Origin: Flavobacterium sp. SUN052
GTDB taxonomy: Bacteria; Bacteroidota; Bacteroidia; Flavobacteriales; Flavobacteriaceae
Assembly (NCBI RefSeq): GCF_028867935.1
Contig: NZ_JAPQNS010000013.1
Span: forward strand, 124,001-188,000
Direction: 5' to 3'
Length of the DNA: 64,000 nucleotides
The notes beneath the pieces are model-generated. The model did no database searches. It was not told the DNA's origin and was given only the letters and a program-made list of their open reading frames with translations. Positions 1 to 64,000 of this stretch are shown here, piece by piece. Every line of letters begins with the position of its first letter. Position 1 is the first letter of the stretch. The translations under genes and the position numbers were made by a program.

Positions 1-661
1 CGTAGCGTTTCTCCCGGAAGGTCGCCAGCAGGTGTAAACTAATGATTGTGAGCAGTCCGACACCCAACAGCCCGGCATAAACCGGTGAGGTTTCCTGCTG
101 CAAAATGCCGAGTGACACGTGCATCACGATCAGGCCATAAGCCACGTAGACGCTCATGTGCAGGCTTTTCCAGACACGGGGATTCAGGTTTTTGAGCCAG
201 AAATCGTGGCTGGTTGCGGCCATGAGAAACAAAATCAGCAGAGCCGCGAACCCCAGCGGCTGAAACGGAAACTGGGAGAATTGGCCGTAGTCTTTTTCTG
301 AACTGAACAGCGACACTGGCGGATCGACATTGCCGAGCGTGTGAAACTGGATGATACTGAATACACCATGCACAGCGGCCACCAGAAACATGACGACGCC
401 AAGATGCCGACGGTTGTAGAGCAAGGGAAGAAACCGGTTGTCGAGCCTACACAAGGGACCAATGATCAGAATGACGTGCAGGAGCAAAAAAGCCAATGTA
501 CTCGTGGCTCGGATAAGAATGGTTTCGGTGGTGATTTCTGGAAAGAGGATAGCCTGCAATGTGCAGAAAATAATGAGGTAGCTGGCAATCAACCCGAGAA
601 TCACCAGGTCATATCGTTGTTTCTGGCGGTTCCACAAAACGGGGCTATACTGTACGGCCAT
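1..661 (-). CDS. Ferric-reductase-like transmembrane protein, 3' end outside window
   Basis: About 220 residues are visible from the ATG at 661; the gene continues past the left edge. The protein is very hydrophobic, with five or six membrane segments, and several carry histidines placed as in haem-binding ferric-reductase or MsrQ-like domains (a HVILIIGP stretch, AAVHGVFS, and HMSVYVAYGLIVMHVSLG). Proteins of this fold pass electrons across the inner membrane through b-type haems. Its stop-side partner domain, if any, is not visible. It lies next to small membrane proteins and the redox-repair genes, which suggests an electron-supply role. That last point is inference. Confidence 0.68.
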   Translation of the reverse strand, partial: MAVQYSPVLWNRQKQRYDLVILGLIASYLIIFCTLQAILFPEITTETILIRATSTLAFLLLHVILIIGPLCRLDNRFLPLLYNRRHLGVVMFLVAAVHGVFSIIQFHTLGNVDPPVSLFSSEKDYGQFSQFPFQPLGFAALLILFLMAATSHDFWLKNLNPRVWKSLHMSVYVAYGLIVMHVSLGILQQETSPVYAGLLGVGLLTIISLHLLATFREKRY

Positions 662-665
662 TAGT

Positions 666-1085
666 TCAGAGTTGGAAGGTATAAAGAGTGTACTGATGAA
701 GATCGTCTACAATCTTAAGGTACGGGTGAGCAGTGGAGGCAGGTAGTTCAAACCGGTATAAACCCGGCGCACCCAGCAAGCCCACTGTCTGCCATCCGCT
801 CTGCTGCCGAACACGCACTACCGCTGAGGGTACTTCAAGGGCCGCTTTTACGCGAATCTCAAGCTGACTAGTCGATGAATCGGCTGACTGTCGGAGCGTT
901 AGAGTTATGGCAGGGTCATTGACCTGGCGGAGTTGGACAGGCAAGGGCGCGGGCAAGGTTGGACCAATGGGCTCCTGCGTTAGGGGCTGTTCGCGCTGAA
1001 GCAAAGCAGTGCCGAAGCCAACGGGTAGAGCTACGGCCAGTAAAAGCCAGATAGTTTGGTGGTTTTTTCGAAGTCTGGGCGTCAT
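666..1085 (-). CDS. Hypothetical membrane-anchored protein
   Basis: 139 residues. After a basic start there is one hydrophobic segment at about residues 11-29 (IWLLLAVALPVGFGTALL), then a Pro-rich linker and a beta-rich domain to the end. I recognise no family. It probably sits in the periplasm, held by an N-terminal anchor. It lies 4 bp upstream of the start of the ferric-reductase-like gene and 12 bp downstream of the next small gene, so the three are probably one transcript. It may be an accessory subunit of that membrane redox protein; this is inferred from position only. Confidence 0.6.
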   Translation of the reverse strand: MTPRLRKNHQTIWLLLAVALPVGFGTALLQREQPLTQEPIGPTLPAPLPVQLRQVNDPAITLTLRQSADSSTSQLEIRVKAALEVPSAVVRVRQQSGWQTVGLLGAPGLYRFELPASTAHPYLKIVDDLHQYTLYTFQL

Positions 1086-1097
1086 TGAGCAGTTGGG

Positions 1098-1331
1098 TTA
1101 GTGGGATTGGTGGTCATGGCCTGATACGGTTTCGAGTGGCGTCAACACCTTGACAAGCAAAACAGGCCATAAGGCTGTCGACGCGGGCCATAGCAAGAAT
1201 CTCAAGAGGATCGGTAAGTGATGAGCATCTGGGTCGATGCGGGCAGCACCCCAGATTACAAAGTACAGCCCGAAGATGGCACCCAGACCCAGGTATCCGT
1301 AAAAAACAGAAACGAGAATGTTAAGCAGCAT
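1098..1331 (-). CDS. Small two-helix membrane protein
   Basis: 77 residues with two predicted membrane helices (about residues 2-27 and 40-63) and a His-rich C-terminus (GHDHQSH) that could bind metal. No family recognised. It is the first gene of an apparent three-gene run (small membrane protein, anchored protein, ferric-reductase-like protein). The His-rich tail beside a haem-type membrane reductase is suggestive but not proof of function. Confidence 0.5.
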   Translation of the reverse strand: MLLNILVSVFYGYLGLGAIFGLYFVIWGAARIDPDAHHLPILLRFLLWPASTALWPVLLVKVLTPLETVSGHDHQSH

Positions 1332-1374
1332 AGACTCTAGTATTTGGCAGGTTTAGCGTCGAAAGGTAAGATGA

Positions 1375-1700
1375 TTATCGGAATGGCTGATATTCAACGG
1401 GTTTATCATTTTTTCGTTCCCCTGACAACCAAAGTACCTGATAAGTTCGGCACCCATTTTGCTGACCGGAGAGGTGCATTTTCATGGAGAAGCATTCACC
1501 ATGCTGTCGTCGGTAGCGGAGCCGGTAAAGCCAGCCCGCCAGCGTCATACCGGAAACAGGGCCGACAAAATAAATCCAGATGGCCGTCCAGGTATTGGCA
1601 GATACCGCCGAGCTTACCGTTCGGGCGGGGTTGATACACATGCCCGAATAAGGTGCTTCGAAAGTGATATTCAAGGCGACCACAACCCTCACAAAATAGC
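1375..1700 (-). pseudogene. Aquaporin/MIP-family C-terminal fragment
   Basis: The reading frame carries the second half of a major intrinsic protein: a variant of the second NPA box (SGMCINPARTVSSAV, i.e. NPAR), then TWTAIWIYFVGPVSGM, a final membrane segment, and a Cys/His-containing tail. The first half of the channel, including the first NPA box, is absent. Upstream the sequence joins directly onto a glycogen-debranching-enzyme fragment near 1700. It has no start of its own and cannot make a channel. Confidence 0.72.
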
Positions 1701-1701
1701 C

Positions 1702-1843
1702 CGTGTAGGGGTGTTCGGTCACCACGGTCAGCACTTGCTTTTGCTCCTGTAGATTCAGCAAAGAATGGCAGACTCAGCGCGTAAATCTGATTGGGCCGGA
1801 TGCTGCTGTCGGGCGTTCCACCGGGCACCACCACATCGTTGAG
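1702..1843 (-). pseudogene. Glycogen debranching enzyme (amylo-alpha-1,6-glucosidase) internal scrap
   Basis: About 47 codons resemble the well-conserved C-terminal region of bacterial AGL-type debranching enzymes: the frame reads VVVPGGTPDSSIRPNQIYAL, and after a one-base shift near 1763 it continues LLNLQEQKQVLTVVTEH. Both parts belong together in the intact enzyme, so the scrap is frameshifted as well as truncated. It is joined upstream to a GMC oxidoreductase N-terminus and downstream to an aquaporin fragment. Confidence 0.65.
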
Positions 1844-1844
1844 G

Positions 1845-2003
1845 TAACACCTCGTTCACATCCCAGTTTTCTTTTTCTTTCGGAATAAAATCGCCCCGTT
1901 CAAGAATCAGAATACGTTTGCCCGATGGGGCCAGTTGCTGCGCGACGGTACCTCCACCAGAGCCGGTGCCGATAATGATAATGTCGTATTTGAAGGAAGG
2001 CAT
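1845..2003 (-). pseudogene. GMC oxidoreductase N-terminal fragment
   Basis: From an ATG at 2003 the frame gives about 50 residues with a Rossmann FAD-binding motif (IIIIGTGSGGGTVAQQLA, i.e. GxGxxG) and RILILERG, typical of the glucose-methanol-choline oxidoreductase family. The similarity stops at NWDVNEV; the rest of the roughly 550-residue enzyme is missing and the sequence runs into a debranching-enzyme fragment. The original start is intact, so a short useless peptide could still be made. Confidence 0.7.
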
Positions 2004-2035
2004 GAAAAGGGTGAGTTAGGGTTGAAGAGGGTTAT

Positions 2036-2455
2036 CTATTGCGCTGGGTTAGACCGCCTGCCCAGCAGACTAAAAAGCACAGGCATCCATTGGTGGCGAG
2101 TGATGTACAGAATGGCCACGCAGCTCAGAGCCACCAACAGCGCGTAGAAAAATAACTGGCCACCATCGCCCTGCACCTCAATGCCCAGCAAAAACAGATG
2201 GGTGAGAATGGCCCCTGCCATCACGCCCAGCCCCAGACCGGCCCCAATCCAGGCGGTGCGCGGAATCAGAATCAGTGTTGAGGCAATGAGTTCGATAATA
2301 CCCGTACCAATCCGGCCCCATGGTTCAATACCGACTTTGGTGAAGATATACACGGACTCGGGGGCGGCCTGGAACTTAAAGTAGAGGGTCTGTAACATGA
2401 GCACGGCTGCTACGCCTTTGGCGGTCCAGAGCAGGTAGTTGATTGACTTGTCCAT
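2036..2455 (-). CDS. DoxX-family membrane protein
   Basis: About 139 residues from the chosen ATG at 2455 (MDKSINYLLW). An upstream in-frame ATG at 2491 would overlap the previous gene's stop. Four membrane helices are visible, with the family-like GIELIASTLILIPRTAWIGA stretch in the middle. DoxX proteins sit in the inner membrane and are linked to thiol and oxidative-stress metabolism or quinone-dependent redox. It lies directly after a YHS-domain gene on the same strand, consistent with a shared transcript in the local redox-repair group. Confidence 0.75.
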   Translation of the reverse strand: MDKSINYLLWTAKGVAAVLMLQTLYFKFQAAPESVYIFTKVGIEPWGRIGTGIIELIASTLILIPRTAWIGAGLGLGVMAGAILTHLFLLGIEVQGDGGQLFFYALLVALSCVAILYITRHQWMPVLFSLLGRRSNPAQ

Positions 2456-2474
2456 GATTTTGAAGTAGATAGGG

Positions 2475-2951
2475 TTATGAATTGTTGCCAACGAATTTGG
2501 TCCACCTCTGATTGGCTTTCTTTTGAAGATTCATTTCTTCTTTGTTCCATTTTGGCAGCGTATTGTTAAAAAACTTGTTGTAGAACAGATACAGATGGCC
2601 GTCTTTTATTTTGAACGTACCGGGGTCAATCTCTACTTTTTCCCCCGTGGCACCCATCGCATAGGCACACCAGCCGCCGTAGGCCGGTTCGTATGTTGAG
2701 GGGCTGGCCTTAAACGTTTCGGCGTTGGCCGGAGTGGCAAACCGATACGTGACGTTTTTAAAGGTGACGGTATTGGCCTCCTGCCCTTTCACAGCTTTGT
2801 TTTGGGTGAAGTATGCTACAGGATCGTATCCCTGAATAGCCAGTCCATTGTCAAGATTGAACTGTTGTTTCCGAATGGCTGGATTGGTTTGGGCTTGTGT
2901 CGTAAATGCGTTAAAGACGAGCACCGTAATAACTAAGGCAAGCGTTTGCAT
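2475..2951 (-). CDS. Exported YHS domain-containing protein
   Basis: About 158 residues from ATG 2951, which gives a good signal peptide (MQTLALVITVLVF...TTQAQ). The YHS core follows: AIQGYDPVAYFTQNKAVKG, a TYRFATPAN segment and the YGGWCAYAMG cysteine motif. YHS domains are small, often metal-linked modules; the exported version is of unknown function. A paralogue at 11420-11866 shares GYDPVAYFTQN and the YGG.CAY box, so the region carries two copies. It lies upstream of DoxX, probably in one transcript. Confidence 0.8.
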   Translation of the reverse strand: MQTLALVITVLVFNAFTTQAQTNPAIRKQQFNLDNGLAIQGYDPVAYFTQNKAVKGQEANTVTFKNVTYRFATPANAETFKASPSTYEPAYGGWCAYAMGATGEKVEIDPGTFKIKDGHLYLFYNKFFNNTLPKWNKEEMNLQKKANQRWTKFVGNNS

Positions 2952-2984
2952 GGTAAAATACAGTTGATTGAACAAAATGGCCAC

Positions 2985-3197
2985 TACCTTCAGCAGCCGG
3001 TTGTTTCACCAAATCCAAATACCATTCCAGTTAAAAAATTCGCAACGATGAAGCACTAAACCCGCCTAAAAACGCTGTTTTTGAGTCTTTCTTGGTTTTC
3101 CTAGGACTTAATCAGCCTACTGCCATTTTCGATATTTCCGAATTGTATGGACATTTCGGAATAAATAGTGTGATCTTTCAGCGAAACTCGCCCTCTC
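2985..3197. other. Divergent intergenic region
   Basis: The gap lies between the leftward YHS/DoxX genes and the rightward sigma-54 regulator, so it should hold promoters for both. I could not identify a convincing TAnnTTTG-type Bacteroidetes promoter or a -24/-12 GG/GC sigma-54 promoter by eye. Confidence 0.4.
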
Positions 3198-4688
3198 ATG
3201 AATACGCCCCTCGAAAGCGGTATTGTCAGCACGATTCTGATCGTTGATGATGTGCCCAACAATATCAGTGTGCTTTTTGAAACGCTCACCCGCTCAGGCT
3301 ACAAAGTATTGGTAGCACGCGATGGTAAAAATGCAATTGAGCAGGCGGGCTTAGCCCTGCCCGACCTGATTCTGCTGGACGTGATGATGCCGGGCATGGA
3401 TGGGTTCGAAACGTGCCGACGGCTGAAGCAAAATCCGGCAACGCAACCCATCCCGGTATTGTTTATGACTGCCCTCGCCGAAACCATCGATAAAGTGAAT
3501 GGCTTCAACATGGGCGCGGTCGATTACATCACCAAGCCGTTTCAGTTGCAGGAGGTCTTGTCGCGCATTCATACGCATCTGTTGTTGAGACGCCTGCAAC
3601 AATCAATGGAGCAACTGGTGGCCGAACGCACCGCCGAACTGGCCAAAGCCCTAGCCGAAGTAGAAAAGCTGAAAGACAAGCTACAAACCGAAAACACCTT
3701 CCTGCGCGATGAAATAAAGCAGACTAAGCACTACGACAACATTATAACGCAAAGCAAAGCCTTTAAAAAGGTGCTGCGAAGCCTGGAGCAGGTAGCCCCC
3801 ACTAATACCACCGTGCTGATTTTGGGAGAGTCGGGTACGGGGAAAGAACTGCTGGCCAGAGCCGTACATACCCTAAGTGGGCGTAAAAACCGATTGATGG
3901 TCAAAATTAACTGCGCGGCCTTGCCAGCCACCCTGATTGAGAGCGAACTGTTTGGACACGAAAAAGGGTCGTTTACAGGGGCCACGGCCCAGAAAATTGG
4001 CCGATTCGAACAGGCCGATGGTGGCACTATTTTCCTGGACGAAATTGGCGAAATGCCTCTCGACTTACAGCCCAAATTACTGCGGGTGTTGCAGGAGGGT
4101 GAGTTTGAGCGTGTGGGCGGCACCAAAACTCTGAAGGTAAACGTGCGGGTAGTTGCCGCTACAAACCGGGATCTGGAAACCGAAATAGCCCAGGGCCGCT
4201 TCCGCGAAGATCTGTACTACCGCCTGAATGTATTCCCGATTATGAGTTTGCCGTTGCGGTCTCGCAAAGAAGATATTCCGTTACTGGTCGACCACTTTTG
4301 CGCCAAACACGGGGCCGATATGGGCAAAACCATCGAATCGGTACCCACCACCGTAATCGATGCCCTGACCGAATACAACTGGCCCGGTAACATTCGCGAA
4401 TTAGAAAACCTGGTGCAGCGGTTACTGATTACTTCGCCGGGCCGGACGCTGGTACTGGGCGAAGCCGGGGCCGCCCTGCTCCGCAAAAAAACGTCTGCTA
4501 CCCAAAAAAACACCCTGATGACGATGGAAGAAGCCGAACGCGCCCACATCACGGCGGTGCTGGAAATAACCCACTGGAAAGTTAGTGGCGAACACGGAGC
4601 CGCCCGCCTGCTCGACATGATCCCGACAACCCTGGATTCGCGGATGCGTAAACTGGGCATCAGGCGGCCAACAGGATTTACGAGTTAA
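3198..4688 (+). CDS. Sigma-54-dependent response regulator (NtrC family)
   Basis: 496 residues in three parts. Residues ~12-130 are a receiver domain with phospho-acceptor Asp61 (LILLDVMMPG), Thr91 and Lys113 (ITKPF). A coiled coil follows (~130-180). The AAA+ domain (~185-415) has Walker A GESGTGKE (210-217), the sigma-54 contact loop GSFTGA (257-262, in place of GAFTGA) and Walker B TIFLDE (277-282). The C-terminus is a Fis-type helix-turn-helix. When phosphorylated such proteins hydrolyse ATP to open sigma-54 promoters. No sensor kinase is adjacent; the hybrid kinase at 14836 is about 10 kb away and any pairing is speculative. Confidence 0.93.
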   Translation: MNTPLESGIVSTILIVDDVPNNISVLFETLTRSGYKVLVARDGKNAIEQAGLALPDLILLDVMMPGMDGFETCRRLKQNPATQPIPVLFMTALAETIDKVNGFNMGAVDYITKPFQLQEVLSRIHTHLLLRRLQQSMEQLVAERTAELAKALAEVEKLKDKLQTENTFLRDEIKQTKHYDNIITQSKAFKKVLRSLEQVAPTNTTVLILGESGTGKELLARAVHTLSGRKNRLMVKINCAALPATLIESELFGHEKGSFTGATAQKIGRFEQADGGTIFLDEIGEMPLDLQPKLLRVLQEGEFERVGGTKTLKVNVRVVAATNRDLETEIAQGRFREDLYYRLNVFPIMSLPLRSRKEDIPLLVDHFCAKHGADMGKTIESVPTTVIDALTEYNWPGNIRELENLVQRLLITSPGRTLVLGEAGAALLRKKTSATQKNTLMTMEEAERAHITAVLEITHWKVSGEHGAARLLDMIPTTLDSRMRKLGIRRPTGFTS

Positions 4689-4836
4689 CGGGTAATTTAC
4701 GAAATATCGAAAACTGTTTGATTGTTAACAAGTTAAGTTTGACTTTTAATTTACTGATAATTAGGTAGTTACCAGTATAGTGTGGATTGGTACATGGATT
4801 GGATAGCTAGTGGTATACTTAAACCGCTGGTAGCCC

Positions 4837-5574
4837 ATGTGTACCGCCACCTACCTTCCTATTGGCCCGAAAGGGTTTATTCTTACCCACAGCCGCGACG
4901 AGAAAGCCATTCGGCCGGCAGCTATCCCTGCCGACGAGGTGCTAATTGGCGGGCATGTTGTTACCTTCCCCAAAGACCCGCAGGGCATGGGCACCTGGAT
5001 TGCCAGTTCAAACGAACTGACGATTTGTTTGCTCAACGGGGCGTTTATTCCGCATCTGCCCCAACCTCCCTATAAACACAGCCGGGGCCTGGTCGTGCTC
5101 GATGTGTTCGACTATCCATCGGTCAATGCGTTTATCCTGCACTATCCGTTTGAGGGTTTAGAGCCTTTCACACTGCTTCTTTTTGAAGGCGGTCGTGTAA
5201 CCGAGTTGCGCTGGACTGGCAAGCGGGTTTATGTACAAGAGAAAGACCCTGGCCAACCACACATCTGGTCGTCGGTGACGCTCTATACTACTGAGATCAT
5301 TCAGCAACGCGAACGCTGGTTCAAGCAGTGGCAACAGCAAATTAGGTATTGGTCGGTGCAGGGCATCCGGGAGTTTCACAAGACGGCCGGTGCGGACGAT
5401 CCGCAGAATGCGCTACGGATGAACCGGCAGAACCACTATTTCACCGTTAGCCTGACCAGTGTGCTGCATAATGGTACCGTATCGGCTATGCGCTACGAAG
5501 ACCTGATTCACCCCAAAATAACTTCTCAATTTTCTCTCAACAGCTATGATGCCGCTTCAATCAACCTTGCCTAA
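4837..5574 (+). CDS. NRDE (TANGO2-like) family protein
   Basis: 245 residues beginning MCTATYLP, with Cys2 positioned as in NRDE proteins, where it may become an N-terminal nucleophile. The family's namesake motif appears as LTHSRDE, so the Asn is replaced by Ser here. The family includes eukaryotic TANGO2, and its bacterial role is unknown. Its 3' end overlaps the next gene by 29 bp, indicating translational coupling. It heads a run of four same-strand genes (NRDE, ATP-grasp, CoaB-like, outer-membrane barrel). Confidence 0.82.
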   Translation: MCTATYLPIGPKGFILTHSRDEKAIRPAAIPADEVLIGGHVVTFPKDPQGMGTWIASSNELTICLLNGAFIPHLPQPPYKHSRGLVVLDVFDYPSVNAFILHYPFEGLEPFTLLLFEGGRVTELRWTGKRVYVQEKDPGQPHIWSSVTLYTTEIIQQRERWFKQWQQQIRYWSVQGIREFHKTAGADDPQNALRMNRQNHYFTVSLTSVLHNGTVSAMRYEDLIHPKITSQFSLNSYDAASINLA

Positions 5575-6667
5575 CCAATCGTCTATCGACGGTTCGGTAT
5601 CTGCCGTAAAAGCTCTTCTTCGCAGCCAGTTTAGCGTAAATACCCCATTTTTTATCCGGCTTCGGTCGTGGGAATACTGGCCGTTTGCCGTGGTGTACGT
5701 GCCGGTGTTTGTGTATTGGCTCTGGCTGTCGCTCAAATCGCGTTCGTTCTTTTTCTTCTCGGCGGCTAATCCATCCATCGAATCGGGGGGACTGCTGGGC
5801 GAATCCAAGATTGATATTCTGGATAAAATCAGTGACAAATTCAAACCAAAGACGCTGTTTGTTTCGGCGACAACAAGGCAGGAGATTGTTGACGATCAGC
5901 TTGCCGATCAACATTTCAGCTTTCCGGTAATTGCCAAACCCAATGCTGGTGAGCGGGGCTGGCGAGTCGAAAAACTGGAGCAGCAGGACGAACTGATGGC
6001 GTATCTGGCAGGCAGCCCAGTCGATTTTCTGGTGCAGGAGTATGTTGATTATCCACTGGAATTGGGCGTGTTCTATTACCGAATGCCGGGGCAGGTCGAG
6101 GGAACTATCTCGTCTGTGGTGCAGAAAGAATTTCTGAGCGTTACAGGAAATGGCCGCGATTGCCTCGATATATTGATTCGACAAAATGAGCGTGCCCTGC
6201 TCCAGCTCGATGCGCTTCGGGCCAAGCATGGCGATACCCTGACCCGGGTTCCCAAAGCGGGCGAAAAGGTGTTATTGATGCCCATTGGCAACCACAGCCG
6301 GGGAACCAAGTTTCTGAATGCCAATCACCTGATTACACCTGAACTGGTACGGGTTTTTGACCACATCAGTACGCCTATCGACGGATTTTATTTCGGACGC
6401 TACGATCTGCGGTGCCGGAGCCTGGCCGATCTGTACGCTGGACAGTATATCCGCATCCTCGAACTGAACGGAGCCGGGGCCGAACCCGCGCATATTTATC
6501 AACCTGGTTTTTCAATTTGGGAAGCCTGGAGGGTATTGATCCAGCATTGGCAGGTCATTTACCAAATCAGTCGCGAAAACCACCGTCAGGGATTAGCTTA
6601 CATGACCTTTGCTGAAGCAAAAACGATTTATAAGCGCATTCGGGCCGAAAAAAATCAATCGGTATAG
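5546..6667 (+). CDS. ATP-grasp-like ligase with N-terminal membrane segment
   Basis: 373 residues. One membrane helix is predicted near residues 43-62 (WPFAVVYVPVFVYWLWLSL). The cytosolic part has ATP-grasp-like signatures: FPVIAKPNAGERGWRV (a nucleotide-binding lysine and glycine-rich turn), VDFLVQEYVDYPLELGVFYY (hinge-like), and a late FGRYDLRC...ILELNGAGAEP segment resembling the metal-binding D/E/N triad. Such enzymes join a carboxylate to an amine via an acyl-phosphate. The substrate is unknown. It overlaps the NRDE gene by 29 bp and lies 45 bp before the CoaB-like gene. Confidence 0.75.
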   Translation: MMPLQSTLPNQSSIDGSVSAVKALLRSQFSVNTPFFIRLRSWEYWPFAVVYVPVFVYWLWLSLKSRSFFFFSAANPSIESGGLLGESKIDILDKISDKFKPKTLFVSATTRQEIVDDQLADQHFSFPVIAKPNAGERGWRVEKLEQQDELMAYLAGSPVDFLVQEYVDYPLELGVFYYRMPGQVEGTISSVVQKEFLSVTGNGRDCLDILIRQNERALLQLDALRAKHGDTLTRVPKAGEKVLLMPIGNHSRGTKFLNANHLITPELVRVFDHISTPIDGFYFGRYDLRCRSLADLYAGQYIRILELNGAGAEPAHIYQPGFSIWEAWRVLIQHWQVIYQISRENHRQGLAYMTFAEAKTIYKRIRAEKNQSV

Positions 6668-6712
6668 CCAACTCCAACTCAGCCTCATCATTCCTATACA
6701 CTATTTATAATT

Positions 6713-7420
6713 ATGATTTCTTTAGAGACTAATGCTCAATTGGCCAATTGTCAGGTACTTATCACCGCCGGTCCTACCCAGGAAGCCATCGACCCGGTGC
6801 GTTACATCAGCAACCAGTCAACCGGGAAAATGGGCTATGCCCTGGCTGAGGAACTAGCCAATCGGGGGGCGCAGGTGACGCTGGTAAGTGGGCCAACCCA
6901 ACTGAAGGCCACACACCCTGGTATTCGGGTGGTGGCGGTTCGGAGTGCGGCCGATATGTACGAAGCCTGTTGCCTGTATTTCCCGCAGAGCGATATAGCC
7001 ATTCTGTCGGCGGCCGTTGCCGACTACACGCCTAAACTAGTGGCCACCCGAAAAATCAAAAAGAATGAAGCTGAGTTTACCCTCGAATTAGTAAAAACAG
7101 TGGACATCGCAGCGGCCCTGGGTCGGCAAAAACAGGCGCATCAATACCTGGTGGGGTTTGCGCTGGAAACTGATCACGAAATCGAGAATGCGCTGAAAAA
7201 ACTGAACAGCAAAAACCTGGATCTGATTGTGCTGAACTCACTGCAACACAAAGGTGCGGGTTTTGGCCACGACACTAACCAGATCACGATCATCGACCGG
7301 CGGGGCATCATTGAACCGTTCAGCCTGAAAAGCAAACGGGCCGTTGCCATCGACATTATTGACCGGCTGGCGGGTTTACTGCGTGAACAACAACCAACTG
7401 AAGTATTCGTCGGATGTTGA
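6713..7420 (+). CDS. Stand-alone CoaB-like phosphopantothenate-cysteine ligase domain
   Basis: 235 residues matching only the C-terminal (CoaB, DFP) half of bifunctional CoaBC: VLITAGPTQEAIDPVRYISN, STGKMGYALAEELANRGAQV, AVADYTPK and the KIKKNEAEFTLELVKT segment with its lysine motif. The flavin-dependent CoaC half is absent. CoaB joins cysteine to phosphopantothenate in coenzyme A synthesis. Bacteria usually carry a fused CoaBC, so this may be a second, specialised copy; the rest of the genome is not visible. It overlaps the following barrel gene by 7 bp. Confidence 0.82.
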   Translation: MISLETNAQLANCQVLITAGPTQEAIDPVRYISNQSTGKMGYALAEELANRGAQVTLVSGPTQLKATHPGIRVVAVRSAADMYEACCLYFPQSDIAILSAAVADYTPKLVATRKIKKNEAEFTLELVKTVDIAAALGRQKQAHQYLVGFALETDHEIENALKKLNSKNLDLIVLNSLQHKGAGFGHDTNQITIIDRRGIIEPFSLKSKRAVAIDIIDRLAGLLREQQPTEVFVGC

Positions 7421-8715
7421 TACAACCCCAAAGCCCAGTACGGAACAAGGCTGGGTCGTCATTTCTTAGATTGGTCGCGCGTTGGCGGGTAGTCCGTATT
7501 TTTTCGGTCGTACTGCTGCTAATGTGCCTTGCCGCACTGCCCGGACAAGCCCAGATGGCCCAGTCCGATACGCTGTCGGCTAGTCGACATCCTCCGCTAT
7601 CGCAGCAGAAAGACCTGCTCGATATAGCCCGAAAGGCATTGCCCTGGCTCCACCTGAAAAACGAAGACACAACCCTGCTTCCTGTTGGGCGCACCTTTTT
7701 ATGGGTCGTCCCCGAACTGGGGTATTCGCTGCAAACCCGCTTGTTGGGTCAAATTCAGGGGGAAATTGCTTATCGGCGGCCGGGTGCCAACGTATCGATC
7801 ATTCTGCCTGAAGTCGCCTATTCGCAGAATAAGCAACTTTTTTTTGCGGTCAAACTTAATGCCTGGACGCGCAATAACCGGGTAAACTGGGTGGGCGACT
7901 TCAGGCTTTATCATTTTCCGCAGGCCACTTTTGGGTTAGGCACCGCTACCCTGCCTCAGGATGAACTTCGCATCGACTTTTCGTACCTGCGGATTTATCA
8001 AAGTGTGCTACTGAGAATAAATCCAAAACTGTACGCTGGCCTGGGCTATAATCTTGACCTGCACTGGAATATTCGCACGCTGGGCAAAGATGACAACAGC
8101 CCCGCTACCATTGTCAATTACCGGGAAGGTGTTCTGGGGCGGTCGGTGTCATCGGGCATCGCGTTGAACTTGCTCTACGATGGACGGCTCAACTCGATCA
8201 ATTCTGACCCGGCGTTTTACGCCCACCTCTTTGTACGGCCCAATTTTCGTGTATTGGGCAGCGACAAAACATACCAGAGTCTTTCCCTCGATGTGCGTAA
8301 ATACCTCTATTTTCCGGCTCGGTCGGCTAACATTCTGGCTCTATGGTCGTATGACGCCTTTACACTAGGCGACGATGCGCCTTATCTTGACCTTCACGCA
8401 ACCGGTGGTGATACCTACGAGAATTCGGGTCGGGGCTATATTCAGGGGAGGTTTCGGGGACGAAATTTTCTGTATCAAGAGCTAGAATATCGGTTTCCCC
8501 TGACCCGAAACCGATTGGTAGGGGGCGTGGCTTTTGCTAACAATCAGCTTGCTTCAGAGCCGCTCACCAACCGGTTTATCAAAGCAGTACCTGCCGTTGG
8601 GGCGGGTCTACGCTTTACAACCAACAAACACATTCGCCTGAACATCGCCGTAGATTATGCCGTTGGTCTGAATGGGTCGCATGGATTCTTCTTCAATTTT
8701 GGCGAGTTTTTCTGA
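7414..8715 (+). CDS. BamA/TamA-like outer-membrane beta-barrel protein
   Basis: 433 residues. An N-terminal hydrophobic segment ending PGQAQM fits an export signal after a basic extension. The remainder consists of alternating beta strands, and near residues 340-360 the sequence GRGYIQGRFRGRNFLYQELE matches the surface-antigen (D15/Omp85) barrel pattern, in which a conserved RGF/RGY-type loop packs inside the barrel. It ends in aromatic residues (NFGEFF), as outer-membrane barrels do. No POTRA domains are evident, so this is a barrel-only member. It is translationally coupled to the CoaB-like gene. The gap to the convergent DUF1223 gene is only 26 bp. Confidence 0.75.
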   Translation: MLIQPQSPVRNKAGSSFLRLVARWRVVRIFSVVLLLMCLAALPGQAQMAQSDTLSASRHPPLSQQKDLLDIARKALPWLHLKNEDTTLLPVGRTFLWVVPELGYSLQTRLLGQIQGEIAYRRPGANVSIILPEVAYSQNKQLFFAVKLNAWTRNNRVNWVGDFRLYHFPQATFGLGTATLPQDELRIDFSYLRIYQSVLLRINPKLYAGLGYNLDLHWNIRTLGKDDNSPATIVNYREGVLGRSVSSGIALNLLYDGRLNSINSDPAFYAHLFVRPNFRVLGSDKTYQSLSLDVRKYLYFPARSANILALWSYDAFTLGDDAPYLDLHATGGDTYENSGRGYIQGRFRGRNFLYQELEYRFPLTRNRLVGGVAFANNQLASEPLTNRFIKAVPAVGAGLRFTTNKHIRLNIAVDYAVGLNGSHGFFFNFGEFF

Positions 8716-8741
8716 GCCATGGCAGTAGTTAACCTGAGCAG

Positions 8742-9497
8742 TTACCGCAAATCAACGGCATCGGCTCCCAGAATCGCCCCTGTCCGACGCGACTGCACAT
8801 AGGCAATCACCGCGCCCGTTGCCGGGTTGTAATTGGCCGGAAGCCGCAGGCTCACCTGTCCCGTTTTCTGAGCCGGTACCGATTGAAACACCCGAACCAC
8901 ATTATCGTGCGAAAGGGTCCGGCCCGCATTTTCGCCCCGCTCCACTTCTGTCGTAGTCGTTTTACTCACCAGGGCCACATTCAGCACCAGATCGGTCAGG
9001 TCGCCTTCCAGCCGGTAAGGCAGGGCCAACTGCTGGCCCGGTACGGCCGGTGTGTCCAGAAATACCTCAACGGGTGCGGGTTTTTGCAAGGCTGCTGGCA
9101 AACGCTGGCTCAATAGTGCCCGGTTCGATCCAACAAATTCCTGCTGGCCATTCAACACCGCCTGGGGTGTATATATGCTACGGTCCGTCGCACGGCTGCT
9201 GGCAAACTGGCGACTGTACTGCTGTTGTCGTTCAGTAAATAGATGCTGGCTAAATGGGTCGCGCCAGCCAAGCCGATCCCAGTAATCGACATGAAACGAC
9301 AGGCCATATACCCGCTGCCCCTGTTTGTGGGCGGTTCGAATCGTTTCGGTTAGCAGGCGGTCTGCCGAGGGGCAACTGGAGCAACCTTGGGAGGTAAACA
9401 GTTCGATCACCGCTATCGGCTCATGCGGTTTAACGGGCAATTTTGGAGTAGGTAGCACCAGACTGGCTCCCAGTATAAAATTTAGCAAAATGTTCAT
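8742..9497 (-). CDS. DUF1223 thioredoxin-like exported protein
   Basis: 251 residues with a hydrophobic N-terminus (MNILLNFILGASLVLPTP) acting as a signal. The hallmark is VIELFTSQGCSSCPSAD near residues 28-45, a CxxC redox pair in a thioredoxin-like fold, followed by LSFHVDYWDRLGW and IYTPQAVLNG, both typical of DUF1223. The reaction is unknown; the fold suggests periplasmic thiol chemistry. It is the most downstream gene of a leftward run with YceI and an outer-membrane-like protein, in a zone full of redox-repair genes. Confidence 0.85.
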   Translation of the reverse strand: MNILLNFILGASLVLPTPKLPVKPHEPIAVIELFTSQGCSSCPSADRLLTETIRTAHKQGQRVYGLSFHVDYWDRLGWRDPFSQHLFTERQQQYSRQFASSRATDRSIYTPQAVLNGQQEFVGSNRALLSQRLPAALQKPAPVEVFLDTPAVPGQQLALPYRLEGDLTDLVLNVALVSKTTTTEVERGENAGRTLSHDNVVRVFQSVPAQKTGQVSLRLPANYNPATGAVIAYVQSRRTGAILGADAVDLR

Positions 9498-9535
9498 GAT
9501 ATGTGTTGCTTATAAAAAGTGTGTTTTACCCGGAC

Positions 9536-10093
9536 TCAGTTAAGCTCTGCTGCCTGCGCTCCTATCCATAGGGAAATGGTCACGTTATTGCTCAAAAACA
9601 GATTTGGTTTACCCAGTTTGTACGCTAAACGATTGATTGTAAAGGTGCCCGAAAATTGCCCGGTTTTACCCTGCTGACTAAAGGTAAACGGAATACTGAC
9701 CCGGCGGGTGGTGCCTTTGAGCATTAAATCAAAAACCCCGGAATAGGTAGTTCCGCCTTTTCGCTCTAAACTAACCGACATCAAGCTAATTCGCGGAAAC
9801 GTAGCAACATCGAAATACTCCGCCTTGCGCAGGTGATTATCGCGGACGCCGATGCCTGTATCGAGGGTAGCCGTTTCGACGCTGCCCGACAGTTTTCCGG
9901 TTTCGGGCTTAAGTGGGTCGAAGAGCAACTGACCCGAAAAACCGCCCAATGTACCGCCAACGTTGATCCCGGCATTCCGAATCGAAAACGTAATAGTAGC
10001 CGTGGTTGGTTTCCAGGCTGTCTGGCTCAGAGCGGGTATTGTGGTCGACAGCAGCAGCCAAGCCCAGGACCAGTTTTTGAAGGTGTTTTCCAT
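9536..10093 (-). CDS. YceI-family periplasmic protein
   Basis: 185 residues with a signal peptide (hydrophobic WAWLLLSTTIPALSQ). The mature part reads as a YceI lipocalin-like barrel: TITFSIRNAGINVGGTLGGF near the start, IGVRDNHLRKAEYFDVATFP in the middle and a TRRVSIPFTF strand. YceI proteins bind polyisoprenoid lipids and are induced by stress. It starts 1 bp after the stop of the upstream gene (10095-10850), so the two are probably co-translated. Confidence 0.88.
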   Translation of the reverse strand: MENTFKNWSWAWLLLSTTIPALSQTAWKPTTATITFSIRNAGINVGGTLGGFSGQLLFDPLKPETGKLSGSVETATLDTGIGVRDNHLRKAEYFDVATFPRISLMSVSLERKGGTTYSGVFDLMLKGTTRRVSIPFTFSQQGKTGQFSGTFTINRLAYKLGKPNLFLSNNVTISLWIGAQAAELN

Positions 10094-10094
10094 C

Positions 10095-10850
10095 TCAGAA
10101 GTGGTACGATAGTGCCAGCATGGGCATGAAGTTTTTGGTTCTGAACCGGTCGTTTTCGAAGGTCAGTTTGCGGCTGGTTGTGTATTCGTTAAACTGAAAA
10201 CTTACCCCACCCCGCAAACTGAATTGGGGGTTAAGCCGATACCGGACGTAGTATTCCGAACTTAAACTCCCCAGATCGCTATCGCTGATGAGCAACAGGT
10301 TAAACGCCGTAGGGCTGGCTTCCTGCGCAGTGCCCGTGAGCGAACTTCGTCCTGGTCCTTTTGAGGTAAACGTACCGGTTTGTTTGACCCCAATACTGAC
10401 GCCAATGGCATCAATATTAGCCCCAATGTCGAACCGACGGCTTAGCGCGTATTCCAGATGAATACTGGCATTCAGCGAGTTGATTTGCGTTTTAGGAAAC
10501 CGAACGGTGTCAATATTAGCTGCAATGTCTTCGCTGAAGAGTGCCACAATACTTTGAGCGCCTGACGTCAACTTAGCCGGTGCCGTGCGGTAGTTCGTGT
10601 TCGACCCAAAGGCCGACGTCAGCCGAAGGCCATATCCGAATCGAAAGCGGTGGGTGCGGCCCAGCCCGTGTAAACGATTGACAGACAGCGATGCCAGCGA
10701 AAAATCGCCTTTGGTGGCCAAGGATAAGTCAACCGTTTGGTTGATTTTGGCAAAGGCCGGATTTGGTTGCGACGACGTTGCCGACGGGTGTGTCTGGGCC
10801 AGGCTCCATGCTGGTAACAGACATATAGTCAGGATGATAACTAGTTTCAT
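10095..10850 (-). CDS. Hypothetical outer-membrane beta-barrel protein
   Basis: 251 residues: signal peptide (MKLVIILTICLLPAWSLAQ), then alternating amphipathic strands (SLNASIHLEYALSRRFDIGA, YVRYRLNPQFSLRGG), ending in MLALSYHF with the C-terminal aromatic typical of outer-membrane barrels. No named family recognised. It sits immediately upstream of the YceI gene in the same transcript and may form a small envelope module with it; that is inferred from position. Confidence 0.7.
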   Translation of the reverse strand: MKLVIILTICLLPAWSLAQTHPSATSSQPNPAFAKINQTVDLSLATKGDFSLASLSVNRLHGLGRTHRFRFGYGLRLTSAFGSNTNYRTAPAKLTSGAQSIVALFSEDIAANIDTVRFPKTQINSLNASIHLEYALSRRFDIGANIDAIGVSIGVKQTGTFTSKGPGRSSLTGTAQEASPTAFNLLLISDSDLGSLSSEYYVRYRLNPQFSLRGGVSFQFNEYTTSRKLTFENDRFRTKNFMPMLALSYHF

Positions 10851-10946
10851 CAGGTTTGAGTACGTTAGAATAAACTATTGAGTCGTTGGTTATTGGTCAT
10901 CTGTTCTCAAGCATTGAATGCGCTCCAGGCAGATACCAATGACTAA

Positions 10947-11423
10947 TTACTTTAAATCGGCATGGCCGAACAGAACGCTGTACTGTCGGCACCAGATGAG
11001 TGCTGTTTGGTGTTTGGCTGGGTTGAAACTGGCTGGAATCGTCAGGAAGAAATTGCCCGATGTCGACAATTTCGACACTTCGACAAAATCAGAGACAGCT
11101 ACCCCGTCCGAAAGGTAAATCCGAAGATCGGGGCCACCATCGGTGCTGAAGTTCTCAAAAACAACTGTTCGCTGGCCTTCTTTTTCGTAGACCTTCACTA
11201 TTCCTTTGACGCTGTGTACATCGCCTACAAACGTCCCCTGCAACAGCAATTTCTGGGTTGAAGCATCGAAGGTTTGGGTTGGGTTTACTACGCTGACTGG
11301 AGCCCCTGTGGCACCTATCGGGGTGGGCGCATCGGACTTAACGGTACAGGCAGTAAGCCAGAGCGACAAGCAGAACGCCAGTACAGGCCGAACGAATAAC
11401 GCCCTGTTGATAAGTCGGTTCAT
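10947..11423 (-). CDS. DM13 domain lipoprotein
   Basis: 158 residues. The signal ends LSLWLTAC, a lipobox, so the mature protein is likely lipid-anchored at Cys26. The DM13 core begins KLLLQGTFVGDVHSVKGIV and continues VVFENFSTDGGPDLRIYLSD. DM13 is thought to be a redox-linked or electron-transfer module, an assignment from family descriptions and not from experiment here. The start overlaps the upstream YHS gene by 4 bp (ATGA), showing translational coupling of DM13 and YHS. Confidence 0.82.
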   Translation of the reverse strand: MNRLINRALFVRPVLAFCLSLWLTACTVKSDAPTPIGATGAPVSVVNPTQTFDASTQKLLLQGTFVGDVHSVKGIVKVYEKEGQRTVVFENFSTDGGPDLRIYLSDGVAVSDFVEVSKLSTSGNFFLTIPASFNPAKHQTALIWCRQYSVLFGHADLK

Positions 11424-11866
11424 GGTTTATCTTTGATCGACAGCCACTGCTGGTTAGCCTTCTGAATCCGCCCGTCGCGCTGCTTGTCCCAAAGGGTTTT
11501 GACTTTGGTGTTGTAGTTCAAGTACAGCTTGTCGCCTACAATAGCCCAGGCGTCGGGCTGGGTGGGTGCTTTGTGACCTTCGGAGGTTCCGTACGCGCAA
11601 TAGCCGCCGTACTGAGGTGCATACTTTTCTGGATTGTCCTTGAACGTATCCCGGTTTTCGGGGCTGGCGAAATACCAGTTGGCTCCCTGATAGACGAAGC
11701 TAATGGCCGAGTCGCCCTTTGTGGGCTGGTTCTGAGTAAAATAGGCCACCGGATCGTAACCCCGAAGAGCTTTTCCATCGGGTGCAAATACAGCGGACTG
11801 CTGGGCGAAGGCCGTGTTGGCGCATAGCAGGGCCAATACCAACAGCCGGAGAAGGTTGGTTTTCAT
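11420..11866 (-). CDS. Exported YHS domain-containing protein (second copy)
   Basis: 148 residues with a signal peptide (MKTNLLRLLVLALLCANTAFAQ). The core repeats the features of the copy at 2475-2951: LRGYDPVAYFTQNQPTKGD, NWYFASPENRDTF and YGGYCAYG. It is coupled by a 4-bp overlap to the downstream DM13 lipoprotein and follows msrA on the same strand. Pairing of YHS with DM13 and methionine sulfoxide reductases suggests a role in envelope oxidation damage. Confidence 0.83.
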   Translation of the reverse strand: MKTNLLRLLVLALLCANTAFAQQSAVFAPDGKALRGYDPVAYFTQNQPTKGDSAISFVYQGANWYFASPENRDTFKDNPEKYAPQYGGYCAYGTSEGHKAPTQPDAWAIVGDKLYLNYNTKVKTLWDKQRDGRIQKANQQWLSIKDKP

Positions 11867-11898
11867 ACTCGTTTGGTTGGTTTGTTGATGACGTGTAC

Positions 11899-12540
11899 TC
11901 AGGATTCCTGTTTGAGTTTGCCGTGCATGGCCGCCCGTAACTTTTGCACTTTAGGCAGCGACACCGACCGGATATAGGGCTGATCGGGGTGTAATTTGCA
12001 GTAGTTCTGGTGGTAGTTTTCGGCAGGGTAAAACACCTTGAATGACACCACCTGCGTCACAACTTTTCCAGCATAGTGTTTTGAGGCATCGATCTCGCGA
12101 ATGGCTGCTTCGATGGCCTCTTTCTCTTCGGGTGTGCGATAAAATGCCACCGACCGGTAATCGAACCCGGCATCCGGCCCTTGCCGGTTGAGGGTTGTAG
12201 GATCGTGACCGGCAAAAAATGCCTTCAGCAAATCGGCATAGCTAATCACCTTGGGGTCATAGTAAATCTGCACCGATTCGGCGTGGCCGGTCTGATCGGT
12301 GCCTACCTGTTCGTAGGTTGGGTTTTTGACGAAGCCACCCGAATAACCTGAGATCACTTCACGCACTCCGCGCAGTTGCTCAAATCCTTCTTCCTGCGCC
12401 CAGAAACAGCCTCCGGCAAACGTGGCAAGAGCCTCGCCGGATTTCGGCGTGGGTAATTTGGCGAGCGTGGCATCCTGTGCCAGGGCATAACTGCCTACCT
12501 GTAATAGCAGGGCCAGGACAATTTTTGATAATCGGTTCAT
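11899..12540 (-). CDS. msrA: Peptide-methionine (S)-S-oxide reductase, exported
   Basis: 213 residues. A signal peptide (MNRLSKIVLALLLQVGSYALA) shows the enzyme acts outside the cytoplasm. The catalytic motif GGCFW has Cys45, and the conserved GYSGG, YEQVGTDQTGHAE and YHQNYC segments follow, the last holding a candidate resolving cysteine. It reduces the S epimer of methionine sulfoxide in proteins. msrB lies 54 bp upstream on the same strand, so both epimers are covered in one transcript, as in periplasmic repair systems. Confidence 0.95.
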   Translation of the reverse strand: MNRLSKIVLALLLQVGSYALAQDATLAKLPTPKSGEALATFAGGCFWAQEEGFEQLRGVREVISGYSGGFVKNPTYEQVGTDQTGHAESVQIYYDPKVISYADLLKAFFAGHDPTTLNRQGPDAGFDYRSVAFYRTPEEKEAIEAAIREIDASKHYAGKVVTQVVSFKVFYPAENYHQNYCKLHPDQPYIRSVSLPKVQKLRAAMHGKLKQES

Positions 12541-12594
12541 GCTAGATGTTGGTTTATGAAAAGCTTTAAGCCTTGTTTTCAGTCGACTACATTA

Positions 12595-13101
12595 TTATTT
12601 TTTGACAAACTCCAGCGCCACACCATTCATGCAATAGCGCAGACCCGTGGGTTTAGGACCATCGTCGAACACGTGGCCCAGGTGGGCATCGCACACGGCG
12701 CACTGTACTTCGGTGCGAACCATACTATAGCTGTTGTCGCGGATTTCCTTCACAATATTTTTGCTGATGGGCGCATAGAAACTGGGCCAGCCGGTACCCG
12801 ATTCAAACTTGGTTTCGGAGCGAAACAGGGGTTCATGGCAGCATACACATCGGTACTCGCCATGTTCGTGGTTGCTGGCTAGGGGGCTGGTAAAGGCCCG
12901 TTCGGTAACTTGTTTCCGCGCTACAGCAAACTGTTCGGGCGTCAGGATTTTCTTCCAGTCGGCCTCGGTTTTCTCTACCCTGCGTGGAGGCTTGCCATCA
13001 GTCGACGCTGGCAGTACCGGGCCAAAAGAGGATAGCGTAAGCACGAGGGAACTGGTCAGCAGTAGTACGGTCAGTGCGGCAAAAAATGGATTTTTGTTCA
13101 T
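12595..13101 (-). CDS. msrB: Peptide-methionine (R)-S-oxide reductase, exported
   Basis: 168 residues with an N-terminal hydrophobic signal (residues ~7-30). Zinc-site cysteines are visible as Cys85/Cys88 (YRCVCCHE) and Cys134/Cys137 (VQCAVCDAHLGHVF). GTGWPSFYAPI follows the family pattern, and the catalytic Cys157 lies in LRYCMNG. It reduces the R epimer of methionine sulfoxide and complements the adjacent exported MsrA. Confidence 0.95.
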   Translation of the reverse strand: MNKNPFFAALTVLLLTSSLVLTLSSFGPVLPASTDGKPPRRVEKTEADWKKILTPEQFAVARKQVTERAFTSPLASNHEHGEYRCVCCHEPLFRSETKFESGTGWPSFYAPISKNIVKEIRDNSYSMVRTEVQCAVCDAHLGHVFDDGPKPTGLRYCMNGVALEFVKK

Positions 13102-13260
13102 GATACTTGTTGTTTACTGGTTAGTTAGTTGGTTTAAAATCGAATCGTGAATCAGGTCAGTGCGTCGCCAGGGAATGAGATGGTTCATAGGCCTTAATAA
13201 GCTAACCCCAGCGGAACGGGAAGCGGTTTGAGCAGACAGATACGTTAATTTTCAGTACTA

Positions 13261-13872
13261 TCAGTAGAGAAGATTGGCCGCCTGCCAGCAGGCCATCCCA
13301 ATAAAAAGCCCGCCCGTCAGCCAGTTGATCCAGCGTCCACTCAACAGGTGAAACACCTGGTTCCGGTAGCGGTCGGCGAGCCACACACAAACCACCAGCA
13401 GGGCAAAGGCACCCACTGCTGTTCCACTGGCAAAGGCCAGCACACCTCTCTTTCCACCTACCGACACCAGCATCTGCCCCTGTAAATAGAGCCAGACAGC
13501 CGACCAAAACGGCAACAATTGTGGATTGATACTAGCTAGTATCATTCCTTTCCAGAAGGGATACTGCGCCGTTACCACCCCGTTAGCTAGTACAACAGGC
13601 TTGGCCCGAAGTGAAGCGATGCCTACTCCTAGCAAAACCGGGATGGCCGCACAGGCCAGCCAGGTAGCCAGGTGTGCATTGCCCGGTAGAAGGGCGATTC
13701 CACTAGCCGCTAATCCACTGTACACTATTTCGGGCAAACTGCCTCCCAGCGCCAGCCACAACCCCGCCCGGCGGCTTTGGCTCAGGGTGGTTTGAATCAC
13801 AGCCAGATTGACCGTGCCGGGATGCAATGATCCCAGAAAGCTAATCATACAGACAGTTAGGAAGAGAATCAT
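13261..13872 (-). CDS. LysE/RhtB-type exporter
   Basis: 203 residues with about six membrane helices. The N-terminal FLGSLHPGTVNLAVIQTTLS with its HPGTVN motif resembles the LysE-family PGP region, and ASINPQLLPFWSAVW resembles the NPK/WxF repeat region. Such proteins export amino acids or related metabolites; the substrate cannot be read from sequence. It is separated from msrB by about 160 bp with no gene in between. Confidence 0.8.
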   Translation of the reverse strand: MILFLTVCMISFLGSLHPGTVNLAVIQTTLSQSRRAGLWLALGGSLPEIVYSGLAASGIALLPGNAHLATWLACAAIPVLLGVGIASLRAKPVVLANGVVTAQYPFWKGMILASINPQLLPFWSAVWLYLQGQMLVSVGGKRGVLAFASGTAVGAFALLVVCVWLADRYRNQVFHLLSGRWINWLTGGLFIGMACWQAANLLY

Positions 13873-13998
13873 ATCAGTGAGCAGTTATCAGTGAACACCT
13901 GGTAGACACCGGTAAACTGGTGGCAACGAGTAGTAAGATAGAGGTTATCAACAGCGACTCACTGTTTACTGGTATCTGATAACTGTTTACTGTTCACT
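13873..13998. repeat. Short inverted-repeat cluster
   Basis: Variants of gagcagttatcagtgaac occur near 13878 and, inverted, around 13964-13998 (gataactgtttactgttcac), with further partial copies between. The cluster lies between two same-strand genes and runs into the last codons of the DinB-like gene. It looks like an intergenic repeat, role unknown. Confidence 0.45.
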
Positions 13999-14498
13999 GT
14001 CTTTTGCTGGTTGGCAATGGTTGAATAGGCCACTCCGAAGTTGGAGGGCAGTATCACCAGCGGAAACTCGGCCCGAACGGCCACCTGAATCAGCGCTAGA
14101 TGGTGAATCGCATGTTCGATATTGTAGTGCAACTCACGGGCAAACGACGAGGGTACTTCGATTGGGACGGTCGTATCTGCCGACAAATCGGCTTTGAGCT
14201 GGAGGGGCTGGTTGAGGTCGAGCCGCTGAATGGCTAAATCGACCGAGCCAATACGGCGAATGGTTTCGTCGGGATCAACTTCAAGCCGGAAATCGCGTTG
14301 CCGCCGGTCGTAATTCAGTTCCTGCGATTTGGCACTGTCGATAAGCAATTCATAGAACTCCAGAATATGCCGAACATGTTTGCCGATGGTATTGCCCGAC
14401 AGCACCGCTACCGGCCGACTGTACTCATCGTCGGTTAACTGTCCGATCAGGTCGGCGAGCTGAAGAAAAATATCGGTACTGGCTGATTTGAGAGACAT
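13959..14498 (-). CDS. DinB-like four-helix protein
   Basis: About 179 residues from the ATG at 14498 (MSLKSASTDIFLQLADLIGQ). An upstream in-frame ATG at 14684 would add 62 residues unlike the family. Metal-ligand-type histidines are visible in GKHVRHILEFYELL and HYNIEHAIHHLALIQV, matching the His triad of DinB/YfiT metal-binding bundles. Function unknown; relatives include thiol transferases. The 3' end runs into a short repeat-rich stretch, and the last ~10 residues may derive from it. Confidence 0.72.
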   Translation of the reverse strand: MSLKSASTDIFLQLADLIGQLTDDEYSRPVAVLSGNTIGKHVRHILEFYELLIDSAKSQELNYDRRQRDFRLEVDPDETIRRIGSVDLAIQRLDLNQPLQLKADLSADTTVPIEVPSSFARELHYNIEHAIHHLALIQVAVRAEFPLVILPSNFGVAYSTIANQQKTVNSKQLSDTSKQ

Positions 14499-14835
14499 AC
14501 AATGCAGGATTTTGAGGTCATTGATCACGGCTCTGGCTGGTTGCTCCGGGTCAGTAGCCGTGAATCGTTCTGCTGTATGTCTTACGAATTGTGTGCCGCA
14601 ACGTGCCAGCAGGTCAAAAACGCCGTTTCCCGCTTGTTTTGACCATTTTTGATCCAGATGTCTGAATAACAATTCGAAAGCCAATCTTCGGAATGTCCGA
14701 GTTTTTACGATATTTCAGGAAAGACTATCAAAAAGGTTTATTCTTGTGAACCGTTAAAAGCGCCTTTACCAGTCTACAAAAGCCTTTTCATCGCTATCTC
14801 TCGTTCAGGACTGAAATTTGCCGGACACTTGTTTC

Positions 14836-17800
14836 ATGAAACCGATTCGATTTTTTCTTGTCCTGTTGTTAGCTGCCCCTTGCAGGTTACTGGCTCAACC
14901 GGCCGGGTTGCCATTTATTCAACACTACGCGCCTAAAGTGTATAGCGCACACCCCGAAAACCGGGCTATCGCTCAGGACAATCGGGGGGTATTATACGTG
15001 GGTAATCAACATGGTCTGCTCGAATTTGACGGGAGCTCCTGGACGCGGCTTTCTGTTCCGGGGCTGGCTGTGCGGGCCGTCGCTACCGACTCGGCGGGAA
15101 CCGTTTTTGTGGGCACCGATACCAACTTCGGGTATCTGAAATTCGACGCGAAAGGCCAGCGTAATTATGTTTCTATCTGCGATCAGCTTCCACCGAATGA
15201 GCGGCATATAGCCAAGGTTGTGCGTGTATTCCCCACCGACCAGGGTGTATTTTTCTGTACCGACGAATGGGTATATCAATACCGCCCTAACCAGCCTGTT
15301 ATCCGTTGGCAACCGCCTGGCGAACAGGGTATCCGGCGGGTCAGTGTTGTAAACAACAAACTGATTGTGCAGGGGCAAAGTGGGCGTCTGTACTGGCTCG
15401 ACATACGCCAAAATCCAACTGGCCCCCTCCAGCCCATGCCCGGCACCGACCGGCTGATTCCTGAATTGGTCGAAGCCGTTTTGCCCTATCCGGGTAGTGA
15501 TCAGTTATTGATTATAACCTGCCATGCGGGCTTTTTCCGGTATTACCCGTCCAATACTGGCTCAACCCGACTGTATGCTATGCCAACACAAGCCGATAAT
15601 TGGCTACACACAGCGAGAGTATACAGGGCCATTTATATTCCCAATCCCCAACTGGGCACCTACAGTTACGCCATTGGTACGGCCCTGGGTGGTGTACGGC
15701 TTTTTGATGCACAAGGTCATGAGGTGCAACGGATTGATGAGAGCAACGGTCTCCATCGAAACGCCGTGTTGAGCCTGTTTTACGACCGCGAAAAATCACT
15801 TTGGGTAGGCACCGGCAGTGGCCTCGACCGGGTTGAGTTTACCCTGCCCGTCACCCGGTTTGAAAGCAGTCTGAATGTCCGGTCGACCGTTTGGGCCATC
15901 CGCCGACATGCCGGAACGCTCTACATCGGTACCAGTTTAGGGGTGCTGGGCTGGAACGAAACAACGTGGCGATTTGCGTCCGTTGCCGGGGCCGATGCCT
16001 CCTGCTGGACACTACTGACTGACGGGCCCGATCTACTGGCCGGAGCGTCGGGTGGTATTTGGCGAATTCGGCAGGGGAAACTGCTCGAAACGATACCAAC
16101 CAATGGGCAAGCTGTTTATGCCTTGCTTCGCCCCCGGCCCGGCGTGTTGATAGCGGCTTTGGGTAATGGGGTTCGGGTTTACCGAAAACAAGGTAATACA
16201 TGGCAGGATGCCGGTCTGATTGGAAAACTTCGTGCCGAATCGGTTTCGTTAGCCACAGCAACCGACGGAACCATTTGGGTAGGTACCCGGCACGAGGGCT
16301 TTTTTCGCGTTAGCTCCGATTTTTCAACAATTTCGGCGGTTGATGCGGTGTCGGTGGCACCTTCGGTCAACAATGCGGGCAGTTATGTATTCTCAACTTC
16401 GGCAGGCGCCCTGTTTGTTTCGGCAGGTCGGCTGTACAGGCACGATTCTCAACGTAATACATTCGTTCCGGCCAACATTCCCGGAATGCCCTTGCTCGGT
16501 TCGGAGGCCGATGCTCCCTTTATTGCCGAAGACACCGCACGGAATTTATGGATTGCCAAGCCCCCTATTGCCCTCCGGCGACAGGCCCATCAAAGCTGGG
16601 CATTTGACAGCCTCAGCCTGAAACCTATTCGGCGAGGTGGCTACGTGGTGTACCCCGAAGCCAATGGCCTGGTGTGGCTGGGCAACGATGAGGGGCTCTT
16701 TCGCTACGATGGCGCCCAGATGACCATGCCCCCCGATTATCCGGCCTTAATTCGGTCAGTGCGGTTGCTGCGCAATGATTCATTGATTTGGGCGGGCGGC
16801 AATGGACAGGCCAGGGTTCGACAGTCGTTGCCGTTTCGAGATCGCGATTTAGCCTTCCGGTTTTCGGCCACCAGTTTCGTGGGGGATGATCAAAACGAGT
16901 TTCAAACCCGGTTGCTGGGCAACAGCGAAATGCCCGAAGACACGGTTTGGTCGCGTTGGAAGCGCGAAACCTGGGTCGAGTACACTAACCTACCCTCAGG
17001 CGACTACGCATTTGCCGTTCGGGCCCGCGACCCCTATGGCCAGCTTAGCCGCGAAAGCCAGTTTTCGTTCACTATCGCCCGCCCCTGGTATCGAACACTC
17101 TGGGCCTATGCCTTGTACTTTTTACTGGCTGTGCTGCTGATCTGCGGTTTTGTACTGTATTACAACCGCCGAATAAGGCGCGAAAAAAACAAACTCGAAG
17201 CCATTGTGCAGGATCGAACGGCACAGGTTATCGAACAAAAAGAAGAACTCATTGCGCAGGCCGATCGGCTCCAACTGGCCAAAGAAGCTGCCGAAAGTGC
17301 AAACCGGGCCAAGAGCGAATTTCTGGCCACCATGAGCCACGAACTTCGCACGCCCCTCAACGGAATTTTAGGCTTTGCCCAACTACTGCAACGAGATCAG
17401 AACCTTACCGATAGCCAGCAGCGGGGCGTAGGAATCATCCGGGGCAGTGGTGAGCATCTTCTTACGCTGATCAACGAGGTGCTGGATATTGCCAAGATCG
17501 AGGCTCGACAGCTTGAGTTTGATCGGGCGACGGTTAACCTGCCTGATTTATTGGCCAATGTATCGGCAATTTTTCGCGTGCGGGCCGCGCAGAAAGGGCT
17601 TGATTTTAACTTTCAGTCGGAAACAGCGTTACCGGTACTGGTACTGACCGACGAAAAGCGTCTGACCCAGGTGCTGAACAACCTGTTGAGTAACGCTGTT
17701 AAATTTACCGAACAGGGCCACGTGTCGCTTATGGTTACTAGTCAACTAGTTCGACCGGGCCAGTTTCGGGTGGTATTTCAGGTAAGTGATACGGGTATTG

Positions 17801-18699
17801 GTATCCCGCATGATCGTCTGTCCGATATTTTTCAACCTTTTTATCAGGTTCGTGATGCACAGCAATTCTCGGAAGGAACTGGCTTAGGGCTAGCCATTTC
17901 GGACCAGTTGATTAAGCTGATGGGTGGTCAGCTTCAGGTGTCGAGTTTACCGTCAAAAGGCAGTATCTTCACTGTAAGCCTACCCCTTTCGGGAGTCGAA
18001 ACACCCATTGCACCAGTTAATGAGCTTTCACCTATCGCCGGGCGTATTAGTAGCTATGAAGGGCCACAACGCCGGATTCTGGTAGCAGACGACAATGCGG
18101 ATAACCGACTGGTTGTAAAGTCGCTACTGGAAACGATAGGCTTCGTGGTTACGGAAGCAAATGATGGCCAGGAAGCCCTTGAACAGACCTGGCAACATCC
18201 GCCAGATTTAATTCTGATGGATCTGGTCATGCCAAAACTAACTGGTTTTGAGGCCCTTGAACAACTTCGTCAAGAGCCAGCTTTAGCGTCTATCAAAGTG
18301 ATTGCCTTTTCGGCGAATGTGTTCGAGCAGAATCAACATCAGTCGTTGCAAGTGGGCTTCGATGATTTTGTGGCCAAGCCCGTCGACATAGATAGTCTGC
18401 TTGAAAAACTCAAAACGCATCTTGGTCTGACATGGTGTTACGCGTCGACTGAGTCGTTTTTATCGGCTGCTGTTTCAGTAAGCCATTCGGCTCCGCCATT
18501 ACTGCCTTCTACCGATGAACTCAACCGCTTGCTAGGCCTAGCCCGGCATGGCGACATTAGCGCCATTTTGATACAACTTACTGAAATTGAGCAGCAAAAT
18601 GCAGCGTTCATTCCATTTATTCAACCGTTACGCCAGTGGGCCAGCGAGTTTGACATGGAGAGAATTCGGAATTATTTGAGTGGATTAGTCAAATCGTAA
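14836..18699 (+). CDS. Hybrid two-component sensor kinase with beta-propeller sensor
   Basis: About 1,287 residues from the ATG at 14836 ([15 protein letters not shown] signal); an ATG 18 bp earlier is possible. The periplasmic part contains two-component-propeller repeats (patterns such as [27 protein letters not shown]) and a Y_Y_Y-type Ig domain before one membrane helix (~residues 757-780). Then follow a coiled coil, HisKA with the phospho-His in [20 protein letters not shown], HATPase_c ([25 protein letters not shown]) and a receiver with its Asp in [14 protein letters not shown]. It has no DNA-binding domain, so output goes through another protein. It is divergent from the DinB-like gene. 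Confidence 0.94.
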
Positions 18700-18810
18700 T
18701 TGAACTTGCTACATTTGACTGGAGCCTTGTTTTAGACAGATTTGGGGTCAAATCGCTTCGGCGGTCCGAAACAATTTGGTCATGGTTAAATCGGTCGTCG
18801 AAGCGGACAT

Positions 18811-19107
18811 ATGTTTGACGAAGCGTTCAAAGAAATGGCCTGCCCCGGCGCACCGTTCGAGTTATCGTATATAAAAGGATCAATTCAAGAGGCCGCCCGC
18901 GAATTAGACATTGATCCGGGACGAATCAGCAAATGGAGCGGTCGGCCGCTGCCGCAACGCCACAAAAAAAACGTTCGAATTTTGCCTGCCACTACCACTC
19001 TTTCTGACGAACAGCAACAGATCGGAAGGCTGCAACGAGAGCTCAGAGAAGCTCAGATGGAAGGCGATATACAGAAATCAGTATACAGCACACCCGCTGT
19101 TGAATAG
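18811..19107 (+). pseudogene. IS3-family transposase orfA remnant
   Basis: The frame resembles the helix-turn-helix OrfA of IS3-type elements (LDIDPGRISKWSGRP, then GRLQRELREAQMEGDIQKSV), including the leucine-zipper part. The end (VYSTPAVE) departs from the family, so it is degraded. Its OrfB partner is absent downstream; an orfB 3' end appears at 20083-20313 after IS110 debris, which suggests a single IS3 element interrupted and partly deleted. Confidence 0.65.
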
Positions 19108-19337
19108 CCTCTACAACTTCCGTCTCGTCACCAAGCCCTACCTTTGGCCGACTTTCTGAAGCAAGCCCCATCGCTTTCACTGGTACCCAACGAGTCCTTG
19201 CTAAAATCTGGGCTGGAGCACACGATGCCTTTCCAAAGGCATTTAGTGAATAGACTGGTGATCGCTTCGGCAAATCCTGTACAGAAAACTCTTACTTTCT
19301 CTGTGCGCTCCCAGAAGTCACTAATTATCAATACACG

Positions 19338-19632
19338 ATGGAAACAGCCAAACATCCTTTACCATTATCCATGCCCATGCCGCTGGCATCGACGTGGGTT
19401 CACACAGCCATCTGGTCGCAGTTGATCAGAACAAAGACCATGTGCGGGAGTTCGGGGTCTACACCAAAGACCATCAGCAGATGATCAGCCATCTGCGCCA
19501 GCATGGGGTGACCACGATCGCCATGGAAAGTACCGGTAGCTACTGGCAGACCTTGTTCACGGCTCTTCAGCAGGCTGGCTTCGAAGTGCGGCTGGTGAGT
19601 GGGAGCCAGACCAAGAATGTCAAGCGGGGTGG
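19338..19632 (+). pseudogene. IS110-family transposase N-terminal fragment, rightward
   Basis: From ATG 19338 the start METAKHPLP is in one frame and, after a one-base shift near 19365, IIHAHAAGIDVGSHSHLVAV continues in another. The AGIDVGS segment is the first part of the DEDD (RuvC-like) catalytic domain, and MESTGSYWQTLFTALQQAGF follows as in IS110 family transposases. Similarity ends near SQTKNVK (about 19630). The last two thirds, including the Tnp20 domain, are lost. It faces a second, differently related IS110 fragment. Confidence 0.72.
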
Positions 19633-19639
19633 CCGGTGC

Positions 19640-19831
19640 CGTGTGTTCCTTGCAGAAGATGGCTTGTTGTGGGTTCCAGCCAGGCAGTGCCTTTCGGAGC
19701 CGCAAGGCAGTCTTGATACCTGCGATGGTGTTAAGGGAGCTGGTTTGCAAGACTATTTTCTTGCCGTCGTAAACCGCCCAATCTAAGGTTGCTTTCGCAA
19801 TGTCAATACCAAAAAAGTAGCGAATGTCCAT
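19640..19831 (-). pseudogene. IS110-family transposase N-terminal fragment, leftward
   Basis: From ATG 19831 on the minus strand the frame gives MDIRYFFGIDIAKATLDWAV and KALPGWNPQQAIFCKEHT, the N-terminal DEDD domain of an IS110-type transposase from a different subgroup than its neighbour. Similarity ends at about 19640, where it meets the rightward fragment. Two transposase 5' halves thus meet tail to tail with both 3' halves deleted. Confidence 0.72.
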
Positions 19832-20082
19832 GATGCTTTCTAATTTAGAGTTGCCAAAAGTCTACTTGTTTTGTACTCAATACCTTGCTAACGGTCGGAC
19901 GGCCGATGCCGCCTGTGGTCCCACATTTCTATTCGAGTCATTCAAGTAGAGACAGAGCGGGTCCTAAATCAGCCCATAGGTCGCTATCCTAGCCGTGCAA
20001 TAGGGTAGCCCGCTCTGTTTTTCGTTCATCGGCAAGCTACCCAAATCTAGGAATCTTACCGGCCATCAAACCTAAAGGCCGA
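19832..20082 (-). other. IS110 left end with bridge-RNA-like hairpin
   Basis: This is the non-coding leader of the leftward IS110 fragment. At 19952-20018 a perfect 10-bp stem (acagagcggg paired with cccgctctgt) encloses 47 nt with further partial pairing. IS110 elements encode a structured bridge RNA in the non-coding end upstream of the transposase gene, so this may be its relic. The assignment rests on position and one hairpin only. Confidence 0.3.
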
Positions 20083-20313
20083 TGCAGTCGGAAGGGAAAT
20101 TGTTGGGATAACGCAGTTGCCGAGAGTTTTTTCAAGACCCTCAAGTGCGAGACGGTTAACTATACTTATTTTACCACACGAGCTGCGGCTCGGTTGGCCA
20201 CCTTTGAGTATATCGAGAGTTGGTACAACCGCCGACGGAAACATTCGGCGTTAAATTACCGCTCGCCAAGTCAGCAGGAATCTTATTTTTACTCTTCCTC
20301 AATGGCCGCCTAA
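20083..20313 (+). pseudogene. IS3-family transposase orfB 3' end
   Basis: 77 codons open to a TAA at 20311. The frame carries the C-terminal DDE integrase block SRKGNCWDNAVAESFFKTLK with the catalytic Glu, then IESWYNRRRKHSALNYRSPS. The start of the gene is missing. The last codons and following bases (tcctcaatggccgcctaa) recur almost exactly at 27244-27261 in the miniature element, so both come from the same IS type. Confidence 0.82.
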
Positions 20314-20346
20314 AAAAATCCTATAGCAAGTCCAATAATCACCTGA

Positions 20347-20640
20347 ATGGTTACGAAAGAGACAGGCGCAGTTGTTACCGCGACAATAGGAGACCCTTCA
20401 GCTGGCCCAGGGCGTTTTCAAAACACGCTGCTAAACTGGATGCTCGTCCGGCAAATCGTTCCCCCGTTTTATCGGTATAGCGAGCTTTATGCTGCTGATG
20501 TTTTCCATTGGATAGTTTATGGCGGATCGGGAGTTGCAGGCTTAGTAGAAACCTTTATGGATCTGTTTACCGTTGTTATACAAATAACGTATCAGTGGTT
20601 TTATGAAAAAATCGTTCGTTCCACATTCCGCTGCCAGTGA
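20347..20640 (+). CDS. Doubtful small ORF before tetR
   Basis: 97 codons with two moderately hydrophobic stretches (SGVAGLVETFMDLFTVVIQI). I recognise no family. It overlaps the start of the tetR gene by 38 bp and begins 34 bp after an IS remnant, so it may be a truncated leftover of a gene cut by the IS, or no gene at all. Confidence 0.2.
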   Translation: MVTKETGAVVTATIGDPSAGPGRFQNTLLNWMLVRQIVPPFYRYSELYAADVFHWIVYGGSGVAGLVETFMDLFTVVIQITYQWFYEKIVRSTFRCQ

Positions 20641-21265
20641 AATTGACCCGCTCAGCATGTATCAGCGCATCATAGACGCATCAATGACCTTGTTTTTTAG
20701 GTATGGCTATAGCCGCGTTGTGGTAGATGATGTTGCCCGTGAACTGGCTATCAGCAAAAAAACAATCTATAATCATTTTGGTGGAAAAGCCAATATTCTG
20801 ATGGCTGGCATTGAGCAGTTTTCGACACGTTACCTTGCCGGTGCCGAAGCTATTTTGAACAACGTCGACCTTACATTCCGGCAGAAACTCAACGCCTACC
20901 TGCTCCACATAGGCATCAGTTTTAGCAGTGTAAGTCGTGCATTTATTGAGGACATAAAACGCTCAGAACCAATGGTATGGCAGCGAATGACCAACTTTCG
21001 CCGGGAGGTTTCGCTGAAAAATTTTGCCCAACTGCTCGACGAGGGAGCTCGCGTAGGGTATATCCGCGACGATTCGACCCGGCAACTGGCAATACTAGTC
21101 TATGTAAGTGCCGTTCAAAGCCTGACCGACCCGGATTTTCTGGCTCAGTTTCCTGGTGTGCTGACCGCCGACATTACCAATAATCCCCGCGAAAGTATTG
21201 AGCAGGTAATAAATTTATTGTTACGCGGCATGTTGAGCGGGAAGTTTGAGCGTGAATCGAGCTAG
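20603..21265 (+). CDS. TetR/AcrR-family transcriptional regulator
   Basis: 220 residues. The N-terminal helix-turn-helix reads IIDASMTLFFRYGYSRVVVD, then DVARELAISKKTIYNHFGGK, the classic TetR DNA-recognition block at about residues 20-65. The C-terminal ligand-binding half is diverse. It lies about 100 bp upstream of and on the same strand as the tolC-hlyD-permease genes, so it probably represses that efflux operon. A short direct repeat, ttagtgtaattagtg (about 21350-21364), in front of the tolC-like start is a possible operator. Confidence 0.9.
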   Translation: MKKSFVPHSAASEIDPLSMYQRIIDASMTLFFRYGYSRVVVDDVARELAISKKTIYNHFGGKANILMAGIEQFSTRYLAGAEAILNNVDLTFRQKLNAYLLHIGISFSSVSRAFIEDIKRSEPMVWQRMTNFRREVSLKNFAQLLDEGARVGYIRDDSTRQLAILVYVSAVQSLTDPDFLAQFPGVLTADITNNPRESIEQVINLLLRGMLSGKFERESS

Positions 21266-21368
21266 GTAAGCAACGTACGCTCACAGCGGCATCCACAATG
21301 GCTTGTAGGTGCTTATTTTTTTGTCTTTATGGAAACTATAAAAACAAAATTAGTGTAATTAGTGCAAC

Positions 21369-22724
21369 ATGAAATGCTCAACAACATCCCTATTTTTGCT
21401 GGCCCCGCTGCTCATATCGGCAGTTGCCCTTGGCCAGCCGGTCCTGCCTCCCTCTGCCGGAGTGGAGCTTTCGCGGGCTGCGCTCATCGAGCAGGCCCTG
21501 ACCAGAAGTTATGCGTTGGCCAACAACCAGGCGGAACAAACGAAGGTGAAAATCGAGCAGCAGTCGTTGCGCAATCAGTACCTGCCTGAGGTCACGTTTA
21601 ACCCCACCTTCACGCACCTCGATCGTGACATTTCCATCACGATTCCTCGGCTGCCCTATCAGCCCCTCCCGAAGGAGATGTACAGCGGCCCCTATGATCT
21701 GTCGCAGGTGATTCAACGGCGCAATATTGGTCGAGCAACGGTGTCAGCTAACATGCTCCTTTTTTCGGGAACAAAAATCCCAACGCTCAACAAAGCACTG
21801 ACTGCCAAAGGAAAAGCGATTTTGGCCATGGCCGACAAAGAGCGCATGGCTGTGATTCGCGATGTGGCACAGGCCTACGATCAGTTGGCACTCGTAGCCA
21901 AATCGGAGCATGTGCTCACCGAAGCCGATGCCCGCCTGCTGGCGCAGACAACCTTTATAAACCGGGCCGTGAAAGAGGGCCTGGCCACACCCTACGACCG
22001 AAGCAAGGTTGAGCTGGCGGCCCAGGACCTGCGGGCCAAACACGTTGAACTGGCCGGGAAACGTCAGCTCGCCCTGGCCCGCTTGACCCAGCTAACGGGT
22101 CTCCCCGCCGGGCAACTCGCCAACATTTATCCGGAACTGACTCCGTTGATAGCCGACACCCTCGCCACGGACGTAGACAACCGCCCGGAGATTCGCTCGC
22201 TGACCTTCACCGAACAGGCGGCCTCCTATAAACAGAAGGCGACCCTGGCGGGCTACCTGCCGCAGGCCTACGCGTTTGGCAAAAACGAACTGCGCCGGCA
22301 GGACCTCTCGGCCATTGAGCCTTTCTGGTACGTAGGCGTGGGCATTCGCTGGACACTCTTTGACAAGCTGGCTGCCCGTTCTGAGCGCCGTACGGCCCAG
22401 CAAGATGTGCTCATGGTTCAGAACAGCCTGAACCAAACCCGTGAACTGCTGACGCTGAATCTGGCAAAAGCCCGAACCGAGATGGCCACGGCTAACCAGT
22501 TGCTCGTGGTGGCGCAGCAGAGAACAACCCTTGCCCGCCGGGCACTGGACATTGCCAGTAAGCAATATGAGCAGGGGCTGATTCGGATTACGGAGCGGCT
22601 GGAGGCCGAAAGCGACTTCCAGAAAGCCGAACTCGATTACCTGCAGGCCATTGTTAATCAGCGCACGACAGCTATTGTTCAACGTGAAGCAACCGGCGAC
22701 CTGGTCGTTGCCGACGTTCAATAA
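21369..22724 (+). CDS. TolC-family outer-membrane efflux protein
   Basis: 451 residues with a signal peptide (LFLLAPLLISAVALGQ). Two long alpha-helical repeat regions rich in Gln, Ala and Leu carry TolC features (VIRDVAQAYDQLALVAKSEH; QYEQGLIRITERLEAESDFQ). It forms the outer-membrane channel of a tripartite pump. The membrane-fusion protein (40 bp downstream) and the permease follow in the same operon. Confidence 0.92.
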   Translation: MKCSTTSLFLLAPLLISAVALGQPVLPPSAGVELSRAALIEQALTRSYALANNQAEQTKVKIEQQSLRNQYLPEVTFNPTFTHLDRDISITIPRLPYQPLPKEMYSGPYDLSQVIQRRNIGRATVSANMLLFSGTKIPTLNKALTAKGKAILAMADKERMAVIRDVAQAYDQLALVAKSEHVLTEADARLLAQTTFINRAVKEGLATPYDRSKVELAAQDLRAKHVELAGKRQLALARLTQLTGLPAGQLANIYPELTPLIADTLATDVDNRPEIRSLTFTEQAASYKQKATLAGYLPQAYAFGKNELRRQDLSAIEPFWYVGVGIRWTLFDKLAARSERRTAQQDVLMVQNSLNQTRELLTLNLAKARTEMATANQLLVVAQQRTTLARRALDIASKQYEQGLIRITERLEAESDFQKAELDYLQAIVNQRTTAIVQREATGDLVVADVQ

Positions 22725-22763
22725 CCCCCGGGGGCACCAGCCTCCACTAATCAACTAAATCAC

Positions 22764-23732
22764 ATGAAAATCAACGTATTCGTGCCAATGGCCATCAGCA
22801 CCTTACTGCTGAGCGCCTGCCAGCAGGAAAAGCCACTCGCTACTGATGTTATCGAGGGCAAAGTGAAGAAAGAAACTGTGAGTGTAACGGCCAAAGTGAC
22901 GGGCCGCATCACGAAACTACTCGTCAGCGAAGGCGACCTGGTCCACAAAGGACAGCCCATTGCTACCATTGACATTCCTGAAGCCGAAGCGAAGCTGTTG
23001 CAGGCGCAGGGCGCCTACACCTCAGCCAGGGCACAGTACCAGATGGCACGCAACGGAGCCACCAGCAATGAACGCAAACAGGCCAATGCAGCCGCAACAG
23101 CTGCCAACGACCAGTATGCCCTGGCCGAAAAAAGTTTCACCCGGATCAAAAACATGTACCGCGATTCGCTGATTTCGGCGCAGCAGTACGATGAGATGTT
23201 GACCAAATACCAGTCGGCGAAAGCCCAGCAGACGGGCACAATCGCCAGACGTGATGAAGTAGACGGCAGCGTGAGGGCCGAACGGATTCAGATGGCCTAC
23301 GGCGATATGCTCCGGGCTGAAGGTGCCCTGAAAGAAGTGCAGTCGGCGCTACGCGAAAAGGTGATCGTGGCCGCGCAGGACATGCTCATCGAGAGCATCA
23401 GCCTGCACGAAGGCGAACTGGCTCCGGCGGGTTACGCGGTAGCAACCGGTTATGCCGATGGTCGAACGTACCTGCGTTTTACGGTGAGCGAGAAAGCGGT
23501 AGGGGCGTTCAGGAAAGGCAACACCTATCCGGTTAAACTGCCCTACGGCAACAAAACGATAAGTGCCAAGCTGCTAACCATTAAAGAGTTGGGTAGCTAT
23601 GCCTCGCGCACCAGCAGCTACCCCGCCTACGAACTCGGTGAAGCAGCTTACGAACTGAAACTGATGCCGGTCACCCCCGCCGAACAGGCCGCATTATTGA
23701 CCAATCAAACGGTTATGCTCACGGCTAACTAA
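22764..23732 (+). CDS. HlyD-family membrane-fusion lipoprotein
   Basis: 322 residues. The start has a lipobox (STLLLSACQQE), so it is likely lipid-anchored at Cys19. A biotinyl-lipoyl-like half (VTGRITKLLVSEGDLVHKGQ) precedes a helical hairpin (~70-190) and a beta-barrel part (LRFTVSEKAVGAFRKGNTYP). It should link the inner-membrane permease to the TolC channel. It sits between the tolC-like and permease genes with gaps of 39 and 16 bp. Confidence 0.9.
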   Translation: MKINVFVPMAISTLLLSACQQEKPLATDVIEGKVKKETVSVTAKVTGRITKLLVSEGDLVHKGQPIATIDIPEAEAKLLQAQGAYTSARAQYQMARNGATSNERKQANAAATAANDQYALAEKSFTRIKNMYRDSLISAQQYDEMLTKYQSAKAQQTGTIARRDEVDGSVRAERIQMAYGDMLRAEGALKEVQSALREKVIVAAQDMLIESISLHEGELAPAGYAVATGYADGRTYLRFTVSEKAVGAFRKGNTYPVKLPYGNKTISAKLLTIKELGSYASRTSSYPAYELGEAAYELKLMPVTPAEQAALLTNQTVMLTAN

Positions 23733-23748
23733 CCACCCCACTCAATAA

Positions 23749-24921
23749 ATGAGAACGTTTTTTCAACTAATAGGCCGCGAATTCCGTCAGTTCAGCCGCA
23801 ACAGCGTGGCGGTGGCGGTATTTATTGGCGGCCCGCTTTTCTTTGGACTGCTGCTGGGCTTCACCTACAACCGACCCACGGTGACGAACCTGCCCATCGC
23901 GGTACTCGACCTCAACCAGTCATCGCTCAGCAGTAAAGTCATCGACGCCCTCGATGACAATCCGACGGTACATATCCAGCGGGTATTCAGCGACGAGGTA
24001 GCCGCCCGCAAGGCCTTCCAAACCGGGCAGTACGAGGCCATTGTGACCCTGCCCGAACATTTTGAAGGCGACGTGCAGCAACGACGTACACCCGAGGTTC
24101 AGGTTGACCTGAACATGGCGAACATTCTGACGGCCAACTTTGTATCGCGGGCGGTGCAAACGACCCTCTCGACCATCAACGCCGGGGTTGAGATCGAAGG
24201 ACTGATGAAACGGGGTATTCCGGCAGCCGATGCCCGCAGTCAGTTTCAGGCTTTCAGTATCAACAACACGCGCTATTTCAACCCGTCGGGCAACTACGGT
24301 TATTACATGATGCCGGGGCTGATGGGGGCGGTGCTACAGCAGGTTTTTCTGCTGGCACTTGCGCTGGCCTTCAGCAAAGAATTTGAAGAGCATACGTTCG
24401 GGCAGGTACTCGACAAAACCCGCTGGTCGGGTGTGGCATTGCTGACCAAAATTTTGCCTTACTGGCTCATGGGTACTGGCATCTGGGCATTTGTGCTGGG
24501 TATCCTTTTTCCCCTGCTCAAGATTCCACCCATTGGCGATCTGTCTGCCACGCTGGTGCTCATTGCGTCTTTCACGCTGGCAGTCACAGGGCTGGGCATC
24601 TTAGTTAGTATATTGATCCCGAATCAGTTGCGGGCCACTGAACTCCTGATGATACTGGCTACGCCCAGCTTTGTCGTCAGCGGCTATACCTGGCCTGCCA
24701 GTCAGATGCCGGTTTTTTTGCAGGGGCTGGCACAGGTTATTCCGCTCACCCATTTTCTAAGCGCTTTCCGGAAAGTCTTCTTTTTGAACGCGCCATTTTC
24801 CGCCATTTGGCCAGAAGTACGGTTGCTTACTCTGTACGGCCTAGGTACGTTGCTGGTGGCCTGGCTGGCTCTCTGGTTCATTATGCGAAAGCATAACCGG
24901 GTCGCTGTGGTGGTGGCATAG
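23749..24921 (+). CDS. ABC-2-type transporter permease
   Basis: 390 residues: one membrane helix near the N-terminus, a ~150-residue extracytoplasmic domain (LPIAVLDLNQSSLSSKVIDA; YEAIVTLPEHFEGDV), then five membrane helices. This matches ABC2_membrane_3 (YbhR/YhgE-like) permeases. No ATP-binding cassette gene lies in this operon, so the ATPase must come from elsewhere or the set works differently. The stop codon lies inside a strong hairpin. Confidence 0.88.
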   Translation: MRTFFQLIGREFRQFSRNSVAVAVFIGGPLFFGLLLGFTYNRPTVTNLPIAVLDLNQSSLSSKVIDALDDNPTVHIQRVFSDEVAARKAFQTGQYEAIVTLPEHFEGDVQQRRTPEVQVDLNMANILTANFVSRAVQTTLSTINAGVEIEGLMKRGIPAADARSQFQAFSINNTRYFNPSGNYGYYMMPGLMGAVLQQVFLLALALAFSKEFEEHTFGQVLDKTRWSGVALLTKILPYWLMGTGIWAFVLGILFPLLKIPPIGDLSATLVLIASFTLAVTGLGILVSILIPNQLRATELLMILATPSFVVSGYTWPASQMPVFLQGLAQVIPLTHFLSAFRKVFFLNAPFSAIWPEVRLLTLYGLGTLLVAWLALWFIMRKHNRVAVVVA

Positions 24922-24939
24922 CCCTCACCACAGCGACCC
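24899..24939 (+). terminator. Hairpin across the permease stop codon
   Basis: A perfect 14-bp inverted repeat (gggtcgctgtggtg at 24899-24912 and caccacagcgaccc at 24926-24939) has a 13-nt loop holding the TAG stop. No T-run follows, so it may be a Rho-dependent terminator or a 3'-end stabiliser. Confidence 0.55.
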
Positions 24940-25140
24940 GGCCGGTACGGCAAATGGGGTTTACAACCTGATATTATTTTTTTAGCGGCTGATTTCACCA
25001 CTCAGATCCCCATTTTACGTACTTCTGCCCGATTTGTTAATCGCAATAGGGGCAGGCTATAGTAATCCGTTATACTATTTTTGAATAAACGAATGCTAGG
25101 TTATCAGTCAGGCATTCTAGTTTTGCAGAGATGTCGGCCA

Positions 25141-25701
25141 CTACTTACAGATAATCCTGCCATTCTGACAATTACAGTTCATGGCGACGGCATACATCCC
25201 TGTGCCGCAGGAGACGCACTTTTTGCCGGGAGGGTAAATTACTCCTCCGCAACAGAATGAGCCGGGAACAGCAGGATACATTCCTGTACCGCAGGAGATA
25301 CAAACTTTCCCAGGGGGATAAATCACTCCTCCGCAGCAGAACGAGCCAGGAACAACCGCAGCCTGCCCGGAACCACAACCAATACAGACCAGGCCCGGTC
25401 CTACAATCCGGCCATTGCAACAAATCTGGCCAGGGTTGGCAATAGACATCCCCGACCCGCACGAAACGCATATTTTCCCTTTAGGGGCGATTTGACCATT
25501 ACAGCAGATAGAGCCTGTTGGTACACATCCCCCCTGATTACCGCAGAGCATATAGGTCTGTCCGGTTGGACAACCAGCAGCCCGCAACGTATTTGCTATT
25601 TCAGCCGGATTGGCGTTCGGCTGTTTTTCTACAGTCCGTTCGCACTGTGTAAGTGCGACGATAAGTAGGCAGCAAGAGAACTGTAGCAAGAGAGTTCTCA
25701 T
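25141..25701 (-). CDS. Cysteine-rich tandem-repeat lipoprotein
   Basis: 186 residues. The signal ends LLIVALTQC, a plausible lipobox. From about residue 67 four tandem 28-residue repeats follow the pattern CCxGxIxxxGxxCxxCGxGxxxxxPGxx (examples: CCNGQIAPKGKICVSCGSGM, CCGGVIYPPGKVCISCGTGM). Each repeat has four cysteines, and DNA copies 3 and 4 are nearly identical, pointing to recent duplication. The protein may be disulfide-rich or metal-binding at the cell surface. No named family recognised. It stands alone between the efflux operon and the recombinase region. Confidence 0.72.
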   Translation of the reverse strand: MRTLLLQFSCCLLIVALTQCERTVEKQPNANPAEIANTLRAAGCPTGQTYMLCGNQGGCVPTGSICCNGQIAPKGKICVSCGSGMSIANPGQICCNGRIVGPGLVCIGCGSGQAAVVPGSFCCGGVIYPPGKVCISCGTGMYPAVPGSFCCGGVIYPPGKKCVSCGTGMYAVAMNCNCQNGRIICK

Positions 25702-26174
25702 TAGCGTAATTGTTTAAGATGAACTAACCACTACTTGCAACACCATTGCAAATAACTTGCTATAAACTTAGGAAAAATTGTTATGCATGCATACTATATA
25801 GTATTAATAAATCATTAAATGATTGGGTATGTAGTCAAGCCAAAGTCAGCTCCTACTAATCCAGGAATCCCAACTGGCAACACAAAAAAAGGCCACCTCT
25901 CATGAAAATTCATCCAAGCATCGTTAAAGTTTTTCCTAATGACCTTTTATCAGCAAAGAGGGACTTCATTGCTAATGAAGTATCCTGTCTGGATTATGGT
26001 TTAGTAGCTACATTCGTCAATGCCTATCCCTTTGCAAAAGCGGAAAAGAACAGGATGCCAAATGAGCAAACTGAGCTTCGTCGGGCTGTCCTCTCTCCAA
26101 ACCGCGTAACCATTGAAAAGTAGAAAAAATCGTATTGAAAATGTAAGTTCCAAGGGATGAAATGAATAACCCCA
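25702..26174. other. AT-rich intergenic region
   Basis: It holds short palindromes near 25780-25815 (atgcatgcat, actatatagt). It also has a 73-codon rightward frame at 25902-26123 with no recognisable domain, which I do not support as a gene beyond its length. The promoter of the cysteine-rich lipoprotein should lie near 25702-25780. Confidence 0.35.
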
Positions 26175-26252
26175 GCCCATTTAGGTCGGGGGTTGTGGTA
26201 TTTTGTGGATTTTACATACCTTGAACGGACGTCGTTAATGATGTGTAAAATC
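26175..26252 (+). repeat. Inverted flanking repeat, copy A
   Basis: About 78 bp that recurs inverted at 51369-51442 with roughly 80% identity by eye. Shared blocks are cccatttaggtcg, tgtggtattttgtggatttt and a terminal tgtaaaat. Inside, attttaca and tgtaaaat form an inverted pair around an imperfect aacg/cgt centre. It ends 17 bp before the serine-recombinase frame, where a recombinase target or a transposon end would lie. Confidence 0.7.
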
Positions 26253-26268
26253 ACCGTGGAATACTATC

Positions 26269-26967
26269 TTGCCCATACAAACCTTTGTCGCTTACTACTG
26301 AGTCAGTACCAAAAAGCAGGGACAGTAAGGCCTGGGCCTCCAGGCTCAGCGCAGCAGCGTCCTGGGCTTCGTGCAAACGCCAACGCTGCTGGTGGCTGAA
26401 TTTTGTGATATTGAGTCGGGCAAGCATGACCAGCAACCTGAGCTGCTCAAAGCCATTGCTTATGCCCAACAACACAAAGCCCGCCTGTTCATCGCCAAAC
26501 TCGACCGGCTCAGCCGCAACCTGACCTTCCTCTCCTCGTTGATTGATTCCAAAGTCAGTTTCGTTTGTGCCGACATGCCCGATGCCAATGAGTTTACTAT
26601 TCACATCTTTGCCGCCCTGGCTCAACAGGAACGAAAGATGATTAGTGAACGCACAAAAAAAGCCTTGGACGAAAAGCTACTCCAAATCGGGCAGTGGCGC
26701 AAGAGTGGCCGGGTTTTTCAAGATCCGCTTGTTTCGGCCAAAGCCGCTCAGACTAACCGGAAACGCTCGCTATCCAACGAGAACAACCGTAAAGCGATGG
26801 CGTTGATTAAGGCCTTGACGTCGGCCAAGCTAAGTTATGTGGCCATTGCCAACCAGCTCAATGGGGCTGGATTCAAGACGGCGCGTGGGGGTCAGTTTCA
26901 AGCCACTCAGGTCATGCGCCTGGCGAAGCGTAATCCTTCAGAATCCGCCCAGGACGGGTTGGTTTAG
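26269..26967 (+). pseudogene. Serine recombinase with two nonsense codons
   Basis: The frame from about 26269 reads PIQTFVAYY*VSTKKQGQ*GLGLQAQ, then continues open for about 200 codons. In the family this is YYRVSTxxQGxSGLGL, so TGA at 26299 replaces the catalytic-motif Arg (CGA>TGA) and TAA at 26326 replaces a Ser (TCA>TAA). The nucleophile Ser in VST is intact. Further motifs are AKLDRLSRNLTFLSSLI and FAALAQQERKMISERTKKAL. A shorter product could start at a GTG near 26371 but would lack the catalytic serine. Probably dead, unless the stops are read through. Confidence 0.85.
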
Positions 26968-27146
26968 GCGGGCCACTTTTCCAGGCCAGCCGCAATGCGC
27001 AGGGCTCGTTGGACATCCTCCCAGTAGTAGCCACTATCGTAGCCGGTGGACAGCCGATCACAGATGCTCAGAAAATCACTGGCAGCCTCGACTCGTTGTT
27101 TTGGGTCGACTGCTAGATCAGTGGGCGAAGCGAGGGGATCTTGCAT
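26964..27146 (-). CDS. Small hypothetical protein
   Basis: 60 residues from ATG 27146 (MQDPLASPTDLAVDPKQ), with a mixed-charge helical sequence ending AALRIAAGLEKWPA-like (residues RALRIAAGLEKWPA). No family recognised. It converges on the serine-recombinase pseudogene with a 4-bp overlap, so it may be part of the same old element. Confidence 0.4.
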   Translation of the reverse strand: MQDPLASPTDLAVDPKQRVEAASDFLSICDRLSTGYDSGYYWEDVQRALRIAAGLEKWPA

Positions 27147-27172
27147 TAATAAACAGTAAGGGCAGGAAGCAC

Positions 27173-27204
27173 AAAAAAGCCTCACCTATTTTATAGGTAA
27201 GGCT
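27173..27204 (-). terminator. Intrinsic terminator, leftward
   Basis: On the minus strand a stem (agccttaccta with taggtgaggct, one mismatch) and short loop are followed by TTTTTT. It ends transcription coming from the right, just before the small gene at 26964-27146. Confidence 0.6.
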
Positions 27205-27209
27205 GAAGT

Positions 27210-27290
27210 GGACTTGCAACAGTATAGTGGAGATTTTTTACACTTCCTCAATGGCCGCCTAAAAAATCTCCACTATACTGTTGCAAGTCC
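27210..27290. mobile_element. 81-bp miniature IS3-type derivative
   Basis: Perfect 31-bp inverted repeats (27210-27240, ggacttgcaacagtatagtg..., and 27260-27290) flank only 19 bp. That 19 bp plus the following TAA equals the last codons of the IS3 orfB remnant at 20083-20313 (cttcctcaatggccgcctaa). So it is an IS with its whole inside deleted, keeping both ends. No clear target-site duplication was seen. As RNA it would form a very stable hairpin. Confidence 0.8.
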
Positions 27291-27691
27291 AGATCTTGCC
27301 TGAAAGGTTTATTAGGAGAGGTATTTTTCATATCCGTGTCTGCATCTCCCTGAAATCTCCAGGCAGATTTTATGCTCCAAATGCGAACGAAACCATGTTA
27401 GATTGTACAGGAATATATATTTCAAAAAAATATGAAATGAAAAAGTACGGAAAGGGTACTGATTCTTGATGAACAATGATTCCCAGTATCTATACAATCT
27501 ATTTCACCAGAAGCTTATCGGTTTCATGCCTAACGTTTGTCAAAATTGTCTGTAAAAGGGGCTTAAAACCACCTTCAATGGTAAAGTTGGCTTAAAACCG
27601 ACAGCATTTGGCTTAAAACCGACAGCCTGAATGGCTTAATTCATGGAGTATTGCGAGTTGGTTTTCTACTAATTAGTAAGCTCTAGACTCT
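27291..27691. other. Leader of the 2,068-codon gene with repeated motif
   Basis: No gene is supported here. Near the right end, ttggcttaaaaccgacagc occurs twice exactly (27587-27605 and 27608-27626, 21 bp apart), with a shorter copy ggcttaaaacc at 27560-27570. Two-helical-turn spacing suggests a regulator binding array for the following gene. Confidence 0.5.
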
Positions 27692-30600
27692 ATGACTCAT
27701 TCTACTTTCACGCGGTATCTATCTGAGTTTTATAAACACGTCTTTTGGTGGTTTCGCACCGTGGGAAGGTCATGCCTACTGGCACGGCTAGATACCCAAT
27801 CTGTTTTCACACCGCTAACCACTGGGTTTTTGCTTGCGTTTCTGCTGGGTAGTTTGGATAACTCCGTGTCGGCTCAGATCTATTATGTCTCGGCTACAGG
27901 TACCAATACGAACCCGGCCAGTGCTACCAGTTGGGCTACAGCTACCACTGATTTACAGGGAGCCATCAATGCCTGTTCCAGCGTAAGAAGTCCGCTTGGA
28001 CAAGTATGGGTTAAGGCTGGGACATACAAGCCTGGTGGCACTGCCAACACGAATCGAAGCTTGAGCTTTATTCCAAAAGATTATGTTTCGCTCTATGGCG
28101 GCTTTGTGGGAAACGAAACCTCCCTGAGTCAGCGTCCCACGACCTTCCCTAGCAGTACTACGTTGTCTGGAGATTTAGGAACCCAATCAGAAAATAACGA
28201 CAACAGTTTCCATGTGATCAGTACCGCAGCATCAGGAGCATTATCAACGAATACGTACGCTTATGGTTTTGTTGGTTTTGTGATAAAAGACGGCAATGCG
28301 AATGGCGTGGTCGGAGATGCGGGGCAGGGAGGAGGGATATACATATTAAGTCAGGCAAGTCAGCCTATTATTAATTTGTTTTTTGTCGACTGCTTGTTCG
28401 CTAATAACCAAGCCACGTATGGCGGTGCTATCTACTCAGTTAGTATAAGGGGGGGAGCTAGTGATATATCGTTCTCTAAATGTACATTTAGTGATAATAG
28501 TGCCTCTACGGGGGGGGGAGCTTTATTCGTAGCGTGCTACGATACTGGTCGTCAAAAATTTCAGTCCGTGAGCTCACAGTTCAATACGAATACTTCGCCA
28601 AATGGCAATGGTGGGGGGGTGTGGATCAATGGTGGGGGTATAAGTACGGCAAGCGACTTTGATGTTCAGTTTAAAAATAGCTGGTTTCGTAATAATAGCA
28701 GCATCAATGGGGGAGCAATCCTTAGTTCAATCGACAACCCAGATTTCTTAAACTGTGGTTTTACTGGGAACACCTGTTCGAGATTTGGTGGCGTAGTGTA
28801 TGCCCGTACCTCGTCGCCCACTTTCCGTAATTGTAGCTTCACGGGGAACAACGCATTAACCTCAACTTCAGAAAATGGAGGATCAGTGGCTTTTGTTGAC
28901 CAAGACGCAATTTGTCAGTTCAGCAACTCGATACTATTTGGGAACGGGGCGGAAAGAACCTTCTTAAACGCATCATATCCAGGTGCAAATCCTATCTTAA
29001 CTGTTACAAACTCATTACTGGATAATACGGTAACTGGCTATTCATTTACAGGAAACTCCCGTGTCACTTTGACACCATTTAGCAACACCACCTCGTTAAC
29101 GACTTTTCCTTGTCTCCCTGTCCTCAATGGCAGCCTTAATACCGGATCGCAGACGAGTACAGACCTGGCAGGAAATAATCGGATTGTGGGTACGGCGGCT
29201 GACCTTGGTGCGGTTGAGTATCAATCGATATCCATTCCGGCTGCCACTACCGGACAAATTGCCAATGGTGATAGTAGAGGAACACCTGTTTTTAGTTTAA
29301 CAGCCTGCGCTGGCACTCCATTGATTGTTGTTAGAAATAGCATATCTTCAGTAACGTACAAACCCTATCAATGGGAGCAGAGGATTAACGGTGGTAGCTG
29401 GACAACAGTGAGTAATCAGAGTGATGCCAACCTGCCATTGTCATTAAGCTATGTTAAGGACGAGGTACGAGAATACCGACGTATTGCTTTCGACTGTAAT
29501 GGTACGCGCTACGAAAGTAATATTGTGACCTTCAGAACGTTCGACCCGAGCCTCAGCCCAGGCAGTATCAGTGGGCCGCCCCTTGTGCCTGCCCCGCAGG
29601 AAGGCATCCAAACGTTGGCTTCAACAGCCAGTGCAACAGCAGGCTATGCCCTTTTTATAACCTGGCAACAAAGCGACAACGGCACTACCTGGATTGATCT
29701 GCCTAACTCGAACCAACAAAGTATTCCATTACCGGTACTCTTCACGGGTGACTCGCCCACCAAGAGCAAAACGTTTTATTTTCGGCGGAAGGTCCAGAAT
29801 GGATGTGCCACCATTGATTATTCAACATCTATTGCTGTAACGGCTCGCGATATTGACGGACAAGTTGAAGGAAAGGTGGTAAGCAGCGATGGCGCAACGG
29901 CAGTCCGGGGAGTTAAACTGACTATTCGCCGACTCACTACCGGTTTAGCCGGTAGCCCTGATAATTACTCCTACACCATGCTTACCGGCGAGAATGGAAC
30001 ATACAGCATCGGATCCATTTATTGGGGCTTTCCGGCCAACACGCCATTCTCATCCGTCTCCGCTTCTACGTTTGTTGTTACGCCAAGTCTGGATAATCAC
30101 CTCTTTGAGCCAGTGAGCCAAACGATTACAATGAACAAAGACAAGCATGTTTATACGAGTACGACAGCTATTAACTTTACTGATAGGAGCACGTATGCGA
30201 TCAGCGGCAGTGTAAATCAACGATGCCCGGATTGCTTGCTAGCTAATCAATCAGGGCAAACGGGTCGAGTCGATTGTCCGCTCGATTCAGCATCTGTTCA
30301 GGTCATTAGTCGAGCGCGCAATCTGACGCTTACAACCCGAAGCCAACAGCTTAATAATCAATATGGACAGTTCGGACAAACCGTAACTGCACCTGGAGAT
30401 TATGTCGTTATACCCAATTATAAAAAGTTTACTTTTTCGCCCGATTCGTTGTTTTCGATTAATGTTCAGAACGACGTGCATAATCTTAATTTCTTCACTC
30501 CTACTTCAGCCACTATTAAGGGGCAGCTCACAGCAGGGTGTTCTGACCCGATTGGCCGGGCAGTATTGGAGTTCCGGGATGTTCCTAAAAAGAATACCAG

Positions 30601-33600
30601 CCCGAATATCTGTTTCAGAAAGCGCGTTACGACTGACGATACCGGGTTTTATAACGTCGTACTGCCGGCTCGGCAGTACATCGTCAGTGTCGTTAGTTTC
30701 ACCGCTTCTCCGAATGCCGACGTTATTGATACGGAGGTAACGCAATTTTTTCAGAATCTACAGGACCGGGACTCACTTTCCCGGCTACCATTTATTCGCG
30801 ATGTGACCAGCGCAACGACTGTAACCGAACTCAATTTGGTCTATCCCCGCAAGCCGACGATTGTATTGTCGGCCTTGCCAAAATCCCCCAATTGTGGCAC
30901 CGTACGCCCCGTCAACCTATTATCGCAGAGTGTACCCACTTCGCTGACCGTGTCGATTTTTCAGGGCAGTATCGCGAAAAATTGCCCGTTTACTAGCGGG
31001 ACGGTAATTGGGTCCACCAATATTGTCAACGATGGGGGCGAAACCAGGAAATTCATCGTCGACAGCACCGGTACGGTCAGCCTAACGCTGGTGCCGGGAC
31101 TTCCTAACCCTATTGCTCCTTTTCAGCGATTCCTGAGTTTCGATTACAACGACAAATATGGCCGAAAGGCCGACACCAGAACTGAAACGGTTGTTGTCAC
31201 CGGGGTGAAGTCGAGTACAGCCTTGTTCGAGACGGTCTCACCGAGCGTGCCGTTGTTGGTTTTGCATGATCCTCCGGGGGATGGAAGCTACAGCTTTAGA
31301 GAAGCTGGGCAAACTATGCAGCTGGTTACCCGAAATTACGTTGCCGTTAGCGGGGGCATCAATGCCTGGGCCCAAGTTAAACTTGGCTCCAAAACTCTGA
31401 ATGGCATTGGCGTAGCCGTTGAGGAAGAATCATGGGGAGCTATTGGCGGTGGACTCGATGTACGGGGCGGGAAGACCACCAGTGATGAGCATATCAGAAA
31501 TATAACGACCACACAGCGCATTGAAACGTCGGCAAACCCTAAATTTGTGGGTTCAGACGCGGACGTTTATTATGGGGCAGCCTATAACTTGTATTATTCG
31601 GTCGGTACGGAGGTTTTGTTCGACAAGGACTCGTGCAAGTTCAGGACTAGTAAACGCCTTATGATGGCACCAGCGGGTGTTCTCCCTGGTACAAAGTACG
31701 CCTATACGTTGGACTATATTCGCAACGAGGTTATTCCCAATCTGAAAACCGAATTGGCAGCACTGGCCGATGAGTCAAGGCGAACATTTCTGACCAGTCA
31801 GGCCAAAGTATGGGAGGATTTGTTAAAGAATCAAGAAGAGAACCGGCGTCGGGCTAAATATCGAAAAACAATATCGTTTAGCGCGGGGGCGGGCACCACA
31901 GAATCAAGTTCATGGGACTCAACAGCCACAGATACCTATGAGTGGCAGGCAGAGATCGATAAATCGGTAGGGGCTGAATTAGAGCTTGAACTGGCGGGCA
32001 ATGGGTTCAGTGGAAAAGTAGTGGTCAATCTCAAAACCGAAAAGGGAGGCAGTCGATTAGATGGTTCGGTAACGGCCGTAACCACTGGTTTTGTCTTATC
32101 CGACGATGATCCCGGTGATGCTATAGCCGTTGATGTGAAAGATGATCTCGTCTATCAAACGCCCTTATTTGAAGTAGTCGCCGGCAAAACGAGTTGCCCA
32201 CCTGAACCCTATACCCAACCACGCGATGATGTCCAGTTTTTCGCGCCCCAACCCGTGCAGACAGATGTGTTGCCCAATAAGGCCGCAGAGTACATTCTAA
32301 AACTGGGCAACCTGAGTATCGTACCCGGTAATTTTGATCAGGACCGTACCTTCTATGTATCGATGCTAACGGCCAGTAATCCCGACGGCGCCATTGTTAC
32401 CATCAACGGGAATACGCAACTGCAAAAAGTACCCTTCACGGTTACTCGTGGCCAGGAGATTCAACTCACTATACGGGTTGAAAAGGCTCCGTCTTCGCCC
32501 GTATTTAGTTACGAAAATCTGCAATTTGTCGTGTCAGATGGCTGTGGTGGTAGTGCCCTGAAAACCGTACCTTTATCGGCCTATTTCAAGGGGGAGTGCA
32601 GCAATGTAACGTTTATAACCCCCGAACCAGACTGGTTTACCACAGTAGCCGATGCGAATATACTACCAGTGCAAATTGGTGGCTACACCCTAAACAGCCT
32701 TAGCAAAGTAACGTTGGAGTACCGCCCTATTGGGCAGAGCTCCTGGTTCGAGGGCTTCACAAAAACGCAGGCCCAACTGAATAACAGTAGTACGGGAACA
32801 TCCGTCGATTGGAACACGGCGGGATTGACCGATGGGCAGTACGACATCCGCCTGAAATTAACCTGCAACCTGACAACGGGTGCCGTCGGTACAGCTTATT
32901 CGCAACGCCTGCGCGGAACAGTTGACCGAACGCCCCCCGCTCTATTTGGTAATACGCAACCGCTCACCAGCACCTTTGTAACGGGCGATGTAATCGGGGC
33001 TACCTACGACGAACCCTTGTCGTGTGGGCGAATCAAGACTAACGGAGGGGCGGTACTTGCCCGGACCACTAACGGTCAGACCATTCCGATTACGATTGGC
33101 TGTGCAGCCAATCAGATTACCCTTGTTCCTATTGGTAGTTTATCACCCTATGTTGGCGAGGTGTTGAGTGTAACGCTGAACGGCATTGCCGACGTGTATG
33201 GCAATATTAAGCCCAAGGCCGATGTGTGGTATTTTAACGTAGGCAGTGCTCCCATCGCTACCGGAACGAATGCGGTATCATTAGTAGCATCAAACCAGAA
33301 GAGCAGCAAAGCGAATACTGTTGCCAGTATTCTGGAAGATGCTCCCGGAACCGTTGACTTTACGTTTCAATTTCCCAAAACGGCACCGAATAACATTTTT
33401 GTTTACTTCAGCGTGGCGGGGACAGCCCGTTTTGGCTCAGACTATACCGTAACGTATAGTTCGTCATCCAGTATTTCGCAGCCTCTATCCGCTACAATGA
33501 ATGGGAATAACGGGCTCATCATAATTCCGCAAGGCACTAATTCGGTTACGATGAAGATCGACCCGGTAGCCGACACCCGTTACGAGCCTGACGAAACAGT

Positions 33601-33898
33601 CATCATCAGCCTTCTTAGTGGAGGGGATTATGGCATTAGCGCGATCTCATCGGCAACGGCGGTCATTCTTAATGACGACCAAGCAACGAATATTATTACG
33701 AGCGTCCGTAGTGGCTATTGGGAGGACCCCGACACATGGGATCAAGAGAGGCTTCCTTTGTCAACAGATCAGGTAATTCTTGATCAGAACCATACGGTCA
33801 CGCTTAGTACCACCGGCAACGCCAAAAAAGTAACGAACCGGGCCAAGGCCAAACTACGTTTTGTTAATTCAGCCACACGACTAAAGCTTGGCTTTTAA
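27692..33898 (+). CDS. Giant secreted parallel beta-helix / Ig-like repeat protein
   Basis: 2,068 residues. A long signal region ends TGFLLAFLLGSLDNSVSAQ (~residue 63). Residues ~65-515 form a right-handed beta-helix of the choice-of-anchor Q type (NNQATYGGAIYS, NNSSINGGAI, closing with ADLGAVEY). Ig-like stretches follow, then a carboxypeptidase-regulatory-like domain (EGKVVSSDGATAVRGVKLTI), a long middle with a charged helix and a Gly/Ser beta-rich stretch (residues ~1370-1470), a Calx-beta domain (GTARFGSDYTV...DETVIISLLSGG) near 1870-2000, and a C-terminal GYWEDPDTWDQERLP module. No classical T9SS sorting tail was recognised. Probably surface-exposed; function unknown. A hairpin follows the stop. 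Confidence 0.85.
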   Translation: MTHSTFTRYLSEFYKHVFWWFRTVGRSCLLARLDTQSVFTPLTTGFLLAFLLGSLDNSVSAQIYYVSATGTNTNPASATSWATATTDLQGAINACSSVRSPLGQVWVKAGTYKPGGTANTNRSLSFIPKDYVSLYGGFVGNETSLSQRPTTFPSSTTLSGDLGTQSENNDNSFHVISTAASGALSTNTYAYGFVGFVIKDGNANGVVGDAGQGGGIYILSQASQPIINLFFVDCLFANNQATYGGAIYSVSIRGGASDISFSKCTFSDNSASTGGGALFVACYDTGRQKFQSVSSQFNTNTSPNGNGGGVWINGGGISTASDFDVQFKNSWFRNNSSINGGAILSSIDNPDFLNCGFTGNTCSRFGGVVYARTSSPTFRNCSFTGNNALTSTSENGGSVAFVDQDAICQFSNSILFGNGAERTFLNASYPGANPILTVTNSLLDNTVTGYSFTGNSRVTLTPFSNTTSLTTFPCLPVLNGSLNTGSQTSTDLAGNNRIVGTAADLGAVEYQSISIPAATTGQIANGDSRGTPVFSLTACAGTPLIVVRNSISSVTYKPYQWEQRINGGSWTTVSNQSDANLPLSLSYVKDEVREYRRIAFDCNGTRYESNIVTFRTFDPSLSPGSISGPPLVPAPQEGIQTLASTASATAGYALFITWQQSDNGTTWIDLPNSNQQSIPLPVLFTGDSPTKSKTFYFRRKVQNGCATIDYSTSIAVTARDIDGQVEGKVVSSDGATAVRGVKLTIRRLTTGLAGSPDNYSYTMLTGENGTYSIGSIYWGFPANTPFSSVSASTFVVTPSLDNHLFEPVSQTITMNKDKHVYTSTTAINFTDRSTYAISGSVNQRCPDCLLANQSGQTGRVDCPLDSASVQVISRARNLTLTTRSQQLNNQYGQFGQTVTAPGDYVVIPNYKKFTFSPDSLFSINVQNDVHNLNFFTPTSATIKGQLTAGCSDPIGRAVLEFRDVPKKNTSPNICFRKRVTTDDTGFYNVVLPARQYIVSVVSFTASPNADVIDTEVTQFFQNLQDRDSLSRLPFIRDVTSATTVTELNLVYPRKPTIVLSALPKSPNCGTVRPVNLLSQSVPTSLTVSIFQGSIAKNCPFTSGTVIGSTNIVNDGGETRKFIVDSTGTVSLTLVPGLPNPIAPFQRFLSFDYNDKYGRKADTRTETVVVTGVKSSTALFETVSPSVPLLVLHDPPGDGSYSFREAGQTMQLVTRNYVAVSGGINAWAQVKLGSKTLNGIGVAVEEESWGAIGGGLDVRGGKTTSDEHIRNITTTQRIETSANPKFVGSDADVYYGAAYNLYYSVGTEVLFDKDSCKFRTSKRLMMAPAGVLPGTKYAYTLDYIRNEVIPNLKTELAALADESRRTFLTSQAKVWEDLLKNQEENRRRAKYRKTISFSAGAGTTESSSWDSTATDTYEWQAEIDKSVGAELELELAGNGFSGKVVVNLKTEKGGSRLDGSVTAVTTGFVLSDDDPGDAIAVDVKDDLVYQTPLFEVVAGKTSCPPEPYTQPRDDVQFFAPQPVQTDVLPNKAAEYILKLGNLSIVPGNFDQDRTFYVSMLTASNPDGAIVTINGNTQLQKVPFTVTRGQEIQLTIRVEKAPSSPVFSYENLQFVVSDGCGGSALKTVPLSAYFKGECSNVTFITPEPDWFTTVADANILPVQIGGYTLNSLSKVTLEYRPIGQSSWFEGFTKTQAQLNNSSTGTSVDWNTAGLTDGQYDIRLKLTCNLTTGAVGTAYSQRLRGTVDRTPPALFGNTQPLTSTFVTGDVIGATYDEPLSCGRIKTNGGAVLARTTNGQTIPITIGCAANQITLVPIGSLSPYVGEVLSVTLNGIADVYGNIKPKADVWYFNVGSAPIATGTNAVSLVASNQKSSKANTVASILEDAPGTVDFTFQFPKTAPNNIFVYFSVAGTARFGSDYTVTYSSSSSISQPLSATMNGNNGLIIIPQGTNSVTMKIDPVADTRYEPDETVIISLLSGGDYGISAISSATAVILNDDQATNIITSVRSGYWEDPDTWDQERLPLSTDQVILDQNHTVTLSTTGNAKKVTNRAKAKLRFVNSATRLKLGF

Positions 33899-33906
33899 AT
33901 CCATTT

Positions 33907-33942
33907 ATGGTTCAGGCAAGCATCCGGTGTTGCCTGAACCAT
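33907..33942 (+). terminator. Terminator hairpin after the giant beta-helix gene
   Basis: A perfect 13-bp inverted repeat (atggttcaggcaa / ttgcctgaaccat) with a 10-nt loop begins 8 bp after the stop codon. No clean T-run follows. Its presence argues that the next gene starts at 33964, not at the ATG inside the hairpin. Confidence 0.6.
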
Positions 33943-33963
33943 AAATTATACTCTTCCCAATCT

Positions 33964-34329
33964 ATGAAACCGCCCAAAGTTTATAAAACCAATATGCTCT
34001 CGGCCAATGCCCTTCTGCTCCCTTTTCAGGAAGGTCGCCGGTGGGTAGAACTGCACCAGATTGTGCGGCTGGAAGGCATCGGCAACTACACCAAATGTAT
34101 TTTTACCGATGGGGCGTCGTTATTGGTGGCGTTGAGTCTTCGTCACCTCTTCGACCGCATGCCACCGGGATCGTTTGTACGCCCCCATCGGAAACACGCC
34201 ATCAATCTGGCGCATGTATCGGGTATCCATTTGTTTTCGGTAAGCATCTCGTTAAGCAACGGCGACCGGGTGACGATTGCCCGCCGTCGAATCAGCGATT
34301 TCAGGCGGCAAATGCGTACAGTTGATTAA
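33964..34329 (+). CDS. LytTR-type DNA-binding regulator
   Basis: About 121 residues from ATG 33964; an in-frame ATG at 33907 lies inside a hairpin and is rejected. The LytTR features are WVELHQIVRLEGIGNYTKCI, SLRHLFDRMPPGSFVRPHRK and HAINLAHVSGIHLF. There is no receiver domain. Free-standing LytTR proteins bind direct repeats, so the 21-bp-spaced motif upstream of the giant beta-helix gene is a possible target, though untested. It points toward the toxin/immunity locus. Confidence 0.82.
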   Translation: MKPPKVYKTNMLSANALLLPFQEGRRWVELHQIVRLEGIGNYTKCIFTDGASLLVALSLRHLFDRMPPGSFVRPHRKHAINLAHVSGIHLFSVSISLSNGDRVTIARRRISDFRRQMRTVD

Positions 34330-34707
34330 AGAAACTGGTCTCTACAGGTACTACGAGCGGATAAGCTAATCGAATGTTTATCGACACGTCCAGAGGGGCT
34401 TCATAGGCTTACCTCTCTGGCTCAACAAGCCATACCTTTCTCAACTCTGCCCCGACTCCCATTCCAGCTGCTGTTTTACTACCTAAATATGGTTCAAGAA
34501 GTAAGTCCTGAAATAAAAGGATTATCTTGTTTTTGATACCGACTTTCTGACCGTAACGACTGCTACACTGGAGCGAGATCGCCTACAAAGAATTAGCTAT
34601 GCGCTGATGATTTAGACTATAATTTAAACATCAATATACTCTTGCCTCTATAAGCCTAAACACTTGATTTAGCCGGAACAGGTTCCGGTGTGGGCCGTTT
34701 AGTCTTT
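34330..34707. other. Intergenic region between convergent loci
   Basis: No supported gene. Two short rightward frames (for example LAQQAIPFSTLPRLPFQLLF near 34420-34480, and FDTDFLTVTTATLERDRLQR near 34530-34590) look like decayed coding sequence, but I could not assign them. Confidence 0.35.
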
Positions 34708-34920
34708 TTATGCTCTCCCAGCGGGAGTGATATAATACCGCTTTACCGGGTTTTTGAGTTTTTCCAACACAGTTGGGTAAGTAGACTGAATGGGGGTGTT
34801 GTAGGTTGTAACGGCCACAGTTCCGGGCATGGCTGCCGCCAGCAGCTGGCCGGCTTGTTGGCAGCTTCCGGCTTGCAGAGCATCCAGAATATGGCTAAGC
34901 TCTGCCGGAAAAGCCAGTGT
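34708..34920 (-). pseudogene. Orphan duplicate of an internal toxin segment
   Basis: The 70-codon frame TLAFPAELSHILDALQAGSC...KNPVKRYYITPAGRA-stop matches residues 3280-3349 of the 4,039-residue protein (TLAFPADLTPVLDGLQAGSC...RYYITPAGKA), with about ten differences by eye. It begins within the doubled TAA stop of the immunity gene and ends in TAA. It has no start. It is best read as the leftover of an older toxin gene displaced when a new tip and immunity gene recombined in. Confidence 0.8.
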
Positions 34921-34922
34921 TA

Positions 34923-35900
34923 TTAGTCTCCCTTGACCAGCAAATCAAATTCTCCAAACTGACCTTCAATCATCCATTTTGGTATGTAATCTGATTGGAC
35001 AGTGATGAGTTTCAGGCCCCGGTCGTGGGCGAAAGCACACGCAGCAGCAATGGGCAGAGCTAGGTAACCTGCCGGGTCGGTGCTGTGATCGCGCTCCTCA
35101 CCATTTTCATCCACATACTTTAGGGTGTAATACTCCTTCCATTTGACTAAAGCCTCGTACACGGCCTGTTGATAACCCACATAATTCTGATTGAGAATCT
35201 GGTGATAGATAAACAAAACAGGAATAAAAACATATTCAGCCAGTTGCTTGCGAGTACGAAAGAGAGTTTGCCAAACCCACTCTTGATTGAACCCCTCAAT
35301 GATTACTGTCGATTTATATTCATCCCAATCCATGAGTTTACTGAGTTCGCTGTAAGCACCTTGGGCTTCGTTCAAGTTACTTTCCCCCTTGATAAGCACC
35401 TGATAAAACAAAAACATTGACTCCAAAATCAAGTCTTCCTGATTTGCCAGTTCGGTGAAACTGAGTGGGATGTCCGCATAAAAACGTAAGGCTTTCTGAT
35501 CTCTCAGCAAAAGAGCAGTTTCAATACCACGCATGACGAATAAAGATCCGATTGCTTCGTTTTTAAATTGGCCGGTGGTGTTAATCTGACGGTCAGCAAT
35601 CTGTAACGTTACCGGTAGCTTATCGTTCATTACAAACTGAAACCAGGCATAATTTAGCTGGTTAAAGTAATATAAGTAGTTATAAGCAAAGGCTTTAGTG
35701 CTGTAGAAGTGCGAGTATCCTAAAGTTCTCCATACAGCGTGGATAGTGCTGGGTATGCTGAGAGGTTTAAATTTTTCTTTTATATCTTTAATCCAGTATA
35801 ATATCCGCTCAGGTTCGGTACTGTATTGCGCTTTGATGTTTCCATCAGCTTCAACCGTCCAGTCTGACCGATTGTGAGGCTTAAAAGTAACCAATTGCAT
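34923..35900 (-). CDS. Imm49-like immunity protein for the adjacent toxin
   Basis: 325 residues, mostly helical, no signal peptide or membrane helix, so cytoplasmic. The C-terminal block (WKEYYTLKYVDENGEERDHS, then GYLALPIAAACAFAHDRGLK and VQSDYIPKWMI) resembles Imm49-type immunity proteins of polymorphic toxin systems; this is from memory of the family pattern. It starts 4 bp after the stop of the giant gene, the expected place for the cognate antidote, and codon usage is AT-richer than in region 1. It likely binds and blocks the nuclease tip. Confidence 0.65.
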   Translation of the reverse strand: MQLVTFKPHNRSDWTVEADGNIKAQYSTEPERILYWIKDIKEKFKPLSIPSTIHAVWRTLGYSHFYSTKAFAYNYLYYFNQLNYAWFQFVMNDKLPVTLQIADRQINTTGQFKNEAIGSLFVMRGIETALLLRDQKALRFYADIPLSFTELANQEDLILESMFLFYQVLIKGESNLNEAQGAYSELSKLMDWDEYKSTVIIEGFNQEWVWQTLFRTRKQLAEYVFIPVLFIYHQILNQNYVGYQQAVYEALVKWKEYYTLKYVDENGEERDHSTDPAGYLALPIAAACAFAHDRGLKLITVQSDYIPKWMIEGQFGEFDLLVKGD

Positions 35901-35904
35901 AAGT

Positions 35905-38900
35905 TTAAAATTGAACAGTTGAGACCTGAACAGGCTTTAAATTTCCTGCTTCATCAAATGTTTGTCGGAAAACGTAAGAAGTGACATTTCCATTTCTCAA
36001 CGCCAATTCTAAATTGTTTAATTCCGAAATCTGTGAAGGGGTAAGTTTTCCACTAGCTCTTAAGTTGTCAATAATACTCTGAATGTACTCTTTGGTTCCC
36101 TGCTGATTGTAACCATTGGCTCCCTGCCGACCTTTCAGGGGACTCTCACCGCCTTTGCATTCGACTACACTCCAACTCCCATTGGCATTTTTGTACACGC
36201 GATCAAACTGACCACTTTTCACAGTCCCCGGCAAAGATAAATCAATCTTCTGTACACCACTCTGCAAAAAACGAATGTCAGCAATCTCCTCAGCAATCTG
36301 TTCACTGCCCTCAACTACCGTCTTCATGTACCCTTTAAGAGCATTGTCATAGTCCACACCACTAGCTCGCAACTCAGCAGCCAACTTACGGGCTGCCTTC
36401 CGCGAAGCAATCAAACTCTGCACTGCCGGAGTCGAGGTCAGAGTCTCGCTAACCGTGCTGACGAACTGAGTCGTTGCTGCATAGACTACCTTGCCACTGA
36501 AGGCTGCGCGGAAGGCATCTATGTCGCCCGTCTCTAAAGCATTGTACATATCCTCCAGCAACTGTTGCAAACTGCCCTTGCCTTCGTAGGCTTTGAACAT
36601 ATTCCGAACATCCTCAATACTAAAGTCAGTCGGCAACTTCTGCTGTATGCTGGTGAGCATCTCTTGATTTTCATACAAGCGGCTTAGGTTCTTGAAATCC
36701 AACAGCATCTTAGAGGCATCCGGGGCAATCTCGACCTCATCCATCTTTTGAAGAATACTCTTGCCGTCAGGAGCCGTTGCTGTTTCAAACACATTACCAA
36801 AGCGGTCCAGATCGGGATCATTCCAGCCAAATTGGTTTTTAAGCTTGGCTTTCAGTTTAGCCAGTAGTGTGAGAATATCATCGAGCCTCTTTTTGAGTTG
36901 GTTGGGTGCATCCTGCACCACCGCTAGTAAGCCCACTCCAGTGCCAAACAACATCACCAGCGTTGCCCCGGCCCGGCCTGCACCATGCAGGGCATATTGT
37001 CCCCCTTTTTCAAACTCATCGGCATAAACTGCTCCACGGGCTACTTCGATACCCAGTGCTCTCGCCTTCTGCCAGTCCATCTGTTGGGCAAAGCTGCTTA
37101 GCTGCTGGTAGGCTCCGGCAGGGTCAGATACTACCGATAAACCCAAGCCAACCAGTTCAGGCAGGTCTTTGACCTCCTCAATGGCCTGATCCAAGGCCCC
37201 TGAAATAACTCCCGTTTTATCCTGTACGAAGAAATCACGGTCGGCGGTCTGTAGATCTTCCTGCGGCTTCCAAACTGCGTCGGGTACTTTGGCCTTGTCT
37301 ACTAAACTATTGTATGTCTTCGAAAGATTCGTTAACAAATCCAGCAGCTTCATAGGCTTATAGACAATGGTGCCTGCCGGTCCATAGGCTTGGGTGGTGG
37401 CAGGAATGACAATTGTTTCCTTAGTCAACTTTGCCCCATTCGCTGTGCGGGCTTTGGTCAAAGCCGCTTGTAGAGCGGTCTCGGCTTTGGCTTTGCAGGC
37501 TATACACTTGCCAAAGTCATTCCAGTTGCCTGTGACATTAATGTTGCCATCCTGCTGCCGCAGGGTAAAGGTGTTTCCCTCGATGGTGATGGTTTCTATG
37601 ATCTCCGGGTCGGGACATTCCAGTGTCTGATCCAGCAGCGGGGTTGTGGTGGGTGTGGTAAGGTTGTCAATTACCAAATCGGGTCTTAGGGGGTCTACAA
37701 AGGGATACGTACCCGCATAGGAGCGATAACCACACACGCCATTCTCTTCGTAGCGGATCAGAATATAAGCCTCATTTTGACCCTGCACAGTAGGCTTCGG
37801 ATATTGGTAGAACTGGTTGGTGTTATTGAGTCGATACCCCTGCATTCCCTGACCGGGGTTTGTATTGAGGTCTGCGTAGAACACATTTCCATTGGCTAGT
37901 TTGAAACCATGGAGAGTTCCTTTGGGCAGGTTAAGCCCTTTAAAGAACAGGGGCTTGGCTCCATTAGGGAGTTCAAAGGCTTTACCAGCGGGGGTGATGT
38001 AGTATCGCTTTACCGGGTTTTTCAGCTTTTCCAGCACCGCCGGGTAAGTAGGCTGAATGGTGTTGTTATAGGTTGTCATGGCCACGGTTCCGGGCATAGC
38101 TGCAGCCAGCAGTTGGCCGGCTTGTTGGCAGCTTCCGGCTTGCAGGCCATCCAGTACTGGCGTTAAATCAGCTGGGAACGCCAGTGTGAAACCGGGCAGG
38201 GCAGGGGGGAGCTCGATTTTCAGAATACTCAGCATGTTGGCGGCTCGTTCGCGGGAAAACTGCCCGGTTGGGTCAAGGTAGAGACTGCTGACTTCGCAAA
38301 GCATTTGCGAGAGGTAGCCGCCCATAGCAGCTTTCATTGTCAGGTTAGTTGACGGAGAAAGTGTGGAGGTTGAAGGTTGACAGGTGGCGGCATCGATGGC
38401 CACCCGGCCATTACCAGTCACTTTGAAGGTAACAGAGCCATCACAATAATCAGTCGCACTCAGAAAGCAACGGTCAAAATAGGTTTTGGTAGTCGTGCTT
38501 GGCCCCAGATTTTTGCGTGTAGGCGGAATGAGTGTAGCGATAAGTGTAGTACGCCCTTCATCCTCAAATAACTGAACCTGTTGACCAGGACACCAGGCCG
38601 TTTCATAGAAACGGTTCTGGTATTTGTTCACCCGGTATTTATCGTCGAAGGCCCACTCTTTACATTTATCGGGAGTCGTATTATCTGTTTTAGTAGCTGT
38701 TCCGCTGGAAGCACCCGGAGTACAACTAATTTGGAATATCGTTTGACAAGGTGAACTGGTGCTCGTCACGAAAGTACATTTATATTCTTCAGAATTATTT
38801 GATTGTGGTAGACAACTAAAGGCTGGAACTTTTAAGGCAGTTGTGTTCTGGGCTATCAACTGATTCATCAATGTTCCGTTACTGCCAATTTTATACCATC

Positions 38901-41900
38901 TAATTTCGTAGGCTGGATTTGCATTGGCAACTTTGCAGGTATGAAAACCCGACGAGTTTGGGGGTGTTTCAAAACCAGCAACACAATCGGGTGTTGCCAT
39001 TTCCACTGTAACTGTCGTGGTACTACTACCGATACTACAAGTTACCCGGAAGCCAGTTCTCTCATTTAGTTTAACTTTCAAATAAGTTCCTGTGCTCTTA
39101 GAGCCAGTGACCAAATTTGTCCACTCATAGATTCCCTCCTGGCATTGAGCATTGAGACAACCTGTAGCATAAAGCGTGGCCTGGAAGCCCGCATATACCT
39201 TTTGAGGGTACGAGATCTGTAATGATGGTTCCTCCTGTGTGATCCCAACTTGTGCTGTAGTCTGCACCCCATAGAGGTTCGTACAAATAGCCGTAATCGT
39301 TTTGGCCTCAGCCATCGTGACTTTAAACGGAGTTTTAGGATCAGTAGGCGACCCGTTTTCCCATCGAATCGTACCGGTTTCACAACCGGTTGCTGTCAGG
39401 GTTATTTCTGTACTAGAGCATCGTTCAACTGAGCAGGGTACAGCAACTAGCGAAAGTTGAGGGGCCGAGATTGGCGGCACAACGGTAGCATCAACTGTGA
39501 TAGTACGGTTGACACCGCAAACCGCTTCGTTACCAACTACACAACTGGCTGAGTAGGTACTTGTCTGCACTGGGCGGACGGTAATTACCTCGCCTACATC
39601 GCCTGTGTTCCAGCGAACCAGGCCCCCGGAACAGCCAACCGCCGTTAACGACATGATCTGGCCAATAGTCGCCGTTTGGCTAACCGATCGCACAACAAGC
39701 GCACAAGGGTTAATCGTAACGGTGATGTCCTGCGAACAGGCGGGACTGGAACAACTTGCCCGGTAGGTGTACGTAGATGTACTACCAGAACCGACCGGCG
39801 TATGCGTTAAGGTCATACCGGTTCCAAGTATCGAGGCTCCGTTTGTCCACGTTACAATCCCCTGGCAACCCAGTGCGTTTAGACTGGCGGCCTGCCCTCT
39901 CGTTAGGAATTTACTGGCTGTCTCTACCTGTAGACAACCGTTGGAAGGAACCATAACCTTCTTCGTATTGCCAGCTGCGTAAACAATAGTGGTCCCATCC
40001 GGCTGTGTTTGATAACAAGCCGCCGAATAGATGGTGGTACGGGTGGGGAAAACTATGGGCGACGGATCATTACCTGGTTTCACTCCTCCATTGAGCGTGA
40101 ATGAGTTACCACTCACCCCGAAATTAGGGTCGATATCCGAACGCCATACCAGTTGACCCTGGCAATTGGGGGAAGAAAGGAATCGCAGGAGATACTCTTG
40201 TTCATAAGTCGGAAAGTTTCCTAGCCACAGTTGATCACTATTGGGTTGTTGATTTGCTAATAGCTTCGTTATTAGTCCAGTTTGTGAATTATATCGCAAT
40301 AATTCCCAGCCAATAGTTAAATTGACGTTTTGGTTTAGGTAGGATTGGTTGGCAGGCCTACCATAAACGACACAGCCGTTATCGAAAGTGGCTTTAAAGA
40401 TCGAGAACCTGGGAGCCGTGTTGGTCTGAAGTCGTGTGGTTGGTATGGTATTGAAATGTTGCCCTTTATCGTCCTCTAGTAGAAAGGGAGCCAGAGAGGT
40501 TGCTACAATAGTCAGCGCATCCGCAGAATAATTGCTAACATAAATGTCGACATTTTTGCCTCGGCATTTATCATCAGGTTTCGCGAAGGTAGCCGTAATG
40601 GGTTCACATTGCTGACCCGTATTATCTGATGTGATGCACGTTGCCGAGACGGTGACACTACCAATAAGTCCATTTATCCGGTATTGCCCGTCTGAAGTCA
40701 CGGGTATAGCCGTATAGGGTAACTGAGCTGAACTGGATGGTTTTACTACTCCCCAACGTACTTTGCCCCGCTCACATCCCGCGTAAGAGAGAATCAAATC
40801 TCCTTCAGGATTGTAATACTTGACCTGTATGGCTTTCAGGCAGCTCTTAAATTTAATTGGAATGACATTAGAATAGCAGGTTTTTCCTTCCTGTAGACAT
40901 TGGGCTGAAATAATTATATCCTGTACGGGCGAAAATCTGATGGAAGACTGCTCCCCTAATCCATTCGACCAACGAAGTTTTCCCGCACAACCCGAAGCCG
41001 TCAAGGTAATTACTTCGCCCGTTTCAAATGTTGTGGCAGAAGCTGTAATCTGAAGATTTTGACAAGCAGGAAGTACAGCGACAGAACTGGTACATAGCTT
41101 CCCATTGGGCATCTGGCAGGTTACAGTATAGGTTTTTTCCTGGTTCGGCCGAACAAGTAGTATTTCCTGACCAAAGGTGGCTCCATGTGTCAGGATAGCG
41201 ACTTCCCCATCGGTCCATTCAATGCGGTCTACACCCTTGAGTCGAATAGCGGTTCCGTTGGACCAGGTTGCCTCACCGCCGGGGTTGCAACCAGTAGACC
41301 ATAACCAGGTTTGACCAGCTGTGGAAGGTGACCAAACCTGGTCCAGGGGGTTGATCAATGCGTTTGTATAATCAGCTTTGACAATGTCCAGATTGCACTG
41401 TTCACTGTCAACACCAACCCGGCCACTTCCAGAACATCCATTATCTGTTTGTACAGTCACTTCGTACACTCCATTCGTTCCTAATGAATAAGGTAAGCTG
41501 ACTGTCGCACTTGTACTGGAGAAGTTGTTGGGACCCGTCCAGCTATAGTGGTAAATTCCTTGCTGTCCCGTCGTGACTAAAGTCGAAAGCGATAGCATCT
41601 CTGTAGAAGCTGATCCCGATTTATTGTCCAGCACTTTTAACGAGGCACTGTTGCTAAATGCTTGAACAGCGACTTGCGTTACTATCACCTCTACATTTTT
41701 TGAGGTGACGCATCCATCCATCCCGGTAGCCCAAACGGTGTAGGTAGCCGATGCTGCAGGAGTCAGTTCAAGGCTTGTTCCTTGATCACCCGTTGACCAA
41801 ATATAGGACACACCACCCGTTGCGGTTAGTGTAGTACTTTCACCAGCACAGAGTTGGGTTTTGCCATTAACGGAAACGGATAGTGGGCTACTGACCGTAA

Positions 41901-44900
41901 TAGTCGTCTGGGCGACTTCGTTACAGCCCATATTGCCTGTGTTTGTTACGCTATAGGTAGTGGTTACCAAAGGGGTTACCAACAGCAACGGGTCCGTATC
42001 TCCCGTCGACCAGCGATAGCTTGCTCCTCCGCTTGCCAAAAGGGGAACGATACTGCCTGCACAGACAGTGGTGTTGGTTGGGCTGATAGACAGAGATGCC
42101 CCCGTACTAACTACCAATATTGATGGACTGGGTATACCCGGTAAAACTGGAACGGTACTCATTACCCGAACCCGGTAATTAGTCCCAACCAGCAGGATGG
42201 GTGGAAGGGTTACGACCGCCGGGCTGGCATTGGCCGTTCCAGTGAGTGTTGTTCCAGACTCAAATGAGCCATTTGCATCTGAAAGCTGAACGGTAAAATT
42301 ATAGCCTCCGGCAAAACTACCGGAAGTAGTAAAGGGGACGCTTAATATACCCCCCGGGCAGATCGCCGTTTGCGCTAAGGCTAGGGTTGTAATACCCTGT
42401 GCGGCAGTGACAGTAATCACCCGACTAGCCTGCCCCACACAGCCCCCCGCATTCGTTGCTTTAGCGGTCAGCGTATAACTACCAGGTAAGGGAGCTGGGA
42501 TAGTTAGCGGGTTACTGGTATAACTTTGATTGTCAGGCAAGCCCGTCCAGGTATATGAAATAGGGCCCGTGGCTTGAGAGATAGCCGTTAAGGCCAGCGG
42601 CTGCGTACTACTATATTGTAGCTGTCCCCCTATTGTCAGACTATTCGTAACTGTCACTAATTCGGAATTTGACCAGCTCCCCACTACTTCATCAATCAGG
42701 CACTGAGCCGAATAACTAGTGGTGGTCGTGGGTTGCACAATGATACTGCTTCCCGTCATGCCATTGGCCCAGCGTATGACACCCGCACCACATCCATCTG
42801 CCGTGAGGGTAACAGACATACCCGCACAAATAATAGGAGAAGTGGGTCGGCGTACTGAGGGAGGAGTCGGGTTAATAGACGGGATAGTATACACTATCAT
42901 AGTGCTCAGACACCCATTTGATGTTTGGCATTGTAAACGGACAACCCGGTCATCGCCTTGGATGAGTGACGCGATAAAAGTGTTACCTGTAGCAGTCTGG
43001 CTGTTAGGGCCATACCAGCGAACCTGACCAACACTACACCCATTGGTAGCCAAAGTGGCACTCGTACCTGGAGCATTTCCAGCTAGCCGAACAAGTGTCA
43101 CAGCATCTGGCTCCGCAATGGTAGATCGGTTGATAGTTACATACGTACTTGAATTACATCCTCTTTCATCCGTTACAGACAGTCCATAGGAACCCGGATT
43201 CGTTGCTAGCATCGATACCCCTCCCTGAATGGTATTCCCACCTGGTTGTGTCCAGGTATACACCGACATCCCAGCAGGGCCAGTCAACGTAACAGGGCTT
43301 CCTCCTGAACAGAGCGTGGTGGAGCTAGTGGTTATTAGGACTATAGGGCGAGCCACAATGACAATCGTCGCGCTGGTAGCCGGGCTAATGCAGCCACCGT
43401 TGCTAACACACTGAACGGCATATTGATAGGTACCTATAGGATAACTGGCTGGCTGCACAATTGTGGGGTCTGTATTCACTGATCCGGCTCCGGCTACCGG
43501 ACCACTTATGTAAGTCCATAATTTACTACCGCTGGAACAGTTCGTTGTTAAGGCTACTGCCCCCCCCTGGCAGAACGTCTGGCTATTTGTTCCGTTATAA
43601 CTGACGGTGGAAGGAGCAACTAAGGCAGTAAGCACGGTAACGGTGGTACTCGTTGCCGCGCTAGCACAGCCAGCAGTCGGAGTACACCCTGCGCAGCTAT
43701 AATAGGTACAAGTAGCCTTATAAATGGTTCCCTGGGTTAGGGTTGGGGTAATGAGCGTATTACCACGGTTACCTGTTGACCAGACAATGGTTCCGCCCAG
43801 ACATCCCGTAGCAGTCAATGTGGCTGATTGACCCGGACAAACAGTAGCACTGCTTAACACAGGGGCTGAACCACCGTAAGTAACAGGGCCAGCGATGGTT
43901 GCCCCGTTTAAGTCCGTGAGTCGCACGGTGTGGATTCCTTCACTCAGTGCAGAAGGAACCACCATGCTAAAGCCAAACACATTTGAGGTCCCCGTAGTAC
44001 CCATATACTGATTAATAAAAGCCCGTACGTCTGGCCGAGGAATATTTACTGAAATAGTATAGGGTGTCTGGTCAATTACGACCCGAATGGATGGTACCGT
44101 TTGATCTCGGTTGATATCTACTACCCAACCTGCTACTAGTCCACAATTAGCGGCATCTAGCGAATATGCCCAGGCTGGTGGCAGGGCTGACCCCATCGTT
44201 ACAGAAGTTGTTGCTAAGCCCGTGCAACCATCAGTCGTAGTCACTACGACTGTATATGTTCCTGTAGCCGAAGTGGTTGCGTTTGGAATAGTGGGATTAT
44301 AGGTAGCTGCTGTGAAGCTATTTGGACCATACCAGCGATAAGCTGATCCATCATTACGATTCTCTGTAAGGAGTGTGAGTGTCTGTTCTACCCGCACCTG
44401 GCCAGTAGGGGAGTTACTACTAGCCAAAATAGAAAATGAGGCAGGACTAATAACCAAATCAGCTGATACTGGACTGTAACAACCATTGATAAAGCAATGG
44501 GCTCTGTATGTTCCAGGAGCTGATACTGAAAGCGTATTTCCTCCCAAAGTCGTGTTATTCCACAGGACTTGGCCCATCTCGCAGCCATGAGCGGTTAATA
44601 TAGCTGTCTGACCATAGCAAATGGCTGTCTTGTTGGAAGTTAAAAATGGTGCCGTACCACTGACAACGCTGATAGTTACTGGACTTGAGGCTGCACTTTC
44701 CCCACAACCATTACCGATGTCGGCTACTTTAGCATAGACGGTGCGATTGGAAAAGATAGGATTGATTCCAAGAACGGGCGCATTGATTGCCAGAAGGCTG
44801 TTACTACCTGCTTCATACCAATTGATTGGGATTTGCCCAAACCCTGTCATTAAGCCCTTTCCGCCTCCATAGCAGACAGTTAAAGTCACAGGTCCTTCTC

Positions 44901-47900
44901 CCGATGGTGTTGACGGGCTAATATCGGCATAGATAGTAGGGGCAGGAGGTCTTTGCTGGACTATCAGTTGTAGTGTATTGATGCTGGTGCATCCCTGCGG
45001 GTTGGTAACCTGATACACATAGGTGCCCGTAGCGGTAACCGATACGGGATTGATAACAAGGTCCCCCGCCGTATTATAATGCTTCGTGCCATTTGGCAAC
45101 ATCCAAAAAGCACTATACTGTGCATCCTGCCAATATGCTCTGCCTAACATGACCGTTGTGCCGGCACATACCCGGTGTGAACCTTGGGAGTTTTGCCATG
45201 CCCCTGATCCGATGGCAATATAGGTAGGCACATAAGCAAGGGGCGCAATGGTAATGGTGACTGGCTTCTCAGCACTGAAACACCCATCTTTCACGCATTG
45301 CACAGTATAATTGTAAACACCAGAGGGCGTATTTCCGCCAAGACCAATAGTTGATAAGGTACTGGTTGTACCGCTGGAGGATTTCCAAAAAATTGTTTCA
45401 CCTGCGGCACAAGCCGCAGACCAATTCACGGGGGTTCCCTGGCAAACGCTCATAGCCGGATTAAAGGTAACCGTTGCTGGTGGCTGGGTGCCATAGAGTT
45501 GACCCGATGCTGCTAATTCGACTCCATTGGCATTATAGGCTCTAACGGTATAACGCCCCTGACGAAGATTGATAGGGATACTATACTTGTACCCGTACTC
45601 ATTAAAGGCTCCGTCGGGAATGCCTAATCCATAGGGCCTAATATCCATTCGGGTTATATCCGTATCAAAGGGAACAAAGCCGGTATTGACCTGATTACCA
45701 TTACTATCAAATATCTTGATTGTTATTTTATTGGCCCGGTTGGGGTGATTGGCATCGGCAATCCAGCCTGATATAATTGCACTGGTGCAGTCAATTCCGT
45801 CTAAATACCCAATGTAATTAGGTGGCGTTAGTTGCACATCGGTTGTAGCTGTTGCCACACAGTTATTTAGCGTAGCCGTAACGGTATATCGACCATTATT
45901 GGCCAAAGTCGCTGCGTTGATTACGGGGTTTTGAAGCGAACTGGTAAAATTTGGCCCGCTCCACGCTAGGCTTGCCCCTGTAGTAGCCGTTGTAGAAAAG
46001 ACCAGATTATCCCCCGGCCGTAGTTGACCATTTGGCGAATTATTGGAAGTCGATACAGAAGGGATTGACTTTAACGTAAAAGTGATTGGGTTTGAGTTTC
46101 CACTTTCACCACAGACATCTACGCAACGAGCAAAAAAAGTAGTGTTAGATTGTAGAACAGGAGTAACATATGGATTGCCCGTGTTCAGAAGGGCATTGGA
46201 CGCATTGTACCACCTTACTGTTCCGCTACACCCATCAGCTCGTAAACCTAGTAAGACCGGTTGACATGACTCCAAATTAGTTTCTCGGGTTGGTGATCCA
46301 TCCTGGTAAGCAGAAGGCGGGGAGGGCAGGGTGCCACTAATAGTTATTGTACGTGATGCTGTTCGCACACAACCTGTATTATAATTACAGGAGAAGCTGT
46401 AAGTGTATGTGCCAGAATTTGAATGACTTACCGTAATTGAAGAGGTAGCGCTTAGGCTAGTTGACCAGATAATGGTGGCTTCACCCAAATTACAGCCATT
46501 GGCAGTTAGGGTAATATTTGAATTGGGACACCAGGGAGCGGGGGAGGCAGTGATAGATTGATCTGTTGGCTTACCGGCACAAACGTCAGAACCAGGCGTG
46601 ATTGTTACGGTATTAGAGGATGGACTTGAGCAGTTTTGATTTTGACCGATGCATTTTGTGTAAACGGAAACAGGAGAGTCATTGCTAAAATTAAATGTTC
46701 GTATGGCATCATTATTCCCCTCAAGTAAATAGGAGTTGTTATCATCCGCATTATACCATATATAACTCGAACCAGCTGGGCATCCCTTAGACGTTAGAGT
46801 AATCGAACCGTTTCTAGGTACTGGCTGTGTATTTCCCCCTTCAATAATGGGTTTCGTATAAAATGGTATGTCAAGTGATATGAAGTGATTATCCCCGGAA
46901 AAAGATTGCAAACTCAAATAACTACATCCGTTAGGACTACTCGCTGGTGTTGCTCGTTCATTATAGATGTGTACATGAAAAGCTTTGGGCGATGTATTGT
47001 AATCTGCGTTGGAAAAGTAATTACCGTAACAAGGATCATTCGAAGAAATAAGCTGTTCTGTTACAGTGATACTCGATTCAGCTGGCGGAATCACGTATTC
47101 ATGAGAACTCACCAAACCGTTATAACATAAATAGACATAAAGGGTAGAATTTATATTTGAAGCGCTAGGACGAAGCACTGTGAATGTCACGGGTTGCCCC
47201 GCGGTGCCGCAGCTTAAATCTGGTATGACATTGACCTGAACAGCTTTGTTGGTTACCCCTCCTGGATGAGGGCTAATAGTATCCATTACCATTCGCATGT
47301 TTCTTGCAAAACTTTGGTAGGGTGCTATAGCCTTTACTTTTAAGCAAATCACTCCAGCTTTGGTATACAAACCATGGCCGACAGCGCTTGGAAAACCTCT
47401 CAACAAAGTGAAGCAAGGGTTTTCTGCACTAGTCTTGAAAACACCTTTCAGTCTGTACTCTCTAACTCGATCGTTTTCTGTCAGTTTGCCACCAATTAGT
47501 TCATAATAATCACCTCCGGTTGGGGTAAACCCTTCTGGCAGAATAATTTTCAACGAGAAGGATTTCTGTTCCTCGAAGAAAAACATCATACTAGACGTAA
47601 TGGGCAACAGTTCTGCACGGATCGTCACTTCTACTTCCTCTCCTACCGACACGCTTTCTTTGTTTGCGGTCATCGTAAAACGAATGGGATCATTAAACGC
47701 TGCTGGCTGAAACGGGAGTTTTAACGGTCGTATCGGCCTTGCCTTAATTGGTGTAATTACTCCGACGATTCCCTTGATCTTCCTATTGGCCTTACGTTTT
47801 GATGTTACAGAAGCACTTCCAGGAAGCCCAGTGTCGTCAATGATACTTTCCCCATTAGTAGTATGCGGTGGAGTAACAATCGATCGGTTGGCTAACCCCG

Positions 47901-48024
47901 TTTCGGCAATTACTGGCAGAACTTGTAGAAGAAGGAACAGGACAATCGAAATATAACGGGTGATGTAGAGATGGGGCATAAAAATGGGGTAAGTAACGAA
48001 TGAAGGATGGCGGATAAATGGCAC
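35905..48024 (-). CDS. Giant polymorphic-toxin-like surface protein with C-terminal nuclease
   Basis: 4,039 residues. A second ATG at 47979 (MPHLYITRYISIVLFLLLQV) gives the cleaner signal peptide. Residues ~130-3200 are dozens of Cys-paired Ig-like repeats (recurring LTAxGC...G.I.WS.G patterns), with two inserted GWIADANHP/GWVVDINRD-type modules. Residues ~3230-3850 are a non-repeat region with a hydrophobic GAGRAGATLVMLFGTGVGLL stretch. The tip (~3880-4039) has a PD-(D/E)XK-like core: Asp3941 (GQFDRVY), Glu3955 and Lys3957 (VVECKGG), then QQGTKEYIQSIIDNL, as in Tox-REase-type toxins. Residues 3280-3349 recur downstream of the immunity gene. The likely role is contact- or release-dependent DNA damage of competitors. 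The export route is not visible. Confidence 0.78.
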   Translation of the reverse strand: MPFIRHPSFVTYPIFMPHLYITRYISIVLFLLLQVLPVIAETGLANRSIVTPPHTTNGESIIDDTGLPGSASVTSKRKANRKIKGIVGVITPIKARPIRPLKLPFQPAAFNDPIRFTMTANKESVSVGEEVEVTIRAELLPITSSMMFFFEEQKSFSLKIILPEGFTPTGGDYYELIGGKLTENDRVREYRLKGVFKTSAENPCFTLLRGFPSAVGHGLYTKAGVICLKVKAIAPYQSFARNMRMVMDTISPHPGGVTNKAVQVNVIPDLSCGTAGQPVTFTVLRPSASNINSTLYVYLCYNGLVSSHEYVIPPAESSITVTEQLISSNDPCYGNYFSNADYNTSPKAFHVHIYNERATPASSPNGCSYLSLQSFSGDNHFISLDIPFYTKPIIEGGNTQPVPRNGSITLTSKGCPAGSSYIWYNADDNNSYLLEGNNDAIRTFNFSNDSPVSVYTKCIGQNQNCSSPSSNTVTITPGSDVCAGKPTDQSITASPAPWCPNSNITLTANGCNLGEATIIWSTSLSATSSITVSHSNSGTYTYSFSCNYNTGCVRTASRTITISGTLPSPPSAYQDGSPTRETNLESCQPVLLGLRADGCSGTVRWYNASNALLNTGNPYVTPVLQSNTTFFARCVDVCGESGNSNPITFTLKSIPSVSTSNNSPNGQLRPGDNLVFSTTATTGASLAWSGPNFTSSLQNPVINAATLANNGRYTVTATLNNCVATATTDVQLTPPNYIGYLDGIDCTSAIISGWIADANHPNRANKITIKIFDSNGNQVNTGFVPFDTDITRMDIRPYGLGIPDGAFNEYGYKYSIPINLRQGRYTVRAYNANGVELAASGQLYGTQPPATVTFNPAMSVCQGTPVNWSAACAAGETIFWKSSSGTTSTLSTIGLGGNTPSGVYNYTVQCVKDGCFSAEKPVTITIAPLAYVPTYIAIGSGAWQNSQGSHRVCAGTTVMLGRAYWQDAQYSAFWMLPNGTKHYNTAGDLVINPVSVTATGTYVYQVTNPQGCTSINTLQLIVQQRPPAPTIYADISPSTPSGEGPVTLTVCYGGGKGLMTGFGQIPINWYEAGSNSLLAINAPVLGINPIFSNRTVYAKVADIGNGCGESAASSPVTISVVSGTAPFLTSNKTAICYGQTAILTAHGCEMGQVLWNNTTLGGNTLSVSAPGTYRAHCFINGCYSPVSADLVISPASFSILASSNSPTGQVRVEQTLTLLTENRNDGSAYRWYGPNSFTAATYNPTIPNATTSATGTYTVVVTTTDGCTGLATTSVTMGSALPPAWAYSLDAANCGLVAGWVVDINRDQTVPSIRVVIDQTPYTISVNIPRPDVRAFINQYMGTTGTSNVFGFSMVVPSALSEGIHTVRLTDLNGATIAGPVTYGGSAPVLSSATVCPGQSATLTATGCLGGTIVWSTGNRGNTLITPTLTQGTIYKATCTYYSCAGCTPTAGCASAATSTTVTVLTALVAPSTVSYNGTNSQTFCQGGAVALTTNCSSGSKLWTYISGPVAGAGSVNTDPTIVQPASYPIGTYQYAVQCVSNGGCISPATSATIVIVARPIVLITTSSTTLCSGGSPVTLTGPAGMSVYTWTQPGGNTIQGGVSMLATNPGSYGLSVTDERGCNSSTYVTINRSTIAEPDAVTLVRLAGNAPGTSATLATNGCSVGQVRWYGPNSQTATGNTFIASLIQGDDRVVRLQCQTSNGCLSTMIVYTIPSINPTPPSVRRPTSPIICAGMSVTLTADGCGAGVIRWANGMTGSSIIVQPTTTTSYSAQCLIDEVVGSWSNSELVTVTNSLTIGGQLQYSSTQPLALTAISQATGPISYTWTGLPDNQSYTSNPLTIPAPLPGSYTLTAKATNAGGCVGQASRVITVTAAQGITTLALAQTAICPGGILSVPFTTSGSFAGGYNFTVQLSDANGSFESGTTLTGTANASPAVVTLPPILLVGTNYRVRVMSTVPVLPGIPSPSILVVSTGASLSISPTNTTVCAGSIVPLLASGGASYRWSTGDTDPLLLVTPLVTTTYSVTNTGNMGCNEVAQTTITVSSPLSVSVNGKTQLCAGESTTLTATGGVSYIWSTGDQGTSLELTPAASATYTVWATGMDGCVTSKNVEVIVTQVAVQAFSNSASLKVLDNKSGSASTEMLSLSTLVTTGQQGIYHYSWTGPNNFSSTSATVSLPYSLGTNGVYEVTVQTDNGCSGSGRVGVDSEQCNLDIVKADYTNALINPLDQVWSPSTAGQTWLWSTGCNPGGEATWSNGTAIRLKGVDRIEWTDGEVAILTHGATFGQEILLVRPNQEKTYTVTCQMPNGKLCTSSVAVLPACQNLQITASATTFETGEVITLTASGCAGKLRWSNGLGEQSSIRFSPVQDIIISAQCLQEGKTCYSNVIPIKFKSCLKAIQVKYYNPEGDLILSYAGCERGKVRWGVVKPSSSAQLPYTAIPVTSDGQYRINGLIGSVTVSATCITSDNTGQQCEPITATFAKPDDKCRGKNVDIYVSNYSADALTIVATSLAPFLLEDDKGQHFNTIPTTRLQTNTAPRFSIFKATFDNGCVVYGRPANQSYLNQNVNLTIGWELLRYNSQTGLITKLLANQQPNSDQLWLGNFPTYEQEYLLRFLSSPNCQGQLVWRSDIDPNFGVSGNSFTLNGGVKPGNDPSPIVFPTRTTIYSAACYQTQPDGTTIVYAAGNTKKVMVPSNGCLQVETASKFLTRGQAASLNALGCQGIVTWTNGASILGTGMTLTHTPVGSGSTSTYTYRASCSSPACSQDITVTINPCALVVRSVSQTATIGQIMSLTAVGCSGGLVRWNTGDVGEVITVRPVQTSTYSASCVVGNEAVCGVNRTITVDATVVPPISAPQLSLVAVPCSVERCSSTEITLTATGCETGTIRWENGSPTDPKTPFKVTMAEAKTITAICTNLYGVQTTAQVGITQEEPSLQISYPQKVYAGFQATLYATGCLNAQCQEGIYEWTNLVTGSKSTGTYLKVKLNERTGFRVTCSIGSSTTTVTVEMATPDCVAGFETPPNSSGFHTCKVANANPAYEIRWYKIGSNGTLMNQLIAQNTTALKVPAFSCLPQSNNSEEYKCTFVTSTSSPCQTIFQISCTPGASSGTATKTDNTTPDKCKEWAFDDKYRVNKYQNRFYETAWCPGQQVQLFEDEGRTTLIATLIPPTRKNLGPSTTTKTYFDRCFLSATDYCDGSVTFKVTGNGRVAIDAATCQPSTSTLSPSTNLTMKAAMGGYLSQMLCEVSSLYLDPTGQFSRERAANMLSILKIELPPALPGFTLAFPADLTPVLDGLQAGSCQQAGQLLAAAMPGTVAMTTYNNTIQPTYPAVLEKLKNPVKRYYITPAGKAFELPNGAKPLFFKGLNLPKGTLHGFKLANGNVFYADLNTNPGQGMQGYRLNNTNQFYQYPKPTVQGQNEAYILIRYEENGVCGYRSYAGTYPFVDPLRPDLVIDNLTTPTTTPLLDQTLECPDPEIIETITIEGNTFTLRQQDGNINVTGNWNDFGKCIACKAKAETALQAALTKARTANGAKLTKETIVIPATTQAYGPAGTIVYKPMKLLDLLTNLSKTYNSLVDKAKVPDAVWKPQEDLQTADRDFFVQDKTGVISGALDQAIEEVKDLPELVGLGLSVVSDPAGAYQQLSSFAQQMDWQKARALGIEVARGAVYADEFEKGGQYALHGAGRAGATLVMLFGTGVGLLAVVQDAPNQLKKRLDDILTLLAKLKAKLKNQFGWNDPDLDRFGNVFETATAPDGKSILQKMDEVEIAPDASKMLLDFKNLSRLYENQEMLTSIQQKLPTDFSIEDVRNMFKAYEGKGSLQQLLEDMYNALETGDIDAFRAAFSGKVVYAATTQFVSTVSETLTSTPAVQSLIASRKAARKLAAELRASGVDYDNALKGYMKTVVEGSEQIAEEIADIRFLQSGVQKIDLSLPGTVKSGQFDRVYKNANGSWSVVECKGGESPLKGRQGANGYNQQGTKEYIQSIIDNLRASGKLTPSQISELNNLELALRNGNVTSYVFRQTFDEAGNLKPVQVSTVQF

Positions 48025-48165
48025 TTAGACTTCGTCTCCAGTTGCTTACAATGCTTAGAGATTTACTTCACAACATTTCTTTAAGAAACTATTTTCTGAG
48101 AAAACAAAACCTATTATAGCTTTAAGAGCCATTAAATAGTTTTTTATTGCTTAAGAGGACAATTG

Positions 48166-48195
48166 CAAACGTATGTTAGTTGACCAAAATAACCA
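48166..48195 (-). promoter_or_regulatory. Candidate Bacteroidetes promoter for the toxin gene
   Basis: On the minus strand TTG (48195-48193) and TACGTTTG (48173-48166) are separated by 19 bp, matching the -33 TTG / -7 TAnnTTTG consensus. The leader would be about 135 nt. Confidence 0.35.
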
Positions 48196-48453
48196 ATTGA
48201 TCCTATATTGTCTATAAGCTATTATCCTTTCAAGTTATAAGTATTTACCCACTTAAAGCCCACTATTTCTGTCAGTTATATAGTTATAAAGGGTTAAAAA
48301 TAAACACATTAAACTTTTTTAATATATTTATACGATGGACTATATCATATTTATAAAAATTAATTAAATATTAAAATAGTTATAATTTTTAATATTTGAA
48401 CTAACTGGCTAAGATGTTTTTTTAGGTGTCGTGACAGTACATTTCTTCTAATG

Positions 48454-48489
48454 AAAAGCCGCTCTCAGTTTGAACCGGTGCGGCTTTTT
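48454..48489. terminator. Bidirectional intrinsic terminator
   Basis: aaaagccgc (48454-48462) pairs with gcggctttt (48480-48488); an A-run precedes and a T-run follows, so it can act in both directions, mainly ending leftward transcription from the integrase. Confidence 0.65.
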
Positions 48490-48683
48490 CATAGATCATT
48501 ATTTCGGAAGGGTCTTATATGAAATCGGGCGACTTTCTAAACTTCACTCGTAAGAAGCGTGTTGAAGTCTGAAAAGCCTTATAGCGTTTTTAAACGGTCG
48601 CTCTTGAAATACCTGTAAAATCGAATGGAGAAATAGACTCTACCGAATAAAGCTCTTGTGTCTAGATGCAAAACAAATCCTTA

Positions 48684-49673
48684 TTATAGACCCAGCTTTC
48701 CCGAAGCATTGTGCTTGCGAATGTTGCGACGACGATCATACCGTTGGATCATGGTCGTGGTCCGGTGTTTGGTCTGGTTCATCACCTCCAGATCATCGGC
48801 CCCATTCGCTTTAGCCACCGTTACAAAACTAGCCCGTAGTGAGTGGGCCGTGTAGTGCTCGCCCAGGTGTTTTTGAACCAATACATTGACCCACTCGTCC
48901 GATAAGCGCTTGTCGGTCAGCCGTTCCCCTTTGCGAATCCGCACAAACAAGGGGCCTGTCTGCCGATCCAACAGCGACAACCAGGCTTGCAGGGTATGGA
49001 TGGGACAGTAATCCTCGTCCTGACCATAAGACACGGCTTTTTCTTCCACCTCGCCAAATTGGTTGGTTTTGGACCGGTCTAGCCGGATGATCATACCCGC
49101 GTCATCAATCAACAGATTTTCGATGTTGAGCTGGGCCAGTTCACTCCGACGAAAGGCCCCGGTAAAGCCCAGCAATAGAATCGCCCGATTCCGGAGACCC
49201 GTGGGCGTGGTGGGTAGTGAATCCAGCGCCTTGCGCAACTCTTTGATTGAAAAGTCAGGGGCCTGTTTCTGGCGGGCCGTCTTCTTCAGTTTGAAGCCCT
49301 TCATAAAAACTTTGAACTGCTCATTGGTGGTGGGTGATTCCAGTTCGTTCAGTCGGTGGTACTTGGCCAGAGTGGCCAGGTGTCGCTGCACGGTAAAGTA
49401 GCTACGCTGGCGGCCTAAGTAGGTGACGTACTCCACCAAGATCACGGGTGAGAGCGGCAGCAGTGGGTATTGATTCTCCTGACACCAGGCCTGGTACTGT
49501 TTCAGATCGGTGTTATACGCGCGGACGGAGTTGGGTGCTCCCTGCCTTCCCAATCGGACATATTCACGGGCTTCTTCGTGGAGTTGTTCATCGATGCGCA
49601 GCGCCAGTCGGTTGGCGTCGGCCGGGGAGGTAATGATCTGGATGGGTTGACGGGCGCTTTCCATAGGGTACAT
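48684..49673 (-). CDS. Tyrosine-type site-specific recombinase
   Basis: 329 residues with an N-terminal SAM-like domain (SVRAYNTDLKQYQAWCQ) and a catalytic domain with Arg in GFTGAFRRSELAQL, HxxR as HSLRASF, a His in NQTKHRTTTM and the nucleophile Tyr in IQRYDRR. Such enzymes integrate, excise or invert DNA. It is the only apparently intact recombinase inside the inverted-repeat-bounded segment. Its upstream region holds a 58-bp palindrome. Confidence 0.92.
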   Translation of the reverse strand: MYPMESARQPIQIITSPADANRLALRIDEQLHEEAREYVRLGRQGAPNSVRAYNTDLKQYQAWCQENQYPLLPLSPVILVEYVTYLGRQRSYFTVQRHLATLAKYHRLNELESPTTNEQFKVFMKGFKLKKTARQKQAPDFSIKELRKALDSLPTTPTGLRNRAILLLGFTGAFRRSELAQLNIENLLIDDAGMIIRLDRSKTNQFGEVEEKAVSYGQDEDYCPIHTLQAWLSLLDRQTGPLFVRIRKGERLTDKRLSDEWVNVLVQKHLGEHYTAHSLRASFVTVAKANGADDLEVMNQTKHRTTTMIQRYDRRRNIRKHNASGKLGL

Positions 49674-50045
49674 GAACTCAAAATGGGTTAATGCTCGAAT
49701 CGTGACTTATTGGCTAATTAACGTTGAATCTTTAGAAAAAAGAGAATCAATTGGGGGATAAAAGACAAAGATAGGATTACTCGTGATAATTAAACCTTAT
49801 CAAGAATAACGAACTATATAGTTGAATCGTCATTCAGATTTGACAGAATTCCTTTTTCGAATAGCAACATATCGTGGAACATGTTTCACGATATGTTGCT
49901 ATTCGAAAAACCAATCAGGGCCGTCATTCAACTTTATTTGGACGAGCCATCAACCTCTTTAGAATCGCAGCTTACCTTGCCATCACTTTGATGGCTGAGC
50001 TCGACATTGATGGCAGCTGTTTTACAGTATACGGAAATCAAAATC
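49674..50045. other. Divergent region with palindrome
   Basis: The gap between the leftward integrase and the rightward CPBP gene contains promoters for both and the 58-bp palindrome at 49853-49910. I see no gene in it. Confidence 0.4.
49853..49910. repeat. 58-bp near-perfect palindrome
   Basis: Arms of 24 bp (49853-49876, tttttcgaatagcaacatat..., and 49887-49910) match perfectly. The 10-bp centre gaacatgttt pairs except at its outermost base pair. T-runs lie outside on the left and A-runs on the right, the opposite of a terminator. It lies 180 bp upstream of the tyrosine recombinase, so it could be a recombination or operator site. Confidence 0.85.
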
Positions 50046-50756
50046 ATGAATGACTATCTAGTACTATCGATTGCTTTCTTATGTATCGGCGTATGCTTGG
50101 TTGGGTTAAGCAGAATGCGACTCATTCATGATAAATTTTATGTTCCCGTATTTTTAAGCAGTTTCATTTTCATCGGATTTTACAGTGTTACTGGTTTACG
50201 CGAATTCGTCATTCCATTCCTGGGCTTTCATGACGAAATAAATAGATTACTATTCTTCGATTTTGGAAATGGGCTTCTTGGTTTATTGCCTTTAGCCCTG
50301 GCCATTCTTGTGATTGGGAAATATCTCTTAAAAATGGATTACAGGGAGCAATGGAGTGGGACTACTGCTTATAATCTTCCTTCTTTAACGTACGGCATTA
50401 TTGCAGGAACAGTATTAGCTGCTATTCCATTACTCCTTGTGGCCTCAATGGGACAAAAGTTTAGTTTTAAAATCGATGTGTATCGATACGGAATCAATTG
50501 TGTTACTAACCTGTATGAAGAAATAATTTGTCGAGGTTTGCTATTAGCCAGTTGTGTGAAATATTGGAATAGAGCCTCGGCAGTCATTTGGACGTCGGTG
50601 GTGTTCGGCTTGGCGCACGGATTAACGGAAAAGAGTATTGCTATTGCTTTGGGGGCTGGTCTGATGGCTTGGGCCGTACTAAAGGCAAAAAGTTTGTGGG
50701 CCGGTTGGACAAGCCATCAACTGACCGACATGATTGTCGATACTTTTTTAGCCTAA
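50046..50756 (+). CDS. CPBP-family intramembrane metalloprotease
   Basis: About 236 residues from ATG 50046 (MNDYLVLSIAF), with six to eight membrane helices. The CPBP (Abi) motifs are present: EEIICRG near residue 170, GLAHGLTEK and a late WTSHQLTDMIVD, giving Glu-Glu, His and His/Asp catalytic positions. Bacterial members process membrane proteins or bacteriocin-related peptides and can confer self-immunity. It is placed between a recombinase and the right repeat, possibly as cargo. Confidence 0.85.
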   Translation: MNDYLVLSIAFLCIGVCLVGLSRMRLIHDKFYVPVFLSSFIFIGFYSVTGLREFVIPFLGFHDEINRLLFFDFGNGLLGLLPLALAILVIGKYLLKMDYREQWSGTTAYNLPSLTYGIIAGTVLAAIPLLLVASMGQKFSFKIDVYRYGINCVTNLYEEIICRGLLLASCVKYWNRASAVIWTSVVFGLAHGLTEKSIAIALGAGLMAWAVLKAKSLWAGWTSHQLTDMIVDTFLA

Positions 50757-50974
50757 CTTGCTCGTGCTGCTGAATAACAGGCAAATTCGTTGGAAAAGTA
50801 GTTGACTTTTGAACCGTTTCTTGAACTGGATTCGGTTGGCGAATTCATCTGATGCTATTTTTTGGCATCGCTCAGGGGTAATCAGACTTGTCAAACTCAC
50901 CATTTTAGCTCACCAACTGAATTGGCCAACCGTATCGAGTTTGAATCAGAACCTCATTTGCCGATTTACACAGG

Positions 50975-51325
50975 CTAATTAGGGAAGCGGTTTTTGCGCT
51001 CATTATACCGATCGAGTGCTTCGTCAGTAACCCCCGCGTTTTTCAGCTCAGCCAGTAGCCAGGTGTCTCGGTCCCCGACGGCTTCGGCTTTCGCTTCGAA
51101 CGTTAGTTCCGCCTGTACCCACTCTGAGGAGCGCCCCAGGCATTGGGCCTGCTCGATGATAGCCACAAAAATGGCGGACGTTCGATCTACATTATCAATA
51201 ATGGTAGTGAGTCCGACTGTAGTCCTCAAGTAATCGGTATAAGTGAGTCGTTGATTGGGCAGTTCGACTCGGGCCCAGTCGTAGGCCAGTTGCCGAGCTA
51301 GTTTCATCGACTTGTCTTCATTCAT
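50975..51325 (-). CDS. Hypothetical small acidic protein
   Basis: 116 residues, helical and charged, no membrane segment (MKLARQLAYDWARVELPNQR; ELKNAGVTDEALDRYNERKN). No family recognised. It starts 43 bp downstream of repeat copy B, just as the serine recombinase frame starts just downstream of copy A, so the repeat may drive or regulate both. Confidence 0.55.
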   Translation of the reverse strand: MNEDKSMKLARQLAYDWARVELPNQRLTYTDYLRTTVGLTTIIDNVDRTSAIFVAIIEQAQCLGRSSEWVQAELTFEAKAEAVGDRDTWLLAELKNAGVTDEALDRYNERKNRFPN

Positions 51326-51368
51326 GGGTGTTGGTGTCTAGGGGGTCAAATATACCCGAAAGTCCCCT

Positions 51369-51442
51369 ATTTTACATGTCGTAAACGACCGTTTAAGGTG
51401 TGTAAAATCCACAAAATACCACATTACGCGACCTAAATGGGC
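51369..51442 (-). repeat. Inverted flanking repeat, copy B
   Basis: Read on the minus strand it gives gcccatttaggtcg, tgtggtattttgtggatttt, a ttaaacggtcgttta core and atgtaaaat, matching copy A at 26175-26252. Copy B has the better-preserved centre: attttaca, an aaacg-gt-cgttt dyad, and tgtaaaat. The two copies point toward each other across about 25 kb. Confidence 0.7.
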
Positions 51443-51586
51443 CGGGCGTGATTCGTGCCACCGGCAGAAACGGGAACCATAAAAGAGGTTAAGATTTGTG
51501 ACAACAACCAAATTTGTTCAATTACACTGTATATCGTCAAGCGAGTGATCCGATGGCTGTTCAAAGGTCGGGGGCTTATAAAAGAT

Positions 51587-52138
51587 TCAGTTCGGCCTAT
51601 CAAGAAAAGCGTATTTTACTCTTGCCATCGGTGTTTCGCCTCTAAGAGCTTGGTCCGAAATAATATAAAGCTCATAAACACCATTAATTGACTCTTGTGA
51701 ATCATTATATGTAATTACATTTTGCGACACAAATCTGGCGACATACCCTGTTTGTGCTCCAGTAGCTAGCAACTCAAATCTCAATCCATACTTTGGGCCA
51801 ACTGCAAGTGGAAATACTTCTTGTGACATAGATGGTCCAATCTTAGCCCACAATGCTCTTGTTGGATAAGAGATTGCATGACCATTGACTTCAGCAATTA
51901 CACGAACCGAATTAAGCTCATCTCTAAACCCATCTACTTCCACATTAATAATCTTGAGCCAGTGCTGCGAGTTTTCCTTAAGAGGCGGGTCAGGCTTAAA
52001 GAGGCCTTGCCCAATAATAGCCAAGAGTATACCTGAAACGGCTGAAATAATGGCAATAGCAATACCTTGCCGAGAGTTGATCTGAGCAATTTTTATTCCT
52101 TCAGAATCCTTCGCCTTTTGATCAGTAGTGTCCTTCAT
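51587..52138 (-). CDS. Hypothetical single-span membrane protein
   Basis: 183 residues: a short charged cytoplasmic N-terminus, one membrane helix (IAIAIISAVSGILLAIIGQG, ~residues 26-46), then a beta-rich domain of ~130 residues (WLKIINVEVDGFRDELNSVR...). No family recognised. The start codon is embedded in a 10-bp hairpin. It lies at the edge of the defence island. Confidence 0.6.
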   Translation of the reverse strand: MKDTTDQKAKDSEGIKIAQINSRQGIAIAIISAVSGILLAIIGQGLFKPDPPLKENSQHWLKIINVEVDGFRDELNSVRVIAEVNGHAISYPTRALWAKIGPSMSQEVFPLAVGPKYGLRFELLATGAQTGYVARFVSQNVITYNDSQESINGVYELYIISDQALRGETPMARVKYAFLDRPN

Positions 52139-52167
52139 TATTGCTTTATCTGCTTTTAAGCAATAAT
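52137..52167 (-). promoter_or_regulatory. Hairpin overlapping a start codon
   Basis: attattgctt (52137-52146) and aagcaataat (52158-52167) form a perfect 10-bp stem. In the leftward mRNA the AU of the AUG is paired, so it could limit translation of the membrane protein gene. Confidence 0.45.
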
Positions 52168-52514
52168 AATCAATATTTTAAACATGGGTAAATTCATATT
52201 GGGGTTCTTTCAGCATCTAGACAAAGAATTACGCTAAGGAAATTCGATGTTAAATTCTGCTGATTTTCAATTGTTTACAAAAACGAACGTTTTCGTGAAC
52301 GGTTTATGTGGCATTTGAAAATAAATAAAAAGCTGACTAACAGAAGGTTGTAAGTTCATTTTAAGTAACGAGCAGTTTTTAAATAGACGAATTAAGTAAT
52401 CTATTTAGGACGTCTATGACTGGCGAGTATATGTTACATATGAAAAACACTCGTTCATGTTGCTGTCGGGACTAAAATTGATTTGGTAAGCAGGCTACAA
52501 ACCTTTATGGTTCA
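52168..52514. other. Intergenic region, no gene seen
   Basis: AT-rich sequence with a near-palindrome aaaacgaacgtttt around 52280. It should hold the promoter of the leftward membrane protein gene. Nothing else was recognised. Confidence 0.35.
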
Positions 52515-53753
52515 TTATACTCGTCCCTCGGCTTCCTTATCGAAATGAAATATCATCACTTCGACAGCAACATGCTTTTGATCGTCTTGAGGCAACTTAA
52601 ACGTGAACTGAAGAAACCGATCACCACGGATACCGACGAATCTGACGACTGAGGGATGGCTTAGCGTAGTCTGCTTTACGGCTTCAATCACGGTCGACAG
52701 GCTGACGCTTTTAACAAACACAAGTAATGCAGTCTTCGAGTCATCCCACGTTAAGTACTCCAATAGTTGTGAAACTGCCTCGAGATAATGCTTCGCTCCT
52801 TTCCACACTTTGCATTCACCGACGAATAGGTTTGTACCATCTGTATTTTTGAGCAAAATATCTGTTTTGCCACTGCGATTAAATGTCTCGCCAGTAACTG
52901 TTCCTCCTGTAAACGCCACCTCCAATTGCATCAAAAAGAGGTCACGTAACGCTTCTTCATCTTTACCAACGTATAGCGAAGGCTTACGTTCTGCCGATAA
53001 ACCAAAGCGCGTCAAACATTCAATTATATCCTGATATGCCTTCACATCGACGGTTGGGTCTGGTGAGTAAGATTTAGCAGTCACAGTCGGCCTGTGAATG
53101 GCCGGACGCTTTTCAATCTTCGGAACGCTATATGTTCTGGGCGCATTCGGGTTTTGGGCTACATTGATGGCTGCGAAAAAGCTATTCTCCTTAATATAGT
53201 CATCCTTAAGTTCGCTAAACTTACGGCTAACACGGGCAGGTAGTTCAGCATTGAACGAAGCAACGTTATTATTAATAGCCTCGACGTGGCTTCTCAATGC
53301 GTGCAAGGCGCTGTTCTTCTCACGATTAAATTCCTCAGGATCTCTTGATTGGATGGTAAACTGAAACGTTATTTTGCTGCCCGATATGGCAAACTCAGGT
53401 CGTCCCCCAAGACTAAAAACCGTTGGCAGAATACCCCACAGCTCCGTTGAACCGTTAACTTGGCAAGCAATACTACACTCCCAGTAAAATCGGCTCCGCC
53501 AAAATCGACTTCGGTCTTCCTCATCAATTTTATGTTCTTTTTGTCTTGGAGGTTGAATCTCCATCGACTCCTCATGTAGTTGCAACGGTTCAAACCGAAA
53601 TTTCTCAAACAGGTACGTCCGGTACTCTGCCTCGTTGACATTTAGAATGTAGTCTTTAGGCTGCTGCTTTATTTCTTGCTTCAAATTTTCGTTTCGCTCT
53701 TCCGAAAACTCGAACCAGCCTTTATAACGGGTTGATCTGTTTGAAACAAACAT
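52515..53753 (-). CDS. PD-(D/E)XK nuclease-like defence protein
   Basis: 412 residues. The N-terminal ~230 residues are unassigned, with a central helical part. The C-terminal domain (~255-410) shows a restriction-endonuclease-like core: Glu in LFLMQLEVAF, Asp298 in SGKTDILL and Glu313/Lys315 in VGECKVWKG, followed by EAVSQLLEYLTW. This arrangement is common in phage-defence and repair nucleases. It stands upstream of no partner on its strand; a hairpin lies 25 bp before its start. It is probably a single-gene or accessory defence factor. Confidence 0.62.
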   Translation of the reverse strand: MFVSNRSTRYKGWFEFSEERNENLKQEIKQQPKDYILNVNEAEYRTYLFEKFRFEPLQLHEESMEIQPPRQKEHKIDEEDRSRFWRSRFYWECSIACQVNGSTELWGILPTVFSLGGRPEFAISGSKITFQFTIQSRDPEEFNREKNSALHALRSHVEAINNNVASFNAELPARVSRKFSELKDDYIKENSFFAAINVAQNPNAPRTYSVPKIEKRPAIHRPTVTAKSYSPDPTVDVKAYQDIIECLTRFGLSAERKPSLYVGKDEEALRDLFLMQLEVAFTGGTVTGETFNRSGKTDILLKNTDGTNLFVGECKVWKGAKHYLEAVSQLLEYLTWDDSKTALLVFVKSVSLSTVIEAVKQTTLSHPSVVRFVGIRGDRFLQFTFKLPQDDQKHVAVEVMIFHFDKEAEGRV

Positions 53754-54058
53754 TGAATTTTGGGTTTAAGGGTTGGGTGCATTTGCCGTTGCATACCGCA
53801 ACAGCAAATGCACTATATATGCTGAATTTCATGTATAAGTACCTGATTATAGGTATTTGTGACCCCTCCATCAATTCAGAGGTTGCGATGGATGCCACTT
53901 AATCCTTGCCACCTTAATAGTAAAGTCCCTCGGTTAAAGTTGGTAGAATTTTCATCTTCATCTTGGATACTAGTATTTTTCGAGTCTTCTCTGCCGCTCT
54001 CTCGATTTGGGTAACGTTGGCTCATAAACCACCGATTTGGGTAACATTGTCGGCCTGC
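53754..54058. other. Intergenic region with hairpin and direct repeats
   Basis: A hairpin at 53778-53812 (tgcatttgc/gcaaatgca with inner gttgc/gcaac) lies before the nuclease gene. A 17-bp direct repeat cgatttgggtaac(g/a)ttg occurs at 54003-54019 and 54033-54049, just after the patatin stop. No gene seen. Confidence 0.5.
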
Positions 54059-55375
54059 TTAAGCCAGCTTGTAAAGCAATGACGGGCAGTACAAACGAAC
54101 TTGAATCTCGGTTAAGTTGGCTGCATGCCGAATTAGACAGTCTATTTGCCTAGTGCTTAACTTGGTTAAATTTGTCGAAACGCTTCTGGCTACTAATTTG
54201 TCTTGGTCAGCTACTTTTTCATTATTGATGTGATCATAGTCTATACTAGCTTGAAGTCGCTCTAACACATCCGCTTTATGTGTATCCAAATCTGAAAGCC
54301 ACCCCTCCGGAATCTGATGGGCTTCAATTAACCGAGTCGGAATTCGGCCAGCCTTTAATCCGTCGAAGAATCCCGATAAACATTTTTCAACATCCCAGCC
54401 CAGCGAAAGATAAGCAATCTCCTTTCGTTGACTTTTGGCAGCGTCAAACAGATGTTGAGCCATCTGGAAATTTTTAATTCGAGTCATGAACGTCTCTACA
54501 GTTCTTAGCAACAAGGCGAATGTGTTAGTGTAGTTACCTTCAAAAGGTATTCTGTTACCTGCGTCACTGGTAATAATAACATCACACTCGTATGAACTCC
54601 CTGGCTGAGAAAGCTTTTGAATGCCTTGGTTATCATAAACACCACCATCTACCAAGTAAGGGCGAACTTGGTCAAACTGTTCAGACCTTTGGAAAAACTC
54701 CCGATCAATACGTACCGGCGAGAAGGCAAATGGAACACAGCTCGAAGCCACTACCGCCCGGGCTAGCGGAAAATCATGATGATGAAAGCGGATCGGGTTT
54801 TGCTGATAGGCATAGAACGAGTCCTCCATTTTCTTTTTCGAAAAAGTAAAGGGGCGACAGGTCTGCAGATTAGTGGATGCAATGGCTAATATGGGCCGAT
54901 CAGGTAAACCGGAAAGGGTAACCCCCTTATAGAAGATAGCATTGTAAGCCCGCTCGATCTGGCGGCTTATCGGAAAGATTGAAAATTGGAATCGGATGAG
55001 GTAGTAGGCCCATAAAAATCCTATGAGTGCAGCTAGCCAGGATAAATCAGTTTGGAAGAAATAAACGATCAAACCAATGCCCCCGACTAAATATATCAAT
55101 GCCCGGAGAGCTGTCCAGGAAAAAATGACCGAACGGATAACGCTTTTGGTGGCGAGTTTTTGCTTCAAATCCTGTTCAAATTCCGCGAAATTTGCTTGGT
55201 TCAGACAGTAATAAGCACCCGTAATTGACCCGCCAGAAACGGTTGAGATTACATCAATTTGGGGCAAAATACCCAGTTCATGCAATTTTTTGAGTGTACC
55301 TAAGTGAAAAGCCGCTGCTCGGTAGCCTCCACCGGATAAAGCAAGTCCTACTCTTTTATTTGTGTGCATAGCCAA
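54059..55375 (-). CDS. Patatin-like phospholipase with membrane insertion
   Basis: 438 residues. Patatin motifs: oxyanion loop SGGGYRAAAF (14-23), nucleophile Ser47 in STVSGGS (first Gly of GxSxG replaced by Thr) and catalytic Asp243 in VDGGVYDNQG. Two or three membrane segments lie at about residues 87-135, inserted between the nucleophile and Asp parts, placing the lipase at the inner membrane. Patatins are effectors of CBASS and other anti-phage systems that kill by degrading membrane lipids. It is the last gene of a three-gene operon, 8 bp after the E2-E1-JAB gene, so it is the likely effector. Confidence 0.85.
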   Translation of the reverse strand: MAMHTNKRVGLALSGGGYRAAAFHLGTLKKLHELGILPQIDVISTVSGGSITGAYYCLNQANFAEFEQDLKQKLATKSVIRSVIFSWTALRALIYLVGGIGLIVYFFQTDLSWLAALIGFLWAYYLIRFQFSIFPISRQIERAYNAIFYKGVTLSGLPDRPILAIASTNLQTCRPFTFSKKKMEDSFYAYQQNPIRFHHHDFPLARAVVASSCVPFAFSPVRIDREFFQRSEQFDQVRPYLVDGGVYDNQGIQKLSQPGSSYECDVIITSDAGNRIPFEGNYTNTFALLLRTVETFMTRIKNFQMAQHLFDAAKSQRKEIAYLSLGWDVEKCLSGFFDGLKAGRIPTRLIEAHQIPEGWLSDLDTHKADVLERLQASIDYDHINNEKVADQDKLVARSVSTNLTKLSTRQIDCLIRHAANLTEIQVRLYCPSLLYKLA

Positions 55376-55383
55376 CGCTAAAT

Positions 55384-57639
55384 TTACTCGTGAACATAAA
55401 CTAGAAGTTCATCAGGTGTCACTATTAGGGCACAGGTTGGAATGGGAACAGTGCGGTTCAATTCCTTAAGCTCGGTAATGGTTTTTTCATCCTTTGTACT
55501 TAATCTTTTTAGATTCATGGGATGCGTATGCCATTCCCCTATGTAACCAATCACATCACCAGTCTTTTGCTTGATCTCATCAATTTCAGCTGGTAAACTA
55601 TTAGCACCCCGAACAAACTCGCAACATGTTCCATGGCTGCCTTGCGGCTCAGCTATAATGTCGAAGATGTGGATCGTTTTAGTTTTATAATTAGCTATAC
55701 CAATCAGTACCCCCCCTGTTTCTTTAGGTGCTTGCTGCTCACTTTTCTCAAAAAGCAATTCTTTAATGCCACCCATCAGTCGCACCTGCCATTCGCTACC
55801 GGCTTTACAGGTCAATATGTCAAATGCCTGCACTTCAAAGTATTCTGTATTGATGTCTGGAAACCCTTTTGTTTCGTCCAGACTTGACATTGCCAATATT
55901 CCTGACATCTCTTGGCTCTCCCGAGTTGCCGCTGTCGCTAATATTCTTGAAAACACGCTGGCATGAAAACCCAGCGTATCATCCGCCATCACAGATGTTG
56001 TCGAACTACAACCTAGTCCCACATTTAAATGGGTAACTTCCCGTTGTGCATCGTTCATTCTCCAGGTCCGGAGTTGTTCGTTCGTGGTAGCATAAAAACA
56101 GGCGAGGTTTACCAGATCGTCCATCCTTGGATTGCGGTTTTGCCCTTCCGCGTATAATAAGCCAAGGGCTCCTGCATCCGCAATTTCTGCCTTATAATAC
56201 CTGGCGTTTCTCGGCAGTTGCTTTGCTAATAGGAAGTTCATCACCTGCACACTCGCTGTGGTGTCGATGATTTGTTGGTACTCGTGAAATTCTCTGTCCA
56301 GAAAAATTGCACTGAATTCAAAAGTAGCTATGTTATTTGTGTTATCTGCCGGATAAAATTGTTCAATTACAGTGGCGAGCGCTTCTGCTTTATTCTGGCC
56401 CAACTGATCAGCAAATAATTCATGGCGGATCAAATTATGTGGCAGCATTTTGTTATCGTCACAAATGCCTATCTGGAGGTTTCCGCTTCTTGCATCATGA
56501 AGGATCAGCTTCGACCCAAGCGAGCCTGCACCTATATAAAGGGTAGCCATAGTTTGTCCCCTTGCGGATAAATAATTAGCCATGTCTTTACTAAATGGCT
56601 CAATGTGGTTTTGATTCTCCACTTTAGTGTTCTTATCGATAGCCGAAACACCTCCGGATGGTAAGGTGATCTTAAAATTTATAAACTCATAATACCCATT
56701 GTATCCGATTATTTTACTCGGACGTTTAATTGCAAAAATTATGGGTTGCCTACGCTTACGGATAGCTCCAAGGTTATCCAATTTCAAGAGCGCCTGATGT
56801 AGGTTGATCCCCCGCTTGTTAAAGAATGCTTTGAGCTGCCCATAATTTTCTGGCAGGGATGTCAAATACAGGTCGTCGGTCTCACCATCGGCGTCCCAAA
56901 AGACAAATGTAAACATCGGGTTAGCCTTATGATCCTCGCTTACTTGCTTGGGGAATCTTGCTATGGTACCATGTATTTTATTAAATAATATAAACGGGAC
57001 AGGCCCATATGTCTGGTAAGCAGAAATCTTTTCTGCTTTTAGAAGCTGCGCCCCGATAAACAGCGCCATAGGGAGTTCGGTAACAAATCGCTGATCCTTG
57101 GAGACGACCTCGTTGATTATATCGTACCGGTAAATATGCTTTGAACCAACATTTCTCTCTAACCGGGTGGGATCAAATTCATATCCATCTTCATTAAGCT
57201 GACCGGTTGCTGCCTTGTAAAGCCATTGCCCACCCACATCCAGAAAGTCCCTTAGTTTGATGGTTGCAAACCATTCATGAGGGCTATTACGTACCAGGCA
57301 TAGTTTAGCTGGCTCATTATCCTTTGTGAGATATAAATGCGAAAGTCGTTCACTAGGGAAGTCTTTTCTGTCACTGAGGATAAAGGGCGCGGTGTGTGGG
57401 TAATTATTGAGCGAAAGGAGAATCAACATAGGCTCTGCACTAACGATAGCAATACCATTAACTGCCCCCCTACTCGGTAACGATACTTCGTAAGTGACCG
57501 GTACGACCACATTCCATTGATCAAGAGTCAATACTTTGGGATCACAGATCCCAAAGTATTGACCGATTTCCTGTATTGCTGCCTGAACCTCAACTGACAA
57601 TTTACCTACATAGGTTTGTAAAGAACTACTATATAACAT
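55384..57639 (-). CDS. E2-E1-JAB fusion (ubiquitin-like conjugation and deconjugation enzyme)
   Basis: 751 residues in three modules. Residues ~30-150 resemble a prokaryotic E2: NNYPHTAPF, HLYL and catalytic Cys114 in AKLCLVRNSPHEW. Residues ~355-560 are an E1/ThiF adenylation domain with GAGSLGS (370-376), an IDTTAS segment and a candidate catalytic Cys544 (GLGCSSTT). Residues ~605-751 are a JAB/JAMM isopeptidase with Glu640, H704xH706, Ser714 and Asp717 (GEWHTHP...STKD). It should activate a C-terminus, conjugate it and cleave it again. It compares to Cap2 plus Cap3 of type II CBASS in one chain. It starts 1 bp after the stop of the MBL gene. Confidence 0.85.
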   Translation of the reverse strand: MLYSSSLQTYVGKLSVEVQAAIQEIGQYFGICDPKVLTLDQWNVVVPVTYEVSLPSRGAVNGIAIVSAEPMLILLSLNNYPHTAPFILSDRKDFPSERLSHLYLTKDNEPAKLCLVRNSPHEWFATIKLRDFLDVGGQWLYKAATGQLNEDGYEFDPTRLERNVGSKHIYRYDIINEVVSKDQRFVTELPMALFIGAQLLKAEKISAYQTYGPVPFILFNKIHGTIARFPKQVSEDHKANPMFTFVFWDADGETDDLYLTSLPENYGQLKAFFNKRGINLHQALLKLDNLGAIRKRRQPIIFAIKRPSKIIGYNGYYEFINFKITLPSGGVSAIDKNTKVENQNHIEPFSKDMANYLSARGQTMATLYIGAGSLGSKLILHDARSGNLQIGICDDNKMLPHNLIRHELFADQLGQNKAEALATVIEQFYPADNTNNIATFEFSAIFLDREFHEYQQIIDTTASVQVMNFLLAKQLPRNARYYKAEIADAGALGLLYAEGQNRNPRMDDLVNLACFYATTNEQLRTWRMNDAQREVTHLNVGLGCSSTTSVMADDTLGFHASVFSRILATAATRESQEMSGILAMSSLDETKGFPDINTEYFEVQAFDILTCKAGSEWQVRLMGGIKELLFEKSEQQAPKETGGVLIGIANYKTKTIHIFDIIAEPQGSHGTCCEFVRGANSLPAEIDEIKQKTGDVIGYIGEWHTHPMNLKRLSTKDEKTITELKELNRTVPIPTCALIVTPDELLVYVHE

Positions 57640-57640
57640 G

Positions 57641-58801
57641 TTATCCCTGGGTTACAACTTTTCCTGCCGCACCGGCACCACCTGCTGATCCCGAAGCTGA
57701 ACCAGTGGACTTTTTGGGTGCTCTGGCCGGGCCATTAGTCGTAATATCAAAAACGATCGGTTCTGGCGAAGATTCCTTCGGTTCCACAGCCGTATTCAGG
57801 AACTTGTCTGAACTCGACAGTTTTTTTATGTATTCTTTCTTGGCATCAGCGTAAGGCGGATTATCATCATTATTGACAATCTTCTTGCTTGATGCAATCA
57901 CCCATGCTCCGCTACGGGCATAATTCAGTGCCTCGAGTGAAGTTGGTTGAACATCATCTTCTGAGGTATCATTAAAGAAACTCCAAGAGCAGTGGTGGGG
58001 CGCTAGAAACAGGTCCCAGGCCAAAGCCTCTTTGTTGACGTCATTCTTAAACCGTTTCGTATGTTCCAGAATCTCGGACCACGTAGTGTGGTCCGAATCC
58101 CCACCGAACATAGCCAGACAGCAATAGTCAGAACGCCATTTATTGGCTTTAAATCGCGCCTGAAAAACTATACTGGCCGAGTTTTTGTCCTTGTATGGTG
58201 AATCCAGATGAAGTTTGAACGGTGCGTGAATAAAGATGGAGAACGTCTCCTGATCGGTATCATTGAACCGGGTTACTACGTCTCCTGGCACTGACCGCAA
58301 GTGATTTAAGTCTTTATAATCTTTGTTGCTATCATATCCGATCATTCTAATGCGGTTGCCTGGCTTATCTTTATCAGAATGATTAGTTCTGTGCAGATCA
58401 AGTCTCCTTTCCGCTTCGCATTGATGAGCGTCTTCATCATCGTTGGTGTATTGTTCTGCAATCATCGGTGAAAACCACATCGTGTCCATAATGATCAGAT
58501 TCTGGTCACGGTCTTTCTGACTATACTTTGCAGGATCGCCCTGATAAAAGTTGTCTTTGAAACCATGGCAATGATCTCTATCGCCGTGAGTAAGAATAAA
58601 CACGTCTACGAAGAAGTTTCCATTGCGCTTCTGAAGAGAGCTCAACAAATCCTTCTTGACATCGCAAATTTTGGGCCCAGCATTTCCATCTGATTTCGCA
58701 GTAAGCTTACAGTCTATCAGTATTCTGGTTCCATCTTCGAGGGTGATCAGTGACATATCACCGTTTCCCACTGGAAAGTATTTAATCGTAGGGTTAGCCA
58801 T
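57641..58801 (-). CDS. MBL-fold hydrolase with Gly-terminated flexible tail
   Basis: 386 residues, ComEC-like metallo-beta-lactamase fold: ILTHGDRDHCHGF with H72/D74/D76/H77, MFGGDSDHTTW with Asp235, and APHHCSW with His269/His270, together a two-metal site. No signal peptide, so cytoplasmic. After residue ~350 comes a disordered tail of Lys, Ser, Gly and Ala (STGSASGSAGGAGAAG) ending VVTQG, glycine last. It is first in the operon with the E2-E1-JAB and patatin genes and has an exceptional Shine-Dalgarno sequence. It may act on a nucleotide or nucleic acid; substrate unknown. The tail could be what the E1 activates, by analogy with CD-NTase tails in CBASS. Confidence 0.83.
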   Translation of the reverse strand: MANPTIKYFPVGNGDMSLITLEDGTRILIDCKLTAKSDGNAGPKICDVKKDLLSSLQKRNGNFFVDVFILTHGDRDHCHGFKDNFYQGDPAKYSQKDRDQNLIIMDTMWFSPMIAEQYTNDDEDAHQCEAERRLDLHRTNHSDKDKPGNRIRMIGYDSNKDYKDLNHLRSVPGDVVTRFNDTDQETFSIFIHAPFKLHLDSPYKDKNSASIVFQARFKANKWRSDYCCLAMFGGDSDHTTWSEILEHTKRFKNDVNKEALAWDLFLAPHHCSWSFFNDTSEDDVQPTSLEALNYARSGAWVIASSKKIVNNDDNPPYADAKKEYIKKLSSSDKFLNTAVEPKESSPEPIVFDITTNGPARAPKKSTGSASGSAGGAGAAGKVVTQG

Positions 58802-58804
58802 TAT

Positions 58805-58815
58805 TCACCTCCTTT
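58805..58815 (-). promoter_or_regulatory. Perfect 11-nt Shine-Dalgarno sequence
   Basis: The leftward mRNA reads AAAGGAGGTGA six bases (from GGAGG) before the ATG at 58801, fully complementary to the usual 16S anti-SD UCACCUCCUUU. None of the other starts I inspected nearby has more than a few matching bases. Bacteroidetes genes seldom use SD sequences. Confidence 0.8.
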
Positions 58816-59311
58816 CTGCGGCTCGTGAACAATGTGCTTTTTAATAAAGCTGGTGCTTTTGCCGTTGGCTCTACATTCTTTGTGCCGATCCAGCTAATTT
58901 TTAAGAAAACCATATGTTGGTTAGTTGAACGGGAATTTCCCATATTCGGATTCACGAAAGGTACTCCACACGCATTTTCCCAACCGAACGTTGATAGAGC
59001 CTCGCTGGAACACTATCTTTGCAAACACAAAAGAATCCCTGCACACTGGGTGAGTAGCCCGTGTGAATACAAATCGCCGTCCAAAGCTTTGTATTGGGTC
59101 TTGTAAAGAAAAGGCGAACACTCAGGTCGGGAAACTATGGGTGATTCGTCTTTTGCTTTTACAGCTCGTTATGTCTCTCGCTTCGTTTTCATGTAATTGT
59201 AAGTTATAACCTGCTGATTCTACAGTTGAGTAAACTACCCTAATAGTATATTGGTTCAGTATTGCAAATAATTATATTACTATATAATGAAAATTTTTCT
59301 AACTTTGCTGA
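58816..59311. other. Divergent region between defence loci
   Basis: About 500 bp with no supported gene. A 93-codon rightward frame at 58825-59106 has no recognisable domain and overlaps the presumed leader of the MBL operon. TAACTTTG at 59300-59307 resembles a -7 element but lies only 4 bp before the S-subunit start, which would imply a leaderless mRNA or a chance match. Confidence 0.4.
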
Positions 59312-59899
59312 GTGGATACTTTACAACTCAATCAGATTTCTACTATACATTTTGGGATACCACGCACCGAGAGCTTGGATATTGGGTATGATTTGCCATA
59401 TCTACAACTGACTGATGTAGACACATTTGGCCGAATTAATCCTGATGGAATCAAATCGACTATAACGCTGGCTGAACAGGAAAATCAGCAGGCTGTGCCG
59501 AAGCCAGGGGATATACTCCTTTTCAGCAAAGGCATTCGGAACATAGCCGTATTTTACCATCACCAATACCCCAAAATAGTGGTTTCAAGTTCCTTTTATA
59601 TCTTAAGAGTGAAGGATGAAGCTACAGTTCAACCAGAGTTTTTGGCTTGCTATCTTAATCTACCAGCGACTCAGAAGCTTTTGCAAAACCGCGTTGGATT
59701 AGCATCCACGGTTCCAACGTTGAACAAAAAAGACCTGCTGGATTTCCCTATTCCAGTACCGCCATTCGCAGTGCAGCAACAGCTGATTGACCTTCACAAT
59801 GCATTTTTGGGCATCTACGATATTAGTCAGCAACAACTCAATCTTCAACAAGAATTATTATACCAATGCTTTTCGACAACGCTCCAAACCCACCGCTAA
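59312..59899 (+). CDS. Half-length type I restriction specificity (S) subunit
   Basis: 195 residues from a GTG start (GTGGATACT); the later genes at 62484 and 63026 start with the same ATGGATACT, supporting this choice. One target-recognition domain is visible (YLQLTDVDTFGRINPDG, PKPGDILLFSKG), then one conserved helix with the family motif DFPIPVPPFAVQQQLIDLHN. Normal S subunits have two of each, so this must act as a dimer or with another S. It overlaps hsdM by 34 bp. Confidence 0.78.
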   Translation: MDTLQLNQISTIHFGIPRTESLDIGYDLPYLQLTDVDTFGRINPDGIKSTITLAEQENQQAVPKPGDILLFSKGIRNIAVFYHHQYPKIVVSSSFYILRVKDEATVQPEFLACYLNLPATQKLLQNRVGLASTVPTLNKKDLLDFPIPVPPFAVQQQLIDLHNAFLGIYDISQQQLNLQQELLYQCFSTTLQTHR

Positions 59900-61440
59900 G
59901 ACCCGGTCAACGGCTCGTGACTGCTTCAGAAATCAATAATGCTGTCTGGCGCGCCTGTGATACTTTCCGGGGGGTTATCGACCCTTCACAGTATAAAGAT
60001 TATATCCTCACGTTCCTGTTTTTGAAATATCTCTCTGACCTGTGGAAGGATCGGCAGCAATTCTATTTAGAGAAGTACAACGAAATAATTGATAATGCTC
60101 CTCGTACGGAACGTGCGCTGGAGCAGTTTGAACGGTTCCGACTACCCAATACGTCGCGTTACGATTATCTATACGAACAACGGAACGCTTCTGATATCGG
60201 TGAGAAGGTAGATATTGCCCTGGAACAGCTTGAAGAGGCTAACCGGGCTAAGCTGGAGGGTGTTTTTGGTGATATTAGCTTTAACTCCGAACGGCAACTC
60301 GGTCAAACCAAAGACCGTAATCGGCGGGTTAAGAATATGATCGAGGACTTCCGGTTTATTGATTTGACCCCCTCCCACCTGGAAAGTCAGGATGTGATTG
60401 GCGATGTGTACGAGTATCTAATTGAGAGTTTTGCTTCCGACGCGGGAAAAAAGGCCGGAGAATTTTACACACCTTCAAAAGTATCTACACTGCTAGCCGA
60501 GCTCGTTGCTCCTAAACCGGGTAGTCGGATTTCCGACCCTACCTGTGGTTCTGGCTCGCTGCTCATTAAAGTTGCCAAGCAGGTAGGCTCTAATAACTTC
60601 GCCATTTACGGGCAGGAGATAAACCGGAGTACCTACGCCCTGGCCCGGATGAACATGTTCCTGCACGGATTCGACGATGCGGTGATACGCTGGGGTGACA
60701 CACTCAATAACCCGCTGTTGCTGGAGAACGATCGGCTTATGAAGTTCGACGTTGTGGTAGCTAACCCACCGTTTTCGCTGGATAAATGGGGGGCTGAGTC
60801 GGCTTCAGGAGATCGTTTCGGGCGTTTTCATCGGGGGGTGCCTCCCAGGTCCAAAGGCGACTTTGCTTTTATATCCCACATGATCGAGACCACCTACGAA
60901 GGGCGCGGGCAGGTAGGCGTTATTGTACCACATGGGGTGTTGTTCCGGGGCAGTTCGGAGGGGGTTATACGTAAGCGACTTATTGACGAAAATCTGCTTG
61001 AAGCAGTAATCGGTCTGCCTGCCAATCTTTTCTTTGGAACCGGAATTCCAACGGCTATTCTGCTCTTCAACCGGGCCCGTACCAATTCGACAAATACTGA
61101 TGTGTTGTTTATCGATGCCAGCCGCGAATTTGCCGACGGCAAGAACCAGAACAACTTGCTGCCCAAACATATTGCCCGCATTGTAGAAACGGTGCAAACG
61201 TTTCGAAACACTCCGGATGGCGCAGCTGGGGTCGTAGCGGACAAATATGCTTACCGCGCTCCGCTTGAAGAAATCCAGGAGAACGATTATAACCTCAACA
61301 TTCCCCGCTACGTCGATACCTTCGAAGAAGAAACACCTATTGATATTCGGGCCACGCAGGATCAGATTATTCTGTTGGAAGGACAATTGACCGAGGCCAA
61401 AGCCCGAATGCAACGGTATTTACAGGAACTTGGATTCTAA
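59866..61440 (+). CDS. hsdM: Type I restriction-modification DNA methyltransferase (M subunit)
   Basis: 524 residues. The N-terminal HsdM helical domain (ILTFLFLKYLSDLWKDR) precedes the N6-adenine methylase: AGEFYTPSKVSTLLAELVAP, SAM-binding DPTCGSGSLLIKVA and catalytic NPPF (VVANPPFSLDKW). It methylates adenine in the sequence chosen by the S subunit. It overlaps the half-S gene, and the DUF1016 gene follows 12 bp later. Confidence 0.95.
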   Translation: MLFDNAPNPPLRPGQRLVTASEINNAVWRACDTFRGVIDPSQYKDYILTFLFLKYLSDLWKDRQQFYLEKYNEIIDNAPRTERALEQFERFRLPNTSRYDYLYEQRNASDIGEKVDIALEQLEEANRAKLEGVFGDISFNSERQLGQTKDRNRRVKNMIEDFRFIDLTPSHLESQDVIGDVYEYLIESFASDAGKKAGEFYTPSKVSTLLAELVAPKPGSRISDPTCGSGSLLIKVAKQVGSNNFAIYGQEINRSTYALARMNMFLHGFDDAVIRWGDTLNNPLLLENDRLMKFDVVVANPPFSLDKWGAESASGDRFGRFHRGVPPRSKGDFAFISHMIETTYEGRGQVGVIVPHGVLFRGSSEGVIRKRLIDENLLEAVIGLPANLFFGTGIPTAILLFNRARTNSTNTDVLFIDASREFADGKNQNNLLPKHIARIVETVQTFRNTPDGAAGVVADKYAYRAPLEEIQENDYNLNIPRYVDTFEEETPIDIRATQDQIILLEGQLTEAKARMQRYLQELGF

Positions 61441-61452
61441 CCCTTCTCACGG

Positions 61453-62484
61453 ATGATAAACTTGTCAGACCAGTTTACGGAAGTAGTCAGCCTGATCCAG
61501 CAATCCCGGAACCGGGCCATGCGGCAGGTGAATGCCGAACTAATTGACCTGTACTGGAATGTCGGGGCCTACATTAGTCAGAAAGTAGCCCGTAGCGAAT
61601 GGGGCACTGGTACTGTAAATCAATTGGCTGACTTTATTAAACAGCATCACCCTGATTTGCGAGGCTTTAATCGGCGGGGGCTGTATCGGATGAAGCAGTT
61701 TTACGATACCTACCAACCGCTTTACGAAAAAGTGTCGGCAGTGCTGACACAAATTAGCTGGACCAATCATCTGGCGATTATATCGCAGTGTAAGACCAGC
61801 GAGGAGAGGCAATTTTATTTATTTCAAAGCGCGCGAGAACAGTACAGCTCTCGCGAACTGGAACGTCAGATCGATAGCAGTTTGTTTGAGCGAACTAGGC
61901 TGGCCACGGCTCAATTATCTGAACCAGTAAAACAATTGCCCCAGCAGGCCGCCGATGTATTTCGGGATAGCTACGTATTCGAGTTTCTGGATTTGCCCGA
62001 GCGGTATACAGAGGCCGATTTACAAAAGGCACTGATCCGCAACCTGAGTAAGTTCCTGCTCGAAACCGGGCGGACATTTACGCTGGCTGGTGAGAACGTT
62101 CGTATTCAGGTAGGAAATCAGGATTTTTATATTGACTTGTTGCTCTACCACCGGTCCTTGCAGTGCCTGGTAGCGGTCGAGCTCAAGGTGACGAAGTTCA
62201 AACCCGAGCATATCGGCCAGCTTAATTTTTACCTCGAAGCACTAGACCGGGATTATCGTTTAGCCCACGAAAACCCGAGCATCGGCCTGTTGCTGTGCGC
62301 CAGTAAAGATAGTCAAGTGGTTGAATACGCGCTGAGCCGAAGTTTATCGCCAACGCTGGTCGCCGACTACAGCCGTGAGCTTATTGACAAACACCTGCTG
62401 GAAACAAAAATGGCTGAATTGTATGGAGCTATCGAACCGTTGTTACAAGATGAATCCACGAGCTCACCCACTAACGACGACTGA
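61453..62484 (+). CDS. DUF1016 (YhcG-type) PD-(D/E)XK nuclease
   Basis: 343 residues. The N-terminal domain (LIDLYWNVGAYISQKVARSE; LRGFNRRGLYRMKQFYDTY) and C-terminal nuclease domain (YVFEFLDLPERYTEADLQKA; QVGNQDFYIDLLLYHRSLQC; VAVELKVTKFKPEHIGQLNF) match YhcG proteins. Asp in FYIDLLLYH and Glu/Lys in VELK form the nuclease core. Such genes are often embedded in type I RM operons; their role there is not settled. The stop overlaps the next start (TGATG-type). Confidence 0.9.
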   Translation: MINLSDQFTEVVSLIQQSRNRAMRQVNAELIDLYWNVGAYISQKVARSEWGTGTVNQLADFIKQHHPDLRGFNRRGLYRMKQFYDTYQPLYEKVSAVLTQISWTNHLAIISQCKTSEERQFYLFQSAREQYSSRELERQIDSSLFERTRLATAQLSEPVKQLPQQAADVFRDSYVFEFLDLPERYTEADLQKALIRNLSKFLLETGRTFTLAGENVRIQVGNQDFYIDLLLYHRSLQCLVAVELKVTKFKPEHIGQLNFYLEALDRDYRLAHENPSIGLLLCASKDSQVVEYALSRSLSPTLVADYSRELIDKHLLETKMAELYGAIEPLLQDESTSSPTNDD

Positions 62485-63026
62485 TGGATACTCCCAACGA
62501 CATTAATGATTGGCGAGAATCACTCGACCCATATCAAAAGTCTAGGCTGCTGGAAAGCTTTTACCAACAAAGTCTGTTCCCTTTTCTGGATTGGCTTCAT
62601 AGCAGCGTGTCAATGACCTGGCAGGGGCTGTCCGAACAGATTAGATATGAGTGCCAGTTCAACGGGCAACACTACCTGACAGTAGCTAAACCGTCGGAGC
62701 TGCACGAAACTTTTATTCGGTTTGGGGAATCGAATTCGGATGAATTGCTGGAGGTTCAAATTCTGATTCAGCTTTCCATAAAGCCTGAATTCAATCACCC
62801 CAACGGAACCGGGGCATTAGTAGCATTTCGTTACATTGATAGTTACTATCATCTATCAGACGACTGGACAGAGATTAAAATAGCCCATCGGATCGACGAG
62901 CAACTCCACCCAGACGAATCCAGTAAACTAATTCAAGACATTCAGGCTCATTTGCTTTTTGTATTAGCCAATGAGCACCCGTCCGTAATTGACCCACAAT
63001 CCTTTTATAATACCAACAACGACTGA
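62484..63026 (+). CDS. Hypothetical protein of the RM operon
   Basis: 180 residues, acidic, soluble, no signal or membrane segment (LLESFYQQSLFPFLDWLHSS; VAFRYIDSYYHLSDDWTEIK). No family recognised. Its start overlaps the DUF1016 stop and its stop overlaps the following S-subunit start (both TGATG), so it is firmly part of the operon. It may be an accessory or regulatory protein of this RM locus. Confidence 0.7.
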   Translation: MDTPNDINDWRESLDPYQKSRLLESFYQQSLFPFLDWLHSSVSMTWQGLSEQIRYECQFNGQHYLTVAKPSELHETFIRFGESNSDELLEVQILIQLSIKPEFNHPNGTGALVAFRYIDSYYHLSDDWTEIKIAHRIDEQLHPDESSKLIQDIQAHLLFVLANEHPSVIDPQSFYNTNND

Positions 63027-64000
63027 TGGATACTGATCAAAAAAAATTCTTAACAGGTTGCAAAACTCACAATTTGCCTTACGGGTGGGAAATGAAGGAA
63101 TTGAGCGCTGTTTGTGAAAAGATAATGGATGGAACCCATTTCTCGCCGAAAAGCAAGGATGGTCCATTCAGATATATAACATCAAAAAACATTAGAAATG
63201 ATGGCTTAGACCTCGATAATTGCAGCTATATCTCGGAAGAAGAGCACAGAGACATTTTCAAAAGATGTCCGGTTCAATTTGGCGATCTGCTACTAACAAA
63301 AGACGGTGCGAATACAGGCAACTGTTGTCAAAATACATTAAAAGAGGAGTTTAGTCTATTGTCAAGTGTAGCAGTATTGAAAGCTGCACATGGGAAAGTG
63401 GATAATAGCTACCTCTTACAATCACTCAAGAGTTCACGAGGTCAATTTGAAATTAAAGATGCAATGGCAGGTCAGGCCATTACTAGAATTACGCTTGAAA
63501 AAATAAAAAACTTTGTTTTCCCTTTCCCCCCCCTCGCCCAACAACGTAAAATTGCCGCAATCCTCTCTACATGGGATGAGGCTATCCAAATCGCCGATCA
63601 ACTCTTGAAGGCCAAACAGGAGCGTAAACGAGGTCTGATGCAGCAACTACTCACCGGTCAAAAACGACTACCGGGTTTTTCGGGGAAGTGGACAAGCCGC
63701 CCAATTAGTGATTTTATTAAAGAAAGTAGAATACCTCTTGCCGAATCCGACCCAAGTAAAAGAATAACAGTCAAATTAAATTTGAATGGTGTAGAGAGAC
63801 GCGATCTGAGACGCGAAGAAAATGAACAGGTGACAGTGTATTATACTCGAAGGAAAGGACAGTTTATCTATGGAAAACAAAATCTACATAAAGGGGCCAT
63901 GGGTATCATTCCGGACGAGTTAGATCGCTTCGCTTCTTCTCAGGATATACCCGCATTTGATTTCTCAGACCAAGCAGATCCATTATGGTTCCTTACCTAT
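63026..64000 (+). CDS. hsdS: Type I restriction specificity (S) subunit, 3' end outside window
   Basis: At least 325 residues. First target-recognition domain: LPYGWEMKELSAVCEKIMDG, FGDLLLTKDGANTGNC. First conserved helix: FPFPPLAQQRKIAAILSTWD, then QQLLTGQKRLPGFSGKW linking to a second domain that runs off the window. It starts at ATG 63026 inside TGATG, coupled to the previous gene. A full-length S next to a half-length S gives the locus two specificity genes; the R subunit presumably lies beyond the edge. Confidence 0.92.
   Translation, partial: MDTDQKKFLTGCKTHNLPYGWEMKELSAVCEKIMDGTHFSPKSKDGPFRYITSKNIRNDGLDLDNCSYISEEEHRDIFKRCPVQFGDLLLTKDGANTGNCCQNTLKEEFSLLSSVAVLKAAHGKVDNSYLLQSLKSSRGQFEIKDAMAGQAITRITLEKIKNFVFPFPPLAQQRKIAAILSTWDEAIQIADQLLKAKQERKRGLMQQLLTGQKRLPGFSGKWTSRPISDFIKESRIPLAESDPSKRITVKLNLNGVERRDLRREENEQVTVYYTRRKGQFIYGKQNLHKGAMGIIPDELDRFASSQDIPAFDFSDQADPLWFLTY

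Follow-up and report, generated by a model that had tools for sequence, protein, structure and literature searches.

The window (the whole stretch of 64,000 nucleotides analyzed here) contains an operon that belongs to the known 6A-MBL system, and we read it, with a probability of roughly 0.6, as a defense operon that works like type II CBASS, with a metallo-beta-lactamase-fold (MBL) protein filling the slot of the CD-NTase, conjugated through its C-terminal tail and acting with exchangeable membrane effectors. Judged from sequence comparison, the MBL protein is probably a conjugation substrate; that it is also the signal enzyme for the membrane effector is a weaker proposition, to which we give even odds.

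The operon consists of three genes on the minus strand (Table 1). The MBL stop is followed after 1 base by the start of an E2-E1-JAB fusion, and 8 bases separate the fusion from a patatin gene, so that the coupling of these genes that had been described from the sequence alone is borne out by spacing and by Pfam domains. Both 6A-MBL names in NCBIfam release 20.0 (June 2026) carry the label "anti-phage 6A-MBL system," and the two best relatives of the MBL protein bear the names Spirosoma migulaei and Larkinella knui. The E1 region of the fusion matches the Cap2 E1 in the PDB (E=1.1e-6), with Cys544 as its probable catalytic cysteine, and the patatin is the probable effector of the operon. In all 75 fusions compared (75/75), the E2 residues C114 and H101, the E1 residues G370/G372/G375, D394, K417, and C544, and the JAB residues E640, H704, H706, S714, and D717 are kept.

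Table 1. Genes and features of the 6A-MBL operon in the window
Feature	Position	Strand	Basis
MBL-fold protein, 6A-MBL_enzyme, 386 aa	57641..58801	(-)	NCBIfam NF058524, 391 bits (cut-off 220)
MBL metal site, HxDxDH + D235 + H269/H270			Conservation in 219 sequences
Flexible (predicted) Gly/Ser/Ala-rich C-terminal tail, MBL residues 352-386	57644..57748	(-)	Composition; pLDDT <50 at 365-386
Putative conjugation tag, Q385-G386, exact C terminus of MBL	57644..57649	(-)	Motif in 93/98 fusion-adjacent MBLs
E2-E1-JAB fusion, 6A-MBL cap2_3, 751 aa	55384..57639	(-)	NCBIfam NF058523, 539 bits (cut-off 320)
Fusion domains Prok-E2_A + ThiF + Prok-JAB	55384..57639	(-)	Pfam
E2-like domain, fusion residues 42-163, Cys114 with His101	57151..57516	(-)	Pfam; C114 + H101 in 75/75 fusions
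E1-like region, fusion residues ~365-575 (end set by us), G370/G372/G375	55915..56547	(-)	ThiF match 365-465
JAB/JAMM isopeptidase domain, fusion residues 630-723, E640, H704, H706, S714, D717	55471..55752	(-)	Pfam; 75/75 fusions
Patatin-like phospholipase, 438 aa from TTG	54059..55375	(-)	Pfam Patatin, 82 bits

The metal-site residues singled out by the sequence-only reading (H72/D74/D76/H77/D235/H269/H270) are invariant in an alignment of the window MBL with 19 relatives. Across 219 MBL sequences, a set that omits L069, L079, L111, L121, L045, and one database protein of at most 330 aa (L numbers denote loci), H72, D76, and H77 are each kept in 218 and D235, H269, and H270 in all 219, while position 74 is D in 199 and H in 19. 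We take the HxDxDH site to be ComEC-like. The Gly/Ser/Ala-rich tail is likewise real, with 8 G, 7 A, and 4 S in the last 35 residues of the window MBL, whose C terminus reads ...GSASGSAGGAGAAGKVVTQG, ending VVTQG; an AlphaFold2 model built from 20 sequences (mean pLDDT 80.7, pTM 0.85) predicts it to be flexible, residues 365-386 falling below 50. Searched against the PDB, the MBL profile gave nothing at E 0.01 and the single MBL query one weak match, and the phage records gave no match.

The end of this tail is conserved in MBLs adjoining the fusion. We counted 98 of 105 distinct MBL ORFs (identical ORFs once), omitting three with a single E2 (L047, L066, and L077) and four near or at contig ends (L069, L084, L111, and L121; past L084, the remaining sequence gives a match to the N-terminal region of a fusion). 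One of RAG, RVG, YG, QG, or HG, a motif list picked after the tails had been inspected, lies within the last 10 residues of 93 of the 98. When the last 30 residues are shuffled 2000 times, the mean count is 8.0 of 98 and the highest 17. The motif is found in 50/53 representatives of clusters at 70% identity. Five MBLs lack it: in L009, L157, L070, and L105 an FG or NG is followed by a few residues, and L079 has a broken frame. A literal C-terminal Gly is present in 34/98 (null mean 15.7, maximum 29). The number of residues past the tag Gly (n=93) is 0 in 34, 1 in 19, 2 in 10, 3 in 4, 4 in 20, 5 in 3, and 6 in 3 MBLs, and the extensions, 1-6 residues long in 59 MBLs, vary in sequence and look like those of unprocessed precursors.

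The sequence-only reading had proposed that the MBL protein is the conjugated partner in a cyclase-free, CBASS-like operon, and had suggested checking whether its terminal Gly and tail composition are conserved only beside the fusion. Comparison of the tails speaks for this proposal, the motif being kept beside the fusion and other tails being found where a single E2 replaces it; the literal Gly end does not hold as a conserved feature, since 64/98 fusion-adjacent MBLs end otherwise. The tag Gly is encoded by GGC in 41, GGA in 30, GGT in 15, and GGG in 7 of the 93 MBLs, and the use of all four codons indicates that selection acts on the protein; a Gly tail arising as an artefact of translational coupling was rejected on this codon use together with the variable length of the extensions. 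For the tag subtype we count 9 changes along the fusion tree compared with 11 along the MBL tree, which is hardly different and not decisive for the idea that subtype follows the fusion tree better.

We took related loci from GTDB contigs (the best 80 of 90), further genomes, IMG/VR (4 loci), and plasmids (248 records with a relative, 16 regions fetched). In the 80 GTDB loci we find a fusion match in 74, a contig end in 3, and a single E2 instead in 3, and the fusion is present in 16/16 of the plasmid loci fetched. From 395 genomes of the phylum we retrieved 8 MBLs over the cut-off, all adjoining a fusion match, 6 of these matches being over the 320-bit cut-off and 2 under it (318 and 268 bits). 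The record labels include Bacteroidota, Proteobacteria, Cyanobacteriota, Actinomycetota, and Abditibacteriota, as well as metagenome-assembled genomes labeled as Chloroflexi and as methanogens.

A nearby CD-NTase or ubiquitin-like (Ubl) gene in related loci had been named at the outset as evidence that would speak against a conjugated MBL protein. When the flanks of the 98 fusion-type loci (flank lengths ~1 kb to 7 kb) were searched with nine CD-NTase and PycC queries (phmmer, 1e-3), nothing matched; a gene of L153 annotated with a nucleotidyltransferase domain was likewise left unmatched by these queries. There is no CD-NTase among the scanned window genes, and the one SMODS match in the source genome (8.1 Mb in 38 contigs) lies on another contig, C6, beside an AAA-ATPase-like ORF and ends ...GPSFTI, which led us to set aside an action of the fusion in trans on the genome's cyclase. 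By appearance, this SMODS-family cyclase and its neighbor (L191; G000 contig C6) form a CBASS operon of another type. Judged by size and position, no Ubl-like gene is evident in the window operon or its flanks: the 510 bases upstream contain two same-strand ORFs of at least 35 aa (66 and 53 aa), which start with GTG and do not end in Gly, and ORFs downstream of the operon have up to 58 aa. A hidden Ubl as the substrate of the fusion was therefore rejected, with none evident between the genes or in the flanking small ORFs.

The three GTDB loci with a single E2 (L047, L066, and L077; 3 of 80) lack the fusion though their contigs continue, and are the only E2-only loci with a 6A-family MBL known in context. 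Their MBLs score 398, 370, and 382 bits, over the 6A-MBL cut-off, with that of L047 sharing 60% identity with the window MBL, and in each the next gene matches PADLOC E2 models (2.9e-55, 3.6e-43, and 2.9e-42). The MBL tails are KQPHCTND in L047, PHRFYGEE in L066, and GNWCKS in L077. A fourth locus, L183 from a Runella plasmid, has a distantly similar MBL of another family, a single E2, and the tail KPWQRG; the E2s of L047 and L183 match PADLOC E2 models at E 1.5e-43 or better. On that plasmid (pRUNSL03; L183:2902-8552), the MBL, E2, and 4TM genes are followed by two more MBLs, a 136-aa gene, and a serine protease. In L066 (L066:8638-10200), a tagless PDC-M48B MBL and a 4TM protein lie beside the 6A MBL and E2 in the opposite direction.

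We further find that tails change class on a conserved MBL core. The tails of 119 database MBL proteins, which are sequences without gene context, are Gly-type in 73, KPW-type in 40, FYG-type in 5, and of none of these types in 1, and the MBL-core tree has 11 tail-class changes compared with a shuffled mean of 47.6. In a set of 56 taxa hand-picked from the 218-taxon tree, a single clade for the 16 KPW/FYG taxa is rejected (delta lnL 339, AU p=1.6e-5), showing that tail class changed more than once; the test speaks to the number of changes, not to their direction. On the tree, three Gly-type proteins, including that of fusion-type L060, adjoin the KPW-type P0087 with 96% support. We discarded a clade constraint on just the three E2-only loci, since their tails also occur in unplaced metagenome proteins and the test was therefore not a fair one.

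Related single E2s lie behind other enzymes that carry comparable tails. We searched the E2s of L066 and L047 against plasmids (40 and 12 records, respectively) and 247 genomes (12 and 6 genomes) and examined the gene preceding the E2 in 8 plasmid and 18 genome loci. The 13 pairs with an L047-like E2, L047 and L077 included, comprise six CD-NTases, four Pycsar cyclases, and three MBLs, and 11/13 have a [KR]P[WYF] tail, the exceptions being L047 and L077; among the three MBL pairs, the exact motif is thus found in 1/3, that of L183 with its other MBL family. Tails of CD-NTases in this set include VKPWCRS, TKPWRN, and PKPWFKQ, and those of Pycsar cyclases NRPWLKRS and SKPYFY. In four loci (L179, L181, L182, and L184; in the last at L184:2515-4636), a PycC ending in a KPY or RPW tail directly precedes an L047-like E2, and these tails are like the ones on CD-NTases paired with this E2 class. 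The association of these E2s with the SEC-C domain is based on five of them, with Pfam matches in L047 and L077 and annotations in L183, L184, and L186.

The L066-like set consists of 15 pairs including L066, with the cyclase-E2 fusion L170 excluded, and its tails were scored by eye. F or Y directly precedes a near-terminal Gly in 12/15 (HRFYGE, HSFYGE, NYGG, and the like), the others having FEG (L174), FHG (L175), or none (L190), and [KR]P[WYF] occurs in 0/15. The upstream genes of L166, L167, L169, L174, and L176 stand in this set without profile typing, and those of L185 and L188 were typed by annotation. CD-NTase tails here include NKPHRFYGE and KKHRFYGE, the latter from L167, whose class is not profile-typed, and in L170 a YYG lies between the cyclase and E2 parts of the fusion. 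Among 1116 stop-to-stop ORFs of at least 200 aa in the loci, the pairs included, 20 have a KPW-like tail and 6 an FYG tail. Four cyclases that precede an E1-type gene have G or A as their very last residue (L012, L013, L017, and L018), and the upstream ORFs of L014 and L015, not recognized as cyclases, end in A. PDLC00803 is the best PADLOC model of both L012 (E1 gene next, ...NQFG) and L177 (L047-like E2, ...AKPWIGY).

Taken across CD-NTases, Pycsar cyclases, and MBLs, these tails suggest that the last residues of the enzyme follow the class of the E2 and not the fold of the enzyme. We consider it an even bet that they are portable, fold-independent C-terminal tags read by immune conjugation enzymes: Gly (QG, YG, RAG, or HG) for the fusion, [KR]P[WYF] for L047-like (SEC-C) E2s, and HxFYG-like for L066-like E2s. 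Such tags would have been acquired by no fewer than three unrelated kinds of enzyme (CD-NTases, Pycsar cyclases, and MBLs), so that an exchange of ~10 residues would swap the machinery. The MBL would then be the third kind of immune signal enzyme under the control of conjugation, and would make or release a messenger.

The survey of the effector slot covered 85 of the 98 loci of fusion type, namely those from L034 onward that had 8 kb or more of sequence and a fitting gene call. A patatin of the window family is found in 15, a small protein with at least 2 predicted TM segments (called by a plain hydropathy window) in 55, and neither in the operon in 15, giving a patatin or small TM gene in 70/85. 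L157, which has an annotated patatin, is outside the 85, and L158, with a patatin three genes off on the other strand, was scored as none. One small-TM family of 32 members (single linkage, phmmer 1e-4) occurs in 29 fusion-type loci and in the E2-only loci L047, L066, and L183, indicating that the MBL and its membrane effector can stay paired even where the conjugation machinery is another. The L081 protein, which corresponds to PADLOC PDC-M48A, belongs to a TM family found in five loci. At phmmer 1e-4 the patatin is not linked to the CapV of L185/L188 and the PycTM of L184 clusters alone, and we rejected CapV and PycTM as identities for the patatin and the TM effectors, respectively.

Upstream genes vary as well. 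A WYL-domain gene lies divergently upstream in 7/16 plasmid loci and an HTH gene with ImmA/IrrE in one of the 16; regulators of these two kinds go by the names CapW and CapH/CapP, respectively, and we count them as further CBASS-like features. Directly upstream of the window operon there is neither of these, and type I R-M genes are found there. This part of the window (59312-64000), where HsdM is overlapped by an HsdS of half size (195 aa) and where a PDC-S02 (DUF1016/YhcG) gene and another specificity-like ORF also lie, has the look of a defense island. On the other side, two direct copies of ~13 bases (gttacccaaatcg) lie just past the patatin stop (53990-54050), and the next larger same-strand gene downstream (52515-53753) matches the PADLOC candidate PDC-S54 with 350 bits.

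We propose the following mechanism. The E1 domain would adenylate the C-terminal Gly of the MBL protein, the E2 cysteine would take it over, and the tail would end up joined to a lysine or other amine of the MBL protein itself or of another protein, a step that we infer from the conservation and the switching of the tail. The JAB domain, with its intact JAMM site, would then detach the MBL protein and, in homologues with 1-6 post-Gly residues, would also expose the Gly. Upon infection, the conjugated MBL protein, a putative metal-dependent hydrolase, would become active and make or release a product that switches on the effector, which would be the patatin in the window and a small transmembrane protein elsewhere; this last step is suggested by the modular neighbors. 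A few relatives have a single E2 of CBASS type where others have the fusion, and there the MBL tail is related to CD-NTase or Pycsar tails of the same E2 class. Against this reading stand the MBLs that are not Gly-ended (64/98), whose extension must be cut or tolerated, and the 15/85 loci without a recognized effector in the operon. The small number of E2-only loci with a 6A-family MBL (three), the exact [KR]P[WYF] motif in just 1/3 MBLs beside an L047-like E2, and the near-equal subtype changes on the two trees (9 and 11) also count against it.

Those same 15/85 loci without a recognized patatin or small TM gene would fit a conjugated MBL protein whose own activity is the toxic one, a nuclease of ComEC-like type that conjugation brings to its target, with the patatin or TM protein as a second effector or membrane anchor. 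The conserved metal site and a weak relation of the window MBL, in PADLOC and NCBIfam, to the defense MBLs Avs1a, LmuA, RTasMBL, and PDC-M48B point the same way. We regard this as unlikely, since a signal enzyme fits better with the exchangeable membrane-type gene in 70/85 loci and with the finding that like single E2s otherwise lie behind messenger-making cyclases. Somewhat more doubtful still is an MBL protein that acts as signal breaker or guard, clearing uninfected cells of a nucleotide or lipid inhibitor under the control of conjugation, such that the loss of its activity on infection frees the membrane effector in a Panoptes-like manner. Decoy-nucleotide defense is reported for Panoptes, and Apyc1, an MBL-fold phosphodiesterase, degrades cyclic mononucleotides (PMC9117128); however, no cyclase was matched in the flanks of the 98 loci, and the substrate would therefore be a host molecule. 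It is very improbable that the fusion has another substrate and that the Gly-rich tail reflects translational coupling or low-complexity drift, as the nearly touching MBL stop and fusion start and the low complexity of the tail might suggest, given that all Gly codons are used, that the motif occurs in 93/98 tails versus 8 by shuffling, that a different E2 goes with a different tail and that unrelated enzymes have similar tails, that no Ubl is evident in the operon, and that the one SMODS match of the genome ends ...GPSFTI on another contig.

If the MBL protein is conjugated too, as our preferred reading of a CBASS-like operon holds, bacterial ubiquitin-type attachment would be a control layer on different immune enzymes. 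With the tag rule, conjugation substrates could be tested for computationally in a simple way, and the rule predicts certain Pycsar cyclases and MBLs as such; the question it raises is what the MBL protein makes or breaks to open patatin or small TM effectors.

The closeness of the operon to the 6A-MBL system follows from Table 1 of Iyer 2006, whose row 6a has a triple E2-E1-JAB protein adjoining a "specialized" metallo-beta-lactamase (PMC1779556); the window pair has the gene pair and domain order of this row and passes both NCBIfam cut-offs. Unlike the two genes that section 14 of that paper gives as usual, the window has a patatin as the third, and the section is silent on the MBL tail and on the E2-only MBL form (PMC1779556). 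In print since 2006 and bearing an NCBIfam anti-phage name, the system itself is known, as the sequence-only reading had suspected of the neighborhood. Among the open-licence papers searched, we found no text with "6A-MBL," no recognizable account of MBL conjugation, and no account of the tag rule across MBLs, CD-NTases, and PycC or of the E2-only MBL form; the gene pair is not new, and the tag rule and E2-only form are the parts without an account there. The "anti-phage" name points to existing phage-defense work, which may cover conjugation.

The window MBL scores 19 bits against the Avs1a model of AVAST type 1 (cut-off 420), and, unlike in Bil/Bub-type Ubl conjugation, the window operon has no beta-grasp Ubl by size and position. 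For the PADLOC candidate PDC-M48 (parts M48A and M48B), compared through model matches, MBL proteins are hit by the M48B models and M48A is the small TM protein found in L081; the M48B MBL in L066 ends LSVKIS and is tagless. Pycsar (PycC and PycTM) resembles our loci through the PycC genes of L179, L181, L182, and L184 with their L047-like E2 and KPY/RPW tail, and differs in that its enzyme is a cyclase, not an MBL, and the fusion is absent. E2-only CBASS is reportedly the subject of Yan 2024. With this short form of type II CBASS, the E2s of L047, L066, L077, and L183 share matches to PADLOC E2 models and CD-NTase-like tails by E2 class; they have an MBL in place of the CD-NTase, and the window itself has the fusion form. 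In sequence, the putative signal enzyme of the window operon is Gly-ended, and the operon shares with type II CBASS an E2-E1 and JAB with intact active sites, a Gly-type C terminus on the enzyme in the putative signal slot, and a probable membrane effector. It differs in having an MBL for the CD-NTase and in the fusion of the JAB, and MBLs often carry post-Gly residues, whereas CD-NTases with Cap2 and Cap3 end in G or A (PMC10097602).
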